Of a DNA stretch of 64,000 nt, positions 1-64,000 are shown in pieces. The number at the start of each line of letters is the position of its first letter. Position 1 is the stretch's first letter. Source of the stretch: Pelagibacterium halotolerans B2 (GTDB taxonomy: Bacteria > Pseudomonadota > Alphaproteobacteria > Rhizobiales > Devosiaceae); contig NC_016078.1 in NCBI RefSeq assembly GCF_000230555.1, forward strand, positions 1,302,001-1,366,000. The letters run 5' to 3'. Below the pieces are notes generated by a model. That model made no database searches, was not told the DNA's origin, and saw nothing but the letters and a program-made list of their open reading frames with translations. Made by a program: the position numbers and the translations under genes.

Positions 1-489
1 GAGCCGATGCACCTGGAGGCCCACGCAGCCTTCGCGCGGGAAAAAGGGATCAAGACGGTCGTTTCGATCCGCAATGGCGATATGGTCCAACTGTTCCCCA
101 ACACCAAGCATCACCGTGGTGAAGTGCGCACGGGAGTCCTCTATCTTGACGGCAACCTCCTGTGCACGCCCGAGGAATCGAACGTCCGCGACCGCCGGCG
201 GCTGGCATTCGGTGGCGTCGCCATCGTCAGTCTGGTTGTCAACGGGCGCGGGCAGATCGTCTCAGGTCCTGAATTCGATCTGGACGGCCTTCCCGATCTG
301 GCAGACGATGACGATCCGCTGAGCGCTGTCGCTCATTCGGCCGCACGGGGCGCGATCAAAAGTTTTCCCGAAAAGCGCCGCACCGATACGGGGCGCTTTG
401 CCGAAGCCATCCGCCGCGCTGTGCGGTCCGAACTCAATGCCGCCTGGGGTCGCAAGCCCATCGTCAAGGTGTTCGTTCATAAGGTGTAG
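1..489 (+). CDS. rnj: Ribonuclease J, C-terminal part (cut by window edge)
   Basis: The reading frame is open from base 1 and ends at a stop at 489, so only the last 162 residues are visible. They open with a Glu-Pro-Met-His-Leu-Glu-Ala-His stretch that matches the C-terminal end of the beta-CASP/metallo-beta-lactamase core of RNase J (usually GE..HL..H), followed by the beta-sheet C-terminal domain with an LDG element and an FGG(V)A(I)V-type segment. RNase J is a cytoplasmic 5'-3' exo- and endoribonuclease involved in mRNA decay and rRNA maturation. The catalytic HxHxDH motif must lie upstream of the window. The position just before DUF1467 and proS is the usual one in Hyphomicrobiales. Confidence 0.85.
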   Translation, partial: EPMHLEAHAAFAREKGIKTVVSIRNGDMVQLFPNTKHHRGEVRTGVLYLDGNLLCTPEESNVRDRRRLAFGGVAIVSLVVNGRGQIVSGPEFDLDGLPDLADDDDPLSAVAHSAARGAIKSFPEKRRTDTGRFAEAIRRAVRSELNAAWGRKPIVKVFVHKV

Positions 490-497
490 CTTAAACA

Positions 498-743
498 ATG
501 CAGCCCTTTACCTATGTAGCGATCTATTTCGTCATCTGGTGGACGGTGCTCTTCGCCGTCCTTCCTTTCGGTGTGCGCGGCCAGCACGAAGACGGAGAGG
601 TGACCGACGGCACCGATCCCGGGGCGCCGATCAAGGCGCATCTTTGGCAAAAGGCCCTGGCAACCACTCTGATCTCGGGTGTCCTGACCGTGTTGATCTT
701 CTGGGGTATGTCCAATCCATGGCTGCAGGAATACTGGAGCTGA
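498..743 (+). CDS. DUF1467 family small membrane protein
   Basis: An 81-residue protein with two predicted membrane helices (about residues 5-25 and 53-73) separated by a short hydrophilic loop that is rich in Asp, Gly and Glu. The first helix region ends in LPFGVRGQ, the signature I associate with DUF1467, a family found almost only in alphaproteobacteria and usually located beside proS. No function is established. It starts 8 bp after the RNase J stop, so it is probably cotranscribed with it. The upstream sequence has no convincing Shine-Dalgarno motif, which is compatible with translational coupling. Confidence 0.8.
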   Translation: MQPFTYVAIYFVIWWTVLFAVLPFGVRGQHEDGEVTDGTDPGAPIKAHLWQKALATTLISGVLTVLIFWGMSNPWLQEYWS

Positions 744-782
744 ACGCCCTGGGCGGACCAATTCGTTCGATTAATGCAGAAT

Positions 783-911
783 AAAAAAATGCAGGGCTAA
801 GGCCCTGCATTTAATAAAAGTTTCGCGACAATCCACTGGTCTTACAGCGCACAGATCGGGCGGCCAGTGCTCCTCCCTTGACGTTGTCAGCGTCGGCGGG
901 TTGCACCCGCC
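783..911 (-). ncRNA. Candidate small minus-strand transcript upstream of proS
   Basis: No gene is expected on the minus strand here, yet the strand holds a promoter-like pair (917-945) and ends at a terminator whose T-run is better on this strand (787-812). The predicted RNA would be about 125-130 nt and would begin with a hairpin GGCGGG-loop-CCCGCC (895-911). It includes AGGGAGGAG, a Shine-Dalgarno-like string, followed by a short open frame with no ATG that ends in TAA just before the terminator stem. It could therefore be an sRNA, a short leader-peptide mRNA with a non-ATG start, or a chance arrangement. Inference only; no family was recognised. Confidence 0.35.
787..812. terminator. Bidirectional-looking intrinsic terminator
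   Basis: A perfect 11-bp inverted repeat (787-797 with 802-812, core ATGCAGGGC / GCCCTGCAT) encloses a 4-base loop. On the minus strand the stem is followed by seven consecutive T residues, so the stronger terminator reads leftward. On the plus strand the tail is only TTTAAT, a weak end for the rnj-DUF1467 unit. Confidence 0.7.
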
Positions 912-916
912 TCTCT

Positions 917-958
917 TTATATGGCGCGGACCCTATCAAGGACAAATTGTCGCGACAA
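917..958 (-). promoter_or_regulatory. Minus-strand promoter-like pair with 12-bp palindrome upstream
   Basis: Read on the minus strand, TTGTCC (940-945) and ATATAA (917-922) are separated by exactly 17 bp, close to a sigma-70 promoter. Immediately upstream is a perfect palindrome TTGTCGCGACAA (947-958). A second, 10-of-12 copy (GTTTCGCGACAA) lies at 820-831 beside the terminator. The palindrome looks like an operator, but I do not recognise its regulator. It could equally act on the plus-strand promoter of proS. Confidence 0.4.
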
Positions 959-1108
959 GCAGAAAGTTGGAGATTTGTTGCCCGGTGACAAAAAACCGAC
1001 AGGAAAGCCGATGAACTCTCACGGACTTGCCTTTTGACCGTTCCTTGCGCTTGATTGCGCAGCCCGGTATTGAGCCCTTGAGTCGGTTCCCGGCAAATCG
1101 GAGTTCTC

Positions 1109-2458
1109 ATGCGCCTTTCCCGCTATTTTCTGCCCGTCCTCAAAGAGACGCCTAAAGAGGCGGAAATCATTTCCCACCGCCTGATGCTGCGCGCCGGCAT
1201 GATCTCCCAGCAGGGGGCAGGCATGTACGCCTGGCTGCCACTGGGCTACAAAGTGCTGCGCAAGATTCAGCAGATCATAGAGCAAGAGCAGAACCGGGCA
1301 GGGGCCATCGAACTTCTGATGCCCACGCTGCAGTCGGCGGATCTGTGGCGCGAGTCGGGGCGCTACGAGGACTACGGCAAGGAAATGCTCCGGATGCAGG
1401 ATCGCCATGAGCGCGACATGCTCTACGGTCCGACCAATGAGGAGATGATTACCGACATCTTCCGCTCTTACGTCCGCTCCTACAAGGATCTGCCGCTCAA
1501 TCTCTACCATATTCAGTGGAAGTTTCGCGACGAGATCCGTCCGCGCTTCGGCACCATGCGGTCTCGTGAGTTCCTGATGAAGGATGCCTATTCCTTCGAT
1601 CTCGACAAGGACGAGGCCGTCAAGGCTTACAACCGCATGTTCGTGGCTTATCTGCGCACCTATTGGCGCATGGGGCTGACGGCGATCCCGATGCGTGCGG
1701 AAACCGGCCCTATCGGCGGCGATCTTTCGCATGAGTTCATCGTTCTCGCCGATACCGGTGAAAGCGGCGTATTCTGCCACGCAGACATGCTCGACAAGCC
1801 GATCCCGTCTGCCGATACCGACTTCATGGACGATCTGTCTGGTATCGTCGCCGACTGGACGTCGCTTTATGCTGCAACCGAAGACATGCACGACGAAGCC
1901 GACTTCTCCGCGAAGGTGCCCGAGGATAAGCGCATCGCTGCGCGCGGCATCGAAGTGGGCCAGGTTTTCTATTTCGGAACAAAATATTCCGAACCCTTGG
2001 GCGCCGCAGTGACCGGTCCTGATGGCAAGGACATTACCGTGCATATGGGCTCATACGGCATTGGGCTGACCCGTATCGTGCCGGCCATTATCGAAGCCAG
2101 CCACGACGAAAACGGTATCATCTGGCCGGTCTCGGTCGCACCCTTTGAGGTTACCCTCATCAACCTCAAGTCTGGCGACGCCGAATGCGATGCTGCAAAC
2201 GAAAAGCTTTACAACCAGCTCCACGCGGCGGGCATCGATGCGCTATATGATGACCGCTCCACGGGGGCCGGGCAGAAGTTCGCGACATCCGACCTCATCG
2301 GTATTCCGTTCCAGCTTATTGTCGGCCCGCGTGGTCTGGCCTCGGGCGAAGTCGAGATCAAGCACCGCAAATCCGGAGAACGTGAAACCATCGGCATCGA
2401 AGATGCGGTTTCCCGCCTCAAGGCGCTCATCGAACCCGAACGCAGGGACAACGCTTGA
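1109..2458 (+). CDS. proS: Prolyl-tRNA synthetase
   Basis: This class II aminoacyl-tRNA synthetase activates proline with ATP and charges tRNA-Pro in the cytoplasm. The class II core is visible: the [11 protein letters not shown] motif near residues 36-46, TNEE at 109-112, motif 2 (RDEIRPRFG, 140-148) and motif 3 (GSYGIGLTR) before the C-terminal anticodon-binding domain. At 449 residues it is the short alphaproteobacterial form, without the large editing insertion found in the E. coli-type enzyme between motifs 2 and 3. The ATG at 1109 has a GGAG ribosome-binding site 5-6 bases upstream. Its stop overlaps the TTG start of lolC, so the two genes are coupled. Confidence 0.95.
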
Positions 2459-3822
2459 CCTCCGCCGACGCCGCCCGGCAGCAAAAAGGGACACGACCGT
2501 TTTCACGTTTCGAATGGATCGTGTCCGGTCGGTACCTGCGCGCTCGCCGAAGCGATGCATTCATTTCGGTGATCGCAGCGCTGACCATGATCGGCATCGC
2601 CATTGGTGTTGCCACCCTGATCGTCGTCATGAGCGTCATGAACGGGTTTCGTGACGAGCTCCTGTCCAAGATATTGGGATTGAACGGCCATTTCACGGCT
2701 TTTCCCATCGAAGAGACATTTGACGACTACGAGGCGGTCCGGGATCGGCTTGAGGGTGTCGACGGTGTGGTTTCCGCAGTGGCCTTCGTCGAAGGACAGG
2801 CGCTGGTTACCGGTACTTACAATTCCACTGGTGCCAATGTGCGCGGCATGACGCTTGCCGATATCGAAAAACTCCCGCTGCTCTATTCGAGCACGCTTGC
2901 CGGCGGTTGGGACGATTGGGACGATCTTCAGGGTGTAGCCATCGGCTCGCGCATGGCGTCCCAGCTTGGCGTGACCGTCGGCGATACGATCACCATCGTT
3001 ACGCCCGACGGCCCGCGCACACCGCTCGGCTCCACGCCGCAAATTCGCTCTTACCCGGTAAACGTCGTCTTCGATGTCGGCATGGTCGAATTCGACTCGC
3101 TGTTCATCTTCATGCCTATCCGCGCCGCGCAGACCTATTTCCGCCTCTACGAGGACCGGTTGCGCGAAGGCATGGAAGAGCCTGACATCATGGCCAGTGA
3201 CGAGGAAATCGACGCGGCCTACGAGCGAATCTATACGGCAACCGCGGTAGAGGTCTTCCTCAACGACCCCGACGCGACCTGGGATATGCAGCTCGAACTT
3301 GAGCAGGCCGCGGGACGTCCAATGGTCTTTACCGACTGGCAGCGGCGCAACGCGACATTCTTTTCCGCGCTACAGGTCGAGCGCGTGGTGATGTTCACAA
3401 TCCTTTCGATGATCGTTCTTGTCGCCGCTTTCAATATCATCTCCAGCCTCGTGATGCTGGTGAAAGACAAGGGCGCCGATATCGCGGTACTGCGCACCAT
3501 GGGCGCCACACGCTCCTCGATTATGCGCATTTTCTGCATCACCGGAACGGCCATCGGCTTTATCGGAACAATTGCCGGCTTCCTGCTCGGCCTCGTGCTT
3601 GCGGTCAATGCCGAAGCTATCAGGGCCTGGGTATCAAATGTCATCGGCGTGGCGCTTTTTCCGCCCGAGGTCTTCATGCTCTCCCAACTTCCGTCACGTG
3701 TCGATGCGCTCGAAGTGACCGTTGTGCTCGTCATGGCGCTGGGGTTGTCTTTCCTCGCGACGCTGTATCCTGCCTGGCGCGCGGCCCAATACGATCCGGT
3801 GGAGGCGTTGCGCTATGAGTGA
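2455..3822 (+). CDS. lolC: Lipoprotein-releasing ABC transporter permease LolC/LolE
   Basis: This inner-membrane permease of the Lol system extracts mature lipoproteins from the inner membrane and passes them to LolA. The 455-residue protein has the FtsX/MacB-type topology: one N-terminal helix (about residues 37-60, after the PFSRFEW..RYLRARR start seen in LolC/E), a large periplasmic domain, and three C-terminal helices (about 311-335, 358-386, 418-442). It ends with the usual DPVEALRYE. The start is a TTG at 2455 overlapping the proS stop (TTGA), with AGGGA 6 bases upstream; no in-frame ATG fits the conserved N-terminus. Alphaproteobacteria commonly have a single LolC/E-type permease. Confidence 0.92.
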
Positions 3823-4501
3823 TGTGCTTCTTGACCTCAAGGATGTCCGACAGACCTATGGCGATGGGCAAGGGGCCGTTCACGTCCTCAACGGTGCCGA
3901 TCTGACCGTCAATCGCGGTGAGATCGTCGCGCTCATTGCGCCATCGGGTGCCGGAAAGTCGACATTGCTCCACATCTGCGGCTTGCTGGAGCGCCCGACG
4001 GGCGGTGATGTCGATATCGACGGCGAACGGACGGCCAAGCTCGCGGACCGCCAGCGCACGCTGCTCCGCCGCCACCTCATCGGCTACGTGTATCAGTTCC
4101 ACCACCTGCTGCCTGAATTCAGCGCTCTGGAAAACGTCACAATGCCGCAATTGATCGCAGGTGAAAGCCAGCGGGACGGCGATCGGCGCTCAAGGGAGTT
4201 GCTTGACGCCATGGGGATTGGTCATCGCACCACGCACCGGCCGGCCGAACTTTCAGGCGGGGAGCAACAGCGTGTCGCCATAGCGCGCGCGGCGGCCAAC
4301 AGGCCCAGCCTTATTCTGGCCGATGAGCCCACCGGCAACCTCGACCCGGCGACCTCCGACACGGTATTCTCGGCGCTTGCAGAACTCATCCGCCAGCAAA
4401 ACGCCGGCTGCATAATCGCCACGCACAATCACGATCTCGCCCGCAAGGCCGACCGCATCGTGACCATAACAGACGGCCGCATCCAGCCCGCGACCCTATA
4501 A
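3815..4501 (+). CDS. lolD: Lipoprotein-releasing ABC transporter ATP-binding protein LolD
   Basis: This 228-residue ATPase powers lipoprotein release by the LolCD complex. Walker A is at residues 42-50 (APSGAGKST), the Q-loop glutamine is Q94, the ABC signature LSGGE is at 146-150, and Walker B (LILADE) ends at D170-E171. The switch histidine follows in IATHN. I chose the ATG at 3815 because it overlaps the lolC stop by 8 bases and gives the standard LolD N-terminus; a longer upstream frame exists but would read through the lolC 3' end. Its place directly behind the permease makes the Lol assignment firm within the MacB/LolD family. Confidence 0.93.
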
Positions 4502-4632
4502 ACGCTGGTCGACTTTCTCCTACCGGTCCGACGAGAGCTAGGCTGGAACCTGGGCCAACGCGCGCTTCCTGCCCTTTGATCGACGCTGCTGTACTGGATT
4601 GGGGCCAGGCTGCCGCATGCCCCTCCCTTGTC

Positions 4633-4655
4633 ACCCCGGGGCTTGTTCCCGGGGT
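4633..4655. repeat. Palindromic intergenic repeat (CCCGGG type)
   Basis: A perfect inverted repeat ACCCCGGG / CCCGGGGT with a 7-base loop (GCTTGTT) lies in the 380-bp gap between lolD and the next small gene. Close relatives occur at 42429-42451 and in two inverted pairs near 50.1-50.5 kb, so it belongs to a dispersed REP-like family. Apart from this and the LexA-like boxes downstream I see nothing in the gap. Confidence 0.6.
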
Positions 4656-4825
4656 CCAGCAGCATCTCCGCAACGGCGACGGCAGCAGTTTTGCTTGGAA
4701 GCGGATCCTCACTAATCCGTACCAACTTCGTGCCATCCTCCTCTCTCGAAAGCTTGGCACCGCCATTTTGGCCGGCAAGGCTTTCTTAACCAACGCCGAT
4801 GTCGACCTGTGAACCCTGTGGACAG

Positions 4826-4861
4826 GAACAAAGCACGAATATATAAGAACAAACCATAAAC
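4826..4861 (+). promoter_or_regulatory. Two near-consensus LexA boxes over a -10-like element
   Basis: Alphaproteobacterial LexA binds GTTC-N7-GTTC, which is GAAC-N7-GAAC on the other strand. Here GAAC-N7-GAAT (4826-4840) and GAAC-N7-AAAC (4847-4861) each match 7 of 8 defined bases and share GAACAAA with the perfect lexA box at 27338. A TATATA element at 4840-4845 lies between them, so bound LexA would cover the promoter of the small gene that starts at 4882. Confidence 0.5.
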
Positions 4862-4881
4862 ACTGTGCAACGGAGGCTTCC

Positions 4882-4980
4882 ATGCTCGATTTCGTCAAGG
4901 ACTTCATGGCTCTGGTTTCGCTCACGGCCTTTGGTGGCATTACGCTGCTCTATCTCGATATGATGCCCTACCTCGTCTGA
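4882..4980 (+). CDS. Small single-pass membrane protein, candidate SidA-like SOS division inhibitor
   Basis: A 32-codon gene beginning MLDFVKDFMA, with an ATG at 4882 preceded by a good ribosome-binding site (CGGAGG, spacing about 6). Residues 8-27 form one hydrophobic helix; the N-terminus carries two Asp and one Lys, and the C-terminus is short. LexA-like boxes lie directly upstream. Caulobacter SidA is a 29-residue, LexA-controlled inner-membrane peptide that blocks division by acting on FtsW/FtsN. I recall that it also sits close to dnaE, as this gene does, but I cannot confirm that here. Size, topology, position and regulation all fit, but peptides this short cannot be assigned by sequence alone. 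Confidence 0.6.
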   Translation: MLDFVKDFMALVSLTAFGGITLLYLDMMPYLV

Positions 4981-5068
4981 TTCCCTGCTGTGCAAAAGCC
5001 GTCCTCAAGGTGGCATCGCAAGGCACGGAATGGCACAAAGGCAGTCCAGCATATTCGGGTAGTTTGAA

Positions 5069-8000
5069 ATGTCCGGTCCCGGTTTCGTCCATCTTCACGT
5101 CCATTCGGCTTTCTCCCTGCTTGAGGGTGCTCTACCGCTTGGCACAATTCTCGAGATGGCCAAGGCAGATGGACAGCCCGCTATCGGTATTGCCGACACC
5201 AACAATCTGTTCGGCGCGCTAGAGTTTTCCGAGAAGGCGTCGGGCAAGGGCATCCAACCAATTATTGGTTGCGAACTGGCCCTCGATTTTGGCGCCGATG
5301 CCGACAAGCCATCGGACCGTGTCAATCTAGGCAAGGGATCGGTCGTTTTGATCGCCGCCGATGCTGTCGGGTTCGCAAATCTGGCCGAACTCGTCTCTCG
5401 GGCCTATCAGGAAGGCTGCGATGGGCGGACGGCAATCCACATCGACTGGTTGGTCGATAACGCACTCGGTCTGCTCTGCCTGACGGGTGGGCCCGAAGGG
5501 GCTATCGACCCCTACCTTGCTGCCGGGCTCGACGCCCAGGCCCAGTCGCGACTGTCGGTTCTCCATCGTATATTCGGCGACAGACTTTATGTGGAGATCC
5601 AGCGCCACGATAGGGCGCTGGAAAACGCCGTCGAACCGCGCCTGATCGATCTTGCCTATACCCTCGATTTGCCGCTTGTGGCCACAAACGAACCCTACTT
5701 CCCCAGGCAGGAGGATTACGATTCCCATGACGCCCTGCTGGCCATCGCCGCCGGCTCGGTCGTAGCGCAAACCGAGCGTCGCCGGTTGTCCGACCAGCAC
5801 TATTTCAAGACACGGCAGGAAATGATCACGCTCTTTTCCGACCTGCCCGAGGCCTTGGAGAACACCGTCGAAATTGCCCAGCGCTGCAGCTATCGCCCGC
5901 ATACGCACGACCCCATTCTTCCCAAATTCGCCGCGGCGGATGGGGTGGGTGAGGAGGAAGCTGTGGCCGCCGAAGGCGAGGAACTGGCCCGGCAGGCACG
6001 CGAGGGGTTAAGGATGCGCCTGGCCGACTACGGCCACGCTCCCGACCGCACCACCCAGGAGTATGAAGAGCGGCTCGAATTCGAAATCAAGGTGATCCGG
6101 GACATGAAGTTCCCCGGCTATTTCCTTATTGTTGCCGACTTTATTAAGTGGGCCAAAGCCCACAATATTCCCGTCGGCCCGGGCCGCGGGTCGGGTGCGG
6201 GCTCACTGGTGGCCTATGCGCTGACCATCACGGACCTCGATCCGCTGCGTTACAATCTGCTCTTCGAGCGCTTCCTCAATCCTGAACGCGTATCGATGCC
6301 GGACTTTGACATCGATTTCTGCCAGGAGCGCCGCGAAGAGGTCATCCGCTACGTTCAGGACAAATACGGCTACGAGCAGGTCGCCCAGATTATCACCTTC
6401 GGAACGCTGCAGCCGCGCGCCGCGTTGCGCGACGTGGGCCGCGTGCTCCAGATGCCCTACGGGCAGGTTGATCGCATTTGCAAGCTGGTCCCCAACAATC
6501 CCGCCAATCCCGTGACGCTGGCCCAGGCGATCAATGACGAGCCGCGCCTGCAGATGATGCGCGACGAGGACGAGACCGTCGCCGAACTGCTGCGCATCGC
6601 CGGCAAGCTCGAAGGTCTGTTCCGGCACGCCTCGACCCATGCCGCCGGTATCGTGATCGGCGACCGCCCGCTGCAAAAGCTGCTGCCGCTTTATCGCGAT
6701 CCGCGCTCGGACATGCCGGTCACCCAGTACAACCTCAAATGGGTCGAACCGGCGGGCCTCGTAAAGTTCGACTTTCTCGGGCTGAAGACGCTGACCACGA
6801 TCCGGTATGCCGTCGAAATGGTGAAGGAAACCGGCGTCGACCTCGATATCGACGCCATCCCGCTCGAGGATGCGCCCACCTACAAGCTCTACGCCGATGG
6901 CGACACCTACGGCATCTTCCAGTTTGAAAGTCCCGGAATGCGCCGCGCTCTTGTGGAGCTCAAGCCGGACCGTATCGAAGACCTGATCGCCATGAACGCG
7001 CTCTATCGGCCCGGTCCGATGGATAACATTCCCAGCTTCATCAACCGCAAGCATGGCCGCGAAGACGTGGAATACCCACACGAGACGCTCGCCGCCGTCC
7101 TTGATGAGACCTACGGCATCATTGTTTACCAGGAACAGGTGATGCAGATCGCCCAGTTGCTGTCGGGCTATTCGCTGGGCGAGGCCGACATGCTGCGCCG
7201 CGCCATGGGCAAGAAGATCAAGGCGGAGATGGACAAGCAGCGTGTCCGTTTCCAGGAAGGCGCCATCCGCAACGGCATCAAGAAGGGCCAGGCCGATACG
7301 ATCTTCGACCTGCTCGCCAAGTTCGCCAATTACGGCTTCAACAAGAGCCACGCCGCCGCTTACGCCTGGGTCTCCTACCAGACGGCTTATCTCAAGACCC
7401 ATTATCCCGAGCAGTTCTATGCAGCGTCCATGACGCTCGACATGGCGCAGACCGATAAATTGTCCGATTTCCGCCGCGAGGCGCAGAAAAAGGGCATCGA
7501 AGTTGTTCCTCCGTGCATCAATCGCTCGGAAGTCAATTTCTCGGTGCGTGATGGCCGCATTCTTTATTCGCTCTGCGCCGTAAAGGGCGTGGGCCGCAAC
7601 GTCGCCGAACACATCGTCGAGATACGCGGTGACCGTCCCTTCAAGGACCTCGCCGATTTCGCCTCCCGTATCGATCCCAAGATCATCAACAAGCGGACGT
7701 TGGAAACCCTCATCAACGCGGGCGCCTTTGACCAGCTCAACAAGCGCCGTGAGCAGTTGGTCGAGGTCATCGATACCATAGTCAACACCGCCCAGCGCGA
7801 AACCAGCGGTCGGGCCGATGGCATTGTGGATATGTTTGCGTCCAGCCAGCCCCAGGCCATTACGCCACCCGAACATGTTGCGCCCTGGAGCCTGACCGAA
7901 CGCTTGGCCCGCGAACACGCGGCCATCGGCTTTTACCTTTCCGCCCACCCGCTCGATGACTACACCGAACTGTTCGAGAAACTTCGTGTCCAGCAATGGG

Positions 8001-8512
8001 CCGGCTTCGAGCGTGCGGCGCGAAACGGCGCCGTGGCAGGGCGTCTTGCCGGCACGCTGATCTCGCGTCAGGATCGTCGCACCCGGAAGGGTTCGACAAT
8101 GGCCATCATGATGTTTTCTGATCCCAGCGGATCGTTCGAGTGCATCGCCTTTTCCGAGCAGATTAACGACTTCGGGCGCTGGCTCGAGCCCGGAAAATCC
8201 ATAGTCCTCGAAGTGGGCGCCGATTCCCGCCCCGACGGGGTCAGGCTACGGCTTATCAATTGCGAGCCCATCGACGCCTCGGTCGAAAAGCTTGGCCGCC
8301 GCATGACGATCTTTGCCGGCAACGAGAGATGCCTCGCTCCAATCAAGTCCCAGCTTCAACCGGGCGGGGAAGGGGTGGTCAGCCTCGTTCTGGTCCGCGA
8401 CGAGGGCGAACGCGAATATGAAATCGAGTTGCCCGGCCAGTTTCGTCTCACGCCACAACTGGCTGGCGGGCTCAAGGCCATTACCGGCGTGGTCGATGTG
8501 CGCTTGAACTGA
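5069..8512 (+). CDS. dnaE: DNA polymerase III alpha subunit (replicative)
   Basis: This is the catalytic subunit of the replicative DNA polymerase holoenzyme, 1147 residues, the normal length for DnaE1. It begins with a PHP domain (FVHLHVHSAFSLLEG, residues 6-20). The palm contains the GPGRGSGAGSLVAYAL segment and the catalytic aspartates in MPDFDIDF (about residues 410-417). The fingers, helix-hairpin-helix (RDGRILYSLCAVKGVG) and C-terminal OB-fold (about residues 990-1070) follow in order. Its length and full PHP domain distinguish it from the shorter, SOS-induced DnaE2/ImuC. The ATG at 5069 lies 88 bp after the micropeptide, so SOS control of that promoter could extend into dnaE. Confidence 0.95.
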   Translation: MSGPGFVHLHVHSAFSLLEGALPLGTILEMAKADGQPAIGIADTNNLFGALEFSEKASGKGIQPIIGCELALDFGADADKPSDRVNLGKGSVVLIAADAVGFANLAELVSRAYQEGCDGRTAIHIDWLVDNALGLLCLTGGPEGAIDPYLAAGLDAQAQSRLSVLHRIFGDRLYVEIQRHDRALENAVEPRLIDLAYTLDLPLVATNEPYFPRQEDYDSHDALLAIAAGSVVAQTERRRLSDQHYFKTRQEMITLFSDLPEALENTVEIAQRCSYRPHTHDPILPKFAAADGVGEEEAVAAEGEELARQAREGLRMRLADYGHAPDRTTQEYEERLEFEIKVIRDMKFPGYFLIVADFIKWAKAHNIPVGPGRGSGAGSLVAYALTITDLDPLRYNLLFERFLNPERVSMPDFDIDFCQERREEVIRYVQDKYGYEQVAQIITFGTLQPRAALRDVGRVLQMPYGQVDRICKLVPNNPANPVTLAQAINDEPRLQMMRDEDETVAELLRIAGKLEGLFRHASTHAAGIVIGDRPLQKLLPLYRDPRSDMPVTQYNLKWVEPAGLVKFDFLGLKTLTTIRYAVEMVKETGVDLDIDAIPLEDAPTYKLYADGDTYGIFQFESPGMRRALVELKPDRIEDLIAMNALYRPGPMDNIPSFINRKHGREDVEYPHETLAAVLDETYGIIVYQEQVMQIAQLLSGYSLGEADMLRRAMGKKIKAEMDKQRVRFQEGAIRNGIKKGQADTIFDLLAKFANYGFNKSHAAAYAWVSYQTAYLKTHYPEQFYAASMTLDMAQTDKLSDFRREAQKKGIEVVPPCINRSEVNFSVRDGRILYSLCAVKGVGRNVAEHIVEIRGDRPFKDLADFASRIDPKIINKRTLETLINAGAFDQLNKRREQLVEVIDTIVNTAQRETSGRADGIVDMFASSQPQAITPPEHVAPWSLTERLAREHAAIGFYLSAHPLDDYTELFEKLRVQQWAGFERAARNGAVAGRLAGTLISRQDRRTRKGSTMAIMMFSDPSGSFECIAFSEQINDFGRWLEPGKSIVLEVGADSRPDGVRLRLINCEPIDASVEKLGRRMTIFAGNERCLAPIKSQLQPGGEGVVSLVLVRDEGEREYEIELPGQFRLTPQLAGGLKAITGVVDVRLN

Positions 8513-8521
8513 CCGCCGGCG

Positions 8522-8549
8522 CTTGCCATATGGGCGGTGCTGCTATATA
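8522..8549 (+). promoter_or_regulatory. Probable rpsB promoter
   Basis: CTTGCC (8522-8527) and TATATA (8544-8549) are spaced by 16 bp and precede a leader of about 110 nt before rpsB. The leader contains a hairpin-forming GGCGGA-TCTCCGCC segment just before the ribosome-binding site, which could serve autogenous control by S2, as known for rpsB in other bacteria. The promoter is inferred from sequence only. Confidence 0.4.
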
Positions 8550-8666
8550 GCCCGCAGCGTCAAATCCACATGCAAAGGCGGGCCTGTGCTTTAAACAGGT
8601 CCATCCGGTGGCGGATCTCCGCCTCTTTTCCTTTGCAGAGGCATAACCGGTAAAGGAGTATACCAG

Positions 8667-9467
8667 ATGGCATTGCCTGATTTTTCCATGCGTCAACTGC
8701 TTGAGGCCGGCGTTCACTTCGGCCACCAGAAGCACCGCTGGAACCCCAAGATGGAACGCTACATTTTCGGCGTCCGCAACGATATCCACATTCTCGATCT
8801 GAGCCAGACCGTCCCGGCTCTCTATCGCGCCCTTCAACTTGTAAGCGACACTGTTGCCGATGGCGGCCGCGTGCTTTTCGTGGGCACCAAGCGTCAGGCC
8901 GCGCCGCTCGTTGCAGAGGCCGCGCGTCAGAGCGCTCAATATTATGTCAACTCGCGCTGGCTCGGCGGCATGCTGACCAACTGGCAGACCATTTCGAACT
9001 CGATCGCCCGTCTGCGCGAGCTCGAATCGCTCCAGGCGGAAGGCGCCACGGGCCTGACCAAGCGTGAGCGCCTGCAGCGCAGCCGTGAGCAGGAACGCCT
9101 CGAGCGTGACCTTGGCGGCATCAAGGACATGGGCAATATCCCGAACCTGATGTTCGTCATCGACACCAACAAGGAAGCCAACGCGATCAAGGAAGCCCGC
9201 CGTCTGGGTATCCCGGTCGTTGCCATTGTCGACACCAATTGCGATCCCGACATTGTCGATTACGCGATCCCGGGCAATGACGACGCCGCTCGCGCGCTTG
9301 AGCTTTACCTGTCGCTGGTCTCCAAGGCCGCAATCGACGGTATCGCCCGCTCGTCCTCGTCGATGGGCCGCGATATCGGCGCTTCCGAGGAAGTTCTCGA
9401 AGAGCCCACTCTCGAAGCCGAGCCCGCTGCCGAACAGCCGGCCGAAGGTGAAGCCGCGCAGGCATAA
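8667..9467 (+). CDS. rpsB: 30S ribosomal protein S2
   Basis: S2 binds the 30S subunit near the head-body junction and is needed for S1 recruitment. The start [21 protein letters not shown] and the internal [10 protein letters not shown] segments are diagnostic. At 266 residues it is slightly longer than the E. coli protein because of an acidic, Ala/Glu/Pro-rich tail (about the last 27 residues), which is common in alphaproteobacteria. It has a GGAG-type site upstream (AAAGGAG) and is followed by tsf, the usual S2-EF-Ts pair. Confidence 0.97.
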
Positions 9468-9520
9468 TTGCCCGCGCGTCATCTCTCCGACACGCATTTA
9501 ACATTATCCGTGCCCATCAC

Positions 9521-9540
9521 CCCGCGCCTCCCGGCGCGGG
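9521..9540 (+). other. GC-rich hairpin between rpsB and tsf
   Basis: A perfect 8-bp stem (CCCGCGCC with GGCGCGGG) with a TCCC loop sits in the 99-bp rpsB-tsf spacer. It lacks a T-run, so it is more likely an RNA-stabilising or attenuating hairpin that sets the S2 to EF-Ts ratio than a terminator. Confidence 0.45.
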
Positions 9541-9566
9541 AATTGGGCAGACAAAGAGGTATCGAG

Positions 9567-10493
9567 ATGTCAATCAGTGCAGCAGACGTGAAAAAGCTCC
9601 GCGAAATGACCGGCGTGGGCATGATGGACTGCAAGAAGGCGCTCACCGAAACCAATGGCGATATCGAAGCGGCGGTCGATTGGCTGCGCTCGAAAGGCTT
9701 GGCCAAGGCAGCCAAGAAAGCAGACCGCGTAGCTGCCGAAGGTCTGGTGGGCATTGCCGTCGACGGAGACCGCGCCGCCATCGTCGAAATCAACTCTGAA
9801 ACCGATTTCGTTGCCCGCAACGAACAGTTCCAGGGCATCGTCCGAAATGCCGCCAAGCTCGCACTTGCCGTCGACGGTGACGTCGACGCGCTGGCTGCTG
9901 CCCAATTCCCCGGCACAGGTCGCACCGTTTCCGAGGAACTGACCGAGGCCATAGCCAAGATCGGCGAAAACATGACACTGCGCCGCGCGGCGGTCATGGA
10001 AGTCTCTCAGGGCGCCATCGGCACCTATGTCCACTCCTCGATCTCGGACGGGCTGGGCCGCATCGGCGTGCTTGTCGGTCTGGAATCTGCGGGAGACAAG
10101 GCCAAGCTCGCAGCTTTGGGTCGCCAGATCGCCATGCATGTTGCCGCCACCAAACCGCTGTCGCTGTCGTCCGATGATCTCGATCCCGAGGCCGTCGAGC
10201 GCGAGCGTGCCGTGTTCTCCGAGCAGGCCCGTCAGTCCGGCAAGCCCGACAACATCATCGAAAAGATGGTCGAAGGCCGCATACGCAAGTACTATGAAGA
10301 GGTCACTCTTCTGGCCCAGACATTCGTGATCGATGGCGAGAATACCGTCGAACAGGCCGTCAAGAATGCCGAGGCCGATGTCGGTGCTCCGATCAAGGTT
10401 GCCGGCTACGTGCTCTTTGCTCTCGGTGAGGGCATCGAAAAGCAGGAATCTGACTTCGCAGCTGAGGTTGCCGCCGCTGCGGGCACCGCGTAA
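9567..10493 (+). CDS. tsf: Elongation factor Ts
   Basis: EF-Ts is the nucleotide exchange factor that regenerates EF-Tu-GTP. The N-terminal UBA-like module ([20 protein letters not shown], about residues 7-26) and the [10 protein letters not shown] motif (about residues 80-89) are clear. The protein is 308 residues, normal for the family. I place the start at the ATG at 9567, which follows AAAGAGGT and gives the conserved [13 protein letters not shown] start; the frame extends 99 bases further upstream but that part does not resemble EF-Ts. A GTAACGTTAC palindrome overlaps its stop codon. Confidence 0.96.
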
Positions 10494-10551
10494 CGTTACC
10501 GAAATTTTTTCGGATTCGTTGTCGCAATAGGCTCCAAAGCGGGACACCTTA

Positions 10552-11265
10552 ATGTCCAGAACCGGCTATTCACGCGTCTTGCTCAAGGTCTCCGGCGAAG
10601 CCCTCGCCGGAGACCAGTCATATGGAATTGAGCCCGAATTTCTCAATTCCATTGCCCGGCAGATCGTCGATCTGACCCGTGCCGGCATGCAGGTTGCCAT
10701 CGTCATCGGCGGCGGCAACATCTTCAGGGGTATGGCCGTTGCCGCCAAGGGCGGCGATCGGGTGATCGGCGATCACATGGGCATGCTCGGAACGGTTATC
10801 AATTCCCTGGCCCTGGGCGACGCGATCCGCAGGGCAGGGGGGCGGTCCCACGTCTTCTCATCCGTCTCGATGCCCTCGATCTGCGATACTTTCACCCAGC
10901 GCGCTGCGATTGCTGCGCTTGAGGGCGGTGCCACGGTGATCTGTGCGGGAGGCACGGGCAATCCGTTCTTTACCACCGACACCGCCGCGGCACTCAAGGC
11001 CATCGAGCTGCGCTGCGACGTGCTCCTCAAAGGCACCAAGGTGGATGGCGTCTATTCCGCCGATCCTGAAAAGGACCCTTCCGCGACGAGATTCGATGCC
11101 ATCTCCCATGAGGAGGTGATTGCCCAGGATCTTCGGGTCATGGACACGGCGGCATTTGCTCTTGCGCGCGACAATGGCTTGCCGATAATCGTCTATGCCT
11201 TGTCGGACAAGGAAGGTCTGGTGGGCGTTCTCGATGGACGGACACCAAGTACGCGCGTCGGCTGA
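10552..11265 (+). CDS. pyrH: Uridylate kinase
   Basis: UMP kinase converts UMP to UDP using ATP, an essential pyrimidine step. The 237-residue protein carries the LLKVSGEALAGD N-terminal phosphate-binding segment (residues 10-21), the GGGNIFRG motif (about 54-61), and the LLKGTKVDGVYSADP region that contacts the nucleotide. It is a member of the amino-acid-kinase fold and is usually hexameric. It lies between tsf and frr, the widespread rpsB-tsf-pyrH-frr order. Confidence 0.96.
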   Translation: MSRTGYSRVLLKVSGEALAGDQSYGIEPEFLNSIARQIVDLTRAGMQVAIVIGGGNIFRGMAVAAKGGDRVIGDHMGMLGTVINSLALGDAIRRAGGRSHVFSSVSMPSICDTFTQRAAIAALEGGATVICAGGTGNPFFTTDTAAALKAIELRCDVLLKGTKVDGVYSADPEKDPSATRFDAISHEEVIAQDLRVMDTAAFALARDNGLPIIVYALSDKEGLVGVLDGRTPSTRVG

Positions 11266-11362
11266 TGCCGCGTGTTAGATTGTAAAAATGACATGATCGT
11301 TTGGCCGATTGGTCAGGCGACTGCGGGCGGCACAGCCCAGCAGACGACCGGGAGAAAACTTG

Positions 11363-11923
11363 ATGTCCGAAGCGTTCTCACTCGACAGCCTCCGCACGAG
11401 GATGAAAAAGTCCATTGAATCGATGAAGGGCGACCTCGCGGGTTTGCGCACCGGGCGGGCCAGCGCGAGCCTGCTCGAGCCGATCATGGTCGATGCCTAC
11501 GGCTCGATGATGCCGCTCAACCAGGTTGCCACGGTGTCAGTCCCTGAGCCGCGCATGCTTTCGGTTCAGGTCTGGGATCGTTCGATGGCAAGCGCCGTTG
11601 AAAAGGCCATTCGCGAGTCATCGCTGGGCCTCAATCCCATGGCCGAAGGTCAGATCATCCGCGTGCCGCTGCCTGAGTTGAACGAAGAGCGTCGGCGTGA
11701 ACTTTCAAAAGTCGCCCATCAATACGCCGAGCAGGCGCGCGTTGCCGTCCGTCACGTCCGTCGCGACGGCATCGAGTTGCTGCGCAAGCTCGAAAAGGAT
11801 GGCGATATGGGGCAGGACGAGGCCCGCGGCGAAACCGACAGGGTTCAAAAGGCCACCGACGAGGCGATTGCGGAAATCGATCAGCTCGTAGCGACCAAAG
11901 AACAGGAAATCATGCACGTTTAG
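11363..11923 (+). CDS. frr: Ribosome recycling factor
   Basis: RRF works with EF-G to split post-termination ribosomes. At 186 residues it has the standard length. The LRTGRAS motif (about residues 25-31) and the [13 protein letters not shown] segment match the family, as does the long C-terminal helical region with Lys-Ala-Thr-Asp-Glu near the end. The start at ATG 11363, after GGGAGAAAA, is preferred because it yields the normal N-terminus ([14 protein letters not shown]); an in-frame extension to 11309 is not conserved in character. Confidence 0.95.
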
Positions 11924-11958
11924 GCGGGCGCCGGATTGGCTCCGGTCTGAGGAAACCG

Positions 11959-12708
11959 ATGTCGACACATCCGGCTACAGCATCGATAGAGGCACAGCGC
12001 GGTCTCAAGATCCCGCGCCATATCGGCGTGATCATGGATGGCAATGGCCGTTGGGCCAAGCAGCGCGGACTGGGGCGCTCAGAGGGCCACAAGGCTGGCG
12101 TCGAAGCGGTCCGTCGCATCGTGGCGCTGGCCATCGAGTACGGCGTCGATTGTCTTACCCTGTTCTCTTTTTCAGCCGAAAACTGGCGCCGACCGCCAGA
12201 TGAAGTGCGTTTTATTTTCGGCCTCTTGCGGCGGTTCGTTACGTCCGACCTTGAAAGGCTGCACGACCAAAACGTGCGCATTCGCATTATCGGGGGACGC
12301 GAGGGACTGGAGCGTGGCCTGCGCGGTATTATCCACGATGTGGAGTCCCGAACCGCGGCAAACACCGGGCTCGACCTTGTCATCGCCTTCAACTATGGCG
12401 CCAAGACCGAGATCGTCAATGCGACGCGGGCCATAGCCCGCAAGGTCGCCTCTGGCGAACTCGATCCCGACAGCATCGATGAAGCCACCATAGCCCGCCA
12501 TCTCGACACCTCCGGTCTGCCCGATCCCGACCTGATTTTGCGCACCAGCGGCGAGATGAGACTATCCAATTTTCTGCTTTGGCAGTCCGCCTATGCCGAA
12601 CTGGTCTTTGTCGAGGAGAATTGGCCCGACTTCGACGAAGCGGTTTTCGTCCGTGCACTCAAGTCCTACACTGCGCGCGACAGACGGTTTGGCGGTGTTA
12701 GGACGTGA
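11959..12708 (+). CDS. uppS: Isoprenyl transferase (undecaprenyl diphosphate synthase)
   Basis: This cis-prenyltransferase builds the C55 lipid carrier used for peptidoglycan and LPS. The conserved HIGVIMDGNGRWAK motif is at residues 21-34, with catalytic Asp27; the SFSAENWRRP segment and the RTSGEMRLSNFLLWQ.AYAEL motif follow. Length (249 residues) is normal. Its last bases overlap the GTG start of cdsA (GTGA), showing translational coupling in the uppS-cdsA-rseP-bamA series. Confidence 0.95.
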   Translation: MSTHPATASIEAQRGLKIPRHIGVIMDGNGRWAKQRGLGRSEGHKAGVEAVRRIVALAIEYGVDCLTLFSFSAENWRRPPDEVRFIFGLLRRFVTSDLERLHDQNVRIRIIGGREGLERGLRGIIHDVESRTAANTGLDLVIAFNYGAKTEIVNATRAIARKVASGELDPDSIDEATIARHLDTSGLPDPDLILRTSGEMRLSNFLLWQSAYAELVFVEENWPDFDEAVFVRALKSYTARDRRFGGVRT

Positions 12709-13580
12709 CGGAAGAAAAGGGTAGGGCGCCGAAAGCATTTTCAAGACTTTGGCCCTTCGGACCGGATCTTTTGCCGCGTCTGCTCTCGGCTATCGTTCTT
12801 ATTCCCTTGACCGCTATCGCGCTGGTTGCCGGCTGGATACCCTTTGCTCTTCTGATCGCGCTCGTCATGGCTGGGTCCTATCGCGAATGGGAAGCCATGA
12901 TCACCGGACGTCAGTCGGGGTGGCCGTCCGTGTTGTTCATGGGAATGATTGCGATTGCCGCAATCGCCCATCCGATGAATGGGGCATGGACGAGCGCAAT
13001 TGTTTTCGGAGCCGCAATCGCCCTGGCTCTTGTCATCAGAGCGCCAAACCGCCACTGGCGCATTGGCGGCCTCGTGTTTTTCGGCTTTGCGACGATTGCC
13101 TTTCTCGCCATTCGCGGCAGTTCGGCCGTCGGCATCTGGGCAGGCATATTCCTGGTGTCGATCGTTTGGATGACCGATATCGGCGCCTATTTCATCGGCC
13201 GCATCGTTGGCGGGACCAAGCTGTCCCCCGAAGTGTCTCCCTCCAAGACCTGGTCGGGAGCGGCCGGCGGGCTCTGCGCAGGCACGCTGAGCGGCATCGC
13301 CGTATGGTTTCTCGCCGGCTGGGTGCTTGATACGCCGTCGCCATTTGCCATAGGACTTCTCATCTCCGTCGTCATTTCGATTTCCGGTCAGTTGGGCGAT
13401 CTGGCAGAGAGCGCGGTAAAGCGTCGCTTTGCGGTGAAGGACAGCGGAGACATAATCCCGGGGCACGGCGGACTGATGGATCGCATCGACAGTCTGACAG
13501 CGGCCGGCATCGTGCTGTGGTGCATTGGACTGGCCAATCGCGGGCTCGGCGCGGTACCCCAGGGCATCCTGTTCTGGTAG
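12705..13580 (+). CDS. cdsA: Phosphatidate cytidylyltransferase
   Basis: CdsA makes CDP-diacylglycerol from phosphatidic acid and CTP in the inner membrane. The 291-residue protein has about eight hydrophobic segments after a short charged N-terminus and carries the C-terminal family signature: SPSKTWSGAAGG (about residues 180-191), then GQLGDLAESAVKR and DSGDIIPGHGGLMDRIDSL. The start is GTG at 12705, overlapping uppS. In many proteobacteria dxr follows; here the next gene is rseP. Confidence 0.93.
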   Translation: MTEEKGRAPKAFSRLWPFGPDLLPRLLSAIVLIPLTAIALVAGWIPFALLIALVMAGSYREWEAMITGRQSGWPSVLFMGMIAIAAIAHPMNGAWTSAIVFGAAIALALVIRAPNRHWRIGGLVFFGFATIAFLAIRGSSAVGIWAGIFLVSIVWMTDIGAYFIGRIVGGTKLSPEVSPSKTWSGAAGGLCAGTLSGIAVWFLAGWVLDTPSPFAIGLLISVVISISGQLGDLAESAVKRRFAVKDSGDIIPGHGGLMDRIDSLTAAGIVLWCIGLANRGLGAVPQGILFW

Positions 13581-13647
13581 GACGCCAATTCGACATATTG
13601 CCCGGCCAATGGCCTATGTGCTTGCATCGCTCGAAAGGTATTTTTTG

Positions 13648-14757
13648 ATGATCGGCGAACTTCCGTTCTTCCTGAACTACATCATACCCTTTCTGGCCAT
13701 CCTGACGGTCATCGTCTTTGTCCACGAAATGGGTCACTACCTTGTCGCCCGCTGGAACGGGGTGGCGATTGATGCCTTTTCAATCGGGTTCGGCCCCGAA
13801 CTGATAGGTTGGACCGACAAGCGCGGCACAAGATGGCGCATTGCAGCCTTCCCGCTCGGCGGCTACGTCAAGTTCACCGGCGACATGAAGGCGGCAAGCG
13901 TGCCCGATCCTGACGCCGACAAATACGACCCGGCTATCCGGGCCAATTTGTTCTCCAACAAATCTGTTTTCCAGCGTATGGCCGTAGTGGTAGCCGGCCC
14001 GGCAGCCAATTTTCTCCTCACCTTCCTGATTCTTTACGCCATGCTGCTCGGCTACGGGCGGCTGACCCTCGATCCGGTGGTCGGCGACGTGATCGCCGAT
14101 TCTCCAGCCGCCGTTGCGGGGCTTGAATCCGGCGATCGGTTTCTGTCCGTCGATGGCTATGCAATTCGCGGCTTCGAGGATGTGCAACGAATCGTCTCGA
14201 CGGCGCCCGAGCGCACCGTCTCGATGGTTGTCGAGCGCAACGGCGAGCGGTTGAACCTTTCGCTTGTTCCACGCACGGAAACGACCACCACCCGTTTCGG
14301 ACGCGAGCTTAAGGTTGGCCGCATGGGAGTGACCCGTGACGTCGGCGAGGACGATATCGTGCTCTACCGCCCCGGACCACTGGAGGCGGTCGGCATGACC
14401 TTCGAGGAGATTGCCTTCATCATTGACCGGACGTTGAACTTCCTGGGCGACATTTTCATCGGTCGCGCCGATCTCGATCAGGTCGCCGGGCCGGTTGGAA
14501 TGGCACAGGTTTCCGGCGAAGTCGCTACACTTGGCCTGTTAGCATTGGTTAACCTTACGGCACTTTTATCGCTAAACATCGGCATAATTAACCTGTTCCC
14601 AGTACCGATGTTGGATGGTGGGCATCTGATGTACTACCTCTACGAGGCTGTTCGCGGCCGTCCCCTGAGCCAGCGCGTTCAGGAAATCGGATATCGCATA
14701 GGCTTTGCCCTGGTGTGTACGCTGATGGTTTTCACGCTCATCAACGATCTGGTTTGA
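13648..14757 (+). CDS. rseP: RIP metalloprotease RseP (site-2 protease)
   Basis: This inner-membrane zinc protease cleaves anti-sigma factors and signal-peptide remnants within the membrane. The zinc ligands are visible as HEMGH (residues 26-30) in the first helix and LDGG (about 322-325, Asp323) in a later helix. Between them lie periplasmic PDZ sequences (about 120-200, GDRFLSVDGYAIRG). It is 369 residues, with one clear PDZ domain, the shorter alphaproteobacterial form. I start it at ATG 13648; an in-frame ATG at 13609 would add 13 residues. Confidence 0.93.
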   Translation: MIGELPFFLNYIIPFLAILTVIVFVHEMGHYLVARWNGVAIDAFSIGFGPELIGWTDKRGTRWRIAAFPLGGYVKFTGDMKAASVPDPDADKYDPAIRANLFSNKSVFQRMAVVVAGPAANFLLTFLILYAMLLGYGRLTLDPVVGDVIADSPAAVAGLESGDRFLSVDGYAIRGFEDVQRIVSTAPERTVSMVVERNGERLNLSLVPRTETTTTRFGRELKVGRMGVTRDVGEDDIVLYRPGPLEAVGMTFEEIAFIIDRTLNFLGDIFIGRADLDQVAGPVGMAQVSGEVATLGLLALVNLTALLSLNIGIINLFPVPMLDGGHLMYYLYEAVRGRPLSQRVQEIGYRIGFALVCTLMVFTLINDLV

Positions 14758-14964
14758 ATGCCGGCCGGATTGCGGGGAGTGCACGGTTTCAAAGGGTTAG
14801 CAAGTGTTGCACGAATACATGACTGGCCATCTTTTGGCCGCAGGGCAGGGGGTTTCGCCTTGCTCGTGGAGTAAAAACAGGTAAAACCTGTCATCGGAGT
14901 ATGGGGGAATCCACGTCTTGAGACGATTCCCGGCACAAGTCTCAAAAGGCAAGCAAGAACAATC

Positions 14965-17085
14965 ATGATGAAATCAGCCAAGCTTTTGCACAGCGTCCTC
15001 CTCGCCATGGCGCTTTTCACTTTTGCGCCCTTCATCGGAAGCGAGGCGCTGGTTTTGGGGGTTTCGTCTGCGCAGGCGCAGGTCGCTGATGGGACCGAGG
15101 TTTCCGCCATCGGGTTCGACGGCAACAGCCGCTTCAATGACAATCAGCTTTCGGCCATGGTCGATGTCGCTGCGCGCCGAATTTATACCCAGGCCGGCAT
15201 TGCCAACGACATTCAGACCATTCAGGCTGCCTATGCTCAGGCGGGCTATTCCAACGTCACGGTTACTACCAGCACCGAGCCGGCCACCGATGGCCGGGTC
15301 CGCGTTTTCTTCCAGGTCAATGAAGGTGACCGCGCAGGCATTGCTGCGATCAACTTCACCGGCAACAACTCCATCAGCTCCATGGTGCTCAAGGGTGTCG
15401 TGACCACCAAGGAAACCCATATTTTCAGCTGGCTTTTCCGCGACGATCTTTATAGCGAGGACCGCCTCGCTGCCGACCGTGAGCGGGTCCGTCTCTATTA
15501 CGCCAACCGTGGTTTCCCCGATGCGCGCGTTCTCTCCTCGGTTGCCGAGTTTGACGCCACGCGCAATGCCTACTTCATCAACTTTACCGTCGAAGAGGGC
15601 GAGCGTTACGATTTTGGCAATGTCGCAATCGAAACCTCGATTCCCGGCTTGAACGCCGATGCTCTGCGCGGCGGTATCAGCACCGGCGCTGGCAGCCGCT
15701 ATTCGCTGCGTGATCTCAGTCAGTCGACATCCGAGCTTGCTGTGCGCGCAACCAATCAGGGCTACCCCTTTGCCGAAGTGCGTCCGCGCATCGACCGCGA
15801 TATCAACAACAACACTTTCAACGTGACCTACCTGGTTGACGAAGGTCCGCGTGTTTACGTTGAGCGCATCAACATCACCGGCAATACCAAGACACGCGAC
15901 TTCGTCATTCGTCGTGAGTTCGATTTCGCCGAAGGCGATCCCTTCAATCGCGCGCTGGTAACCAAAGGCCGGGCCGACATTGAGGCTCTGGGCTTCTTCT
16001 CGTCCGTGCAGGTGACATCCGCCCCGGGCAGCGCACCCGATCGCATCATTCTCAATGTCGCGGTCGTCGAGCGCAGCACTGGTGATTACGGTGTGGGCGC
16101 AGGCTATTCCACACGCGACGGCATTTTCGGTGAAATCTCGCTTACCGAACGCAACTTCCTCGGACGTGGTCAATATCTGCGCGTTGCCCTTGGTCGCTCT
16201 GAAAATGGAGAGACCTACGATTTCAGCTTCACCGAGCCGCGATTCATGGGCCTGCGCATTTCGGCAGGTGTGGACGCGTACCGGCGCGTTACGGCTGAAG
16301 GCTCCAGCTTCTCGTATGGAACCGAGACCACTGGTGGCCAACTGCGCTTCGGGCTCCCTGTCGCCCAGGATTTGACGCTGACCACACGACTCGGGCTGGA
16401 ACAAGTGACCTTCACCGACGACGAAGCACCAGCCGCTCCCGCCTATATCGGCGGAACGCGCGATCGCCTGACCGTCGGTTACACGTTGACCTACGACACG
16501 CTCGATAACCAGCAACGTCCGACAGAAGGCATGATTCTCTCCTTCTCGCAGGACTACACGACGCTGACTGCCGACTTCCTCAAGACCGAAGTCCGGGCCC
16601 GCGTTTACTATCCGATCTGGGAAGAAATGGGCGTCGTGGGCAGCCTGCGCGGCCAGGCCGGCACGATCACCGACCTCGGTGGCAGCGGCATTCACCCAAC
16701 TGACACCTTCCAGCTCGGGCCGAGCCTTGTTCGTGGCTATCGCTTCGGCGGAATGGGTGCCCGTGCGGCCGGAACTGGCGACGCGCTTGGCGTGCTCTCA
16801 TATGCTGGCCTGTCGGCGGAGATCGATTTCCCGCTGCCCTTCCTGCCGGAAAACTGGGGCCTGCGCGGCGCGGTTTGGGGCGATATCGGATGGATCGATG
16901 GCATCCCTGCTGGCGGATATGAAACCGCCGATGGCATCGGCAACCCGCTCAAATCCTCGGTCGGCGGCTCGCTGATCTGGGAATCGCCGCTGGGTCCGCT
17001 GCGGGGTGACTTCGCTCACGTGATCGAGCCGGACACCTTCGATCGCACCCAGGTGTTCCAGCTGACGCTTTCGACGCTGTTCTAA
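14965..17085 (+). CDS. bamA: Outer membrane protein assembly factor BamA
   Basis: BamA inserts beta-barrel proteins into the outer membrane. The 706-residue precursor has a signal peptide (cleavage probably after Ala38, AQA) and then periplasmic POTRA repeats, in which I can see VSAIGFDGNSRF, VAAINFTGNNSISS-like and VERINITGNTKTRD starts. The C-terminal 16-strand barrel includes the conserved VRGYRFGGMG region and ends in an aromatic residue (TLSTLF), the outer-membrane signal. It is somewhat shorter than the E. coli protein (about 810). A strong terminator follows. Confidence 0.95.
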   Translation: MMKSAKLLHSVLLAMALFTFAPFIGSEALVLGVSSAQAQVADGTEVSAIGFDGNSRFNDNQLSAMVDVAARRIYTQAGIANDIQTIQAAYAQAGYSNVTVTTSTEPATDGRVRVFFQVNEGDRAGIAAINFTGNNSISSMVLKGVVTTKETHIFSWLFRDDLYSEDRLAADRERVRLYYANRGFPDARVLSSVAEFDATRNAYFINFTVEEGERYDFGNVAIETSIPGLNADALRGGISTGAGSRYSLRDLSQSTSELAVRATNQGYPFAEVRPRIDRDINNNTFNVTYLVDEGPRVYVERINITGNTKTRDFVIRREFDFAEGDPFNRALVTKGRADIEALGFFSSVQVTSAPGSAPDRIILNVAVVERSTGDYGVGAGYSTRDGIFGEISLTERNFLGRGQYLRVALGRSENGETYDFSFTEPRFMGLRISAGVDAYRRVTAEGSSFSYGTETTGGQLRFGLPVAQDLTLTTRLGLEQVTFTDDEAPAAPAYIGGTRDRLTVGYTLTYDTLDNQQRPTEGMILSFSQDYTTLTADFLKTEVRARVYYPIWEEMGVVGSLRGQAGTITDLGGSGIHPTDTFQLGPSLVRGYRFGGMGARAAGTGDALGVLSYAGLSAEIDFPLPFLPENWGLRGAVWGDIGWIDGIPAGGYETADGIGNPLKSSVGGSLIWESPLGPLRGDFAHVIEPDTFDRTQVFQLTLSTLF

Positions 17086-17209
17086 CGTCGGTCGGAAAAG
17101 GTTGCAGACGTTTTCGGTTCGACCGACCGAACAACAAGGGCTTAGGGCGCCGGCCCAATGAAATTGGGCAGGATTACACTCTAAATCGCCCGCTCATATT
17201 GAAATAACG

Positions 17210-17244
17210 GAAACCGCGGCGTATCAGGGCCGCGGTTTCTTTTT
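17210..17244 (+). terminator. Intrinsic terminator after bamA
   Basis: An 11-bp perfect stem (GAAACCGCGGC at 17210-17220 with GCCGCGGTTTC at 17229-17239), an 8-base loop and a TTTTT tail. It ends only 11 bp before the lpxD start, so it terminates bamA transcription or attenuates read-through into the lipid A genes. Confidence 0.75.
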
Positions 17245-17255
17245 CAGGCGCAGCA

Positions 17256-18278
17256 ATGATCGACCCTCGATTTCATGAGAGCACCGGCCCGCAACTCCTG
17301 TCGGACCTGCTCAAGGCGGCAGGGCACAAGGCGCTATCGGACAGTCTTCGCACGGATGCCTCGATTGAGGGCGCCAGCGATCTGGCCGATGCCGGGCCGA
17401 CAAACCTTTCGTTTGCCGCGAGCAAATCTTATGCCGATCAGTTGGCCCACAGTGGGGCCGGAGCCGTTCTGGTGACAGCGGACCTCGCTGCCGCGGTAGC
17501 CGTCCATGCGACCGCCATCGTTTGCGAAAAGCCCTATGATGTCTTCGTCGACATCCTCAATATCCTTTATCCCGACGATGGCGCGACCGTCATTCGCGCT
17601 TCCACATGCATCGAGCCGGCCGCGCTGATCGAACCTGGCGTCACGCTGGGCTCCAATGTCTCGATAGGAGCCAACGCCCAGGTGGGATCGGGAACCGTGA
17701 TCGGTGCAAATGCCACGATCGGAGCGGGCGTAACGATCGGTCGCAATTGCGTCATTGGTTCGAACGTCTCAATCGAATGCGCCCATCTGGGCAACGAGGT
17801 CGTTATCCAGCCAGGGGTTGTTATCGGCGCTGAAGGCTTCGGTTTCCAGTTGCGGTCCGACCGCCATCGCAAGATCCCGCAGCTCGGGCGCGTCATCATC
17901 CAGGACCGGGTCGAACTGGGAGCAAACACCACTGTGGACCGCGGGACGCTTGGCGATACGGTCATCGGCGAGGGAACCAAGATCGACAATCTCGTTCAGG
18001 TCGGCCACAACTGTCGTATCGGGCGCAATTGCGTTATTTCGGGCATGTGCGGGCTGTCCGGCTCCACCATCCTGGAGGATGGTGTCGTTATGGGTGGCGG
18101 CGCCGGCACAGCGGGACACCTCACGTTGGGGGCGGGCACGCTTGTCCTTGCGCGTTCGGGAGTTACCCACAGCTTTCCCGCCGGCTCCAATATTGCCGGA
18201 GCGCCTGCCCAGGATGTAAAGATGTGGAAGCGTGAAATCGTAGCGGTTAGACGGTTGTCAAAAGGGGATAAGACTTGA
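17256..18278 (+). CDS. lpxD: UDP-3-O-(3-hydroxyacyl)glucosamine N-acyltransferase
   Basis: LpxD adds the N-linked 3-hydroxyacyl chain in lipid A synthesis. The first 100 or so residues form the uridine-binding domain ([20 protein letters not shown]), followed by a left-handed beta-helix of hexapeptide repeats (I/V-G-x-N/G pattern, about residues 115-300). The [10 protein letters not shown] segment holds the presumed catalytic histidine. The 340-residue length is typical. The ribosome-binding site is weak and overlaps the bamA terminator region; the lpxD-fabZ-lpxA-lpxI-lpxB genes all overlap by 4 to 8 bases and form one operon. Confidence 0.94.
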
Positions 18279-18763
18279 GTACCCTCAGTCCTGATACGGC
18301 CAAGCAGGCCAACGAACTCTCCACAATGGAGATCGATGCTGTCCTCAAGGCGCTTCCGCATCGTTACCCGTTCCTGATGATCGACCGCATTATCGAAATC
18401 GACGGCGACGATTCTGCCATTGGCATCAAGAACGTGACCTTCAACGAGCCACAATTTCAGGGCCATTTTCCCGGCGAACCCATTTTCCCCGGAGTGCTCA
18501 TCATCGAAGGTATGGCCCAGACGGCGGGTGCCATCGTTATTAATCTTGAGAACAAATCCGGCGACAAGCACATCGTCTACCTTCTCACGGTGGATGCAGT
18601 GAAATTCCGCAGGCCTGCCAAGCCCGGCGACCGGCTCGAATATCACATCCGGAAAATTCACCGCCGCAAGACCGTTGGCCGTTACGAAGCAAAGGCAATA
18701 GTTGACGGCGTCGTCGTCGCAGAGGCCGAAATCGGCGCGATGATCGTCAAGGAACAAGCGTGA
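18275..18763 (+). CDS. fabZ: 3-hydroxyacyl-ACP dehydratase FabZ
   Basis: FabZ dehydrates 3-hydroxyacyl-ACP in fatty acid elongation. The hot-dog fold signature [13 protein letters not shown] (catalytic His about residue 30) and the [18 protein letters not shown] helix with the catalytic Glu are present. It has 162 residues. The start is a TTG at 18275 overlapping the lpxD stop (TTGA), with AAAAGGGGATAAG upstream; an ATG 17 codons downstream is possible but has no such site. Its place in the lpx operon links the shared hydroxyacyl-ACP pool to lipid A output. Confidence 0.94.
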
Positions 18764-19569
18764 CAGCATCCATCCACCCCACAGCCATTGTCAGCGACAA
18801 GGCAACCCTCGGCAAGGACGTCTCGATCGGTCCCTATTGCATCGTCGGTGGTGATGTCACCCTCGGTGACGGCGCCAAGCTCGTCTCCCACGTCTCGATC
18901 GACGGCCGCACCTCCATAGGCGCCCGCACAACGATTTACCCGTTTTCGTCGATCGGCCAGCCGCCGCAAGATCTCAAATTCGAGGGCGAACCGAGCACCG
19001 TCTTCATCGGCGATGATTGCGTTCTGCGCGAATACGTGACCATCAATCCCGGCACCGCCGGCGGTGGCATGGAAACCCGCGTGGGAAACCATTGCCTGCT
19101 CATGGTCGGCGTCCACATCGCTCATGATTGCCGCGTCGGCAATCATGTGGTGATGGCCAATCAGGCGTCGCTCGCCGGCCATTGCGTGGTCGATGATTAC
19201 GTTCGCTTCGGCGGGATCTGCGGCGTGCATCAGTTCGTTCGCATCGGAGCCCATGCCTTCGTCGGCGCCATGTCATTTGTCGAAAACGACGTCATTCCCT
19301 ATGGTTCCGTGCTCGGCAATCGTGCCTACCTCGGGGGGCTGAACCTTGTGGGCCTCAAGCGCCGCAAGTTCGATCGCGAATCCATTCATGCCCTCCGGGC
19401 CGCCTATCGCATGATCTTCTCGAGCGAAGGTACCTTGCGTGAGCGCATTGAGGACGCTGCAGAAATCTTCAAGGGCGAAGCACTCGTCGAGGAAGTGATC
19501 GAGTTCATCAGGAAGCCGTCCGAGCGCGCGCTCTGCATGCCACGCAACGGCACGCCAGCCGAGCAATGA
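18760..19569 (+). CDS. lpxA: UDP-N-acetylglucosamine acyltransferase
   Basis: LpxA performs the first step of lipid A synthesis, transferring a 3-hydroxyacyl group to UDP-GlcNAc. Hexapeptide repeats fill residues 1-190 ([25 protein letters not shown]), with the catalytic histidine in the [11 protein letters not shown] segment, and a helical C-terminal domain ([22 protein letters not shown]) completes the 269 residues. The start is GTG at 18760, in a 4-base overlap with the fabZ stop. Confidence 0.95.
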
Positions 19570-20393
19570 ACACGCCCGGCCGTTTGGCGCTCGTGGCCGG
19601 TTCGGGCGATCTTGTGCCGCAGGCCATAGCTGCCGCACGCGATGCGGGATGGGAGATTCGCGTTCTCGCACTGCATCCGCGCGCCGACCTCGACTCGGAG
19701 GCCCCTTTTCAGATCAAAGTGTCTCGTCCCGACCAGGTTCTTCGCGAAATCCGCAGGTTCAAGGCCACCCATGTCTGTGCCGTCGGTGGAATGCATATGT
19801 CTGACCGGGAACGTGAGACCTTCGCCGAGTTTGCTGGCGACAAGGGATCCGCAGCTAAGGGAGACAGCAAGCTCTCCCAGCTCGGCGCGACCCTGCTCAA
19901 GATGTTGGGCCTGCCCTTTATCGGCGTGCACGAGATCGTTTCCGATCTTCTCGCGCCTCAAGGTCAGATCGGAGCGATTCCCGCCGAGGATGAGTTGCTT
20001 CGCACCGCAGAATTCGCCTTCTCGGCTGCTCGCAGGGCTGGTGCGCTCGATCTGGGGCAGGCACTCGTCGCCGCCGGCGCGAGGATCATTGCAACCGAGG
20101 ATATCGGCGGTACCGACGAACTGCTTGCACGGTGCCGGGCCTTCCGCGAGCGCGGCCTGATTGGGGATGGGCGTGGGCATCTGGTTCTGGCCAAGACCTC
20201 CAAGCCGGGCCAGCCTCTGCATGTCGATCTTCCCGCAATCGGCAAAAATACCGTAGCCCTGGCTCAAATGGTCGGCATCGAAGCGATTGTCGTCGAAACC
20301 GGCCGCACCCTGCTGATTGGTCGCGAGGAACTCATCGCTGCAGCCGATGCCGCAGGCATTGCCCTAATCGGTGTTGCGGCGCAAGATGACTAG
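19566..20393 (+). CDS. lpxI: UDP-2,3-diacylglucosamine pyrophosphatase LpxI
   Basis: LpxI (DUF1009) cleaves UDP-2,3-diacylglucosamine to lipid X and UMP. It replaces the unrelated LpxH in alphaproteobacteria. The 275-residue protein starts with the typical LALVAGSGDLVPQAIA segment and has the conserved DLGQALVA..GARIIATEDIGGTDELL region and the KTSKPGQPLHVDLPAIG segment of the C-terminal domain. It overlaps lpxA (ATGA) and lpxB by a few bases, matching its position in the pathway between the two. Confidence 0.93.
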   Translation: MNTPGRLALVAGSGDLVPQAIAAARDAGWEIRVLALHPRADLDSEAPFQIKVSRPDQVLREIRRFKATHVCAVGGMHMSDRERETFAEFAGDKGSAAKGDSKLSQLGATLLKMLGLPFIGVHEIVSDLLAPQGQIGAIPAEDELLRTAEFAFSAARRAGALDLGQALVAAGARIIATEDIGGTDELLARCRAFRERGLIGDGRGHLVLAKTSKPGQPLHVDLPAIGKNTVALAQMVGIEAIVVETGRTLLIGREELIAAADAAGIALIGVAAQDD

Positions 20394-21504
20394 CATCTTC
20401 ATTCTCGCTGGCGAAGCGTCAGGTGACCGCATTGGCGCCGATCTGATCGCTGGCCTGCGCCGCGCCCGTCCAGATCTGTCCATTTCAGGTGTGGGGGGCG
20501 ATGCTATGGAAGGTGAGGGGCTCTCCTCGCTCTTTTCCATCGATGACCTTGCCGTCATGGGCTATCGGGACGTCATCATGCGGCTGCCCTTGCTGCTTTG
20601 GCGTGCCCGTCAGGTCGTCTCTGCCGTCCAGCGGCAAAACCCGAGCGTCGTAGTCCTTATCGACGCCCAGGTCTTTTCAAAAGTCGTCGCCCGAACGCTG
20701 CGCAAGCGCGGGTATCGTGGCACCATCATCCTTTATGTCGCTCCGGCGGTTTGGGCCTGGGGCGCCGAGCGAGCCAGAAAGCTTGCAGGAATTTTCGACG
20801 AAGTTCTCAGCGTCCTCCCGTTCGAGCCAGCCGCCATGCAACGGCTCGGCGGACCGAAAACCGCCTATGTCGGGCACCCCGCGCTTGGGAAATACCCGAT
20901 GCGTCCGGCCCAGCCTGCCGCCGGCCCCATATTGCTGCTCCCGGGCAGCCGCAGGGGAGAGATCGCACGGCACCTTCCCATGATGGCCGAAGTGGTCCGG
21001 CGCTTGTCGAAACACGCCGCTGTCACCGGGTTTCTCATTCTCTCCACCCGGTCTCAGGCGGCCCGGATTTCGCGCATAGTGGCCCAGTGGCCAATCCCGG
21101 TCGCAGTGCTCGTCACCTCGCAGGATCGCCAATCCGCCATCGAACAGGCCGTCGCCGCTGTCGCCGTCAGCGGAACCGTTACGCTCGAACTCGCGCTTTC
21201 CGGAGTGCCTCACATCCTGACCTATGTCGCCGAAGGCGCTCAGGTCCGCATGTTCAAAAAGGCAACGACGCCCTTTATCGGATTGCCCAACATTATCGCC
21301 GGAAAAGCGGTGACCCCCGAAATTCTGTTCGCGCAAAATGGCGAGCCGGACAAACTGGCCGACGCGGCCCTTGCTCTTGTCGAGAACGCCGACGCTCTGG
21401 ACTTACAGAGATGCAACTTCCAGGAAATCCGCGCCCTAATGGAAAAAGGGGCGCCGGAAGCGCCCCTTCAAGACCCTGTCGAGCGAATTCTCGCTCACAT
21501 TTAG
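20386..21504 (+). CDS. lpxB: Lipid-A-disaccharide synthase
   Basis: LpxB joins lipid X and UDP-2,3-diacylglucosamine into the lipid A disaccharide at the membrane surface. The GT-B protein starts with [18 protein letters not shown] and carries [19 protein letters not shown] and [10 protein letters not shown] segments (about residues 180-195). I use ATG 20386 (372 residues), which overlaps lpxI by 8 bases; a GTG at 20371 is an alternative. Its stop overlaps the gltA stop tail to tail by 3 bases, and its 3' coding end holds the probable gltA terminator. Confidence 0.94.
21441..21468 (-). terminator. gltA terminator embedded in the lpxB coding end
   Basis: On the minus strand AAGGGGCGC pairs with GCGCCCCTT around a 5-base loop, and the stem is followed by a T-run of five (stem 21446-21454 and 21460-21468). 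It lies about 33 bp beyond the gltA stop and inside the lpxB frame. On the plus strand no T-run follows, so lpxB transcription should not be affected. Confidence 0.7.
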
Positions 21505-22790
21505 CGAGCCGAGATATCCACGTAATCGCGCATGGTTGCGCCGTTGTAGAGTTGACGCGGCCGGCCGATCTTTTTCTGCGGGTCGCCGATCATTTCTTTC
21601 CACTGTGCGATCCAGCCTACCGTGCGCGAGAGCGCAAAGATCGCGGTGAACATGGAAGTGGGGAAGCCGATGGCATCGAGAATGATCCCCGAATAGAAGT
21701 CGACATTCGGGTATAGCTTGCGCTCGACGAAATATGGATCTTCCAGCGCGATCTTTTCGAGTTCCTGCGCAACCTGCAGCGTGGGGTTGTTTTCAACACC
21801 CAGCAGATCAAGCACTTCACGTGCCGATTCCTGCATCACTGCTGCCCGCGGATCGTAGTTCTTGTACACCCGGTGCCCGAAGCCCATCAAACGGAACGGA
21901 TCGTTCTTGTCCTTGGCTCGTTCGATGAATTCAGGGATGCGGTCCACAGTGCCAATCTGGCGCAACATGTTCAACGCGGCCTCGTTGGCCCCGCCATGCG
22001 CAGGTCCCCAAAGGCACGCGACACCCGCAGCGATACAGGCAAACGGGTTTGCATCCGAAGACCCCGACAAACGCACCGTCGAGGTCGAAGCGTTCTGTTC
22101 GTGGTCCGCATGAAGCGTGAAGATGCGGTCCATGGCCCTGGCGACCACGGGATCGACCTTGTACTCCTCGGCCGGCACCGCAAAGCACATGTGCAGGAAG
22201 TTCGAAGCGTAATCGAGATCATTGCGCGGATAAACGAAGGGCTGGCCCACCGAATATTTATAGGCCATCGCGGCGATGGTCGGCAACTTCGCGATCATGC
22301 GGATCGAGGCGATTTCGCGCTGCTCTGGGTCCGAAATATCGGTGGAGTCATGGTAGAATGCAGCCATCGCGCCGACAACCCCGGTCACGATCGCCATCGG
22401 GTGCGCATCGCGCCGGAACCCGCGATAGAAATAGTGCATTTGTTCATGCACCATGGTGTGCCGGGTCACCCGGTTCTCGAAATCTTTCAGTTCGGCCTTC
22501 GAAGGCAGCTCGCCATAAAGCAGGAGATAGCAGACTTCGATATAAGAACTCTTGTCGGCGAGCTGATCGATGGGATAGCCACGATAGAGCAGTTCGCCCT
22601 TGTCACCGTCGATATAGGTGATGGCGCTGTCGCAAGCCGCCGTCGAGGTGAAACCAGGGTCGTAAGTAAACAACCCGGTCTTGGCGTAGAGCGAGCGAAT
22701 GTCGATGACATCGGGTCCCACCGTGCCGCTCAGCACCGGGAACTCGAAGCTCTCATCGCCCAGAGTAAGTTTTGCGGATTTATCGCTCAT
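21501..22790 (-). CDS. gltA: Citrate synthase (type II)
   Basis: Citrate synthase condenses oxaloacetate with acetyl-CoA at the entry of the TCA cycle. The 429-residue length and N-terminal beta domain ([21 protein letters not shown]) mark the hexameric, NADH-sensitive type II enzyme. The catalytic region is clear: [12 protein letters not shown] and [14 protein letters not shown], with a later Asp in the PNVDFYSG segment. The ATG at 22790 follows GGGAGG with a spacing of 8. It is convergent with lpxB. Confidence 0.95.
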
Positions 22791-22968
22791 TCATGTGCCT
22801 CCCGGGTTTCGGCTCAAGCCCCTCGCAAGCGCTGGCTCACGGGCTCTGAACACGCACAATGACGTCTTTAAAAAATGCTTCGCTTGGGTATCCGAAATCG
22901 GCCCGCCATGCAACTACGTCATGGCTCTTGACGTATAGGTAAAACGAAAGTCGGAGACGATCGTGCCG

Positions 22969-24405
22969 CTAGGAAAGGGCTTTTTCGCCAACGCCCACGA
23001 CATCGGATAGCCGTGCCAGGCTCTCGTCGCGTCCGATCAGCACCATGACTTCGAAAATGCCCGGCGAAATCGTCCGACCCGTCAACGCGGCCCGCAAGGG
23101 CTGCGCAACCTTGCCCAGCTTCAGCCCGACTGTTTCCGCATAGGCCCGCACCGTCCCGTCGAGGGCCTCTACCGTCCAGTGCTCGAGCGCTGCAAACGCG
23201 GTCGTCAGCGCCGCGAGATGCGCAACACTTTCCTCATTGAGCAATTGGGCCGCCTTGTCGTCGATCGGCAGGGGCCGTTCGGCATAGATGAACTGTGCAA
23301 GATCGATCAGTTCGAGTACCGTCTTGGCACGCGGCTGCAATTCGGGGATCGCCGCCATGACCGTGTCCTTGTTGGAAACCAACCCCGCATAGTCGGCGTT
23401 GCGCCCGGTTTCCGAAGCCGTATCGACCATGACGTCGTAAAGCCGCGCGGCGTCTGCCGAGCGGATATAGTGACCGTTCAAATTGTCGAGCTTGACGAAA
23501 TCGAAGCGCGACGCGCCCTTGTTCAGCGCCTCCAGCGAGAACCACTCAACCATCTGGTCGGTCGAAAAGATCTCGTCGTCGCCATGCGCCCAGCCCAGCC
23601 GGGCCAGATAGTTGCGCAGCGCCTCGGGCAGATAGCCCATCTGCCGATAGGCCTCGACCCCCATTGCACCATGACGCTTGGACAGTTTGGCCCCGTCGGG
23701 ACCGTGAATTAGCGGAATATGCGCCATGTCCGGCACGTCCCAGCCCATCGCCCGGTAAATAACGATCTGCCGGGCCGCGTTGGTCAAGTGGTCGTCGCCG
23801 CGAATAATGTGGGTCACGCCCATGTCGTGATCGTCCACGACCACGGCGTGCATGTAAGTGGGCGTGCCGTCGGAGCGCAGAATGATGAAATCGTCGAGGT
23901 TTTCAGCCTTGAACACCACATCGCCCTGGACCCGGTCTTTGACCACGATGTCCCCTGACTGGGGCGCCTTTATCCGCACGACCGGCTTGACGCCCTCGGG
24001 CGCGTCGGATGCATCGCGGTCGCGCCAGCGCCCGTCATACCGCGGCGGGCGGCCCTCGGCGCGCGCCTTTTCGCGCATCTCGGTCAACTCCTGCGGCGTG
24101 CAATAGCACTTGTAGGCATTGCCGCTGGCAAGCAGTTGCAGCGCGACTTCCGCATGACGATCGGCACGTGCGAACTGACTGATGGGCTCGCCGTCCCAGT
24201 CGAGCCCCAGCCAACTCATGCCGTCCAGAATCGCGGCAACCGCTGCTTCGGTCGAGCGTTCACGATCGGTATCTTCAATGCGCAGCAGCATCTTGCCGCC
24301 CATCTTGCGCGCGAACACCCAGTTGAAAAGAGCTGTGCGCGCGCCCCCGATATGCAGGAAACCTGTGGGTGAGGGCGCAAAACGCGTGACGACGGGCTTG
24401 GACAT
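22969..24405 (-). CDS. gltX: Glutamyl-tRNA synthetase
   Basis: This class I synthetase charges tRNA-Glu (in alphaproteobacteria one GltX copy may also mischarge tRNA-Gln for the amidotransferase route). The HIGH-type motif is HIGG (residues 18-21, in [13 protein letters not shown]) and the KMSKS motif reads KLSKRHG, the usual variant for this enzyme. The start at 24405 gives [13 protein letters not shown], the standard N-terminus, and 478 residues; a longer frame upstream would run into the divergent comEC promoter. The ribosome-binding site is weak. Confidence 0.94.
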
Positions 24406-24484
24406 AAGGCTTACCGCTTGGAGAAATGTTCGGCCCGTGTGTACCATAGCGCCCGCCGAGCGCAAGGGTTGGGGGCGCGCCAAT

Positions 24485-26608
24485 ATGGTCGACTTTCCGG
24501 TCGCCAAGCATCAGGAGAACGGACGAGCCGCCGGACCGCGCGCTTGGCTCGTGGCCCGTATCATCGCACTTTGCCGTGGCCTGTTCGGGGCAATCGTCGA
24601 TGCCGTAACCCAGCGGCGCAATTTCATTCTCTTTCCCTTCGCCATGATCGCCGGGCTCATTTTCTATCGGGTTGTGCCTGGCGAGCCGTCGTTCATTGCG
24701 CTGGCCCTAATGAACGCATCGGCCCTCATCGTCGCATGGACCGGTCGAGACGTTACGCCTGTTCGCGAAATCGCGCTGCTGGCTCTGATGTTTTCCATTG
24801 GAACCACGCTGCTGCCACTTCATGCCGTCCTCTTTGGCACCCCGATGCTCGATGCTCCGCGCTATGGCACTTACACCGCGCGTATCGAGGCGGTGACGTA
24901 CGACGATGGCGCCCAGCAGCGCTGGGTTCTCTCCAATATCAGCGGAGAGTTGGATTGGACGATTCCAGACGTTCGGCTGGCGCGCGTCACGGTGTCGGGT
25001 GCCTATGATGTGTCTCCAGGCGACGAGATGACCGCCCGCATCCGCTTTTACCCCGTTCCGCCGCCCGCAGTTCCCGGTGGCTACGATTCCCAGTTCGTGA
25101 GCCATTTCGATGGCATCGGCGCCTATGGCAATGCGTTCGGCGAAATCGATATCACCAAAAGCGGGCAGGGCGGACTGGTGCGCGTGGTCAAGGATGTCCG
25201 CACTGCCATCACGGCGCGCATCGTGGCTCAACTGGACGAGCGCATCGGCGGTATCGCGGCCGCCTTGGTTACCGGCGACCAGAGCCGGATCACCGAGGCC
25301 GATCGTGATCTCATGGCATCGGCCGGCATCGCCCATGTGATTTCAATTTCCGGTCTGCACCTGACGCTGGTTGCGGGCACCATGTTCACCTGTGTGCGCT
25401 TCCTTCTATCGCTGGGGCACGGGATCACCCAGCGCGTTCCCATCAAGAAGATCGCCGCCGGCTTCGGCATCGCCACAGCGCTGGCCTATATGGTGATTTC
25501 CGGCATGGTCATCCCGGCCGTGCGTTCCACTATCATGCTGGCGCTGGTCTTTGCCGCGATAATCGCCGGAAGGCAGGCGTTAACAATGCGCAACGTGGCA
25601 ATTGCCGCACTCGCGATTATCGTTTTCGAGCCCACAAGCGTCTTCCGCGCCTCGTTTCAACTCTCCTTCGCCGCCGTCATTGCGTTGATCGCCGCCTACG
25701 AACTGGCGCGACGAAACCGCGAGAACAGGGAGCGCCCGAACCGGAGTAGAGCGTTGGCGCTGGCCCTCGATATCACGACCACCAGTGTCATAGCGGGCCT
25801 CGCCACATTGGTGTTTACCGCCTACCACTTTCAGCAGACAGCGCCGTTCGGGGTGCTGGGCAATCTCATGGTGATGCCCATTGTGAGCTTTGTGATGATG
25901 CCGGCCGCACTGCTGGGAACCTTGTTGCTTCCCCTCGGTCTCGAAGCGATCCCCTATGCCGCGCTTGGCTGGAGCATAGAGGCGATGCTCTGGTGCGCCG
26001 CTTTCGTGCGACAGTTGAGTGGCGGATTTGACCCGAGCCCGATCCTTTCCCCGCTTGCTCTCATCGTGGCTCTGCTGGCGCTTGCATGGCTAGCCTATTT
26101 CCGAACCCGCATCCGGGTGGCGGGGGCGATACTTGCCGTTCCCCTGATCTCCGCTTTCTGCCTCGAGCAACCGCCCGATATCTTTATTGCCGATCAAAGC
26201 CAGGCCGTGGCCGTGCGCAGCGGCGAGCGCGTTGCCCTGATCGCCGGCCGCAACAACACCTTTGCCACCACCATCTGGTCGGAACGCTATTTGACGGTAA
26301 TCGAAAATGCCCATCCCGCCACAGGCTGCGACAGCCTCGGATGCGTTCTGTCGACACAAGACGGCTACACCATTGCGCTGGTCAGATCGCGGGATGTATT
26401 TGACGAGGATTGTCGCATCGCCGAAATCGTCGTCACACGCCTGAACGCGCCGCCACAATGCCGAAAGGCCGCCACATTGGTTATCGACGCTTCAGATCTC
26501 GCGCGGCACGGGGCTCATATGATCAACTGGAATGGCCCCGACCTGGCGCCCACGATTCGCACCGCCATCGACGGCCCGGATCGCCCCTGGCGCATCCAGC
26601 CTCAATAG
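24485..26608 (+). CDS. comEC: ComEC/Rec2-family DNA uptake membrane protein
   Basis: ComEC proteins form the inner-membrane channel for DNA uptake during transformation. This 707-residue protein has the N-terminal DUF4131-type helices and OB region (about residues 40-190), followed by the ComEC core: [15 protein letters not shown] and [16 protein letters not shown] in a multi-helix domain (about 280-560). The C-terminal 120 residues resemble a metallo-beta-lactamase remnant ([12 protein letters not shown]) but I see no HxHxDH metal site. The start is taken at ATG 24485, 79 bp from the divergent gltX start. Whether the organism is competent is unknown. Confidence 0.85.
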
Positions 26609-27309
26609 CGCCGCAGCAATCCCACAAGCCGCCCCTGAACCTTGACGCGATCCGGCCCGAAAATACGGGTTTCGTAAGCCGGGTTGGCAGCTTCCAGGGC
26701 CACCGCATTGCCCTTCTTGCGCAGGCGCTTGAGCGTCGCTTCCTCGTCATCGACAAGCGCCACCACGATCTCGCCATTGCCCGCCGCATCCTGCTTGCGG
26801 ATCAAGACCGTATCGCCGTCGAAAATTCCGGCATCGATCATCGAATCCCCACGCACTTCGAGGGCAAAGTGCTCGCCCGAACCGAGCATTTCGGGCGGAA
26901 CCGCTATGGAATGGGAATGGGTCTGGATTGCCTCGATCGGAACGCCCGCCGCAATGCGCCCCATAACCGGAATCGCCACCGATCCGCCATTGTCCTGTTT
27001 GGGCGCCATGGTCTTTGCCGGTACCTTGCCGAGCGTGCCCTCGATAACCGAAGGCTCGAACCGCGCCTTGCGCCCGCCCAGAGAGGGGTTCATGGAATCC
27101 GGCAGCTTGACCACCTCGAGCGCCCGCGCCCGGTTGGGCAGCCGTCGGATAAATCCACGTTCTTCCAGTGCTGTAATGAGCCGGTGGATGCCCGATTTCG
27201 ATTTCAGGTCCAGCGCTTCCTTCATCTCGTCAAAGGAGGGCGGAATGCCGCTCTCCTTCATCCGCTCATGGATGAACATCAGAAGTTCGTGCTGTTTGCG
27301 CGTCAACAT
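26602..27309 (-). CDS. lexA: SOS repressor LexA
   Basis: LexA represses DNA-damage genes and cleaves itself when RecA is activated. Residues 1-65 are the winged-helix DNA-binding domain. The self-cleavage site is A121-G122 (in GRIAAGVP), and the catalytic dyad is S156 ([10 protein letters not shown]) and K194 (EATLKRL). At 235 residues it is the long alphaproteobacterial form. Two perfect LexA boxes lie 29-68 bp upstream, so it is autoregulated. It overlaps comEC tail to tail by 7 bases. In related genomes moeA is its neighbour; here the catabolic island intervenes. Confidence 0.95.
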
Positions 27310-27337
27310 TGGCGAATCCCTCGGCGGCGTCGAATCG

Positions 27338-27377
27338 GAACAAATATTGAACTTTTATACATGTTCCTTAAATGTTC
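27338..27377 (-). promoter_or_regulatory. lexA: Two LexA boxes upstream of lexA
   Basis: GAAC-N7-GAAC at 27338-27352 and GTTC-N7-GTTC at 27363-27377 are both perfect matches to the alphaproteobacterial LexA direct-repeat operator, one in each orientation. They lie in the 29-68 bp interval before the lexA ATG, where an autoregulatory operator is expected. Confidence 0.85.
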
Positions 27378-27437
27378 TGCAAGCATCTGCCGCAATTCGA
27401 CAGATGACGGCCCGCCCTCAATTGGGATCAGTCCGAT

Positions 27438-28535
27438 TTATTGGTCGCTTAAACGGACCGCATATTCGTTCGAGAGCATGTCGAGTATGCGTCGGCGGAC
27501 CGTTGGATCGATCGTGGTGCCCTCGATATACAGGGCTTCGGCTGCCCGGTCCGTCACCTGGTCGTAAGCGCCCAGCACCGGCCCGACACTGTTCTGATAT
27601 TCCGGGTCGTTGAAGATATCTCGCCACGCCTGCCGCCATGCCTCGACAATTTCGGGCGGTGTGCCACCCGGCAGAACAACCATCTTCTGCGCGGCAAATC
27701 CGGCAACATTGAAGTCCCGATACGCTTCGTAATCCGGCCCGGACGGCGGTTCCCCATGCAGCATCTCATAAACTTCTTCCACAATGGGAAGATCTGGAAA
27801 GGTTGGATCGCGCTTCATGAGGCCGTTCTCGTCGAGTATGCCCCAACTCATGAGCGGCACGGCATCGCCGGTTCCGACCATGGGCACGACGTTGCGCAGA
27901 TAGGAGGCCGTCGTCTGGTAGTCGATACTGACCTCGCCGCGCTCCATGGCGATCAGCCCGTCACCGCGGCCGGTATAGCCGAATACATAGCTCACATCCA
28001 AACCGAGCAGCCGGAAAGCCAACATGGGAACCAGATCGAGCGATGTCGGCCCCTGGCTGGCAAACACCAGCGTCTGATCGACGAGCCGGTCGATGCTCCC
28101 CGGGCCCTCGACCCCGGTTTCCGGCGCGACATAGACTACCCCTCCGGTCGGGGCGACCATTACGACTTTCCAGTCCTTGTAGTCGTATCGCACACGCAAA
28201 TCACCCAGAAGATAAGGAAACTGCGTCGAACCCGAAGTCCCCATGATGGTCAGGCCGTCCGGCCGGGCCCGGCTCGCGAAGGTGTTTGGGCCGCGCGTGC
28301 CGCCACCGCCAGGTTCATTGACGATCTCGATCTCTGGATGGCCCGGCAGGTGCCGGGTCAGAAAAGGTGCATTGAACCGCGCCCAGGTGTCTGAACCTCC
28401 GGTCTGGCTGAAGGGAATGATCCATTCAATGGTTTTGCCCTCGAAGCTGACTTCGGCCAGTGCCGAAGTCACAGGCATGACGGATAACGCAAGTCCCGCG
28501 CCCAGGCTCCGTACCCAACACAGCAGTCCGTTCAT
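27438..28535 (-). CDS. TctC-type periplasmic solute-binding protein (first copy)
   Basis: This is a Bug/TctC family receptor of tripartite tricarboxylate transporters. The 365-residue precursor has a signal peptide ending near ALA (about residue 26). The mature part shows the family pattern WIIPFSQTGGSDTWAR, NEPGGGGTRGPN and ARPDGLTIMGTSGSTQFPYL. It is closely similar to the copy at 31059-32165 and both are longer than typical Bug proteins. The ATG at 28535 has GGAGGAGG just upstream. It lies divergent from the TctD/TctE-like genes and has no transporter gene of its own beside it. Substrate unknown; a carboxylate is likely. Confidence 0.8.
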   Translation of the reverse strand: MNGLLCWVRSLGAGLALSVMPVTSALAEVSFEGKTIEWIIPFSQTGGSDTWARFNAPFLTRHLPGHPEIEIVNEPGGGGTRGPNTFASRARPDGLTIMGTSGSTQFPYLLGDLRVRYDYKDWKVVMVAPTGGVVYVAPETGVEGPGSIDRLVDQTLVFASQGPTSLDLVPMLAFRLLGLDVSYVFGYTGRGDGLIAMERGEVSIDYQTTASYLRNVVPMVGTGDAVPLMSWGILDENGLMKRDPTFPDLPIVEEVYEMLHGEPPSGPDYEAYRDFNVAGFAAQKMVVLPGGTPPEIVEAWRQAWRDIFNDPEYQNSVGPVLGAYDQVTDRAAEALYIEGTTIDPTVRRRILDMLSNEYAVRLSDQ

Positions 28536-28747
28536 GGTCCTCCTCCAGTGGCAGGCGCAACCGATATCCTCCGAGCGCCGGTCGGCTCGGTCGATGTCTA
28601 AACCCTGATTGTCCGCCCGGCCACCCCCGACGCAAATTTGCTTGCAGCCTGCCCCTCCCGGCGTCACATTGCCGAAAACCGAATGGGCCTATCGCGATAC
28701 GCGATCCCCGCAGCCAAAGAAAGACAGGAAGCCGAGGGAAAAGACGT

Positions 28748-29422
28748 TTGCGCATCGTTCTGATCGAAGACAACACAATGCTGGCGCGCGCGGTTATTCA
28801 GTCGCTGCAGGACGAAGGGCATGCCGTCGACTGGCTGGCCAATGGCGATGAGGGATCACAATTCCTGTCCACCGAAGGTGCCGACCTGGCCATTGTCGAT
28901 ATAAACCTGCCCAAGCGCAGCGGGCTGGACGTCATCCGCATTCTTGGCACCGAGCGCAATGACATACCCGTGCTCGTGCTCACGGCCCGCGACAGTCTTC
29001 AGGACCGTATCGTGGGCCTCGATGCCGGTGCGGACGACTACATGACCAAGCCATTCGAAATGGCAGAACTCAACGCTCGCGTCCGCGCCCTGGGACGCCG
29101 CAGGGGTCAGCGTGTCCACAATGTGGAGGTCATGGGGCAACTCAGCTACGACAGGCTCGCCCGCCAGCTCTCCTGTCCCACTGGCCCCATCGTGCTGCCC
29201 CGGCGCGAACTGTCGCTGTGGGAGGTGCTGTTCGACAATGCCGAGCGCGTGGTTCCAAAGGATACCCTTTGTGACAGCATCTATGGCACGGGCGCCGATA
29301 TTGAGGTCAATGCGGTTGAGTTGCTGGTCTCACGCCTGCGCAGAAAGATCGAGCCTTTCGGGGTCACCATAAGGGCCATCCGCGGGCTCGGCTACGTGCT
29401 ACGCCCGGTAACTGTCCAATGA
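28748..29422 (+). CDS. OmpR-family response regulator (TctD-like)
   Basis: A 224-residue regulator with an N-terminal receiver domain (phosphoacceptor D51 in AIVDINLP; conserved T79 and K101 in TKPFE) and a C-terminal winged-helix DNA-binding domain (about residues 127-220, ending in the RAIRGLGYVL wing). It overlaps the downstream kinase gene by 4 bases. TctD/TctE systems activate tricarboxylate transport, which fits the tctC and tctAB genes around it. The start is a TTG at 28748 following GAGGGAAAAG. The GGACAGCTT direct repeats upstream of the second tctC are its likely target (inference). Confidence 0.8.
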   Translation: MRIVLIEDNTMLARAVIQSLQDEGHAVDWLANGDEGSQFLSTEGADLAIVDINLPKRSGLDVIRILGTERNDIPVLVLTARDSLQDRIVGLDAGADDYMTKPFEMAELNARVRALGRRRGQRVHNVEVMGQLSYDRLARQLSCPTGPIVLPRRELSLWEVLFDNAERVVPKDTLCDSIYGTGADIEVNAVELLVSRLRRKIEPFGVTIRAIRGLGYVLRPVTVQ

Positions 29423-30852
29423 GCGCCGCGTCGGCCCGCACGCCCAGCCTTCGCGCCCGGCTCTTCGTGCTGTTGGTCGTGCCACTGGTCTTCGTCGCCC
29501 TCGCGTCGAGCGTTGTGCGGTACTGGGCGGCACAGGATATGTCCAAGGACCTCTACGACGATACGCTCAAGGTCGTGGCACACGCCGTTGCCCGCGAGGT
29601 CGTGCTGACCAAGGGCGATCTTGTCGCCGATGCCCTGCTTGATTCCCTGGTCGGTGCGCTCGGCGATCCCATATTCTATCAGGTTCGCGCCGCCGACGGC
29701 CGCTTTGTCACCGGCCATTCCGATGCCCCGGTTCCCTCGGCCAGCCTCGATGTTCCGGGCGGAACACCGGTCTTTTTCGACAGCACCTATCATGGGCGCC
29801 CGGTGCGGGCGGTTGTCTTGCGTGAGTTCATTGCCGATATCGATTTTGATGGTTGGACCACGGTTCAGGTCTGGCAAACGGTCACTCAGCGCCAGGCGTT
29901 GAGCCTGTCGCTCGTTGGGCAATCTGTCTTCAATCTTCTGCTTATCGTGGGTTCTGCGGCGGTTCTGTTCTGGTTCGGTATCAATCGCGGCCTGACCCCG
30001 CTCACCGACTTGCGAAGCGCCGTGGGGCTGCGTTCGGCAAGCGACCTGCGCCCCATCCGACGTCCCGTGCCCCACGAGGTTGCGCCGCTGGTGGAAACGA
30101 TCAACAGTCTGTTTGCGCGGTTGCGTGAGGAGCTGGACAGACGCAACGCCTTCATCGGCAATGCAGCTCATCAACTGCGCAATCCCGTCGCCGCGATTCA
30201 GGCCCAGGCCGAAGCCGCGCTGACCGCGAGTACCGATAGCGGCCGCACCGCCCGGCTTGATGATCTCGCCCAGGCAGCACGCCAGCTCTCCCGCATGAGC
30301 CATCAATTGCTCAATTTTGATATCGCCAATGAGGGCAGGGGCGATGACCTGCAGCCACCCGCCGATCTGACCCCACTTGTCGCCGACGTCGCCCGCCGCC
30401 ACGTGCCTCGCGCCCTGGCGGCCCATGTCGATATCGAACTCGAACCGGCCCCCGAGCCGCTGCTGGTTGCCGGCAACCGGGTCATGCTCGAGGAGGCGAT
30501 CGACAATCTCATCGACAACGGCCTCAAATATGGCTGCGCCGAAGGTGGCCGGCTTTCGCTCGTTGTCGAGCGCATGGGAACCATGGCTGCCCTGACCGTC
30601 TCCGATGATGGCCCGGGAATTCCGCCCGAAGCCAGCGAACAAGTGTTTGGCCGATTCGTGCGCCTTTCCGATGACAGCGATGGGGGATGCGGTCTCGGGC
30701 TGTCGATTGTGCGCGCCATTGCGCAGAGGGCAGGGGGGGACGTCGATATCGTAGCCGTCGAACGGGGTTGCACCATGCGCCTCAGACTGCCCATTGCCCA
30801 ACCGCAGGGCAATGGGCAGAGCTCCGCAATCGGCAGTATGGCCGCGGAATAG
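29419..30852 (+). CDS. Sensor histidine kinase (TctE-like)
   Basis: A 477-residue membrane kinase. Helix 1 spans about residues 12-34, a periplasmic sensing domain lies between (about 35-165, of the type found in TctE), and helix 2 is about 166-188. The cytoplasmic part has a HAMP-like stretch, the phosphorylated H251 (NAAHQLRNP) and an ATPase domain with the N-box (EEAIDNLIDNGLKYG) and G boxes (DDGPGIPPEA, GGCGLGLSIV). ATGA overlap with the regulator confirms a two-component pair. The ligand is probably the tricarboxylate imported by the neighbouring transporter. Confidence 0.82.
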   Translation: MSAASARTPSLRARLFVLLVVPLVFVALASSVVRYWAAQDMSKDLYDDTLKVVAHAVAREVVLTKGDLVADALLDSLVGALGDPIFYQVRAADGRFVTGHSDAPVPSASLDVPGGTPVFFDSTYHGRPVRAVVLREFIADIDFDGWTTVQVWQTVTQRQALSLSLVGQSVFNLLLIVGSAAVLFWFGINRGLTPLTDLRSAVGLRSASDLRPIRRPVPHEVAPLVETINSLFARLREELDRRNAFIGNAAHQLRNPVAAIQAQAEAALTASTDSGRTARLDDLAQAARQLSRMSHQLLNFDIANEGRGDDLQPPADLTPLVADVARRHVPRALAAHVDIELEPAPEPLLVAGNRVMLEEAIDNLIDNGLKYGCAEGGRLSLVVERMGTMAALTVSDDGPGIPPEASEQVFGRFVRLSDDSDGGCGLGLSIVRAIAQRAGGDVDIVAVERGCTMRLRLPIAQPQGNGQSSAIGSMAAE

Positions 30853-30866
30853 GCCCTCTTCCATCC

Positions 30867-30886
30867 GGACAGCTTTCGGACAGCTT
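30867..30886 (+). promoter_or_regulatory. GGACAGCTT direct repeat, probable response-regulator site
   Basis: Two identical 9-base copies of GGACAGCTT start 11 bp apart (30867-30875 and 30878-30886), in the 206-bp gap between the kinase gene and tctC. A one-helical-turn spacing of direct repeats is the normal arrangement for OmpR-family regulators such as the TctD-like protein encoded just upstream. Confidence 0.5.
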
Positions 30887-30933
30887 GGTGTTGCATGATG
30901 CGCGCCAGCAGACATCCGTTGTCTCCGCAATTG

Positions 30934-30951
30934 CTTGCCAAGCTTGGCAAG
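30934..30951 (+). promoter_or_regulatory. 18-bp perfect palindrome upstream of tctC
   Basis: CTTGCCAAGCTTGGCAAG is a perfect 18-bp palindrome lying about 110 bp before the second tctC start. It is symmetrical like a dimeric repressor or activator site and is separate from the GGACAGCTT direct repeats. The binding protein is unknown. Confidence 0.4.
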
Positions 30952-31058
30952 GGCCGGAGAATGTCGGGGTGCAACGCTCGGATGGACCGATGGCCGCTGA
31001 GGAGGCGCGGCGCGGGGGCAATGGAGGTCTGGCTGCCAACTCTATGGGAGGATCCTAT

Positions 31059-32165
31059 ATGAAAAATGCACTTCGCTTCGTGCGAGGCCTTGCCGTATCC
31101 GCCGTCATGGCGGCGTCCATTGCCATGGCCCCGGCGTCCGTTCAGGCTCAGGAGGTCGATTTCTCCGGCCAGACCGTCGAATGGTGGATTCCGTTCTCGG
31201 AAGGCGGCGGGTCCGACGTCTGGGCGCGCTTTTTTGCCCCCTACCTGTCCAAGCACCTGCCCGGACAGCCCAACGTGATCGTTCGCAACGTTCCGGGCGG
31301 TGGCTCGATCACCGGCGCCAATGAATTCGTGGCCCGCGCTCGGCCCGACGGACTTTCCCTTCTGGGCACATCGGGTTCCACTCAGTTTCCCTACCTCCTC
31401 GGCGACAGCCGCGTGCGCTACGACTATGCCGAACTCGAGCCGGTTCTGGTCTCGCCGACAGGCGGCGTCGTCTACATCCCGGCAAGCTTCGGCATCTCCG
31501 ACGCCTCCGAACTCGGCGAACTGATGGGAACCGAACTCGTCTATGCCAGCCAGGGTGCGACCTCGCTCGATCTCGTCCCTCTGCTTGCCTTCGAAGTGCT
31601 CGGTCTCGACGTTCGCCATGTTTTCGGCATGACCGGTCGCGGCGATGGCCGTTTGGCCTTCGAGCGCGGCGAAGCCACGATCGATTACCAGACCTCATCG
31701 GCCTACCTGACCAATGTTCAGCCCTTGGTCGACGCCGGCGAAGCGGTCCCGCTCTTTTCGTGGGGCGTGCTCGACTCCGAGGGTAACGTCCAGCGCGATC
31801 CGACTTTCCCCGACCTGCCGCACTTCCTTGAGGCCTATGAGATGGTTCACGGCGAAATGAGCGCCGCTGGCATCGAACTCCAGGCCTATCTGGCGTTCTT
31901 CGGTTCGGGCTTTGCCGCACAAAAGCCGGCCATGCTGCCCAATGGCACGCCGCCGGAAATCGTTGCCGCCTACCGTCAGGCTTTCATCGACGCGGTGGCC
32001 GATCCCGAATTGCAGGCCGCGAAGGGCGAAATCCTTGGCGAGTACGATCAGGCCGTCGGCGATGACGTGGCGGGCGTCTATAGGGCTGCCACCACAATCG
32101 ACCCCGTGGCGCGCGATTGGGTTCGCCAGTTCCTGAGCGAAAACTATCAGGTCACTCTCGACTGA
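31059..32165 (+). CDS. tctC: TctC-type periplasmic solute-binding protein (second copy)
   Basis: A 368-residue receptor with a signal peptide ending near AQA (residue 30 or so). It shares WWIPFSEGGGSDVWAR, NVPGGGSITG and LLGTSGSTQFPYLLGD with the first copy at 27438-28535. ATG 31059 follows GGGAGG with good spacing. It is the likely binding protein for the fused TctAB permease 150 bp downstream. A hairpin between the two genes may keep the receptor in excess of the permease. Substrate inferred as a tri- or dicarboxylate. Confidence 0.82.
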   Translation: MKNALRFVRGLAVSAVMAASIAMAPASVQAQEVDFSGQTVEWWIPFSEGGGSDVWARFFAPYLSKHLPGQPNVIVRNVPGGGSITGANEFVARARPDGLSLLGTSGSTQFPYLLGDSRVRYDYAELEPVLVSPTGGVVYIPASFGISDASELGELMGTELVYASQGATSLDLVPLLAFEVLGLDVRHVFGMTGRGDGRLAFERGEATIDYQTSSAYLTNVQPLVDAGEAVPLFSWGVLDSEGNVQRDPTFPDLPHFLEAYEMVHGEMSAAGIELQAYLAFFGSGFAAQKPAMLPNGTPPEIVAAYRQAFIDAVADPELQAAKGEILGEYDQAVGDDVAGVYRAATTIDPVARDWVRQFLSENYQVTLD

Positions 32166-32173
32166 CCCATGTC

Positions 32174-32201
32174 GCGCCACGCCCTTTTCGGGGCGTGGCG
32201 C
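32174..32201 (+). other. Strong hairpin between tctC and tctAB
   Basis: A perfect 11-bp stem (GCGCCACGCCC with GGGCGTGGCGC) with a 6-base loop, starting 8 bp after the tctC stop and followed by TTTCG. It looks like a partial terminator or an mRNA-stabilising hairpin that would favour tctC over tctAB expression. Confidence 0.55.
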
Positions 32202-32316
32202 TTTCGCGGCCTGGACAACGCTGCCGCTGCTGGCGGTGGCGCAGCTTCAGCAATTGTGCCTCACCCTGCCTGGCGCGTCGCGCGCGGGCATTGTTCGGAC
32301 ACGCAGGATTTGATCC

Positions 32317-34320
32317 ATGATTATTGACGCATTCCTTGAAGCCCTGGGCAATGTCCTGACGCTTCATCACTTCATGTATCTGATGGTCGGGGTCGTTGTC
32401 GGCCTGATCGTCGGGGTTTTGCCCGGGCTTGGCGGCATTGTGGGCATGTCGCTACTGCTTCCGTTCGTCTATGGAATGGATGCGACGTCCGCGCTCGCCA
32501 TGCTGATCGGCATCCTGCCTGTCCTGGCGACCTCCGACACCTTTGCCTCGATCCTGATGGGCATCCCCGGATCGAGCGCGTCTCAGGCCACAATTCTCGA
32601 TGGCTTTCCCATGTCCAAAAAGGGGCAGGCGGCGCGGGCGCTCACGGCAGCCTTTTCAGCTTCCTTTCTCGGTGGCATCGTTGGCGCCATCGTTCTCACG
32701 CTTTGCGCGCTGATCGCCCGCCCTTTGATTTTGTCGTTCGGCGCTGCCGAACTTTTCATGCTGACCCTGTTCGGCCTTTCCATGGTGGGCGTCCTTTCGG
32801 GCCAGAGCCTGCCCAAGGGTATCGCGGCCTGCGCGGCTGGCCTGGCTCTCGGCTCGATCGGTGCAGCCCCTGCCACGGGCGAATACCGAATGGATTTCGG
32901 GACGCTCTACCTCATGGACGGCATTCCGCTTGTCGTCGTTGGTCTCGCATTGTTCGCCGTCCCGGAGATCGGCGACCTGCTGCGCCGGAACGCCTCGATT
33001 GCCGAAACGGGAGCCAAGACCAATCTCGGGGCCGGCTGGCTCCAGGGCATCAAGGACACCTGGACCTACCGCTGGATCGCCATGCGGTGTTCCGGCATGG
33101 GAGCCCTGCTGGGCATGATTCCGGGCCTCGGCGGATCGGTCGTCGACTGGATCGCCTACGGCCACGTCGTGCAGACCTCGAGAGACAAGTCCCAGTTCGG
33201 CGAGGGCGACGTACGCGGCGTTATCGCGGTGGAGTCCACAACCGCCGCCAAGGATGGTGGTGCGCTGGTTCCCACGCTCCTCTTCGGCATCCCCGGGTCC
33301 GGTTCGATGGCGATTTTCCTGGCCGGCATGATCCTGATCGGTCTCCAGCCTGGCCCTGCCATGGTGGGCAGGGATCTGGGCATGACCTACACAATCGTTT
33401 GGTCGCTCGCGGTCGCCAACATCATGGGCACACTTCTGTGTTTGTTCCTGGCACCAGGCATTGCCCGCCTAACCACGATCCGCTTCGCCCTGATCGCGCC
33501 GTTCATGGTCATGGTAATCTCGTTTGCAGCCTTCCAGCCCAGCCGGTCGCTTCTCGATCTGGTGACGCTGCTCGCGGTCGGTGTCTTCGGCATTCTGCTG
33601 CGCCGTTTTGGCTGGCCACGCCCGGCCTTTCTCATCGGCTTCGTTCTGGCCACCCAGGGCGAGCGTTATCTCTACCAGGCTGTTCAGTTTTCGGGCTGGA
33701 ACGCCTTCGGACGACCGATCGTCATCATCATTGCCCTCATCATCATTGCCTCGGTCTGGCTCGGTGCACGCGCCGGCAAGGCCAGCGGCGGTTCGGTCAA
33801 GACCGAAGGCGAGGGCACGATGTCGGAAACAAGTTCAATCTGGCCCCAGGTCGCATTTACCGGCCTGTTGGTCGCGTTGTTCCTCTTCACAGGCTACGAG
33901 GCCCTCGACCTTACGTTCCTCGCCCAGGTTTTCCCGGCCGGCGTTGCCATCGTCGGGCTGCTGGCCACGGCCTATATCCTGTGGTCCCAGTTGCGGGGCG
34001 GGCGTCTCAGCCGCGAGCTCTTCGATGGTGAGGACGAGCGCAGAAAATCCGACGATGGTCCGATGGGGCCCATCAAGTACATTCTGATGCTTGCCGGTTT
34101 TGTCGGATTGATCGCTCTGGTAGGTTATTTCCCGGCCCTGATGGTGTTCTTTGTGCTGTTCCTGCACTTCGTTGCCAAAACGAGATGGTGGGTCACGCTA
34201 TTGCTCACTGCTCTGGCAGCGGCGATTCTGCTAACCCTCGCCTCGGCACTTAACCTGTTGCTGCCGCAGGGCGTTTTGCAGAATTACTTCTACGACTACC
34301 TTCGCTGGCCCTTCCGCTGA
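32317..34320 (+). CDS. Fused TctA-TctB tripartite tricarboxylate transporter permease
   Basis: A 667-residue membrane protein. Residues 1-490 match TctA, the large 12-helix subunit, with GLIVGVLPGLGG, GIPGSSASQATILDG and the second, symmetry-related LGMIPGLGGSVVDWIAYG and LLFGIPGSGSMAIF. A hydrophilic linker (about 490-510) leads into a C-terminal domain of four or five helices (about 510-667) resembling TctB, the small subunit that is normally a separate gene before tctA. The fusion is in reversed order (A then B). It works with the TctC receptor using an ion gradient. Confidence 0.82.
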   Translation: MIIDAFLEALGNVLTLHHFMYLMVGVVVGLIVGVLPGLGGIVGMSLLLPFVYGMDATSALAMLIGILPVLATSDTFASILMGIPGSSASQATILDGFPMSKKGQAARALTAAFSASFLGGIVGAIVLTLCALIARPLILSFGAAELFMLTLFGLSMVGVLSGQSLPKGIAACAAGLALGSIGAAPATGEYRMDFGTLYLMDGIPLVVVGLALFAVPEIGDLLRRNASIAETGAKTNLGAGWLQGIKDTWTYRWIAMRCSGMGALLGMIPGLGGSVVDWIAYGHVVQTSRDKSQFGEGDVRGVIAVESTTAAKDGGALVPTLLFGIPGSGSMAIFLAGMILIGLQPGPAMVGRDLGMTYTIVWSLAVANIMGTLLCLFLAPGIARLTTIRFALIAPFMVMVISFAAFQPSRSLLDLVTLLAVGVFGILLRRFGWPRPAFLIGFVLATQGERYLYQAVQFSGWNAFGRPIVIIIALIIIASVWLGARAGKASGGSVKTEGEGTMSETSSIWPQVAFTGLLVALFLFTGYEALDLTFLAQVFPAGVAIVGLLATAYILWSQLRGGRLSRELFDGEDERRKSDDGPMGPIKYILMLAGFVGLIALVGYFPALMVFFVLFLHFVAKTRWWVTLLLTALAAAILLTLASALNLLLPQGVLQNYFYDYLRWPFR

Positions 34321-34415
34321 GTGAGTGCCTGGGCGGGAGGGAAGCATAGGAAATCCTAGCGCCAGCAACCGTTTTGATAGCCTGTCCCGGCAACGGGGCA
34401 GGCTCAACCCTGAAG

Positions 34416-35510
34416 ATGACGATGACCAGACAAGCCGCCATTCCTTGTATTCTCATCCGAGGCGGGACCTCCAAGGGACCGTACTTCGTAACCACCGACC
34501 TTCCGGCCGATGTCGAAAGTCGCGACAAGGTCCTCCTGGCCGCCATGGGGTCCCCCGATGCGCGCCAGATCGATGGGGTAGGGGGCGCCACCACACTCAC
34601 CTCCAAGGTCGCCATGGTGCAGCCATCCACCCGCGAGGGCGTCGATGTGGATTATCTCTTCGCCCAGGTCTCGATCACCGATGCGTTCGTGGATACCGCC
34701 CCGTCCTGCGGCAATATTCTTGCCGGTGTTGGCCCATTCGCCATTGAGCGCGGCATGGTCAAACCGACCGGAGAAGAAACGTCCGTCACCATTTTCAACA
34801 TCAACACCAACAGCCGCATCGAAGCCATCGTAAAAACCGATGCCGACGGCGTGGTCTATGACGGCGATACCGAAATCGCCGGCGTGCCCGGAACTGCGGC
34901 GCCCGTGCGCCTCAATTTCATGGATATCGTCGGTTCGAAAACCGGCAAGCTTTTGCCCACCGGCAACCTTGTCGAAGAGATCAACGGAGTCGACGTCACT
35001 CTGATCGACGTGTCCGTTCCCATGATGATTTTCCGGGCCGCAGATATGGGCAAGACGGGCTACGAAACGCCCGCCGAACTCGATGCCGACGCGGAATTCT
35101 TTGCCCGCATGGAAGCCATGCGCATGATTGCAGGTGAGCGTATGGGGCTAGGCGATGTCACCGGCAAGGTTATCCCCAAGGTCGCGATGCTGTCCGAACC
35201 CAAAGGGGAGGGACATATCTCGGCGCGCTATTTCGTCCCTCAGAACACCCACGCAGCTTTTGCCGTGACCGGCGGGCTGTGCGTTTCCACTTGTGCCATG
35301 CTTGAAGGCTCGGTTTCCGACGGACTGGCAAAGCGCCCTGAAGGTGAAGACCGCCTCGTTCTCATTGAACATCCCTCCGGCCTGCTCGATGTGGCGCTCA
35401 AGACAAAAGGGTCGGGCGTCGATCTCGAAGTGATCAGTGGCGGCGCCATCCGCACGGCCCGCAAGCTGATGGCCGGCGAACTCTACGTCCCCGCCGATCT
35501 GCTTAAATAA
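34416..35510 (+). CDS. PrpF-family isomerase/tautomerase
   Basis: PrpF proteins isomerise unsaturated tricarboxylates (2-methylaconitate, aconitate) or tautomerise 4-oxalomesaconate (GalD). The protein of about 364 residues starts AAIPCILIRGGTSKGPYF, the family N-terminus, and has the IDGVGGATTLTSKVAMV and APSCGNILAGVGPFAIE segments (catalytic cysteine region) with a second-half MVAFAVTGGLCVST-type counterpart (HAAFAVTGGLCVSTC). Next to tricarboxylate transport and TcuA/TcuB, an aconitate-type isomerase is the most economical reading, but the substrate is not settled. An alternative ATG lies at 34422. Confidence 0.8.
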   Translation: MTMTRQAAIPCILIRGGTSKGPYFVTTDLPADVESRDKVLLAAMGSPDARQIDGVGGATTLTSKVAMVQPSTREGVDVDYLFAQVSITDAFVDTAPSCGNILAGVGPFAIERGMVKPTGEETSVTIFNINTNSRIEAIVKTDADGVVYDGDTEIAGVPGTAAPVRLNFMDIVGSKTGKLLPTGNLVEEINGVDVTLIDVSVPMMIFRAADMGKTGYETPAELDADAEFFARMEAMRMIAGERMGLGDVTGKVIPKVAMLSEPKGEGHISARYFVPQNTHAAFAVTGGLCVSTCAMLEGSVSDGLAKRPEGEDRLVLIEHPSGLLDVALKTKGSGVDLEVISGGAIRTARKLMAGELYVPADLLK

Positions 35511-35520
35511 GGCCAGACTT

Positions 35521-36576
35521 ATGAAACTCCTCGTTCTTCCCGGCGATGGCATCGGGCCTGAAATCATGGCCGCAAGCCTTGATGTGCTGGCCGCTGCCGA
35601 TTCCAAGTTCAGCCTCGCCCTCGATTACACCCATCGCGATGTCGGTCTCGCCGCGCTCAAGACCCACGGCACGAGCCTGCCCAACGACATCCTGCCTCTG
35701 GCCAGAACGCTCGACGGCGTCCTGCTTGGCCCGATGTCCAATCTCGACTACCCCCCGCGCGATAAGGGCGGCATCAACTATTCCGCCGCCTTCCGCATCG
35801 GCCTCGATCTTTACACAAATGTCCGGCCCGCCCGCACACGACCCACTCTGCCGCATCGCGGCACGGACATGGATCTTGTCATCATGCGCGAGAACACCGA
35901 GGGCATGTACCCCGACCGCAACATGTTTTCGGGACCGGGCGAATTCATGCCCGTCGAGGGTGTCGCGATCTCCATGCGCAAGGTAACCGCCTTTGCATGT
36001 GAACGGATTGCCCGTCGCTCGTTCGAGCTCGCCCGCAAGCGTCGCGGCAAGGTCACAGCGGTCCATAAGGCAAACGCCTTCCAGGTCACCGATGGTCTGT
36101 TCCTCAAGACGATCCGCGACGTAGCCAGGGACTTTCCCGACGTGGAACTCGATGACGTTCTGATCGATGCCATGGCCGCCCTGCTGGTCCGCGACGCATC
36201 CCGCTACGATGTGATTTGCACCACTAATTTTTATGGCGATACGCTTTCCGATCTCGCCTCCGAGCTTTCCGGCAGCCTCGGGCTGGCCGGTTCGCTCAAC
36301 GCCGGTGACGTTCATGCCGCCGCCCAGGCACAGCACGGCTCGGCCCCCGATATCGCCGGGCAGGACAGGGCAAATCCAACCTCGATGATCCTGTCCTGCG
36401 CCATGCTGCTCGACTGGTACGGTCGCAAGTCCGGCAAGGATGCATTCACCGCAGCCGGGGCGGCCATCGAGAGCGCCGTGGACAAGGTATTGGAAAACCC
36501 CCAAACCCGCACAGGCGATCTTGGCGGATCGCTCGGAACGAAGGATTTCACAAAGGCTGTCGTCGCGGCTCTCTAA
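35521..36576 (+). CDS. Isocitrate/isopropylmalate dehydrogenase family protein
   Basis: A 351-residue NAD(P)-dependent beta-decarboxylating dehydrogenase. The VLPGDGIGPEIM start, the NVRPAR substrate-binding segment, RENTEGMY, the K-A-N-A loop (VHKANAFQVTDG), the DAMAALLVRDASRYDVICTTNFYGDTLSDLASEL metal and substrate region (described by its key Asp and Asn residues) and HGSAPDIAGQDRANP are all visible. It starts 10 bp after the PrpF-like gene, so the two are cotranscribed. Homologues act on isocitrate, homoisocitrate, tartrate or 3-isopropylmalate; the true leuB and icd are probably elsewhere. Oxidation of a hydroxy-tricarboxylate is inferred. Confidence 0.8.
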   Translation: MKLLVLPGDGIGPEIMAASLDVLAAADSKFSLALDYTHRDVGLAALKTHGTSLPNDILPLARTLDGVLLGPMSNLDYPPRDKGGINYSAAFRIGLDLYTNVRPARTRPTLPHRGTDMDLVIMRENTEGMYPDRNMFSGPGEFMPVEGVAISMRKVTAFACERIARRSFELARKRRGKVTAVHKANAFQVTDGLFLKTIRDVARDFPDVELDDVLIDAMAALLVRDASRYDVICTTNFYGDTLSDLASELSGSLGLAGSLNAGDVHAAAQAQHGSAPDIAGQDRANPTSMILSCAMLLDWYGRKSGKDAFTAAGAAIESAVDKVLENPQTRTGDLGGSLGTKDFTKAVVAAL

Positions 36577-36759
36577 ATCCTAATCCCGTGCTCCGCCCAC
36601 TGAACCCCGGTCAGCCAGGGGCCAGTTACCGGGAGCATCCAAGGGCCGCCGCCCCATGTTCGGCGCCATCGAAGCTCTGCGCTGGCCGCTGCAGTCACCT
36701 GATTGGCGCTGGCCGTCGCCCCTAGTGCCTCTCGGCACCCACGGGCCCGCCTGGAAATG

Positions 36760-36782
36760 AAAAAGGGCTGCCTCGACAGCCC
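36760..36782 (-). terminator. Terminator for the RraA-like operon
   Basis: A 6-bp GC-rich stem (GGGCTG, 36765-36770, with CAGCCC, 36777-36782) has a 6-base loop. On the minus strand the stem is followed by TTTTTC, so it should end transcription of the minus-strand operon whose last gene stops at 36791. The rest of the 214-bp convergent gap shows no gene. Confidence 0.6.
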
Positions 36783-36790
36783 GTTTCACC

Positions 36791-37273
36791 TCATTCCACC
36801 GGCTTTTCCGAAACCAGTATCCCGTCCGCGTCGGCATAAAGATAATGCCCGGGCGTGAACGTCATGTCCCCGAACGTCACCGGCACGTCCTTGAACCCGG
36901 CGCGTGTCTTTGTCGATTTCTTGGGGGAAGTTCCCACCGCGAACACCGCATAATCCATGGCGTCGATATCCACGCTGTCGCGGATCGAGCCGTTGAGCAC
37001 CAGCCCGGCCCAGCCATTGTTCATCCCCAGCGCCGCGATCTGGTCGCCCACGATGGCCACGCGTGTCGACCCGCCACCATCGACCACCAGCACCCGTCCA
37101 TTGCCGGGCTGTTCGAGAATTTCGCGCAGCAGAGCGTTATCCTCGAATGTCTTGAGCGTCACGATCTCGCCCTCGAACCCATCCGCCTGCCCGAATTTGG
37201 TCAGCGGATAATCGCAGAATTTGAGCTTTTCATCATATCCGTCAACCAGATCTGCGGTCTTCTTGATACCCAT
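36791..37273 (-). CDS. RraA/HMG-aldolase-like protein
   Basis: A 160-residue protein of the RraA fold. RraA of E. coli inhibits RNase E, but many relatives are class II aldolases (4-hydroxy-4-methyl-2-oxoglutarate aldolase) or oxaloacetate decarboxylases. The VVDGGGSTRVAIVGDQIA region and the NGWAGLVLNGSIRD segment (with the conserved Arg-Asp) fit the family. The start after the TADLVDGYDEKLKFCD motif-bearing N-terminus is normal. Beside hydroxyacid dehydrogenases in a catabolic operon an enzymatic role is more likely than RNA control, though both the sequence and position leave this open. Confidence 0.75.
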   Translation of the reverse strand: MGIKKTADLVDGYDEKLKFCDYPLTKFGQADGFEGEIVTLKTFEDNALLREILEQPGNGRVLVVDGGGSTRVAIVGDQIAALGMNNGWAGLVLNGSIRDSVDIDAMDYAVFAVGTSPKKSTKTRAGFKDVPVTFGDMTFTPGHYLYADADGILVSEKPVE

Positions 37274-37288
37274 TGTATAAGTTTCCTC

Positions 37289-38260
37289 TTATGGCGTTGC
37301 CGGCGCTGCGAGAACCCGCACCGGCGCGCCCTCCCGCCAGGCGATGATGTTGTCGACGATGTCGCGATAGAAAAATTCATAGGCCTCCTGCGTCACGTAA
37401 CCCAGATGCGGGCTCAACGTCACATTGGGCGCGCTGCGCAACGGATGGCTCGCAGGCAGGGGTTCGACATCATAAACGTCCAGTCCGGCCCTGATACTCC
37501 CTGCGTTGAGCGCATCGACCAACGCTGCCTCATCGATCAGTGGTCCGCGCGAGGTGTTGATCAGGATCGCGCCCTTCTTCATCAACCCGATCTCGTTGCG
37601 CCCCACGATATTGCGCGACCGGTCCGAAAGGATCAGGTGCAGGCTCACCACATCCGCCTCGCGGAACAGCGTTTCCTTGTCCACCCGCCGCGCCCCGCTC
37701 TCCTGCGCACGCTCGTCGGTCAAATTCTGACTCCATGCGATCACGTCCATCTCGAACGCCTGGGCTATTTTCGCCATTCGGCTGCCCAGCTTGCCCAGCC
37801 CGACAATCCCCAGCGTCTTGCCGCCCAGCTTGGTACCCATGGTTGTCTGCCACCCGCCCTCACGCACCCGCTGGTGCTCCTCGGCCAGATGCCGCGCGCT
37901 CGCCAGAATGAGACCCCACGCCATTTCCGGTGTGGCATTTTTGGAATCCCCAGCATAGGTGTGGCAAACCGTGATGCCTCTGGCGACAGCCGCGTCGAAA
38001 TCGATCACCCGCACCCGCGCGCCGGTCACATTGACCAGCTTGAGATCGGGCAATCTGGCAATCAGCGAGGCCGGAAGCGCCATCCGCTCACGCATCAGAC
38101 AGACCAGGTCGAACCCGGCCAGAGCCCTGGCTGCTTCGTCTTCGCTGCCCAGGTTTTCGTTGAAGACCTTGATGTCCACGTCCGGCCCCAGCTTGCTCCA
38201 GTCAGCCAGCTTGAGCGCCACATTCTGATAATCATCGAGAATGGCAATCCTGAGTGTCAT
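37289..38260 (-). CDS. D-2-hydroxyacid dehydrogenase family protein
   Basis: A 323-residue NAD(P)-dependent oxidoreductase of the D-isomer-specific 2-hydroxyacid dehydrogenase family. The Rossmann motif is GKTLGIVGLGKLGSRMA (about residues 145-161). The catalytic Arg lies in NTSRGPLIDEAALVDAL and the His in the LSPHLGYVTQEAYE segment. I start it at ATG 38260 because GAGGA is correctly spaced from it; ATG 38266 would be too close. It is the middle gene of the minus-strand operon. It probably reduces or oxidises a 2-oxo/2-hydroxy acid produced by the aldolase-like neighbour (inference). Confidence 0.82.
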   Translation of the reverse strand: MTLRIAILDDYQNVALKLADWSKLGPDVDIKVFNENLGSEDEAARALAGFDLVCLMRERMALPASLIARLPDLKLVNVTGARVRVIDFDAAVARGITVCHTYAGDSKNATPEMAWGLILASARHLAEEHQRVREGGWQTTMGTKLGGKTLGIVGLGKLGSRMAKIAQAFEMDVIAWSQNLTDERAQESGARRVDKETLFREADVVSLHLILSDRSRNIVGRNEIGLMKKGAILINTSRGPLIDEAALVDALNAGSIRAGLDVYDVEPLPASHPLRSAPNVTLSPHLGYVTQEAYEFFYRDIVDNIIAWREGAPVRVLAAPATP

Positions 38261-38270
38261 GGACATTTCC

Positions 38271-39329
38271 TCAAATATGGGCCGAGGCATCAATGCCAAC
38301 AGTACGCGCTTCGTTGGCAATTATCTCGAGATCGGCCGCTCCAAGCGAAATCCCGCCCCGCCGCCGCTCCTCTGCCCGCAGGGCTTCTGGCTCACCCGGA
38401 ATCAGCACCGGCTGATCGGGATAAACCGGCGTTGAGCCTTTGGCGCGCGAAACAAGCTCGCCCATCCGCTGGTGATAATCGGCACCCATGAACACGCCCG
38501 GCTTGAACGCCACCATCATGTGCCCCACATTCTGCGGCGCATCGAATTTTTCATACTGGTTGCGCACTTCGCCACCGAACGCGGCCCCGGTCATCACCCC
38601 GGCCATCACCTCCATCATCAGAGACAGCCCCGAGCCCTTCGGACCGCCCAGCGGCAGGATCAGTCCCTCATAGCCCGCCTGCGCATCGGTCGTTGGGTTG
38701 CCGTCCTTGTCCAGCGCCCAACCCTCGGGGATCGGTTCGCCCGCCGCCGCAGCGCGCCGTATCTTGCCCCGCGCCACCACCGATGTGGCCATGTCCAGAA
38801 TGATCGGCGGATTCCCCGGCGCGCCGAACGCGAACGGGCTTGTCCCCAAAAGCGGCTCGCGCCCACCCCACACCGGCATGGCCGGCGAGGCGTTGGTGAA
38901 CACCAGCGCCGCAAACCCGGCTTCCACTGCCTGCAGCAAGTAGCAGGCCGCCATCCCGAAATGGTTGGAGTTCTTGACCCCCACCATGCCGATTCCGAAT
39001 TTTTCGGCCCGCGTGGTCGCCATCTCCATGGCCCTGGTCGCTGTCAGAAACCCGAACCCGTTGCCGCCATCGAGCAACGCCGCGACGGGGCTCGGCTCGC
39101 TGATCGCAAATTCCGGCACGCGCTCCACCATGCCGCGCCTTATGCGTTCGAGATAGATCGAAAGCCGTGACACTCCATGCGAAGCCACGCCCCGCAGATC
39201 GGCAAGCACCAGGCACTCGGCAATGCGCGCCGCATCCTGTGCCGGCACGCCTTCGGCGCTGAAAATCTCCGCAATGAGCGTCTGCAACTTCTGTGCATCC
39301 ACCACACGCCCGGGCGCCGATGCATTCAT
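38271..39329 (-). CDS. Malate/lactate dehydrogenase (Ldh_2) family protein
   Basis: A 352-residue NAD(P)-dependent oxidoreductase of the Ldh_2/YlbC type, a family that includes malate, sulfolactate (ComC) and ureidoglycolate (AllD) dehydrogenases and is unrelated to classical LDH. Diagnostic segments are LADLRGVASHGVSRL (residues 44-58, with the catalytic His), KNSNHFGMAACYL, and TSPFAFGAPG. GGAGGAGG lies just before the ATG. It is followed after 10 bp by the D-2-hydroxyacid dehydrogenase gene, so the pair may handle opposite stereoisomers. Confidence 0.82.
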   Translation of the reverse strand: MNASAPGRVVDAQKLQTLIAEIFSAEGVPAQDAARIAECLVLADLRGVASHGVSRLSIYLERIRRGMVERVPEFAISEPSPVAALLDGGNGFGFLTATRAMEMATTRAEKFGIGMVGVKNSNHFGMAACYLLQAVEAGFAALVFTNASPAMPVWGGREPLLGTSPFAFGAPGNPPIILDMATSVVARGKIRRAAAAGEPIPEGWALDKDGNPTTDAQAGYEGLILPLGGPKGSGLSLMMEVMAGVMTGAAFGGEVRNQYEKFDAPQNVGHMMVAFKPGVFMGADYHQRMGELVSRAKGSTPVYPDQPVLIPGEPEALRAEERRRGGISLGAADLEIIANEARTVGIDASAHI

Positions 39330-39408
39330 TGTGAGCCTCCTCCATTTGGTCCGCTCTTACGGACGCTATTTCTGTGCTGCCGGGCGCGCAGGACCGCCCC
39401 CGTTTGTG

Positions 39409-40320
39409 TCAGGTCTCGCGTCGGTAGCCGCCACGCGCCAACTCAAGAAAGCTGGTGACCGACGCGGCGATCGCCATGCGCGGGCGTCGGGCGATCATCA
39501 GCTTGCGCACGGCCCAGCTCTCGGCCAGCGGCGCATGTACAAGGTCGGTGCCGGCAAGGAGATGAATTGATGTATTGCGCAGAAACCCGATCCCGAAGCC
39601 CGCTTCCACCATGCGCACCAGCGAGGGAAAACTTTCCACATTGACCCGTGCCCCGAGCGTGTGCCCCGCCTTGCGCGCCGCCTCGTTGATGAGCCGATCG
39701 AGTGCACCCATGTGGTGAACGCCGACCACTTCATGCCCGATGGCCATGTCGAAACTGATCGGGCCGCCCGCCAGAATTTGGGTCGCCAGCGGATGATCGG
39801 GCGAGGCGATGACCCCCACATCGTCATCCTCGAACACTTCGGCATCGAAAGCCGAATAGTCGTAATTGTCGGCAAAGATCGCCAGGTCGACCTGCGCATC
39901 CTCGAGCGCGGTCAAGGTCGCCCGGCCCGCCATCTCGCGGATATCGAGCCGCACGCCCGGATGCCGTTTTGCATAGCTGGCCAACAGTTCGGGAAGGCGC
40001 CCCGAGAGGGCCGAGCTTGAAGACGCAATGCGCAATTGCCCGGCATCACCGCTCGCAAAGCCACTCATGGCCGTGTGAAGATCGCTGATCTCGCGAAAAA
40101 TCCGGCGGCAACCGTCGGCATAGCGTGTCCCTGCTGAAGTCAGCGAAACGCCGCTGGCGGAACGGTCGAACAGAACAATTCCCATACGGGCCTCAAGATC
40201 GGCGATACGCCGGCTGACCGCCGAAGGAGCGATATTTTCGCGCTCGGCCGTTTTGGCTATGGACCCGTCGCGCGCAAGGGCGAGCACGAGGCGGGCCGTA
40301 ATCGGGTCGAAATGCTGCAT
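39409..40320 (-). CDS. LysR-family transcriptional regulator
   Basis: A 303-residue regulator with an N-terminal winged helix-turn-helix (about residues 1-60; GSIAKTAERENIAPSAVSRRIADLEARMG) and a periplasmic-binding-protein-like effector domain (about 90-295). It lies immediately upstream of the Ldh_2 gene (79-bp gap) on the same strand and is its likely activator. The start is ATG 40320; a GTG 16 codons upstream is possible but the region before it holds TATAG-like promoter sequence. The effector is probably an intermediate of the island pathway. Confidence 0.8.
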   Translation of the reverse strand: MQHFDPITARLVLALARDGSIAKTAERENIAPSAVSRRIADLEARMGIVLFDRSASGVSLTSAGTRYADGCRRIFREISDLHTAMSGFASGDAGQLRIASSSSALSGRLPELLASYAKRHPGVRLDIREMAGRATLTALEDAQVDLAIFADNYDYSAFDAEVFEDDDVGVIASPDHPLATQILAGGPISFDMAIGHEVVGVHHMGALDRLINEAARKAGHTLGARVNVESFPSLVRMVEAGFGIGFLRNTSIHLLAGTDLVHAPLAESWAVRKLMIARRPRMAIAASVTSFLELARGGYRRET

Positions 40321-40402
40321 GAACCAGTCCCGGTTTTCGGTTTGGCGCACTATAGCAATTTCTCCCACCGTTCGACCAAGCCTTTGGCCTGGTGTGAAAA
40401 TT

Positions 40403-40549
40403 CTAGTCGATCAGTCCCAGGACCCGGCGTGCCGCTGGGGAGAGCGTATGAATGTCGTTCTGGAGCGCCAGGTCGCGGTAGAGCCGGATGCGTTCCACCT
40501 GATCCCCGATGTTCGTCGTGGCGGCCTTGACCTTTGGCAGGATGTTCAT
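40403..40549 (-). CDS. Small hypothetical protein (48 aa)
   Basis: A short frame starting ATG 40549 and ending TAG at 40403, preceded by a good ribosome-binding site (AAGGAG, spacing 8). The product begins MNILPKVKAATTN, is mostly hydrophilic and helical in character, with the charged stretch QVERIRLYRDLALQ and an end rich in Ala, Arg and Leu. It lies between the AbrB permease gene and the LysR gene, on the same strand as both. I do not recognise the family. It is likely real because of the strong ribosome-binding site and codon pattern. Confidence 0.5.
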   Translation of the reverse strand: MNILPKVKAATTNIGDQVERIRLYRDLALQNDIHTLSPAARRVLGLID

Positions 40550-40663
40550 GGGATTTCTCCTTGGTAAGCCTGATGTAATGGAGATAAGTCTGCCTTTGAC
40601 GGCTTGCCATCGCCCTTTGGTGAGAGGGGCTATCGCGCTGCGGCAAGGCGATGGGTTCTTGCC

Positions 40664-41725
40664 CTACCGCAGCAGGGCAACACCTTCAGTCTTGGGAATC
40701 CACAACGGCACCAGAATCGGCAGGAACACCAGCACCAGCACGACGCGGAACAGATGATGCAGGCTGACGAAAGCCGCATCGAGCCCCAGGGCGATCGAGA
40801 TTAGGCTCATCTCGGGCAGCCCGCCCGGCACGAGCGCGATCAGTCCTGCGGCAAACGGAATGCCCAGCCATGTCTGGAACGCCAGCGCGAAAAGTGAAGC
40901 AACCCCCAGATTCAGAACGGTCAGTCCGCCGCCGACAACCAACCCGCCGAGAACCTGGCGTATTGTCGTGTTGTTGAAGAACTGTGCGACAGAGGTGCCG
41001 ATCACGATTTGCGCGACCACCACGATCAATTGTGGTGGGCTCGAATGGGTCAGGCCGAAATAGTGAACGATCGCCGACAGAATCAAGGGGCCCGTCAGGT
41101 GCGATCCGGGCAGCCTGATTTTCTTGCCACCAATGACACCGACAATGAGGCAGGCGCCCAGGATGGCATAATCCTTGATCGGCATGGCCAGCGACAGATC
41201 GAGCGTCCGGTTCATTTGGGTCGGCCCATTTCCCGTGCCCACCCATACGATGACTATGGGAACGATGACAAGAATCACCGTCAGGCGCATCCCATGCACC
41301 AGCGAGAGCGACCTGACATCGGCGCCGTAGGAGGGGCCAAGCACTAAAATCTCCGAGAGCCCGCCCGGTGCCGCCGAGAACGCCGCTGTCGCCCGGTCGA
41401 GCTTTCCGACCTTGAGGCAGATGAACAGTCCGATTGCCGTAATGATAAGACAGTAGATGGCGACTCCAGCCAGCGAGAACGCCCATTCCCCCGCGCGACC
41501 GATTACGGCGGGTGTGAATGCGGCGCCGGCCATCAGTCCGATTGTTCCGATCATCAGCGATCGCAATCCCCAATGGGTCGGCACGCGAACCCCGGCCATG
41601 GCGCAGGGGATGGTCGAAAGCATGGCTCCCACGAGCCAGCCGAGCGGGAAATTAAGGAGATAACCGACAAGACCGCCAAGGGCGCCGATAATCAGGGTTC
41701 GGAAATAGAGGAAGAACTGAGCCAT
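40664..41725 (-). CDS. AbrB-family membrane protein (putative transporter)
   Basis: A 353-residue membrane protein with about ten hydrophobic helices arranged as two repeats, each with a Pro/Gly-rich turn (GYLLNFPLGWLVGAML in the first, GIPFAAGLIALVPGGLPEMSL in the second). This is the DUF-type AbrB family (Pfam AbrB, annotated ammonia monooxygenase in older entries), often found beside Tct and Tcu genes. Function is unproven; a carboxylate or product exporter is plausible. I start it at ATG 41725 because upstream codons do not look like a membrane N-terminus, although no clear Shine-Dalgarno site is present. Confidence 0.7.
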   Translation of the reverse strand: MAQFFLYFRTLIIGALGGLVGYLLNFPLGWLVGAMLSTIPCAMAGVRVPTHWGLRSLMIGTIGLMAGAAFTPAVIGRAGEWAFSLAGVAIYCLIITAIGLFICLKVGKLDRATAAFSAAPGGLSEILVLGPSYGADVRSLSLVHGMRLTVILVIVPIVIVWVGTGNGPTQMNRTLDLSLAMPIKDYAILGACLIVGVIGGKKIRLPGSHLTGPLILSAIVHYFGLTHSSPPQLIVVVAQIVIGTSVAQFFNNTTIRQVLGGLVVGGGLTVLNLGVASLFALAFQTWLGIPFAAGLIALVPGGLPEMSLISIALGLDAAFVSLHHLFRVVLVLVFLPILVPLWIPKTEGVALLR

Positions 41726-41928
41726 TGTGAGGTCGGATCGGGCCTTGTTTGGGCGGTGCGGGAATGTGCAGTGCCAACCCATCGGGAGCGGCCTGACAAT
41801 TGCCCAGCCGCGATTGGGCCATCGCAAGCCACGAAGGCGTGCGGCTAGGACCAATCGACATTCAGGATTCATTTGTGTGTTGAAGTGTGATTCATGGGTT
41901 TCCAGGTTGGATGATCTGGAGACCTTGG

Positions 41929-42315
41929 ATGTCGAGACCGAAGCGCTACGAACTGACGGCTGAGCAGTGGCACCGGGTCGAGGATTTGTTGCCTGGCAAG
42001 CCCGGTGATCCGGGTCGCTCAGCGGTCGATAATCTGAATTTCGTCAATGGCGTGCTGTGGGTGCTGCGCTCGGGTGCGCATTGGCACGACCTGCCCGAGC
42101 GCTACGGCAAGTGGAAAACCGTCCATAAGCGCTTTACGCGATGGGCCAGGGCCGGCGTCTGGGAACGCGTCTTCGCGGACCTCGTCGATGACCCCGACAA
42201 CGATTATGTCAGCCTCGACTCCAGCCTCGTGCGGGCCCATCAGCAGGCGGCCACCGGAAAGGGCGGCGGCCAAAAAGGGGGGAGCAGGCTCTGGGGCGTT
42301 CCCGAGCGCGGCCGG
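41929..42315 (+). pseudogene. IS5-family (IS427-type) transposase remnant
   Basis: The frame from ATG 41929 encodes MSRPKRYELTAEQWHRVEDLLPG and WVLRSGAHWHDLPERYGKW, then VSLDSSLVRAHQQAA, all diagnostic of the first half of an IS5/IS427 transposase (DDE Asp in SLDSS). The next conserved piece, QALGRSR, appears around 42288 in another frame, and after that no transposase sequence is found. The element is therefore truncated and frameshifted. The reading frame happens to stay open into the GntR gene, but no fusion protein is proposed. No terminal repeats or target duplication could be confirmed. Confidence 0.75.
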
Positions 42316-42428
42316 GCCTGTTCCATTTTCGTCGTCCCCGGCGAAGACCTGGGACCCAGTACCCGCCAGCGCCAGAAGGGGAACCCGCCGTTTGCTCTCC
42401 CCGCGCTGCGCCGGGCCCGACAATTGGC

Positions 42429-42451
42429 ACCCCGGGACTTGTTTCCGGGGT
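42429..42451. repeat. CCCGGG-type palindromic repeat copy
   Basis: ACCCCGG and CCGGGGT flank a 9-base spacer, with the same flanking CACCCCGGG...TTCCGGGGTCC layout as the copy at 4633-4655. It lies in the 258-bp stretch between the IS remnant and the GntR gene, which otherwise holds no gene. Confidence 0.55.
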
Positions 42452-42543
42452 CCGGCAGCGTTGCCCAATCGGCAGTCCCCATTTCAGGCAGTACTGCCTC
42501 AGCATCGGATCGGTGCCGGGGCTTGCGCACGCTCGCAAGCTTG

Positions 42544-42563
42544 TTGTATGCAACTGGATACAA
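42544..42563 (+). promoter_or_regulatory. Probable GntR operator
   Basis: TTGTAT-N8-ATACAA is an inverted repeat lying 10 bp before the gntR start codon. FCD-class GntR regulators typically bind TTGTATACAA-like palindromes, so this site is a good candidate for autoregulation and control of the tcuAB genes downstream. Confidence 0.5.
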
Positions 42564-42573
42564 AGGAGCGGAA

Positions 42574-43251
42574 ATGGCTACTTCCGAACGTCGCATCGAA
42601 ATTCCTCAGGGGCAGGACGCCTATCAGCGCCTGATTGCGGAAATTCGCGCGGGGACCCTCATGCCGGGCGAGCGTCTGCTGGAAACCGAACTTGCCTCCC
42701 GGCTCGGCATTTCCCGAACTCCCGTGCGTGAGGCAATCCGCCGTCTCGAAGCCGATGGGCTCGTTACGCATGTGCCGCGTTCTGGAGCCGCGATTCGCAA
42801 GCTCGACTATTCCGAAGTCACTGAACTCTATGAAATGCGCGTCGTGCTCGAAACGACGGCCGCCCGACTGGCGGCCCGTACCGCGTCGGACGTCGAGCTT
42901 TCGGAAATGGAAGCGATCAACGCGGAAATGGGTGCAGCGCAGGCCGATGGTGCGCGTCTCTACGAACTCAATCGTCAGTTTCATCGCGTGATCTTCGATG
43001 CCGCCCGCAACCGCTATCTCGGCCATTCAATGCGCGCGCTGCAAAAAACCATGCTCATTCTCGGCCCCTCCACCATGGAAGAAACGGGCCGTGCCGCTCA
43101 GGCCATCGAAGAGCACACCAATCTGCTTGTCGCGATGCGCAATCGCGACGAGTCAGGGGCCGAAGCGGCCATGCGCGAGCACATGCTCGCCGCGCACCGC
43201 TCGCGCCTGCGCCAGTTTCGCGAACGACCGACCCATAACGAGGAGGAATAG
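42574..43251 (+). CDS. GntR-family (FCD) transcriptional regulator
   Basis: A 225-residue regulator. The N-terminal winged helix spans residues 10-78 (GERLLETELASRLGISRTPVREAIRRLEADGLV), and the all-helical FCD effector domain follows, with the metal-ligand type Asp/His residues in LNRQFHRVIFDAARN and EEHTNLLVAMRNRD. The start is ATG 42574 after AAGGAGCGGA. It lies 3 bp before tcuA, so it probably controls the tricarballylate dehydrogenase genes; in Salmonella this role is played by the LysR protein TcuR, so the regulator class differs here. Confidence 0.85.
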   Translation: MATSERRIEIPQGQDAYQRLIAEIRAGTLMPGERLLETELASRLGISRTPVREAIRRLEADGLVTHVPRSGAAIRKLDYSEVTELYEMRVVLETTAARLAARTASDVELSEMEAINAEMGAAQADGARLYELNRQFHRVIFDAARNRYLGHSMRALQKTMLILGPSTMEETGRAAQAIEEHTNLLVAMRNRDESGAEAAMREHMLAAHRSRLRQFRERPTHNEEE

Positions 43252-43254
43252 ACT

Positions 43255-44667
43255 ATGGGCGAGGCTGCCTCACAGGCCACGCTGACCGGGACATTATGGG
43301 ACGTGATCGTGGTCGGAGGCGGCAATGCCGCGCTTTGTGCTTCGATCGAGGCAGCCGAAACCGGCGCCCGCGTTTTGTTGCTCGAAGGCGCCCCCAAACC
43401 CTATCGCGGCGGCAATTCGCGCCACACCCGCAATTTCCGCTGCATGCATCAGGGCCCACTGTCCGTTCTGACCGACGCCTATGAGGAAGACGAATATTTA
43501 AACGATCTGATGCTGGTCACCAAGGGTAAGACCGACGAATATCTGGCGCGCATGGCCATCCGCACCTCCGAAACCTGTCTGCCATGGATGGAAAAGCACG
43601 GCGTACGCTTCCAGCCCTCGCTCTCGGGCACGCTTTCGCTGTCGCGCACCAACGCCTTTTTCCTTGGCGGCGGCAAGGCGCTGGTCAACGCCTATTACAA
43701 CACCGCCACCGATCTGGGTGTCACAATCCGCTATGAGGCCAAGGTCTCCCATATCACCATCGAAAACGACATTTTCGAATCGCTGCGCGTCACCATCGAC
43801 GGCAAGGACCTCGAAATCGCGGGCAGGGCGGTGGTCCTCGCCTCGGGCGGTTTCCAGGCCGATCTCGAATGGCTGGCCCGCGCCTGGGGCCCTGCCGCCA
43901 GAAACTTCCTCATTCGCGGCACGCCCTACAATCGCGGCGAAGTGCTCAAGGACATGCTCGATACCGGTGCGCAAAGCGTTGGCGATCCCACCCAATGTCA
44001 CGCCGTCGCCATCGACGGCCGCGCCCCAAAATATGACGGCGGCATCGTCACGCGCCTCGATTGCGTACCGTTCTCGGTCGTCGTCAACAAGGACGGCCAA
44101 CGCTTCTACAACGAAGGCGAGGACGTCTGGCCCAAACGCTACGCCATCTGGGGACGGCTCGTCGCCGCCCAGCCCGAACAGGTGGCCTATGCTCTGATCG
44201 ACGCCAAGAGCTCCAACCTGTTCATGCCTTCGGTCTTCCCCGCCATCAAGGCCGATTCCATTGCCGAACTCGCCCAGAAAATGGATCTGCCGGTCGAGAC
44301 CGTCGAAAAGACGGTCGCCGAATTCAACGCAGCGTGCCGTCCCGGAACTTTCCACGCCACCGAACTCGATGGCCTCGCCACCGAAGGCATCGAGCCTGCC
44401 AAGACCAACTGGGCCCGCCCGCTCGATACGCCGCCCTATTACGGCTATTCGCTGCGCCCTGGCGTTACCTTCACCTATCTCGGCCTCAAGGTCGACGATA
44501 CCGCCCGCGTCAGCGGCGCCAATGGCCGCTACGCCAACGTCTGGGCCGCCGGAGAAATCATGGCCGGCTCGATCCTCGGGCAGGGCTATCTCGCCGGTTT
44601 CGGCATGACCATCGGAACCGTCTTCGGACGCACAGCCGGCAAGGAGGCCGCCGCTCATGTCAATTGA
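43255..44667 (+). CDS. tcuA: FAD-dependent tricarballylate dehydrogenase TcuA
   Basis: TcuA oxidises tricarballylate (propane-1,2,3-tricarboxylate) to cis-aconitate with FAD. The 470-residue flavoprotein belongs to the fumarate reductase/succinate dehydrogenase group: VIVVGGGNAALCAS (residues 17-30) binds FAD, and YRGGNSRHTRNFRCMH follows. The GTVFGRTAGKEAA C-terminal segment is typical. It overlaps tcuB by 11 bases. The Salmonella protein works with TcuB, the membrane electron acceptor. TcuA homologues also include other tricarboxylate-type oxidases, so the substrate is inferred from the neighbouring tct genes. Confidence 0.85.
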   Translation: MGEAASQATLTGTLWDVIVVGGGNAALCASIEAAETGARVLLLEGAPKPYRGGNSRHTRNFRCMHQGPLSVLTDAYEEDEYLNDLMLVTKGKTDEYLARMAIRTSETCLPWMEKHGVRFQPSLSGTLSLSRTNAFFLGGGKALVNAYYNTATDLGVTIRYEAKVSHITIENDIFESLRVTIDGKDLEIAGRAVVLASGGFQADLEWLARAWGPAARNFLIRGTPYNRGEVLKDMLDTGAQSVGDPTQCHAVAIDGRAPKYDGGIVTRLDCVPFSVVVNKDGQRFYNEGEDVWPKRYAIWGRLVAAQPEQVAYALIDAKSSNLFMPSVFPAIKADSIAELAQKMDLPVETVEKTVAEFNAACRPGTFHATELDGLATEGIEPAKTNWARPLDTPPYYGYSLRPGVTFTYLGLKVDDTARVSGANGRYANVWAAGEIMAGSILGQGYLAGFGMTIGTVFGRTAGKEAAAHVN

Positions 44668-45778
44668 TGCTCTGGGAACGCTCTCCGACCGCACCGCCGT
44701 CGATTACGATACCGGCGAGGACGCGGCCATCAACGAGGCCCGCCGCCAGCTCGAGATCTGCAATGCCTGCCGCTATTGCGAAGGCTATTGCTCGGTCTTT
44801 CCCGCCATGACCCTCCATCGCGCCTTCTCCGATGGCGAAGTCACCCAATTGGCCAATCTCTGCCACAACTGCCGGGGGTGCTACTACGCCTGCCAGTACA
44901 CCGAGCCCCACGAATTCAACCTCAACCTCCCCCGCGCCCTTGCCGAGGTCCGCGTTGAAAGCTGGGAAAAATTTATCTGGCCCAACGGGTTGGCGGCACT
45001 TTTTCAGAAAAGCGGCATGGCCTTGGCCGGCGCCCTGGCCGCCGGCATCGCCTTTATCCTGATGATCGCCTACGCCATTCGGCCGGAAAGCGGAGAGGGC
45101 TTTTATGCCGTCATCTCTCACACCGTCATGGCGACGCTCTTCACCGTCACCTCGTTCCTGCCGCTGGCTCTGATCGCCATTGGCGTCTGGCGCTACTGGC
45201 ACCATGTCGGCGGTGAGCGCGTCACCATCAGGCACCTGCACGATGCGCTGGTCGACGCCGGAAAGCTCAAGAACCTCTCGGGCGGCGCCGCCGAGGGCTG
45301 CAACTACGAAAACGAAGACCGCTACACAATGGCCCGCCGCTGGGCGCATCAGGGGGTGATGTGGGGCTTCGTTCTCTGCTTTGCCGCGACCGCGTCCGGC
45401 ACTGTCCTGCACTATGGGTTCGGCATGGAAGCGCCTTATGGCCCGTTCTCGCTGCCCAAACTGTTCGGCGTTCCCGGCGGCATCCTTATGACGCTGGGTG
45501 GCATTGGACTGATCGCGCTGAAACTGCGCGCCGAAAAGAACCTGGGCGCTCCGGCGGTTTGGGGAGGTGAAATGGCCTTCGTCGTGCTGCTGACCGCAAC
45601 CGCCGCCACCGGCCTTGCGCTCTATTGGGCAACCGGCACGGTCGCCGTACGCCCGCTGCTGATCGCCCATCTGGGCGCCGTCTTAGCGCTGTATCTCACG
45701 CTGCCCTACACCAAGATGGTCCACGTCCCGTTCCGTCTGGCAGCGCTCGTGAGAGATGCCCAGACGCGGCAGGGCTAA
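44657..45778 (+). CDS. tcuB: Tricarballylate utilization protein TcuB (Fe-S/haem membrane protein)
   Basis: TcuB reoxidises the flavin of TcuA and passes electrons to quinone. The 373-residue protein has two 4Fe-4S clusters: cysteines 35, 38, 41 and 45 (CNACRYCEGYC) and cysteines 69, 72, 75 and 79 (CHNCRGCYYAC). Six or so membrane helices follow (about residues 115-345) with histidines placed to bind haem b (TVMATLFTV, GVWRYWHHVGG, HQGVMWGF regions). It begins inside tcuA in another frame and ends 2 bp from the convergent moeA stop. Confidence 0.88.
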   Translation: MSIDALGTLSDRTAVDYDTGEDAAINEARRQLEICNACRYCEGYCSVFPAMTLHRAFSDGEVTQLANLCHNCRGCYYACQYTEPHEFNLNLPRALAEVRVESWEKFIWPNGLAALFQKSGMALAGALAAGIAFILMIAYAIRPESGEGFYAVISHTVMATLFTVTSFLPLALIAIGVWRYWHHVGGERVTIRHLHDALVDAGKLKNLSGGAAEGCNYENEDRYTMARRWAHQGVMWGFVLCFAATASGTVLHYGFGMEAPYGPFSLPKLFGVPGGILMTLGGIGLIALKLRAEKNLGAPAVWGGEMAFVVLLTATAATGLALYWATGTVAVRPLLIAHLGAVLALYLTLPYTKMVHVPFRLAALVRDAQTRQG

Positions 45779-45779
45779 C

Positions 45780-46970
45780 TCAGAACAAATGCGCGGCGAC
45801 AAGATCGCCGCGCACCTTTCCGGGACAATTCTCGTCCTGCACGATCAATACATCGGCCGCCGCCAGCGAGGATAAGTGTCCGCTGTCGGTCTGCCGGATC
45901 GGTGCGACCCTCGTTCCTTGCTCCGCATCACTCACCAGCCGCCCGCGCATGAAATGCCGGCGCGGCCCGTTGGGCGGCAGCGCGTCCGCCAGCGGCAGAT
46001 AAAGCGGAGCGGGCAGGGCGCCGCCCATCATTTTTTGTAGCGCCGGCAGAACGAAAATCCGCGCCGTCACCAGCGCCGAAACCGGATTGCCCGGCAAACC
46101 AAACACCACCGTCTTGCCCTTGCGCCCGAACATCAGTGGCTTGCCCGGTCGCATGGCGATGCGCCAGAAATCGATATCGACGCCATTGGCTTTTAGCATG
46201 TCCTGCACGAAATCATGCTCGCCCACGCTGGCTCCGCCCGTGGTGAGCAAAATATCGGGCCCGTCGGCCAACGCCCGAGCCAACGCATCGCCCAACACAT
46301 CCCTGTCGTCGGCAACGATTCCCAGATCGCGCACCTGCGCCCCGTGCCCGGAAAAAAACGCGGCCAATCCAACCGAATTGGACGCAACGATCTGATCGGG
46401 CCCAACCACGCCCCCCGGCGCTACCAGCTCATCCCCCGTCGCCAGCAGCGCCACCCGCGGACGCGCCGAGATGGAAAGTCTTGCCACATTGCCCGCCGCC
46501 GCCAGCGCAATCTTGCGCGGATCGAGCACAGCCCCCGTCGCAATCAGCACGTCGCCTTGTGCAAAATCCTCGCCCCGAAACCGTACGCTGCGTCCCGGCG
46601 CGACGTCGCAATCGAAAGTGATCGCATTGCCCTCGGCCCGCGTTTCCTCCTGCATGATGACCGCATCGGCTCCGGCGGGCACCGGCGCACCGGTAAAGAT
46701 CCGCGTGCATTGGCCAGGCCCGACGGTCCCGTCAAATCCGGCCCCCGCCTGCGATGCGCCAACCATTCTCAGCGTTACACCCGGCCGCACGTCTTCGGCC
46801 CGCACAGCATATCCATCCATGGCGCTGACATTGAATGCGGGGTTGAACAACTTCGCGCGGAGGTCTTCGGCCAGCACACGTCCCGCCGATTCGGCGAGAG
46901 CAACCCGCTCGCTGCCAAGCGGACGCACGGATTTCAGAATCCGCTCCAGCGCCTCATCGACCGAAATCAA
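45780..46970 (-). CDS. moeA: Molybdopterin molybdotransferase MoeA
   Basis: MoeA inserts molybdate into adenylylated molybdopterin. The 396-residue protein has the N-terminal PVxxAL-like start (ISVDEALERIL), the AMDGYAVRAED segment and the conserved TTGGASVGEHDFV and GLPGNPVSALV motifs of the MogA-like domain (about residues 235-320). A C-terminal beta domain completes it. The start is TTG at 46970 overlapping the moaC stop. In many relatives lexA follows directly; here 18 kb of catabolic genes intervene. Confidence 0.93.
   Translation of the reverse strand: MISVDEALERILKSVRPLGSERVALAESAGRVLAEDLRAKLFNPAFNVSAMDGYAVRAEDVRPGVTLRMVGASQAGAGFDGTVGPGQCTRIFTGAPVPAGADAVIMQEETRAEGNAITFDCDVAPGRSVRFRGEDFAQGDVLIATGAVLDPRKIALAAAGNVARLSISARPRVALLATGDELVAPGGVVGPDQIVASNSVGLAAFFSGHGAQVRDLGIVADDRDVLGDALARALADGPDILLTTGGASVGEHDFVQDMLKANGVDIDFWRIAMRPGKPLMFGRKGKTVVFGLPGNPVSALVTARIFVLPALQKMMGGALPAPLYLPLADALPPNGPRRHFMRGRLVSDAEQGTRVAPIRQTDSGHLSSLAAADVLIVQDENCPGKVRGDLVAAHLF
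45791..45813. other. Hairpin just past tcuB, within the moeA 3' end
   Basis: GCGCGGCGA pairs with TCGCCGCGC around a 5-base loop, beginning 12 bp after the tcuB stop and inside the moeA coding end. It could end tcuB transcription, though the following ACCTTTCC is a poor T-run. Confidence 0.35.
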
Positions 46971-47452
46971 CCGGGCACCCGTTTGAAATCGCCTGACTTC
47001 CCGCCGCTTTTTTCGATGAGCTGGATGCCCGAAATGGTCATGGATTTGTCCAGCGCCTTGGCCATGTCGTAAAGCGTGAGCGCTGCGACGGATGCTGCGG
47101 TCAGCGCCTCCATCTCGACCCCGGTCCGCCCCACAGTCTCGACAGTCGCGGAAATCGCGATCGTGCCGGGCGCCTCCCCGCGCTCGATCTCAACGCCGAT
47201 TTTCGTCACCGGAATGGGGTGGCAAAGCGGGATCAGCGCGGAGGTTTTCTTGGCTGCCATGATCCCGGCCACCCGTGCCACGGCAATGGCGTCGCCCTTC
47301 TTGAGCGTGCCCCCGAAAATCGCCTCGACGATCTCGACCGTGGCGTGCAGCACGGCACCGGCCACGGCGCGCCGCACGGTTTCGTCCTTGCCCGAGATGT
47401 CGACGATCCGCGCCGCGCCCGTCTCGTCGAGATGGGTCAGTTCGCGCGCCAT
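46967..47452 (-). CDS. moaC: Cyclic pyranopterin monophosphate synthase MoaC
   Basis: MoaC converts the MoaA product 3',8-cH2GTP to cyclic pyranopterin monophosphate in molybdenum cofactor synthesis. The 161-residue protein shows the family N-terminus (LTHLDETGAARIVDISGK), the AKKTSALIPLCHPIP segment with the conserved His and Pro, and the TLYDMAKALDKSM helix with catalytic Asp and Lys. It sits between trpC (1-bp gap) and moeA (overlap), in the common trpDC-moaC-moeA cluster. Confidence 0.95.
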   Translation of the reverse strand: MARELTHLDETGAARIVDISGKDETVRRAVAGAVLHATVEIVEAIFGGTLKKGDAIAVARVAGIMAAKKTSALIPLCHPIPVTKIGVEIERGEAPGTIAISATVETVGRTGVEMEALTAASVAALTLYDMAKALDKSMTISGIQLIEKSGGKSGDFKRVPG

Positions 47453-47453
47453 C

Positions 47454-48251
47454 TCAGGCTCCCATCAACAGCGTACGGGTCGCCGCCGCCACATCGGACT
47501 GCCGCATCAGGCTCTCCCCGACCAGGAAGCACCCGACGCCAGCCTCGGCTTCGAGATATTTGATATCGTCATGGGCAAAGACGCCGCTCTCGGATACCAG
47601 AAGCTTGTCGTCCGGCACCAGTTTGGCCAGAGCGACGGTGGTTTCCAGCGTCACCTCGAAGGTCCGCAGATTACGATTGTTGATGCCGATGAAATCGGCG
47701 CCCAGCGCCAGCGCACGCTCGGTTTCTTCAGCGTCATGAACTTCCACGAGCGCGTCCATACCCCACTCGGCAGCGCTTTCAAGCAAAGTCCGAGCGGCAA
47801 CATCGTCGACCGATGCCATGATGATCAGAATGCAGTCCGCCCCCCAGGCGCGCGCTTCCACCACCTGATAGGGTTCGAACAGAAAATCCTTGCGCAGCGC
47901 CGGAAGTCCCGTCGCCGACCGCGCCGCGCCAAGGAACTCCGGCCGCCCCTGAAACGATGGCGTATCGGTTAGCACCGAAAGGCACGCCGCGCCACCGTCT
48001 TCATAGGCCTTGGCCAAAACCGGCGGATCGAAATCGGGTCGGATCAATCCTTTGGATGGACTGGCCTTTTTGACCTCGGCAATCAGCCCGTATTTCCCGG
48101 TGGCCCGCTTGGCCTTCAACGCGGCGATAAAACCGCGCGGCGCGTCCTGCTCGCGCGCCATCGCGGTCAACTCGGCCAGTGGCACAGCCGATTTGGCCGC
48201 CGCGATTTCCTCGCGCTTATAGGCCTCGATCTTGCGCAGAATATCGGTCAT
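47454..48251 (-). CDS. trpC: Indole-3-glycerol phosphate synthase
   Basis: TrpC closes the indole ring from CdRP in tryptophan synthesis. The 265-residue TIM barrel contains [15 protein letters not shown] (residues 57-71, catalytic Lys), the [14 protein letters not shown] loop, [18 protein letters not shown], and the final [10 protein letters not shown] phosphate-binding region. It is a stand-alone enzyme, without the TrpF domain fused in E. coli. It overlaps the trpD stop (ATGA) and precedes moaC. Confidence 0.95.
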
Positions 48252-49261
48252 TGTGCCCCCGAAACGGCAATGAGTTTGTCGAGCGTGGCCTTGGCCTTGC
48301 CGCTGTCTATGGCTTCTGCGCCCATAGCCACGCCCTCGGGCAGCGTTCGCACCTTGTCGGCGATAATGAAGGCCGCTGCCGCGTTGAGCAGCACGATATC
48401 GCGATATGCGCCCTTGGCGCCCTCGAGCAGCTTGCGCAGCTCGCCCGCATTATGTTCAGGATCGCCGCCGACGATGTCGTCGAGCTTGGCGCGGGGCAGC
48501 CCGGCGTCTTCGGGCGTGACCTCGAAGGATGTCAGGTTGCCGTTCTTGATCTGTGAAACAAAGGACGGCCCCGTGGTCGAAAGCTCATCCAGCCCGCTGT
48601 CCCCATGGACAACCCAGGCCGCTTGCGCCTGATTGGCCAACAGCGCTGCGGCCACCGGCTCCACCCATTCATTGTCGAACACGCCGAGCAGGTAGCGTTT
48701 GACTCCGGCCGGGTTCGATTGTGGCCCGAGCAGGTTGAACATGGTCCGCACCCCCATTTCAGCGCGGGTAGGGCCCACATGGCGCATGGCCGGGTGATGG
48801 TTGGGCGCAAACATGAACCCGATGCCCGCTTCGCGTATGCAGGCCGAAATCCGCTCGGGGGACAAATCGAGGCTGATGCCCAGCTTTTGCAGCGCTTCGG
48901 CCGAGCCCGATTTCGACGACAGCGCCCGGTTGCCATGCTTTGCGACCGGAACCCCGGCAGCGGCCACCACGATGGATGCGCCGGTCGAAATGTTGAGCGT
49001 TCCCGCGCCGTCCCCGCCGGTGCCCACGATGTCGATGGCATCTTCGGGCGCCTCGACGGGCACCATCTTGTTGCGCATGATCGAAACGGCAGCGGCGATC
49101 TCGCCAACGGTTTCGCCCTTTACCCGCATGCCCATCAGGAAGGCACCGGTCTGGGACGCCGTTGCTTCGCCGCTCATGATGATGTCCATCACCTGGCGCA
49201 TTTCCGTGCCGGTCAGATCCTTGCCATCGGCTATCCGGTTCAGCGCGCCCTTGATGTCCAT
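48248..49261 (-). CDS. trpD: Anthranilate phosphoribosyltransferase
   Basis: TrpD transfers phosphoribosyl from PRPP to anthranilate. The 337-residue protein has the [19 protein letters not shown]-binding motif (about residues 78-92), [15 protein letters not shown] and the [13 protein letters not shown] segment. I start it at ATG 49261, with AAGGGA 5 bases upstream, giving [13 protein letters not shown]; a longer frame upstream enters repeat DNA. Unlike the E. coli fusion it has no glutaminase domain. A 1.48-kb repeat-rich gap separates it from trpG. Confidence 0.95.
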
Positions 49262-49465
49262 GTTCGTCCCTTCCGTTGTCCGGCATTGGGAGTAGCGCAG
49301 GCAACGGGCAGGGGCAAGTGGGCGTGCAAAAGCGTCCGACGGCCAATGACCTCGGCTTTCGAATTGGTCAGACGGCATGGGGCGATGAACGCTCCGCATG
49401 ATTTAGTTTTAATATGAAGCGATCATCGCCCGCCGTCGCGCATAGCGCTTTGGGCGTTCGGCACT

Positions 49466-49637
49466 TGAAAGGCTCCACCGGAGCCTTTCATTCAGCTTTG
49501 CTGAACCGTTTCTCACTCCGGGGTTTTTGGCTTAGTCGCCCTTCAGAAGGCTAGGGTTGGCCCTCCGACCATAGGTCTCCAGGCGTTTGTGCGCTGCTCA
49601 AGGTCCACCGGACCTTGAGCTTTGGCCAGAGGCCAAA
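49466..49637. repeat. Series of perfect hairpins after trpD
   Basis: Four inverted repeats occur within 172 bp: an 11-bp stem with ACC loop (49466-49490), a 6-bp stem TTCAGC-TTT-GCTGAA (49491-49505), another 11-bp stem with ACC loop (49596-49620), and TTTGGCC-AGA-GGCCAAA (49621-49637). They lie at the trpD end of the 1.48-kb gap between trpD and trpG, which shows no convincing gene. Confidence 0.6.
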
Positions 49638-49819
49638 CCGCTGCAAACTCCCTTCCGGGTTTCCCTGGTACGACGGCGTTAGCAAAATGGCGCCAGCCTC
49701 GCATCCGAGATCAGGCGGCCGGTTCGCGCCGTCCGGCGCTTGTGACGTTTGGGCCTTCCCTGCGGCGACCCGCATGGAACCCGGATCGGCCAACGGACAT
49801 TCCGGAGCGCCTGGAGAGC

Positions 49820-49865
49820 TTTTTCGGTCGTGTTCCCGAACCGAAAAAGTGGCGACCACTTTTTC
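49820..49865. other. Two overlapping, mutually exclusive hairpins
   Basis: CTTTTTCGGT pairs with ACCGAAAAAG (49820-49829 with 49841-49850), and AAAAAGTGG pairs with CCACTTTTT (49845-49853 with 49857-49865). The two share bases 49845-49850, so only one can form. The AAAAAGTGG-N3-CCACTTTTT unit is a form I associate with rhizobial intergenic repeats. On either strand the second hairpin ends in a T-run. Confidence 0.5.
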
Positions 49866-50063
49866 TGGAAACACTCCGATGTGGTCCTGGGCTCGGACCC
49901 ATGCTTCCCCTTTCTCCATCCTGCCCTCACCGGAAGCTCGTATGCATCCTCGTCTCTGGTGCGGCCGTGAGGCGAGAATGGCATGGGGGTGATGGGGCGG
50001 GGATAAAGTTTTTTGCGGCTGGGTGGGTAAGGGCTTGCTCTCCAGCATCTCATCCTCCCCCGC

Positions 50064-50204
50064 GTCATCCTCGGGCTTGACCCGGGGATCCGCAACGCTG
50101 CTGTTGTGCAGCGCAGAAGTGGCGCCCCCTCGCGCCTCACGGCTCCTCAACCCCTTCACCGGCTGCCCGACGCAGCGGATCCCCGGGTCAAGCCCGAGGA
50201 TGAC
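50064..50204. repeat. 30-bp inverted repeat pair, first unit
   Basis: A perfect 30-bp sequence at 50064-50093 (centre CGGGCTTGACCCGGGG) recurs in inverse orientation at 50175-50204, flanking 81 bp. A nearly identical arrangement recurs about 332 bp downstream. These are REP-type elements typical of alphaproteobacterial intergenic DNA; the translated pattern GLDPGIR ... RVKPEDD seen in spurious frames is the known hallmark. Confidence 0.7.
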
Positions 50205-50392
50205 GATGGGGTGGGTGAATGTCTGGTGATGGAGCCGAGAAGGTGGCCCAAGCCCCATTGCTATCTTGGACATGATCCGGGACCCAGCAGCCTTGCCGAC
50301 CCTCCGGTGCGTGAAGAGAGGCTCATGGGCCCCGGCGTTCGCCGGGGAAGCGAGGGAGGGTGAGGCTTGCTCGCCGGCACCTCCCCCTCTCC

Positions 50393-50538
50393 ATCGTCAT
50401 CCTCGGGCTCGACCCGGGGATCCGCTGCATCGGGCAGCCGGTGAAGGAGTCGGGGTGCGATGAGGGGGCGGCGAACACCACTTCTGCTGCGTTTGCTGAC
50501 GTCCTGCAGATCCCCGGGTCGAGCCCGAGGATGACGAT
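50393..50538. repeat. 30-bp inverted repeat pair, second unit
   Basis: A perfect 30-bp sequence at 50393-50422 (centre CGGGCTCGACCCGGGG) is repeated in inverse orientation at 50509-50538. Following each unit is a similar block, GGTGGCCCA...TTGGACATGATCCGG (about 50242-50280 and 50573-50610), so the whole module is a divergent tandem duplication with a period near 331 bp. Confidence 0.65.
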
Positions 50539-50741
50539 GGGTGTGGTTGGTGCTGGTGATGGAGCCGGAAAGGTGGCCCAGATCCCATCGCTATATTGGA
50601 CATGATCCGGCCCCCCAGCAGCCTTGCCCATGCTCTTGAGCGAGCGGCAACGCGCATAGCGCTCCGGGCGTTCGCCGGGGAAGCGAGAGGGAAGGATGGT
50701 GAAAGACTGCGGGCGGGGTTTTCCCGGTCAGCGAAAGCCGT

Positions 50742-51338
50742 TCAAGCGGCCCGGTCGGCGTTGAAATCGCGGGCGATGTTCAAGAAGTTCTGCAGAATGG
50801 CGTGCCCGTTTTCCGAGGAAATGCTCTCGGGATGGAACTGCACCCCATGCACCGGCAGCACGCGATGCTGGAGCCCCATGATCTGCCCGTCATCGGAGCG
50901 CGCCGTTACCGTCAATTCGCCGGGCAGCGTTTCGTCGCGCACCACCAGCGAGTGATAGCGCGTGGCCTCGAACTGCTTGTTGAGCCCGCGAAACACGCCG
51001 CGCCCGTCATGGGTAATGGTGGAAACCTTGCCATGCATGGGATGCGGCGCACGCACCACCTCGCCGCCGAAAGCCTGTCCCATCGATTGCAGCCCCAGAC
51101 AAACCCCGAACAGAGGTATTTCACCCGCAAAGCGTGAGATCAGCGGCAGGCATATTCCCGCTTCATTGGGCGTGCAGGGACCGGGGGAAATCACGATAGC
51201 GTCCGGTGCCTTTTCGGCGATCTCGTCGAGCGTGATCTTGTCGTTGCGCACCACATCGACCTCGGCCCCCAACTCGCCGATATAATGGACGAGATTGTAG
51301 GTGAAGCTGTCGTAGTTATCGATCATCAGGACGCGCAT
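50742..51338 (-). CDS. trpG: Anthranilate synthase component II (glutamine amidotransferase)
   Basis: TrpG supplies ammonia from glutamine to TrpE. The 198-residue class I glutaminase has [24 protein letters not shown] at its start (DNYDSFTYN core), the ISPGPCTP segment, the nucleophile Cys in [13 protein letters not shown] (about residue 82) and the VQFHPES His/Glu pair near residue 170. It begins directly after the trpE stop. In many rhizobia trpE and trpG are fused; here they are separate genes. Confidence 0.95.
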
Positions 51339-52850
51339 CTACTGACCCACCTTGGCCTGGCCGGCATAGCGTAGCGCTTCCTCGGCGGCGCTGAAAAGAG
51401 CCTTTGCCTTGTTCTCGCATTCGAGCTGTTCAAGCTCGGGCTTGGAATCGGCGACGATCCCGGCCCCGGCCTGCACATAGAGCTTTTGGTCCTTGAGGAT
51501 CGCCGTGCGCAGGACGATGCAGGTGTCCATCCTCCCGTCGGCCCCGAAATAGCCCACGCAGCCGGCATAAACCCCCCGCCGCGCCACTTCGAGCTCATCG
51601 ATGATTTCCATGGCGCGCACTTTGGGCGCGCCCGAAACCGTGCCCGCCGGAAAGCCGGCGGCTAACGCATCGATATTGTCGAATTTGGGATCGAGCCTGC
51701 CCACCACGTTGGAAACGATGTGCATGACGTGGGAATAATATTCGAGGAAATATTTGTCGGTGACCTTGACCGTTCCGATCTGCGACACGCGCCCCACATC
51801 GTTGCGGCCCAGATCGAGCAGCATCAGGTGCTCGGACAATTCCTTGGGATCGGCCAGCAACTCCTCGGCCATCTCCTTGTCCTGTTCGGGCGTTGCGCCA
51901 CGCCTGCGCGTTCCGGCAATCGGGCGGATCGTCACCTCGCCCTCATCGACACGGACCAGAATTTCCGGGCTCGATCCCGCCACGGCGAAATCGCCGAAAT
52001 CGAGGAAATACATGTAGGGCGAGGGATTGGTGCGCCGCAGCGCGCGGTACAAGGCAGTTGGCGGCAGCGTGAAGTCGGCGGAAAAGCGCTGGCTGAGCAC
52101 CACCTGAAAGATGTCGCCGGCCGCTATGTAGTCCTGGGCCGCGCGCACCATCGCAAAGTAATCCTCGCGCAATGTGTTCGAGCTAATCTCGATCTTTGCC
52201 AGATCGGGAATTTCGCTAATGCGGGGCAGGGGCCTTTCCAGCCGCAAGATCGCGTCCTCGATCCGCTCATTGGCCGCTTCGAAAGCCTGACGGGCCGTGA
52301 CGCCCTCGCGGGGATAGACCGGTGCTGTCAGAAACAACTCATCCTTGAGCGTGTCGAACACGGCAAGAATCGAGGGCCGCATCATTATGGCGTCCGGCAC
52401 CCCGATCGTATCGGGGTTCGTGTCGGGCAGTTCTTCCATGAACCGCACCATGTCGTAACCGAGATACCCGAACACGCCCGCCGAGTTGGCGGGCAACTCC
52501 TTTGGCATGTCGATCTGGCTTTCGGCGATCAGTGTCCTTAGGGCGTCGAGGGGAAGTGCACCGAGTGTACAATAGGCGTCAGAGGCCGTTTGTGCCGCTC
52601 GGTTGATCTCCGCAACCCCGTCCCGCACCCTCCATAACAGGTCCGGATCGAGCCCGATCATCGAGTACCGACCACGCACCGCACCGCCCTCGACCGATTC
52701 GAGAAGGAAGCTGTAGCGCCGCCCTTCGGCCAGTTTCAGATAGGTGCCGATCGGCGTTTCGAGGTCGGCCACGATGCGCTTATAGAGAACCTGTCCCTTG
52801 CCTGCATCGTAAATTTCCGCAAAGGAAACAAAGTCATAGCCGTCCGACAT
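51339..52850 (-). CDS. trpE: Anthranilate synthase component I
   Basis: TrpE makes anthranilate from chorismate with ammonia from TrpG. The 503-residue protein has the N-terminal regulatory domain (LETPIGTYLKLA, RYSFLLESVEGG with the Ser-Glu of the tryptophan site) and the chorismate-binding catalytic half (GDIFQVVLSQRFS, RPIAGTRRRG, SHVMHIVSNVVG, GFPAGTVSGAPKVRAMEI). It lies 7 bp after the ppiD gene, so it is cotranscribed with it. I see no trp leader peptide in that short gap. Confidence 0.95.
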   Translation of the reverse strand: MSDGYDFVSFAEIYDAGKGQVLYKRIVADLETPIGTYLKLAEGRRYSFLLESVEGGAVRGRYSMIGLDPDLLWRVRDGVAEINRAAQTASDAYCTLGALPLDALRTLIAESQIDMPKELPANSAGVFGYLGYDMVRFMEELPDTNPDTIGVPDAIMMRPSILAVFDTLKDELFLTAPVYPREGVTARQAFEAANERIEDAILRLERPLPRISEIPDLAKIEISSNTLREDYFAMVRAAQDYIAAGDIFQVVLSQRFSADFTLPPTALYRALRRTNPSPYMYFLDFGDFAVAGSSPEILVRVDEGEVTIRPIAGTRRRGATPEQDKEMAEELLADPKELSEHLMLLDLGRNDVGRVSQIGTVKVTDKYFLEYYSHVMHIVSNVVGRLDPKFDNIDALAAGFPAGTVSGAPKVRAMEIIDELEVARRGVYAGCVGYFGADGRMDTCIVLRTAILKDQKLYVQAGAGIVADSKPELEQLECENKAKALFSAAEEALRYAGQAKVGQ

Positions 52851-52857
52851 GGCGAAC

Positions 52858-54726
52858 CTATTCGAGCCCGATCACGCGATTGAGGGCTTCCTCGTTGATC
52901 CTGATCCCAACGTCGGAGCGCAATCCTTCGACGAAATTGGCAAAGATCAGGTCGGGGAAATCCACCTCCAGCGCCTCGGCAACCTGCGACGGCGCATCCG
53001 CCGCGGCCGGCGTCACGTCGGTCACCTGAAAAACAACGACATCACCATCCTGGGTCGAGACATAATTGGCATACCCCTCACCCCCCTGGAACGCCGCCTG
53101 GGCAAGATCGGGATCGATCGCCGCGCCGGCGCTATTGCGCGTAAAAGGCGCAGAACTCTGGGGAATCTGGCCCTGTTCGGCGGCGACGGTGAAGACATCG
53201 CTCCCGCTATCGATGGCGGCCACGATATCTTCCGCGGTGCGCGTCATTTCCATATCGGTCTGCAATTCCTGCCAGGCCGCAACAACCTCGTCGCGGACCT
53301 CGTCGAGTGTCTGGTCGCGGGCCGCCTGAACCTCGGACAGTTCAAAGAACACGGTACGATTCGAGCCAAGGCTGATCGCCGGTGTGACCCTCGCATCGGG
53401 TGAAGCGTTAAAAACCGCGTCGACGATGGGCTGGGTTGATCCTTCCGGAAGCGTGGAAATGTCAGCCAGTTGAGCGCCGTCGGAGGTCAGATCGAGGTCG
53501 TAAATCTCAAGGCCGTACCGTTCGGCGACTTCGGAAATCGGCTGGAACGCCGCACGGGCCTCCTCGATTTCGTCATAGACGTCGAACAGCATATCCTGCG
53601 CCTTGCGCGCCGCCACCGACTGCGCCACCTCATCGCGCACCGCGTCGAGCGGCTGTTGGCCACCCTCCTCGATCGCACTTACCCAGATAACGCGATAGCC
53701 ATTGCTGCCCTCAAGCACCACGTAGCCATTCTGCTCGAGGCCGAACGCGGCCTGCGCCAGGTTGGCATCGGTAATCTGGCTTTCCGCAAGCGTGCCCAGC
53801 GAGGCCACCTCGGTCTGAAGTCCGGCTTCCGACACCACGCTGGCGAACGAGGCACCGCTTTCCGCGCCGTCGATAAACGGCTGCGCAGCCTCGGCATCGG
53901 GCAGAACGAGCTGGCTGATGGTCCGGCGCTCGGGAACGACGAACTGCGGGGCAATTCGCTCGTATTCGGCGGCGATTTCTTCTTCGGTCACCTCGACGCC
54001 TTGAGCGAGCGCGTCGACGGTCAATGGCAAAAGGCTCACCACCCGCGTTTCCACGGTGCGGAACCGGCCCTGGTTCTCCGTAAAGAACTGCTGCAATTCC
54101 TCTTCACTCGGCTCATCGGATACCGAAAACAGCACAGGGTTAAGTTCGATATATTCGATGGTGCGCTGGTCGCCGTCATAAGAACGCGCGATATCGAGCG
54201 CCACCTGCGGCACGCTCGCGCCGGTCAAGATCGACCCGATCTGCTCACGGCTGGCGGCGCTACGCTGCAGGTTGAGATATTCGGTCTCGGTGTAGCCGGA
54301 CTGACGCAGCATGGAGACGAACTCGCTGGCGTCGAACAAGCCCAGCGCGCCTGCAAAATTGGGATCCTCGCGCACCAGTTCGGCCAGCTTGGCGTCAGAT
54401 GCTCCGAGCCCGAGGTCGCGGGCCAGGATTTCGATCGATGCGTCATTTGCCAGCCGCGCGATGGCGGAATTGGGAATACCGAAACTCACCGCCTGCTGTG
54501 CGCTCGGAGTCATGCCTGTCTGCGCAGCGAATTGATTGACCTGGCTGCGATAGACCCGGTCGAAATCGCGCACCGAAATGTTCTGGTCCCCGACCCGGGC
54601 CACCGTATTGGCGTTGAGGTCGAGAAAAACGCTTGGAATGCCGAACCCGGCGACCGCGATGATCAAAACACCCAGGAAGACTTTGGCGACCCAGCTGCGG
54701 CCGAAATTGCGAAGATTGTCGAGCAT
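52858..54726 (-). CDS. Periplasmic peptidyl-prolyl isomerase/chaperone (PpiD-like)
   Basis: PpiD-type proteins are membrane-anchored periplasmic chaperones that assist outer-membrane protein folding. The 622-residue protein has a short cytoplasmic start (MLDNLRNFGRSWVAK), one signal-anchor helix (about residues 16-36), a SurA_N-like chaperone domain (about 45-200), and a parvulin-type PPIase region (about 245-360, VPERRTISQLVL, with divergent catalytic residues). A C-terminal chaperone-like segment follows. It is the first gene of the ppiD-trpE-trpG unit and is divergent from tpiA. Confidence 0.85.
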   Translation of the reverse strand: MLDNLRNFGRSWVAKVFLGVLIIAVAGFGIPSVFLDLNANTVARVGDQNISVRDFDRVYRSQVNQFAAQTGMTPSAQQAVSFGIPNSAIARLANDASIEILARDLGLGASDAKLAELVREDPNFAGALGLFDASEFVSMLRQSGYTETEYLNLQRSAASREQIGSILTGASVPQVALDIARSYDGDQRTIEYIELNPVLFSVSDEPSEEELQQFFTENQGRFRTVETRVVSLLPLTVDALAQGVEVTEEEIAAEYERIAPQFVVPERRTISQLVLPDAEAAQPFIDGAESGASFASVVSEAGLQTEVASLGTLAESQITDANLAQAAFGLEQNGYVVLEGSNGYRVIWVSAIEEGGQQPLDAVRDEVAQSVAARKAQDMLFDVYDEIEEARAAFQPISEVAERYGLEIYDLDLTSDGAQLADISTLPEGSTQPIVDAVFNASPDARVTPAISLGSNRTVFFELSEVQAARDQTLDEVRDEVVAAWQELQTDMEMTRTAEDIVAAIDSGSDVFTVAAEQGQIPQSSAPFTRNSAGAAIDPDLAQAAFQGGEGYANYVSTQDGDVVVFQVTDVTPAAADAPSQVAEALEVDFPDLIFANFVEGLRSDVGIRINEEALNRVIGLE

Positions 54727-54893
54727 TTAGTACCGATCGGTTGATGGCGGACTCTAGCCTTTGGTCGTAGGTCAGCCCTATGGCATTCGAAGCGCGCGCA
54801 TAATAGACAGGGTCCATCGGGCCCTGCAAGCCGCACTCAGGACGCCCGGTTAAGCCATTCTCCGTGTGCGTGCAAGGTGTTGTTGGGGTTCGG

Positions 54894-55649
<756 letters not shown>

Positions 55650-55894
55650 AAACGGAACGGGAAACTGTCGCTCCAGAGGGCTGGCCAATACCGATCTTTG
55701 CGTGTAGAACGCCCGCCAACGCGATGCCTGTGCAGAGCCTTGCTTGACGGCCGGACGGTCGGGGCAGGGCTTGAGCCGTTAAGCCTTCCGGGCAAGAACG
55801 GACCACGCGCATCTGAAAGATATTGCGCTGCCAGGGTTCGCTTCCCATATGTCCCGGCTTGAGCGCGAGAGCATTTTTGAAGGACGAACCGTAA

Positions 55895-56434
55895 ATGGCC
55901 ACGGTACTCATTGTCGCCTATCTGTTGATCGTGATCGCCATGATCGTGGTGATCCTGCTCCAGCGTTCGGAAGGCGGCGGCCTCGGAATGGGCGGCGGCG
56001 GTGGCGGCAATTTCATGTCCTCGCGCGGGTCGGCCAACCTCCTTACCCGTACGACCGCCATTTTGGGCACCCTGTTCATGGTCACGGCAATCGGCCTTAC
56101 AATCATCAGCCAGACCGACCGCAGCTCGACCTCGATCCTGGACCAGGCCGCTCAGAATGCCGACGGCACTCCGGCGACCGTGCTCGACGCTCTCGATGCT
56201 TTGGGAACAGAGAACGACGATCTCGCTGTGCCTTCCCAGCCCGCCACCTCGGGCGACGATCTTGCCGTGCCGGCCGTTCCCCAGGAAGAGGCTCCGGCCT
56301 CCACCGAGGAACCACCGGCTACCAGTGAATCCGAGGTGATCGAGCCCGGCTCGTCGATGATGTCGACAATGCCAGAGGAACCCGCCGCGGCCGACGAAGC
56401 GCCGGCGGAGGAAACGACGACCCCCGGCAACTAG
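55895..56434 (+). CDS. secG: Protein translocase subunit SecG (long form)
   Basis: SecG is a small subunit of the SecYEG channel. The first 80 residues show the usual two-helix layout: helix 1 (residues 1-22, VLIVAYLLIVIAMIVVILLQ), the glycine-rich SEGGGLGMGGGGG segment with NFMSSRGSAN, and helix 2 (about 52-72). A 100-residue, Pro/Glu/Ala/Ser-rich acidic tail then brings it to 179 residues, which is typical of alphaproteobacterial SecG and of unknown function. A strong terminator follows, so it is transcribed alone after a 245-bp gap. Confidence 0.92.
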   Translation: MATVLIVAYLLIVIAMIVVILLQRSEGGGLGMGGGGGGNFMSSRGSANLLTRTTAILGTLFMVTAIGLTIISQTDRSSTSILDQAAQNADGTPATVLDALDALGTENDDLAVPSQPATSGDDLAVPAVPQEEAPASTEEPPATSESEVIEPGSSMMSTMPEEPAAADEAPAEETTTPGN

Positions 56435-56460
56435 TGGCGCCGGAATAGGATACAAAGGAC

Positions 56461-56486
56461 GGGGATGGAGACATCCCCTTCTTTTT
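56461..56486 (+). terminator. Terminator after secG
   Basis: GGGGATG pairs with CATCCCC (56461-56467 with 56472-56478) around a GAGA loop, followed by TTCTTTTTT. A textbook intrinsic terminator between secG and pyrG. Confidence 0.8.
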
Positions 56487-56541
56487 TGTGTGGGCGCGAT
56501 CATTTTCGCGCTTCGAATCGAAAGCGGCTTATGTAAGGTAA

Positions 56542-58173
<1,632 letters not shown>

Positions 58174-58190
58174 GGCAGGGGAGCCGGGCA

Positions 58191-58379
58191 ATGGCTGAGA
58201 TCGTCAATCTCCGTCAGGCCCGAAAGAACAAGCTGCGCGCTGAAAAAGAGCGCGCAGCCGACACCAATCGTGCCAAATTCGGCCGCACCAAAGCCGAGCG
58301 CGAAAAGTCTGAAAAACAGGCTGAACTCGACGCAAAGCGTCTCGATTTTCACAAACGTCAATCCGAGAACGACCAGTAG
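58191..58379 (+). CDS. DUF4169 family small protein
   Basis: A 62-residue basic, strongly charged protein, starting MAEIVNLRQARKNKLRAEKE and continuing as a Lys/Glu/Arg-rich helix that would be predicted as coiled-coil. This pattern and the short length match DUF4169, an alphaproteobacterial family of unknown function. GGGGAG lies upstream of ATG 58191, 18 bp after pyrG, so it is probably in the pyrG transcript. Confidence 0.75.
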   Translation: MAEIVNLRQARKNKLRAEKERAADTNRAKFGRTKAEREKSEKQAELDAKRLDFHKRQSENDQ

Positions 58380-58445
58380 GAACCCGATCGGTTTGGGGGC
58401 GTTGTGCACGCGCATAACAAAAGACCCCAAAAACGGAGGTTGCTC

Positions 58446-58811
58446 ATGCCTACTGCATCCGGACACACCACGGCCATTCGCGCCACACGCGCTGTCGGCA
58501 CCGATGTCTATAATCTCGATGGCAAGAAGATCGGAAAGGTCGAGGACATCGTTCTCGACAAGACCGATAATGCCATCATGTTTGCCGTCGTCGGTTTCGG
58601 TGGCTTCCTTGGAATGGGCGAGAAATATCACGCTCTTCCCTGGGCCACGCTCGATTACGACAAGGACCAGGATGGCTACGTCGTCCCGTTTACGCGCGAC
58701 GAACTTGAAGCAGGGCCGGCCGACACCATCACCGAATTGACCAAGGATGACGGACTCCACGCACGCCAGGAAGCCTATTCCTACTACAAGGTCGATCCAT
58801 ACTGGCATTAG
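58446..58811 (+). CDS. PRC-barrel domain protein
   Basis: A 121-residue protein with a single PRC-barrel (about residues 10-85). The barrel motif DVYNLDGKKIGKVEDIVLDK and FGGFLGMGEKYHALPWATLDYD are typical. PRC-barrels occur in the photosynthetic reaction-centre H subunit and in RimM, but stand-alone alphaproteobacterial versions have no agreed role and may be stress or membrane associated. ATG 58446 follows GGAGG with a spacing of 7, 66 bp after the DUF4169 gene. Confidence 0.82.
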   Translation: MPTASGHTTAIRATRAVGTDVYNLDGKKIGKVEDIVLDKTDNAIMFAVVGFGGFLGMGEKYHALPWATLDYDKDQDGYVVPFTRDELEAGPADTITELTKDDGLHARQEAYSYYKVDPYWH

Positions 58812-58827
58812 CTTGCGACTAATATAA

Positions 58828-60231
<1,404 letters not shown>

Positions 60232-60235
60232 CGAC

Positions 60236-60264
60236 AGGGGCGCTTCGGCGCCCCTTTCCTTTTG
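60236..60264 (+). terminator. Terminator after eno
   Basis: GGGGCGC-TTCG-GCGCCCC (60237-60254) with a UUCG tetraloop, followed by TTTCCTTTT. A clear intrinsic terminator. Confidence 0.85.
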
Positions 60265-60353
60265 GCCGCGACCCACACCGACTCCGGAAACCAGTCTTTA
60301 AGCATAGCCATGCGATAAGCGGACTCTCCGGTTCCTGCGTATCGTTCCTGCCC

Positions 60354-60674
60354 ATGCCCACCCGCGTCAAACGCCCGTCCATTCTTCTCAAGCTGAGCAT
60401 GACTGCAGGCTTGCTGGCGTTTCAGGGCTATCTTGGCTATCACGTTGTCACCGGAGCCTTCGGTATCGACAGCCAGCGCGAAATGCTCGCCGAAATCACC
60501 ATATTGGAGGCGCGCCGCGCGGCGCTGGAAACCGAAATCGAGTCCTACGAACATCGCATCGCCCTGTTCGACCCGCGCAGGCTCGACCCCGATATTCTGA
60601 CCGAGCGGGCACGCGCTCTGCTCGGACTCGTGCATCCCGACGATATCATCATCGTGCCGGATGATGGGATTTAA
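60354..60674 (+). CDS. FtsB/DivIC-like septum formation initiator protein
   Basis: A 106-residue single-pass membrane protein with a short cytoplasmic start, a helix (about residues 14-36, LLKLSMTAGLLAFQGYLGYHVV), and a periplasmic coiled-coil (about 40-75, rich in Glu, Leu and Ala), ending with the LTERARALLGLVHPDDIIIV segment typical of the FtsB/DivIC family. These proteins join FtsL and FtsQ in the division complex. Location between eno and pdhA is the usual one in alphaproteobacteria. Confidence 0.8.
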   Translation: MPTRVKRPSILLKLSMTAGLLAFQGYLGYHVVTGAFGIDSQREMLAEITILEARRAALETEIESYEHRIALFDPRRLDPDILTERARALLGLVHPDDIIIVPDDGI

Positions 60675-60880
60675 TCGCCTTTCGGTTAAATTGCTATTTT
60701 AACTGAAAATCGATTAAACTGGTTTTTGCTTTGCAAATCAGATAGATATTAGTCCCGGAAGGTTGATCCTTGTGCTTTGTGGCTGGCACGGAGCGCGCTA
60801 TTGTGCATCAATGCATCCAGCATCCCGTCTCGCCCCGCAACGGGCGGCGGCAGCGATCAGGTTCTTTCCGGAGATATCGC

Positions 60881-61888
60881 ATGGCGCGTAAAGCGACGGC
60901 CGCCAAGGCCAAATCCAATGCCCCCGAATTCACCAAGGACGAGGAACTCCACGCTTTCCGCGAAATGCTGCTCATCCGGCGCTTTGAAGAAAAAGCCGGC
61001 CAGATGTATGGTATGGGTCTGATCGGCGGGTTCTGTCACCTCTATATCGGCCAGGAAGCCGTCGTCACCGGCATCACCATGGCATCCAAGAAGGGCGAAG
61101 ACGCCCAGATCACCGGTTATCGCGACCACGGCCATATGCTCGTCATGGGGCTGGACCCCAAGGGCGTCATGGCCGAGCTGACCGGCCGCAAGGGCGGGTT
61201 GTCCAAAGGCAAGGGCGGCTCGATGCACATGTTTTCCAACGAGCACCGCTTTTATGGCGGCAACGGCATCGTCGGTGCGCAGGCATCGCTGGGCACGGGC
61301 CTCGCCTTCGCCTCGAAATATCGCGGCGACGGGTCGGTTTCGATCACCTATTTCGGTGACGGCGCGGCCAATCAGGGCCAGGTCTATGAGAGCTTCAACA
61401 TGGCCAAGCTCTGGAAGCTGCCTGTTGTCTATGTGATTGAGAACAACAAATACGCCATGGGTACCTCGGTCGAACGGTCCGCCTCGACCACTGACCTCTC
61501 ACAGCGCGGCGTGTCCTTCGGTATCCCCGGCGAGCAGGTCGACGGCATGGACGTCCGCATGGTCAAGGAAGCGGCCGAGCGGGCCATCGAACACGCACGG
61601 TCCGGCAAGGGGCCCTATATCCTCGAAATGCTCACTTACCGCTATCGCGGCCACTCCATGTCCGATCCCGCCAAGTATCGCTCCAAGGACGAGGTGACGA
61701 CGATGCGGTCCGAGCGCGATCCGATCGAGCAGGTCAGAAAGCGCATTATCGAGCAGAAATTTGCCAGCGAGGACGAACTCAAGGATATCGAAAAGGATAT
61801 CCGGGCCATCGTCACCGAAGCCGCCGATTTTGCCACCAACGATCCCGAGCCCGATCCGTCCGAGCTCTATACCGACATCACAGTATAA
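60881..61888 (+). CDS. pdhA: Pyruvate dehydrogenase E1 component, alpha subunit
   Basis: PdhA and PdhB form the thiamine-diphosphate E1 that decarboxylates pyruvate and transfers the acetyl to lipoyl-E2. The 335-residue protein has the ThDP-binding motif GDGAANQGQVYESFNMAKLW (about residues 160-180), and the YRYRGHSMSDPAKYR phosphorylation-loop region typical of the heterotetrameric E1 alpha. The 206-bp gap upstream is AT-rich and probably carries the promoter of the pdhABC operon. Confidence 0.95.
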   Translation: MARKATAAKAKSNAPEFTKDEELHAFREMLLIRRFEEKAGQMYGMGLIGGFCHLYIGQEAVVTGITMASKKGEDAQITGYRDHGHMLVMGLDPKGVMAELTGRKGGLSKGKGGSMHMFSNEHRFYGGNGIVGAQASLGTGLAFASKYRGDGSVSITYFGDGAANQGQVYESFNMAKLWKLPVVYVIENNKYAMGTSVERSASTTDLSQRGVSFGIPGEQVDGMDVRMVKEAAERAIEHARSGKGPYILEMLTYRYRGHSMSDPAKYRSKDEVTTMRSERDPIEQVRKRIIEQKFASEDELKDIEKDIRAIVTEAADFATNDPEPDPSELYTDITV

Positions 61889-61912
61889 GCGCCGGCAGGG
61901 AGACCTCACGAT

Positions 61913-63319
61913 ATGCCAACCGATATTCTTATGCCCGCGCTCTCGCCCACCATGGAAGAGGGCACTCTTGCCAAATGGATTGTCAAGGAAGGCGACAAGG
62001 TCGGTCCCGGCGACGTTCTGGCCGAGATCGAAACCGACAAGGCGACCATGGAAGTCGAAGCCGTCGATGAAGGTGTGATCGGCAAGATTTTCGTCGCCGA
62101 AGGCACCGAAGGCGTCAAGGTCAATACCCCGATCGCCGCGCTGTTGGGCGAGGGCGAAAGCGCCGGCGACGTCGCCACCCCCGAAGTTTCGGCCGATGAG
62201 CCAAAAGAATCCGAAAAGCCCGGTCCCGATACCGAGGTCGCCGAAAAATCCGAGCCGACCACGAAAGCCAAGGACGCCCCGGCCGCGCCTCAGTTCAAGC
62301 CCCAGGACGATCCCGACATCCCCGACGATGTCGAGATGGTGACCGTCACTGTGCGCGAAGCACTGCGCGATGCAATGGCCGAAGAGATGCGGGCCGACAA
62401 GGATGTCTTCGTCATGGGCGAGGAAGTGGCTGAGTACCAGGGCGCCTATAAGGTGACCCAGGGCCTGCTCCAGGAATTCGGCGCCGAACGGGTGATCGAT
62501 ACGCCGATCACCGAGCACGGCTTTGCCGGTCTTGGCGTGGGTGCCGCATTTGCGGGGCTCAAGCCCATCATCGAGTTCATGACCTGGAACTTTGGCATGC
62601 AGGCCATCGACCAGATTATCAATTCGGCCGCCAAGCAGCTCTATATGTCGGGCGGGCAGGTGACGGCCCCCATGGTGTTCCGTGGCCCCAATGGTGTCGC
62701 TTCGCGCGTCGGTGCCCAGCACAGCCAGGACTATTCGGCCTGGTACAGCCACGTGCCCGGCCTGACCGTCATCGCGCCCTACACCGCGGCCGACGCCAAG
62801 GGCCTTCTCAAGGCTGCCATTCGCTCGCCCAATCCGGTTGTCTTCCTCGAGAACGAGCTTCTTTACGGCACCACCGGCGAAGTGCCCAAGATGGACGATT
62901 TCGTCCTGCCCATCGGCAAGGCGCGCATTGCGCGCAAAGGCAAGGACGTCACCATCGTCTCCTTCTCGATGGGGATGCGTTACGCCACCCAGGCCACTGA
63001 AAAGCTCGTCGACGCCGGCGTCGATGTCGAACTGATCGACCTGCGCACCCTGCGCCCGCTCGACATCGATACGGTGATCGAATCGGTCAAAAAGACCGGA
63101 CGTGTGGTGACCGTCGAAGAAGGCTGGCCGCAGGGCGGCATCGGATCGGAAATCTCGGCCCGTCTCATGGAGCGCGCCTTCGATTACCTCGACGCGCCCG
63201 TCACCCGCGTGACCGGCAAGGATGTGCCCATGCCCTATGCGGCGAACCTTGAAAAGCTGGCCCTGCCCAGCGTCGACGAGGTCATCGCCGCGGTCAACGC
63301 CGTCACCTACCGCAGCTAA
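61913..63319 (+). CDS. pdhB: Pyruvate dehydrogenase E1 component, beta subunit, with lipoyl domain
   Basis: A 468-residue E1 beta chain that carries its own N-terminal lipoyl domain (residues 1-77; lipoyl Lys43 in ETDKATMEV), a linker rich in Pro, Lys, Glu and Ala (about 80-140), and the transketolase-like beta domain (about 145-465; [42 protein letters not shown]). The extra lipoyl domain on E1 beta is a known alphaproteobacterial trait. The lipoyl domain is nearly identical to that of the following E2 gene. Confidence 0.93.
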
Positions 63320-63333
63320 GGGAGGCTCTTGCG

Positions 63334-64000
63334 ATGCCTATCAACATCACGATGCCCGCCCTGTCGCCCACCATGGAAGAGGGCACGCTGGCCAAATGGC
63401 ACGTCAAGGAAGGCGATAGCGTTTCTTCCGGTGACGTGATCGCCGAGATCGAGACCGACAAGGCCACTATGGAAGTGGAAGCCGTCGATGAAGGCACGAT
63501 CGGCAAAATCCTGGTTTCCGAAGGCAGCGAGAACGTCAAGGTCAATGCGGTGATCGCCGTCCTGCTCGAAGAGGGTGAGAGCACGTCCGATATCGGCGAC
63601 GCAGCACCGCCCCCAAAGGCTGAAGCGCCGAAAGCGGAGGCCGAACAGCCCAAGGCCGAGCAAAAGTCTAAAGACGAACCGAAGGCACCCTCGACCAGTT
63701 CCGACGCCAAGCCGACCCCCGAACCGCTCCCGGCGCCGAAAGCCGACGGCAAGCGCGTATTCGCCTCGCCACTGGCCCGTCGCCTCGCCAGGGACGCTGG
63801 GATCGATCTCGCCGCCGTTTCGGGTTCGGGCCCCAAGGGACGCGTGGTCAAGGCCGATATCGAGAAGGCCAAAAAGGACGGCGTTTCCGCTAAGCCCGGC
63901 GCTGCTCCCGCCGCCGGTGCACCGCTACCTGCCGGCATGGGCAAGAACCAGGTTCTCGCCATGTACGAGGAGGGCACCTACGACATCGTGCCCAATGACG
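63334..64000 (+). CDS. pdhC: Pyruvate dehydrogenase E2 (dihydrolipoamide acetyltransferase), 5' part
   Basis: The E2 core of the pyruvate dehydrogenase complex. Visible parts are a lipoyl domain (residues 1-77; Lys43 in ETDKATMEV), a linker rich in Ala, Pro, Lys and Glu (about 80-135), the peripheral subunit-binding domain (about 140-175; [33 protein letters not shown]) and the start of a second linker. The catalytic acetyltransferase domain lies beyond the window edge at 64000. GGGAGG is well placed 6-8 bases before ATG 63334, 14 bp after pdhB. Confidence 0.93.

What the first reader, a model, noticed from the sequence alone, without database searches (positions are those of the whole stretch)
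4826..4980. Candidate SidA-like, LexA-controlled membrane micropeptide beside dnaE
A 32-codon single-helix membrane gene has a strong ribosome-binding site and two 7-of-8 LexA boxes spaced around a -10-like element. Caulobacter SidA is a 29-residue LexA-regulated inner-membrane peptide that inhibits division (Modell and colleagues); I also recall it lying next to dnaE, which needs confirming. If so, this is a SidA-type SOS checkpoint outside the Caulobacterales, in a place annotation pipelines usually miss because of the length.
Basis: partly seen in the sequence, partly recalled or inferred. Interest (0 to 1): 0.72.

Follow-up and report, generated by a model that had tools for sequence, protein, structure and literature searches.

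The report
SidA-like SOS division-stop micropeptide beside dnaE
A 32-amino-acid membrane peptide gene, easily missed because of its size, sits under what looks like a DNA-damage switch next to the replication gene dnaE and is a distant relative of the peptide SidA that stops Caulobacter from dividing while its DNA is broken, which suggests that this safety brake is spread across many alphaproteobacteria.

Summary
The 32-codon ORF (4882-4980) has a Shine-Dalgarno and two tandem 7-of-8 LexA-type boxes 21 bp apart around TATAAG, and lies directly upstream of dnaE. It is under purifying selection and present in 12 of 12 congeneric genomes, 7 of which have an 8-of-8 box.

The recalled link is right. 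In 25 of 25 named Caulobacterales genomes examined, a 29-30-aa TM peptide with LexA-type boxes lies just upstream of dnaE; all 22 distinct peptides match NCBI's SidA model NF033228.

The window peptide fails that model (0 of 140 genomes of its order pass) but is homologous: a profile built without its family scores it 23.4 bits, one built without the Caulobacterales set scores C. vibrioides SidA 23.1; 110 of 114 such peptides beat all 100 permutations of themselves. A perfect box plus TM micro-ORF upstream of dnaE occurs in 67 of 140 order and 18 of 103 other class genomes, against 0 of 700 and 0 of 515 shuffles.

Most likely a SidA-type SOS division inhibitor. LexA binding, induction and FtsW inhibition are inferred.

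The parts
4882..4980 (+). SidA-like micropeptide gene, 32 codons plus stop, single TM helix
4826..4840 (-). LexA-type box 1 (GAACAAAGCACGAAT on +), 7 of 8, in the -35/-10 spacer
   Evidence: conserved in relatives, 8 of 8 in 7 of 12 congeners
4847..4861 (-). LexA-type box 2 (GAACAAACCATAAAC on +), 7 of 8, just after the -10, likely over the transcription start
4819..4824 (+). -35-like TGGACA, 17 bp before the -10
   Evidence: read from sequence; not reported by the consensus scan
4842..4847 (+). -10-like TATAAG between the boxes
   Evidence: conserved in 17 of 19 family-f1 loci aligned; not reported by the consensus scan
4872..4876 (+). Shine-Dalgarno GGAGG, 5 nt before the ATG
5069..8512 (+). 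dnaE, DNA polymerase III subunit alpha, 88 bp after the peptide stop; no terminator-like site found between
   Evidence: NF004226 1455 bits, TIGR00594 1198 bits
3815..4501 (+). lolD, upstream neighbour
   Evidence: best model TIGR02211 LolD, 262.8 bits, below its cut-off of 307.75; follows lolCE 2455-3822 (443.7 bits, above cut-off)
26602..27309 (-). lexA, the presumed regulator
   Evidence: TIGR00498 185.2 bits, above cut-off 110.95; two 8-of-8 boxes upstream at 27338-27352 and 27363-27377

Best explanation
The ORF is a SidA homologue. In undamaged cells LexA binds the two boxes that fill the -35/-10 spacer and the start site and keeps the promoter off. DNA damage makes RecA trigger LexA self-cleavage, RNA polymerase starts, and a 32-aa inner-membrane helix is made that docks on the FtsW/FtsI/FtsN septal complex and holds back constriction until repair is done. 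Shown here: gene, boxes, conservation, homology and synteny with SidA, a lexA gene, and one FtsW-family match in the genome. Inferred: LexA binding, induction, membrane insertion, and FtsW/FtsN as target (from published SidA work).
For: Conserved peptide and boxes. Purifying selection. SidA itself lies at this place in named Caulobacterales: 25 of 25 genomes, 22 of 22 distinct peptides match NF033228 at E up to 1e-10, one strong match per genome in the 8 of 25 genomes searched for further copies. Leave-one-family-out homology in both directions, with permutation control; A2 vs A3 hhalign probability 81%, E 1.2e-5, 18 columns. Peptide (profile score above 10 bits) and 8-of-8 box occur together: order 63 both / 11 box only / 10 peptide only / 56 neither, class 18/2/0/83, Fisher p 1.5e-17 and 3.5e-18 (genomes treated as independent, which relatives are not). 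lexA with its own boxes in the window. FtsW-family match in 13 of 13 genomes, 309 bits in the window's genome, below the 337.5 cut-off. SidA is the LexA-controlled 29-aa inhibitor that binds FtsW (PMC4211646, passages).
Against: The window peptide does not match NF033228 at all, and identity to C. vibrioides SidA is 21% in alignment A4. Both window boxes are 7 of 8. 69 of 140 order and 85 of 103 class genomes fail the relaxed box-plus-ORF test, so the gene is often lost, moved or beyond the test. Similarity is confined to a TM helix and its flank, where convergence is easier than in globular proteins. No expression, binding or phenotype data.
Confidence: 0.83

Rival explanations
1. The LexA boxes serve dnaE: the promoter raises DNA polymerase III alpha during SOS, and the short ORF is only a leader or regulatory uORF.
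For: A published comparative study lists dnaE of C. crescentus among genes reported as SOS regulated (PMC3323433 section 8). No terminator-like site was found between the ORF and dnaE, so read-through is possible.
Against: The peptide sequence itself is under purifying selection and is homologous to SidA, a peptide with its own published function. Leave-one-family-out matches exceed permutations in 110 of 114. The distance to dnaE varies widely between families. Both roles may coexist.
Confidence: 0.08
2. A TisB/DinQ-like SOS membrane peptide that depolarises the membrane or slows metabolism, not a divisome inhibitor.
For: Same gross design: SOS control and one short TM helix; E. coli DinQ is such a peptide (PMC3567139, start of abstract in the listing).
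Against: Homology and shared synteny with SidA; no promoter-like site on either strand between 4500 and 5200, though that scan is crude (it also misses the promoter proposed here) and an antisense RNA was not otherwise sought.
Confidence: 0.06
3. Chance ORF and chance boxes.
For: Boxes with at most one mismatch are no more frequent in the window than expected.
Against: Conservation in 12 of 12 congeners with perfect boxes in 7; shuffled controls 0 of 700 and 0 of 515 under the strict test, 1 of 700 and 0 of 515 under the relaxed one; codon pattern.
Confidence: 0.01

Closest known systems
SidA of Caulobacter crescentus (NCBIfam NF033228, equivalog, 29 positions)
   Same: Gene just upstream of dnaE; tandem GAAC-N7-GAAC boxes, including a 7-of-8 GAAC...GAAT box in C. 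vibrioides like the window's first; 29 against 32 aa; one TM helix; shared core around (K/R)(D/E)..ALVS...F
   Different: 21% identity to the C. vibrioides peptide in alignment A4; not detected by NF033228; boxes 21 bp apart instead of 18; C. vibrioides carries an additional 8-of-8 box; the invariant F-V-W-M core of the Caulobacterales set is absent; in C. vibrioides another ORF sits between lolD and sidA
DidA of C. crescentus
   Same: Small single-TM, damage-induced division inhibitor acting on FtsW/I/N (PMC4211646, passages)
   Different: 71 aa, DriD-controlled and SOS-independent, other locus
YneA, ChiZ, SosA
   Same: DNA-damage-induced small membrane division inhibitors; YneA binds FtsW (PMC13396833, listing and passages)
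   Different: ChiZ carries a LysM domain and SosA an extended helix; YneA's LysM domain is recalled; other phyla; no sequence link tested
SulA of E. coli
   Same: LexA-controlled division brake
   Different: SulA disrupts FtsZ polymerisation (PMC4211646); not a membrane micropeptide (recalled)

Membership tests
SidA equivalog (NCBIfam NF033228) | Score above curated cut-off of 35 bits | tested here: not met
   Window peptide: no match to it at E up to 10, 1 or 0.001. 0 of 140 order genomes over cut-off, 65 with weaker matches at E up to 1; C. vibrioides is among the 7 of 14 control genomes that ring, of which one is over the cut-off
Wider dnaE-linked SidA-like family | Sequence homology with SidA beyond TM composition | tested here: met
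   Leave-one-family-out profile 23.4 bits (window) and 23.1 (C. vibrioides) against a 99% control quantile of 5.1; above all 100 permutations of each; hhalign A2/A3 81%
Wider dnaE-linked SidA-like family | Gene directly upstream of dnaE | tested here: met
   Window 4980 to 5069; 25 of 25 named Caulobacterales genomes
Wider dnaE-linked SidA-like family | Micropeptide of 24-47 aa (range of the 114 selected; the test allowed 24-50) with one TM helix | tested here: met
   32 aa, one helix 2-31
Wider dnaE-linked SidA-like family | LexA-type boxes at the promoter | tested here: met
   Two 7-of-8 boxes in the window, an 8-of-8 box in 7 of 12 congeners
Wider dnaE-linked SidA-like family | LexA binding and RecA-dependent induction by damage | not testable with these tools
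   Needs gel shift or transcript data
Wider dnaE-linked SidA-like family | Inhibits division through FtsW/FtsN | not testable with these tools
   The structure tool takes one chain; an FtsW-family match is present in the genome
Type I toxin of the TisB/DinQ kind | Antisense RNA antitoxin | tested here: inconclusive
   No promoter-like site on either strand 4500-5200 in a crude scan; no direct search

The most novel reading that the evidence does not exclude
sidA-dnaE is an ancestral SOS unit of the Alphaproteobacteria: a LexA promoter that drives a division-blocking micropeptide and reads on into the replicative polymerase gene, so that division arrest and polymerase supply are released together. 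It was inherited with dnaE in many families and lost in others, and was overlooked because the LexA site was credited to dnaE.
Probability: 0.4. Interest if true: 0.82.

Novelty: new member of a known kind. Interest (0 to 1): 0.7.

Why it matters
SidA is known as the Caulobacter division brake, and NCBI's model for it passes none of the 140 genomes of the window's order that were searched. If the wider family works as SidA does, the SOS checkpoint of many alphaproteobacteria has a testable candidate at a predictable address, the gap before dnaE. The variety of sequences (34 unnamed family labels besides the Caulobacterales set) is a natural mutagenesis of a putative FtsW-binding helix, useful for finding which residues matter. 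It also warns that LexA sites listed for dnaE may belong to an unannotated small gene.

Tried and rejected
The automatic promoter/terminator scan found nothing: too strict for TATAAG. The class-wide search with the profile A2 gave mostly noise, although four weak hits (G444, G519, G587, G547) turned out to lie just upstream of dnaE when dnaE coordinates came in; so I anchored on dnaE instead. Weak YmiC hits (2 of 16 members of A2, best E 0.0012, NCBIfam; 1 member at 0.042, Pfam) were set aside as TM composition; A4, one peptide per family, gave none. hhalign of A4 against A3 (96%) is circular, since A4 contains the C. vibrioides peptide; I do not count it. RNA folding of the gap to dnaE shows no special structure (z 0.65). 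lolD synteny is only partial: a lolD-like match lies in the 1.5 kb before dnaE in 19 of 32 order, 19 of 23 class and 14 of 25 Caulobacterales loci with that much DNA. The 8-of-8 box alone is no proof: 136 in the window's genome against 68 for the reversed pattern. Whether Modell et al. 2011 discuss conservation could not be read (not held).

Limits of the survey. Order: all 140 genomes. Class: of 281 genomes with a dnaE match I used those with the best matches down the listed ranking, 106 loci, but left out G322 (a fragmentary hit) and added G444 and G519 out of rank because their peptide hits were already seen; then L099 and L105 (cut by contig ends) and L095 (duplicate of G519) were dropped, leaving 103. 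G444 is a hand-picked positive: without it the class figures are 17 of 102. The remaining class genomes were not examined. Three loci have under 500 bases upstream (L248, L321, L429) and count as they stand. The strict test misses the window itself (7-of-8 boxes); the relaxed test admits it (71 of 140, 18 of 103, 25 of 25; shuffles 1 of 700, 0 of 515, 0 of 125). The profiles were trained on peptides chosen with the box criterion, so box-peptide association is partly built in; the threshold came from reverse-strand ORFs.

Full report
What is there. The gap between lolD (3815-4501) and dnaE (5069-8512) holds a 32-codon ORF, 4882-4980, with GGAGG five bases before its ATG. Upstream lie TGGACA (4819-4824), a 17-base spacer filled by a 7-of-8 LexA-type box (4826-4840), TATAAG (4842-4847) and a second 7-of-8 box (4847-4861). 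The GTTC-N7-GTTC consensus for Caulobacter LexA is from PMC12700426 and PMC9578287 (passages). dnaE, lolCE and lexA were identified by curated models above cut-off; LolD is the best model for the lolD gene but scores below its cut-off.

More than chance. Counted alone, boxes with at most one mismatch are not enriched in the window (56 against 49 expected). The comparative evidence is what counts. The peptide is found in 12 of 12 same-genus genomes and, with the single sequence at E up to 10, in 7 of 12 other-genus genomes of the family, one of them (G014, E 0.54) not checked further (23 of 41 genomes in all, the window's own included). In the 20 loci fetched, dnaE follows in 15 by motif and in three more by dnaE coordinates (G017, G022, G040); L013 and L016 were not settled. 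Of the 12 congeners 7 have an 8-of-8 box. TATAAG is kept in 17 of the 19 family loci aligned. Within the genus the promoter (identity 0.63) and gene (0.75) stand out from the flanks (0.30 upstream, 0.52 in the gap to dnaE; dnaE start 0.74). Substitutions fall mainly on third codon positions (496/176/1076) and pN/pS is 0.135/0.582. The model is one helix.

The link to SidA. From the PDB alignment of Caulobacter LpxI I obtained 80 named loci, mostly Caulobacteraceae, located dnaE in the genomes of 25 that I picked (23 carry a genus name, Caulobacter or Phenylobacterium, one is titled Caulobacteraceae bacterium and one Caulobacterales bacterium), and read the upstream gap. All 25 have a 29-30-aa TM peptide behind LexA-type boxes. 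In C. vibrioides DSM 9893 it is 29 aa, preceded by an 8-of-8 box and two 7-of-8 boxes. All 22 distinct peptides match NCBIfam NF033228, cell division inhibitor SidA, at E up to 1e-10, the C. vibrioides one with 72.4 bits against a cut-off of 35 (21 of them already). Eight of these genomes, searched for further copies, have one strong match each, two of them a second weak one (E 0.14 and 0.47). So SidA does sit beside dnaE. An earlier comparative study counts dnaE of C. crescentus as SOS regulated (PMC3323433, section 8 read whole); that this is the same site is my inference. SidA as a LexA-controlled 29-aa membrane inhibitor binding FtsW is from PMC4211646 (passages).

Homology of the window peptide. 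NF033228 does not see it and is over its cut-off in none of 140 genomes of the order, 65 of which have weaker matches at E up to 1. Better-built profiles do see it. I located dnaE in 140 of 140 order genomes and in 281 of 289 class genomes, took upstream DNA, and examined all 140 and 103 of the class genomes, chosen as told under Tried and rejected (one of them, G444, a hand-picked positive). Strict test (8-of-8 box within 500 bp upstream of dnaE, then within 140 bp a 24-50-aa TM ORF with a Shine-Dalgarno): 67 of 140 and 18 of 103, 17 of 102 without G444; dinucleotide shuffles 0 of 700 and 0 of 515. A box alone: 74 of 140 and 20 of 103 against 13 of 700 and 5 of 515. Relaxed test, which admits two tandem boxes with one mismatch and so the window: 71 of 140, 18 of 103, 25 of 25 Caulobacterales; shuffles 1 of 700, 0 of 515, 0 of 125. 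The positives fall in 25 of 44 order and 9 of 63 class family labels, 34 in all, besides the Caulobacterales set; the labels are unnamed, so an overlap with Caulobacteraceae cannot be ruled out by name, but no representative of the 34 matches NF033228 at E up to 1. With profiles trained without the family under test, 80 of 140, 20 of 103 and 25 of 25 genomes exceed the 99% quantile of reverse-strand ORFs; 13 of these lack the boxes of the relaxed test or the right pairing with them. 110 of 114 selected peptides beat all 100 permutations of their own residues, the window's (23.4 bits, best permutation 5.3) and C. vibrioides' (23.1, best 10.6) among them. Profile comparison of the window's family with the Caulobacterales set gives 81% probability over 18 columns. 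Peptide (above 10 bits) and 8-of-8 box come and go together: order 63 both, 11 box only, 10 peptide only, 56 neither; class 18, 2, 0, 83; the profiles were blind to boxes at search time, though trained on box-selected peptides, and related genomes are not independent.

Results against. Labels f2, f5, f22, f27, f29 and f32 in the order sample (28 genomes) show no perfect box and no peptide that pairs with one, one f22 genome having a doubtful 6.5-bit score. Most class genomes examined (85 of 103) fail. Three f17 genomes have a weakly matching peptide without the usual boxes. Four of 114 peptides (labels f4, f41 twice, f50) are not above all permutations. Identity to SidA is low (21%).

How it most likely works. 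LexA on two boxes in the spacer and at the start would block RNA polymerase; RecA-driven LexA cleavage would free it. The peptide would insert as one helix and act as SidA does on FtsW/FtsI/FtsN (PMC4211646, passages; a published low-confidence model puts SidA on FtsW TM7, PMC13396833, passages). The window's genome has one FtsW-family match. No terminator-like site was found between the gene and dnaE, so read-through into dnaE is possible. None of these steps beyond sequence is shown here.

Known or new. The kind is known: SidA. New, as far as my searches reach, is that it extends far beyond the Caulobacterales at a fixed place. Full-text searches for SidA with dnaE, alphaproteobacteria, Sinorhizobium or 'SidA homolog/ortholog', for LexA with dnaE, and for rhizobial or alphaproteobacterial SOS division inhibitors showed no paper saying so in the listings and the passages that I read, but the library holds only openly licensed papers and the founding paper (Modell 2011) is not held. 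No Pfam model covers the peptide. The genomes of the survey are unnamed, so I cannot give species or confirm the order's name.

Noticed in passing
window 26602-27377: lexA lies about 22 kb downstream with two perfect boxes before it, one on each strand, a likely self-regulated repressor.
   Followed up: partly
window 29951-29976: Two overlapping 8-of-8 GTTC-N7-GTTC matches inside a long ORF on the other strand; probably chance.
   Followed up: no
L322, L331, L332 (f17), upstream of dnaE: Diverged micropeptide with weak profile scores (9-11 bits) that failed the box test; possibly a homologue that left LexA control.
   Followed up: no
L225, L234 (f10), upstream of dnaE: Strong peptide match (26.0 and 22.7 bits) in ORFs opening with GTG and no perfect box; start codon or regulation may differ.
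   Followed up: no
L209: In C. vibrioides a reverse-strand ORF (366 aa, nucleoside-hydrolase-like by eye) sits between the lolD-like fragment and sidA.
   Followed up: partly
G000:C1:1441952-1442021: Two perfect A/T-rich LexA-type boxes 55 bp apart elsewhere in the genome, a likely further SOS promoter.
   Followed up: no
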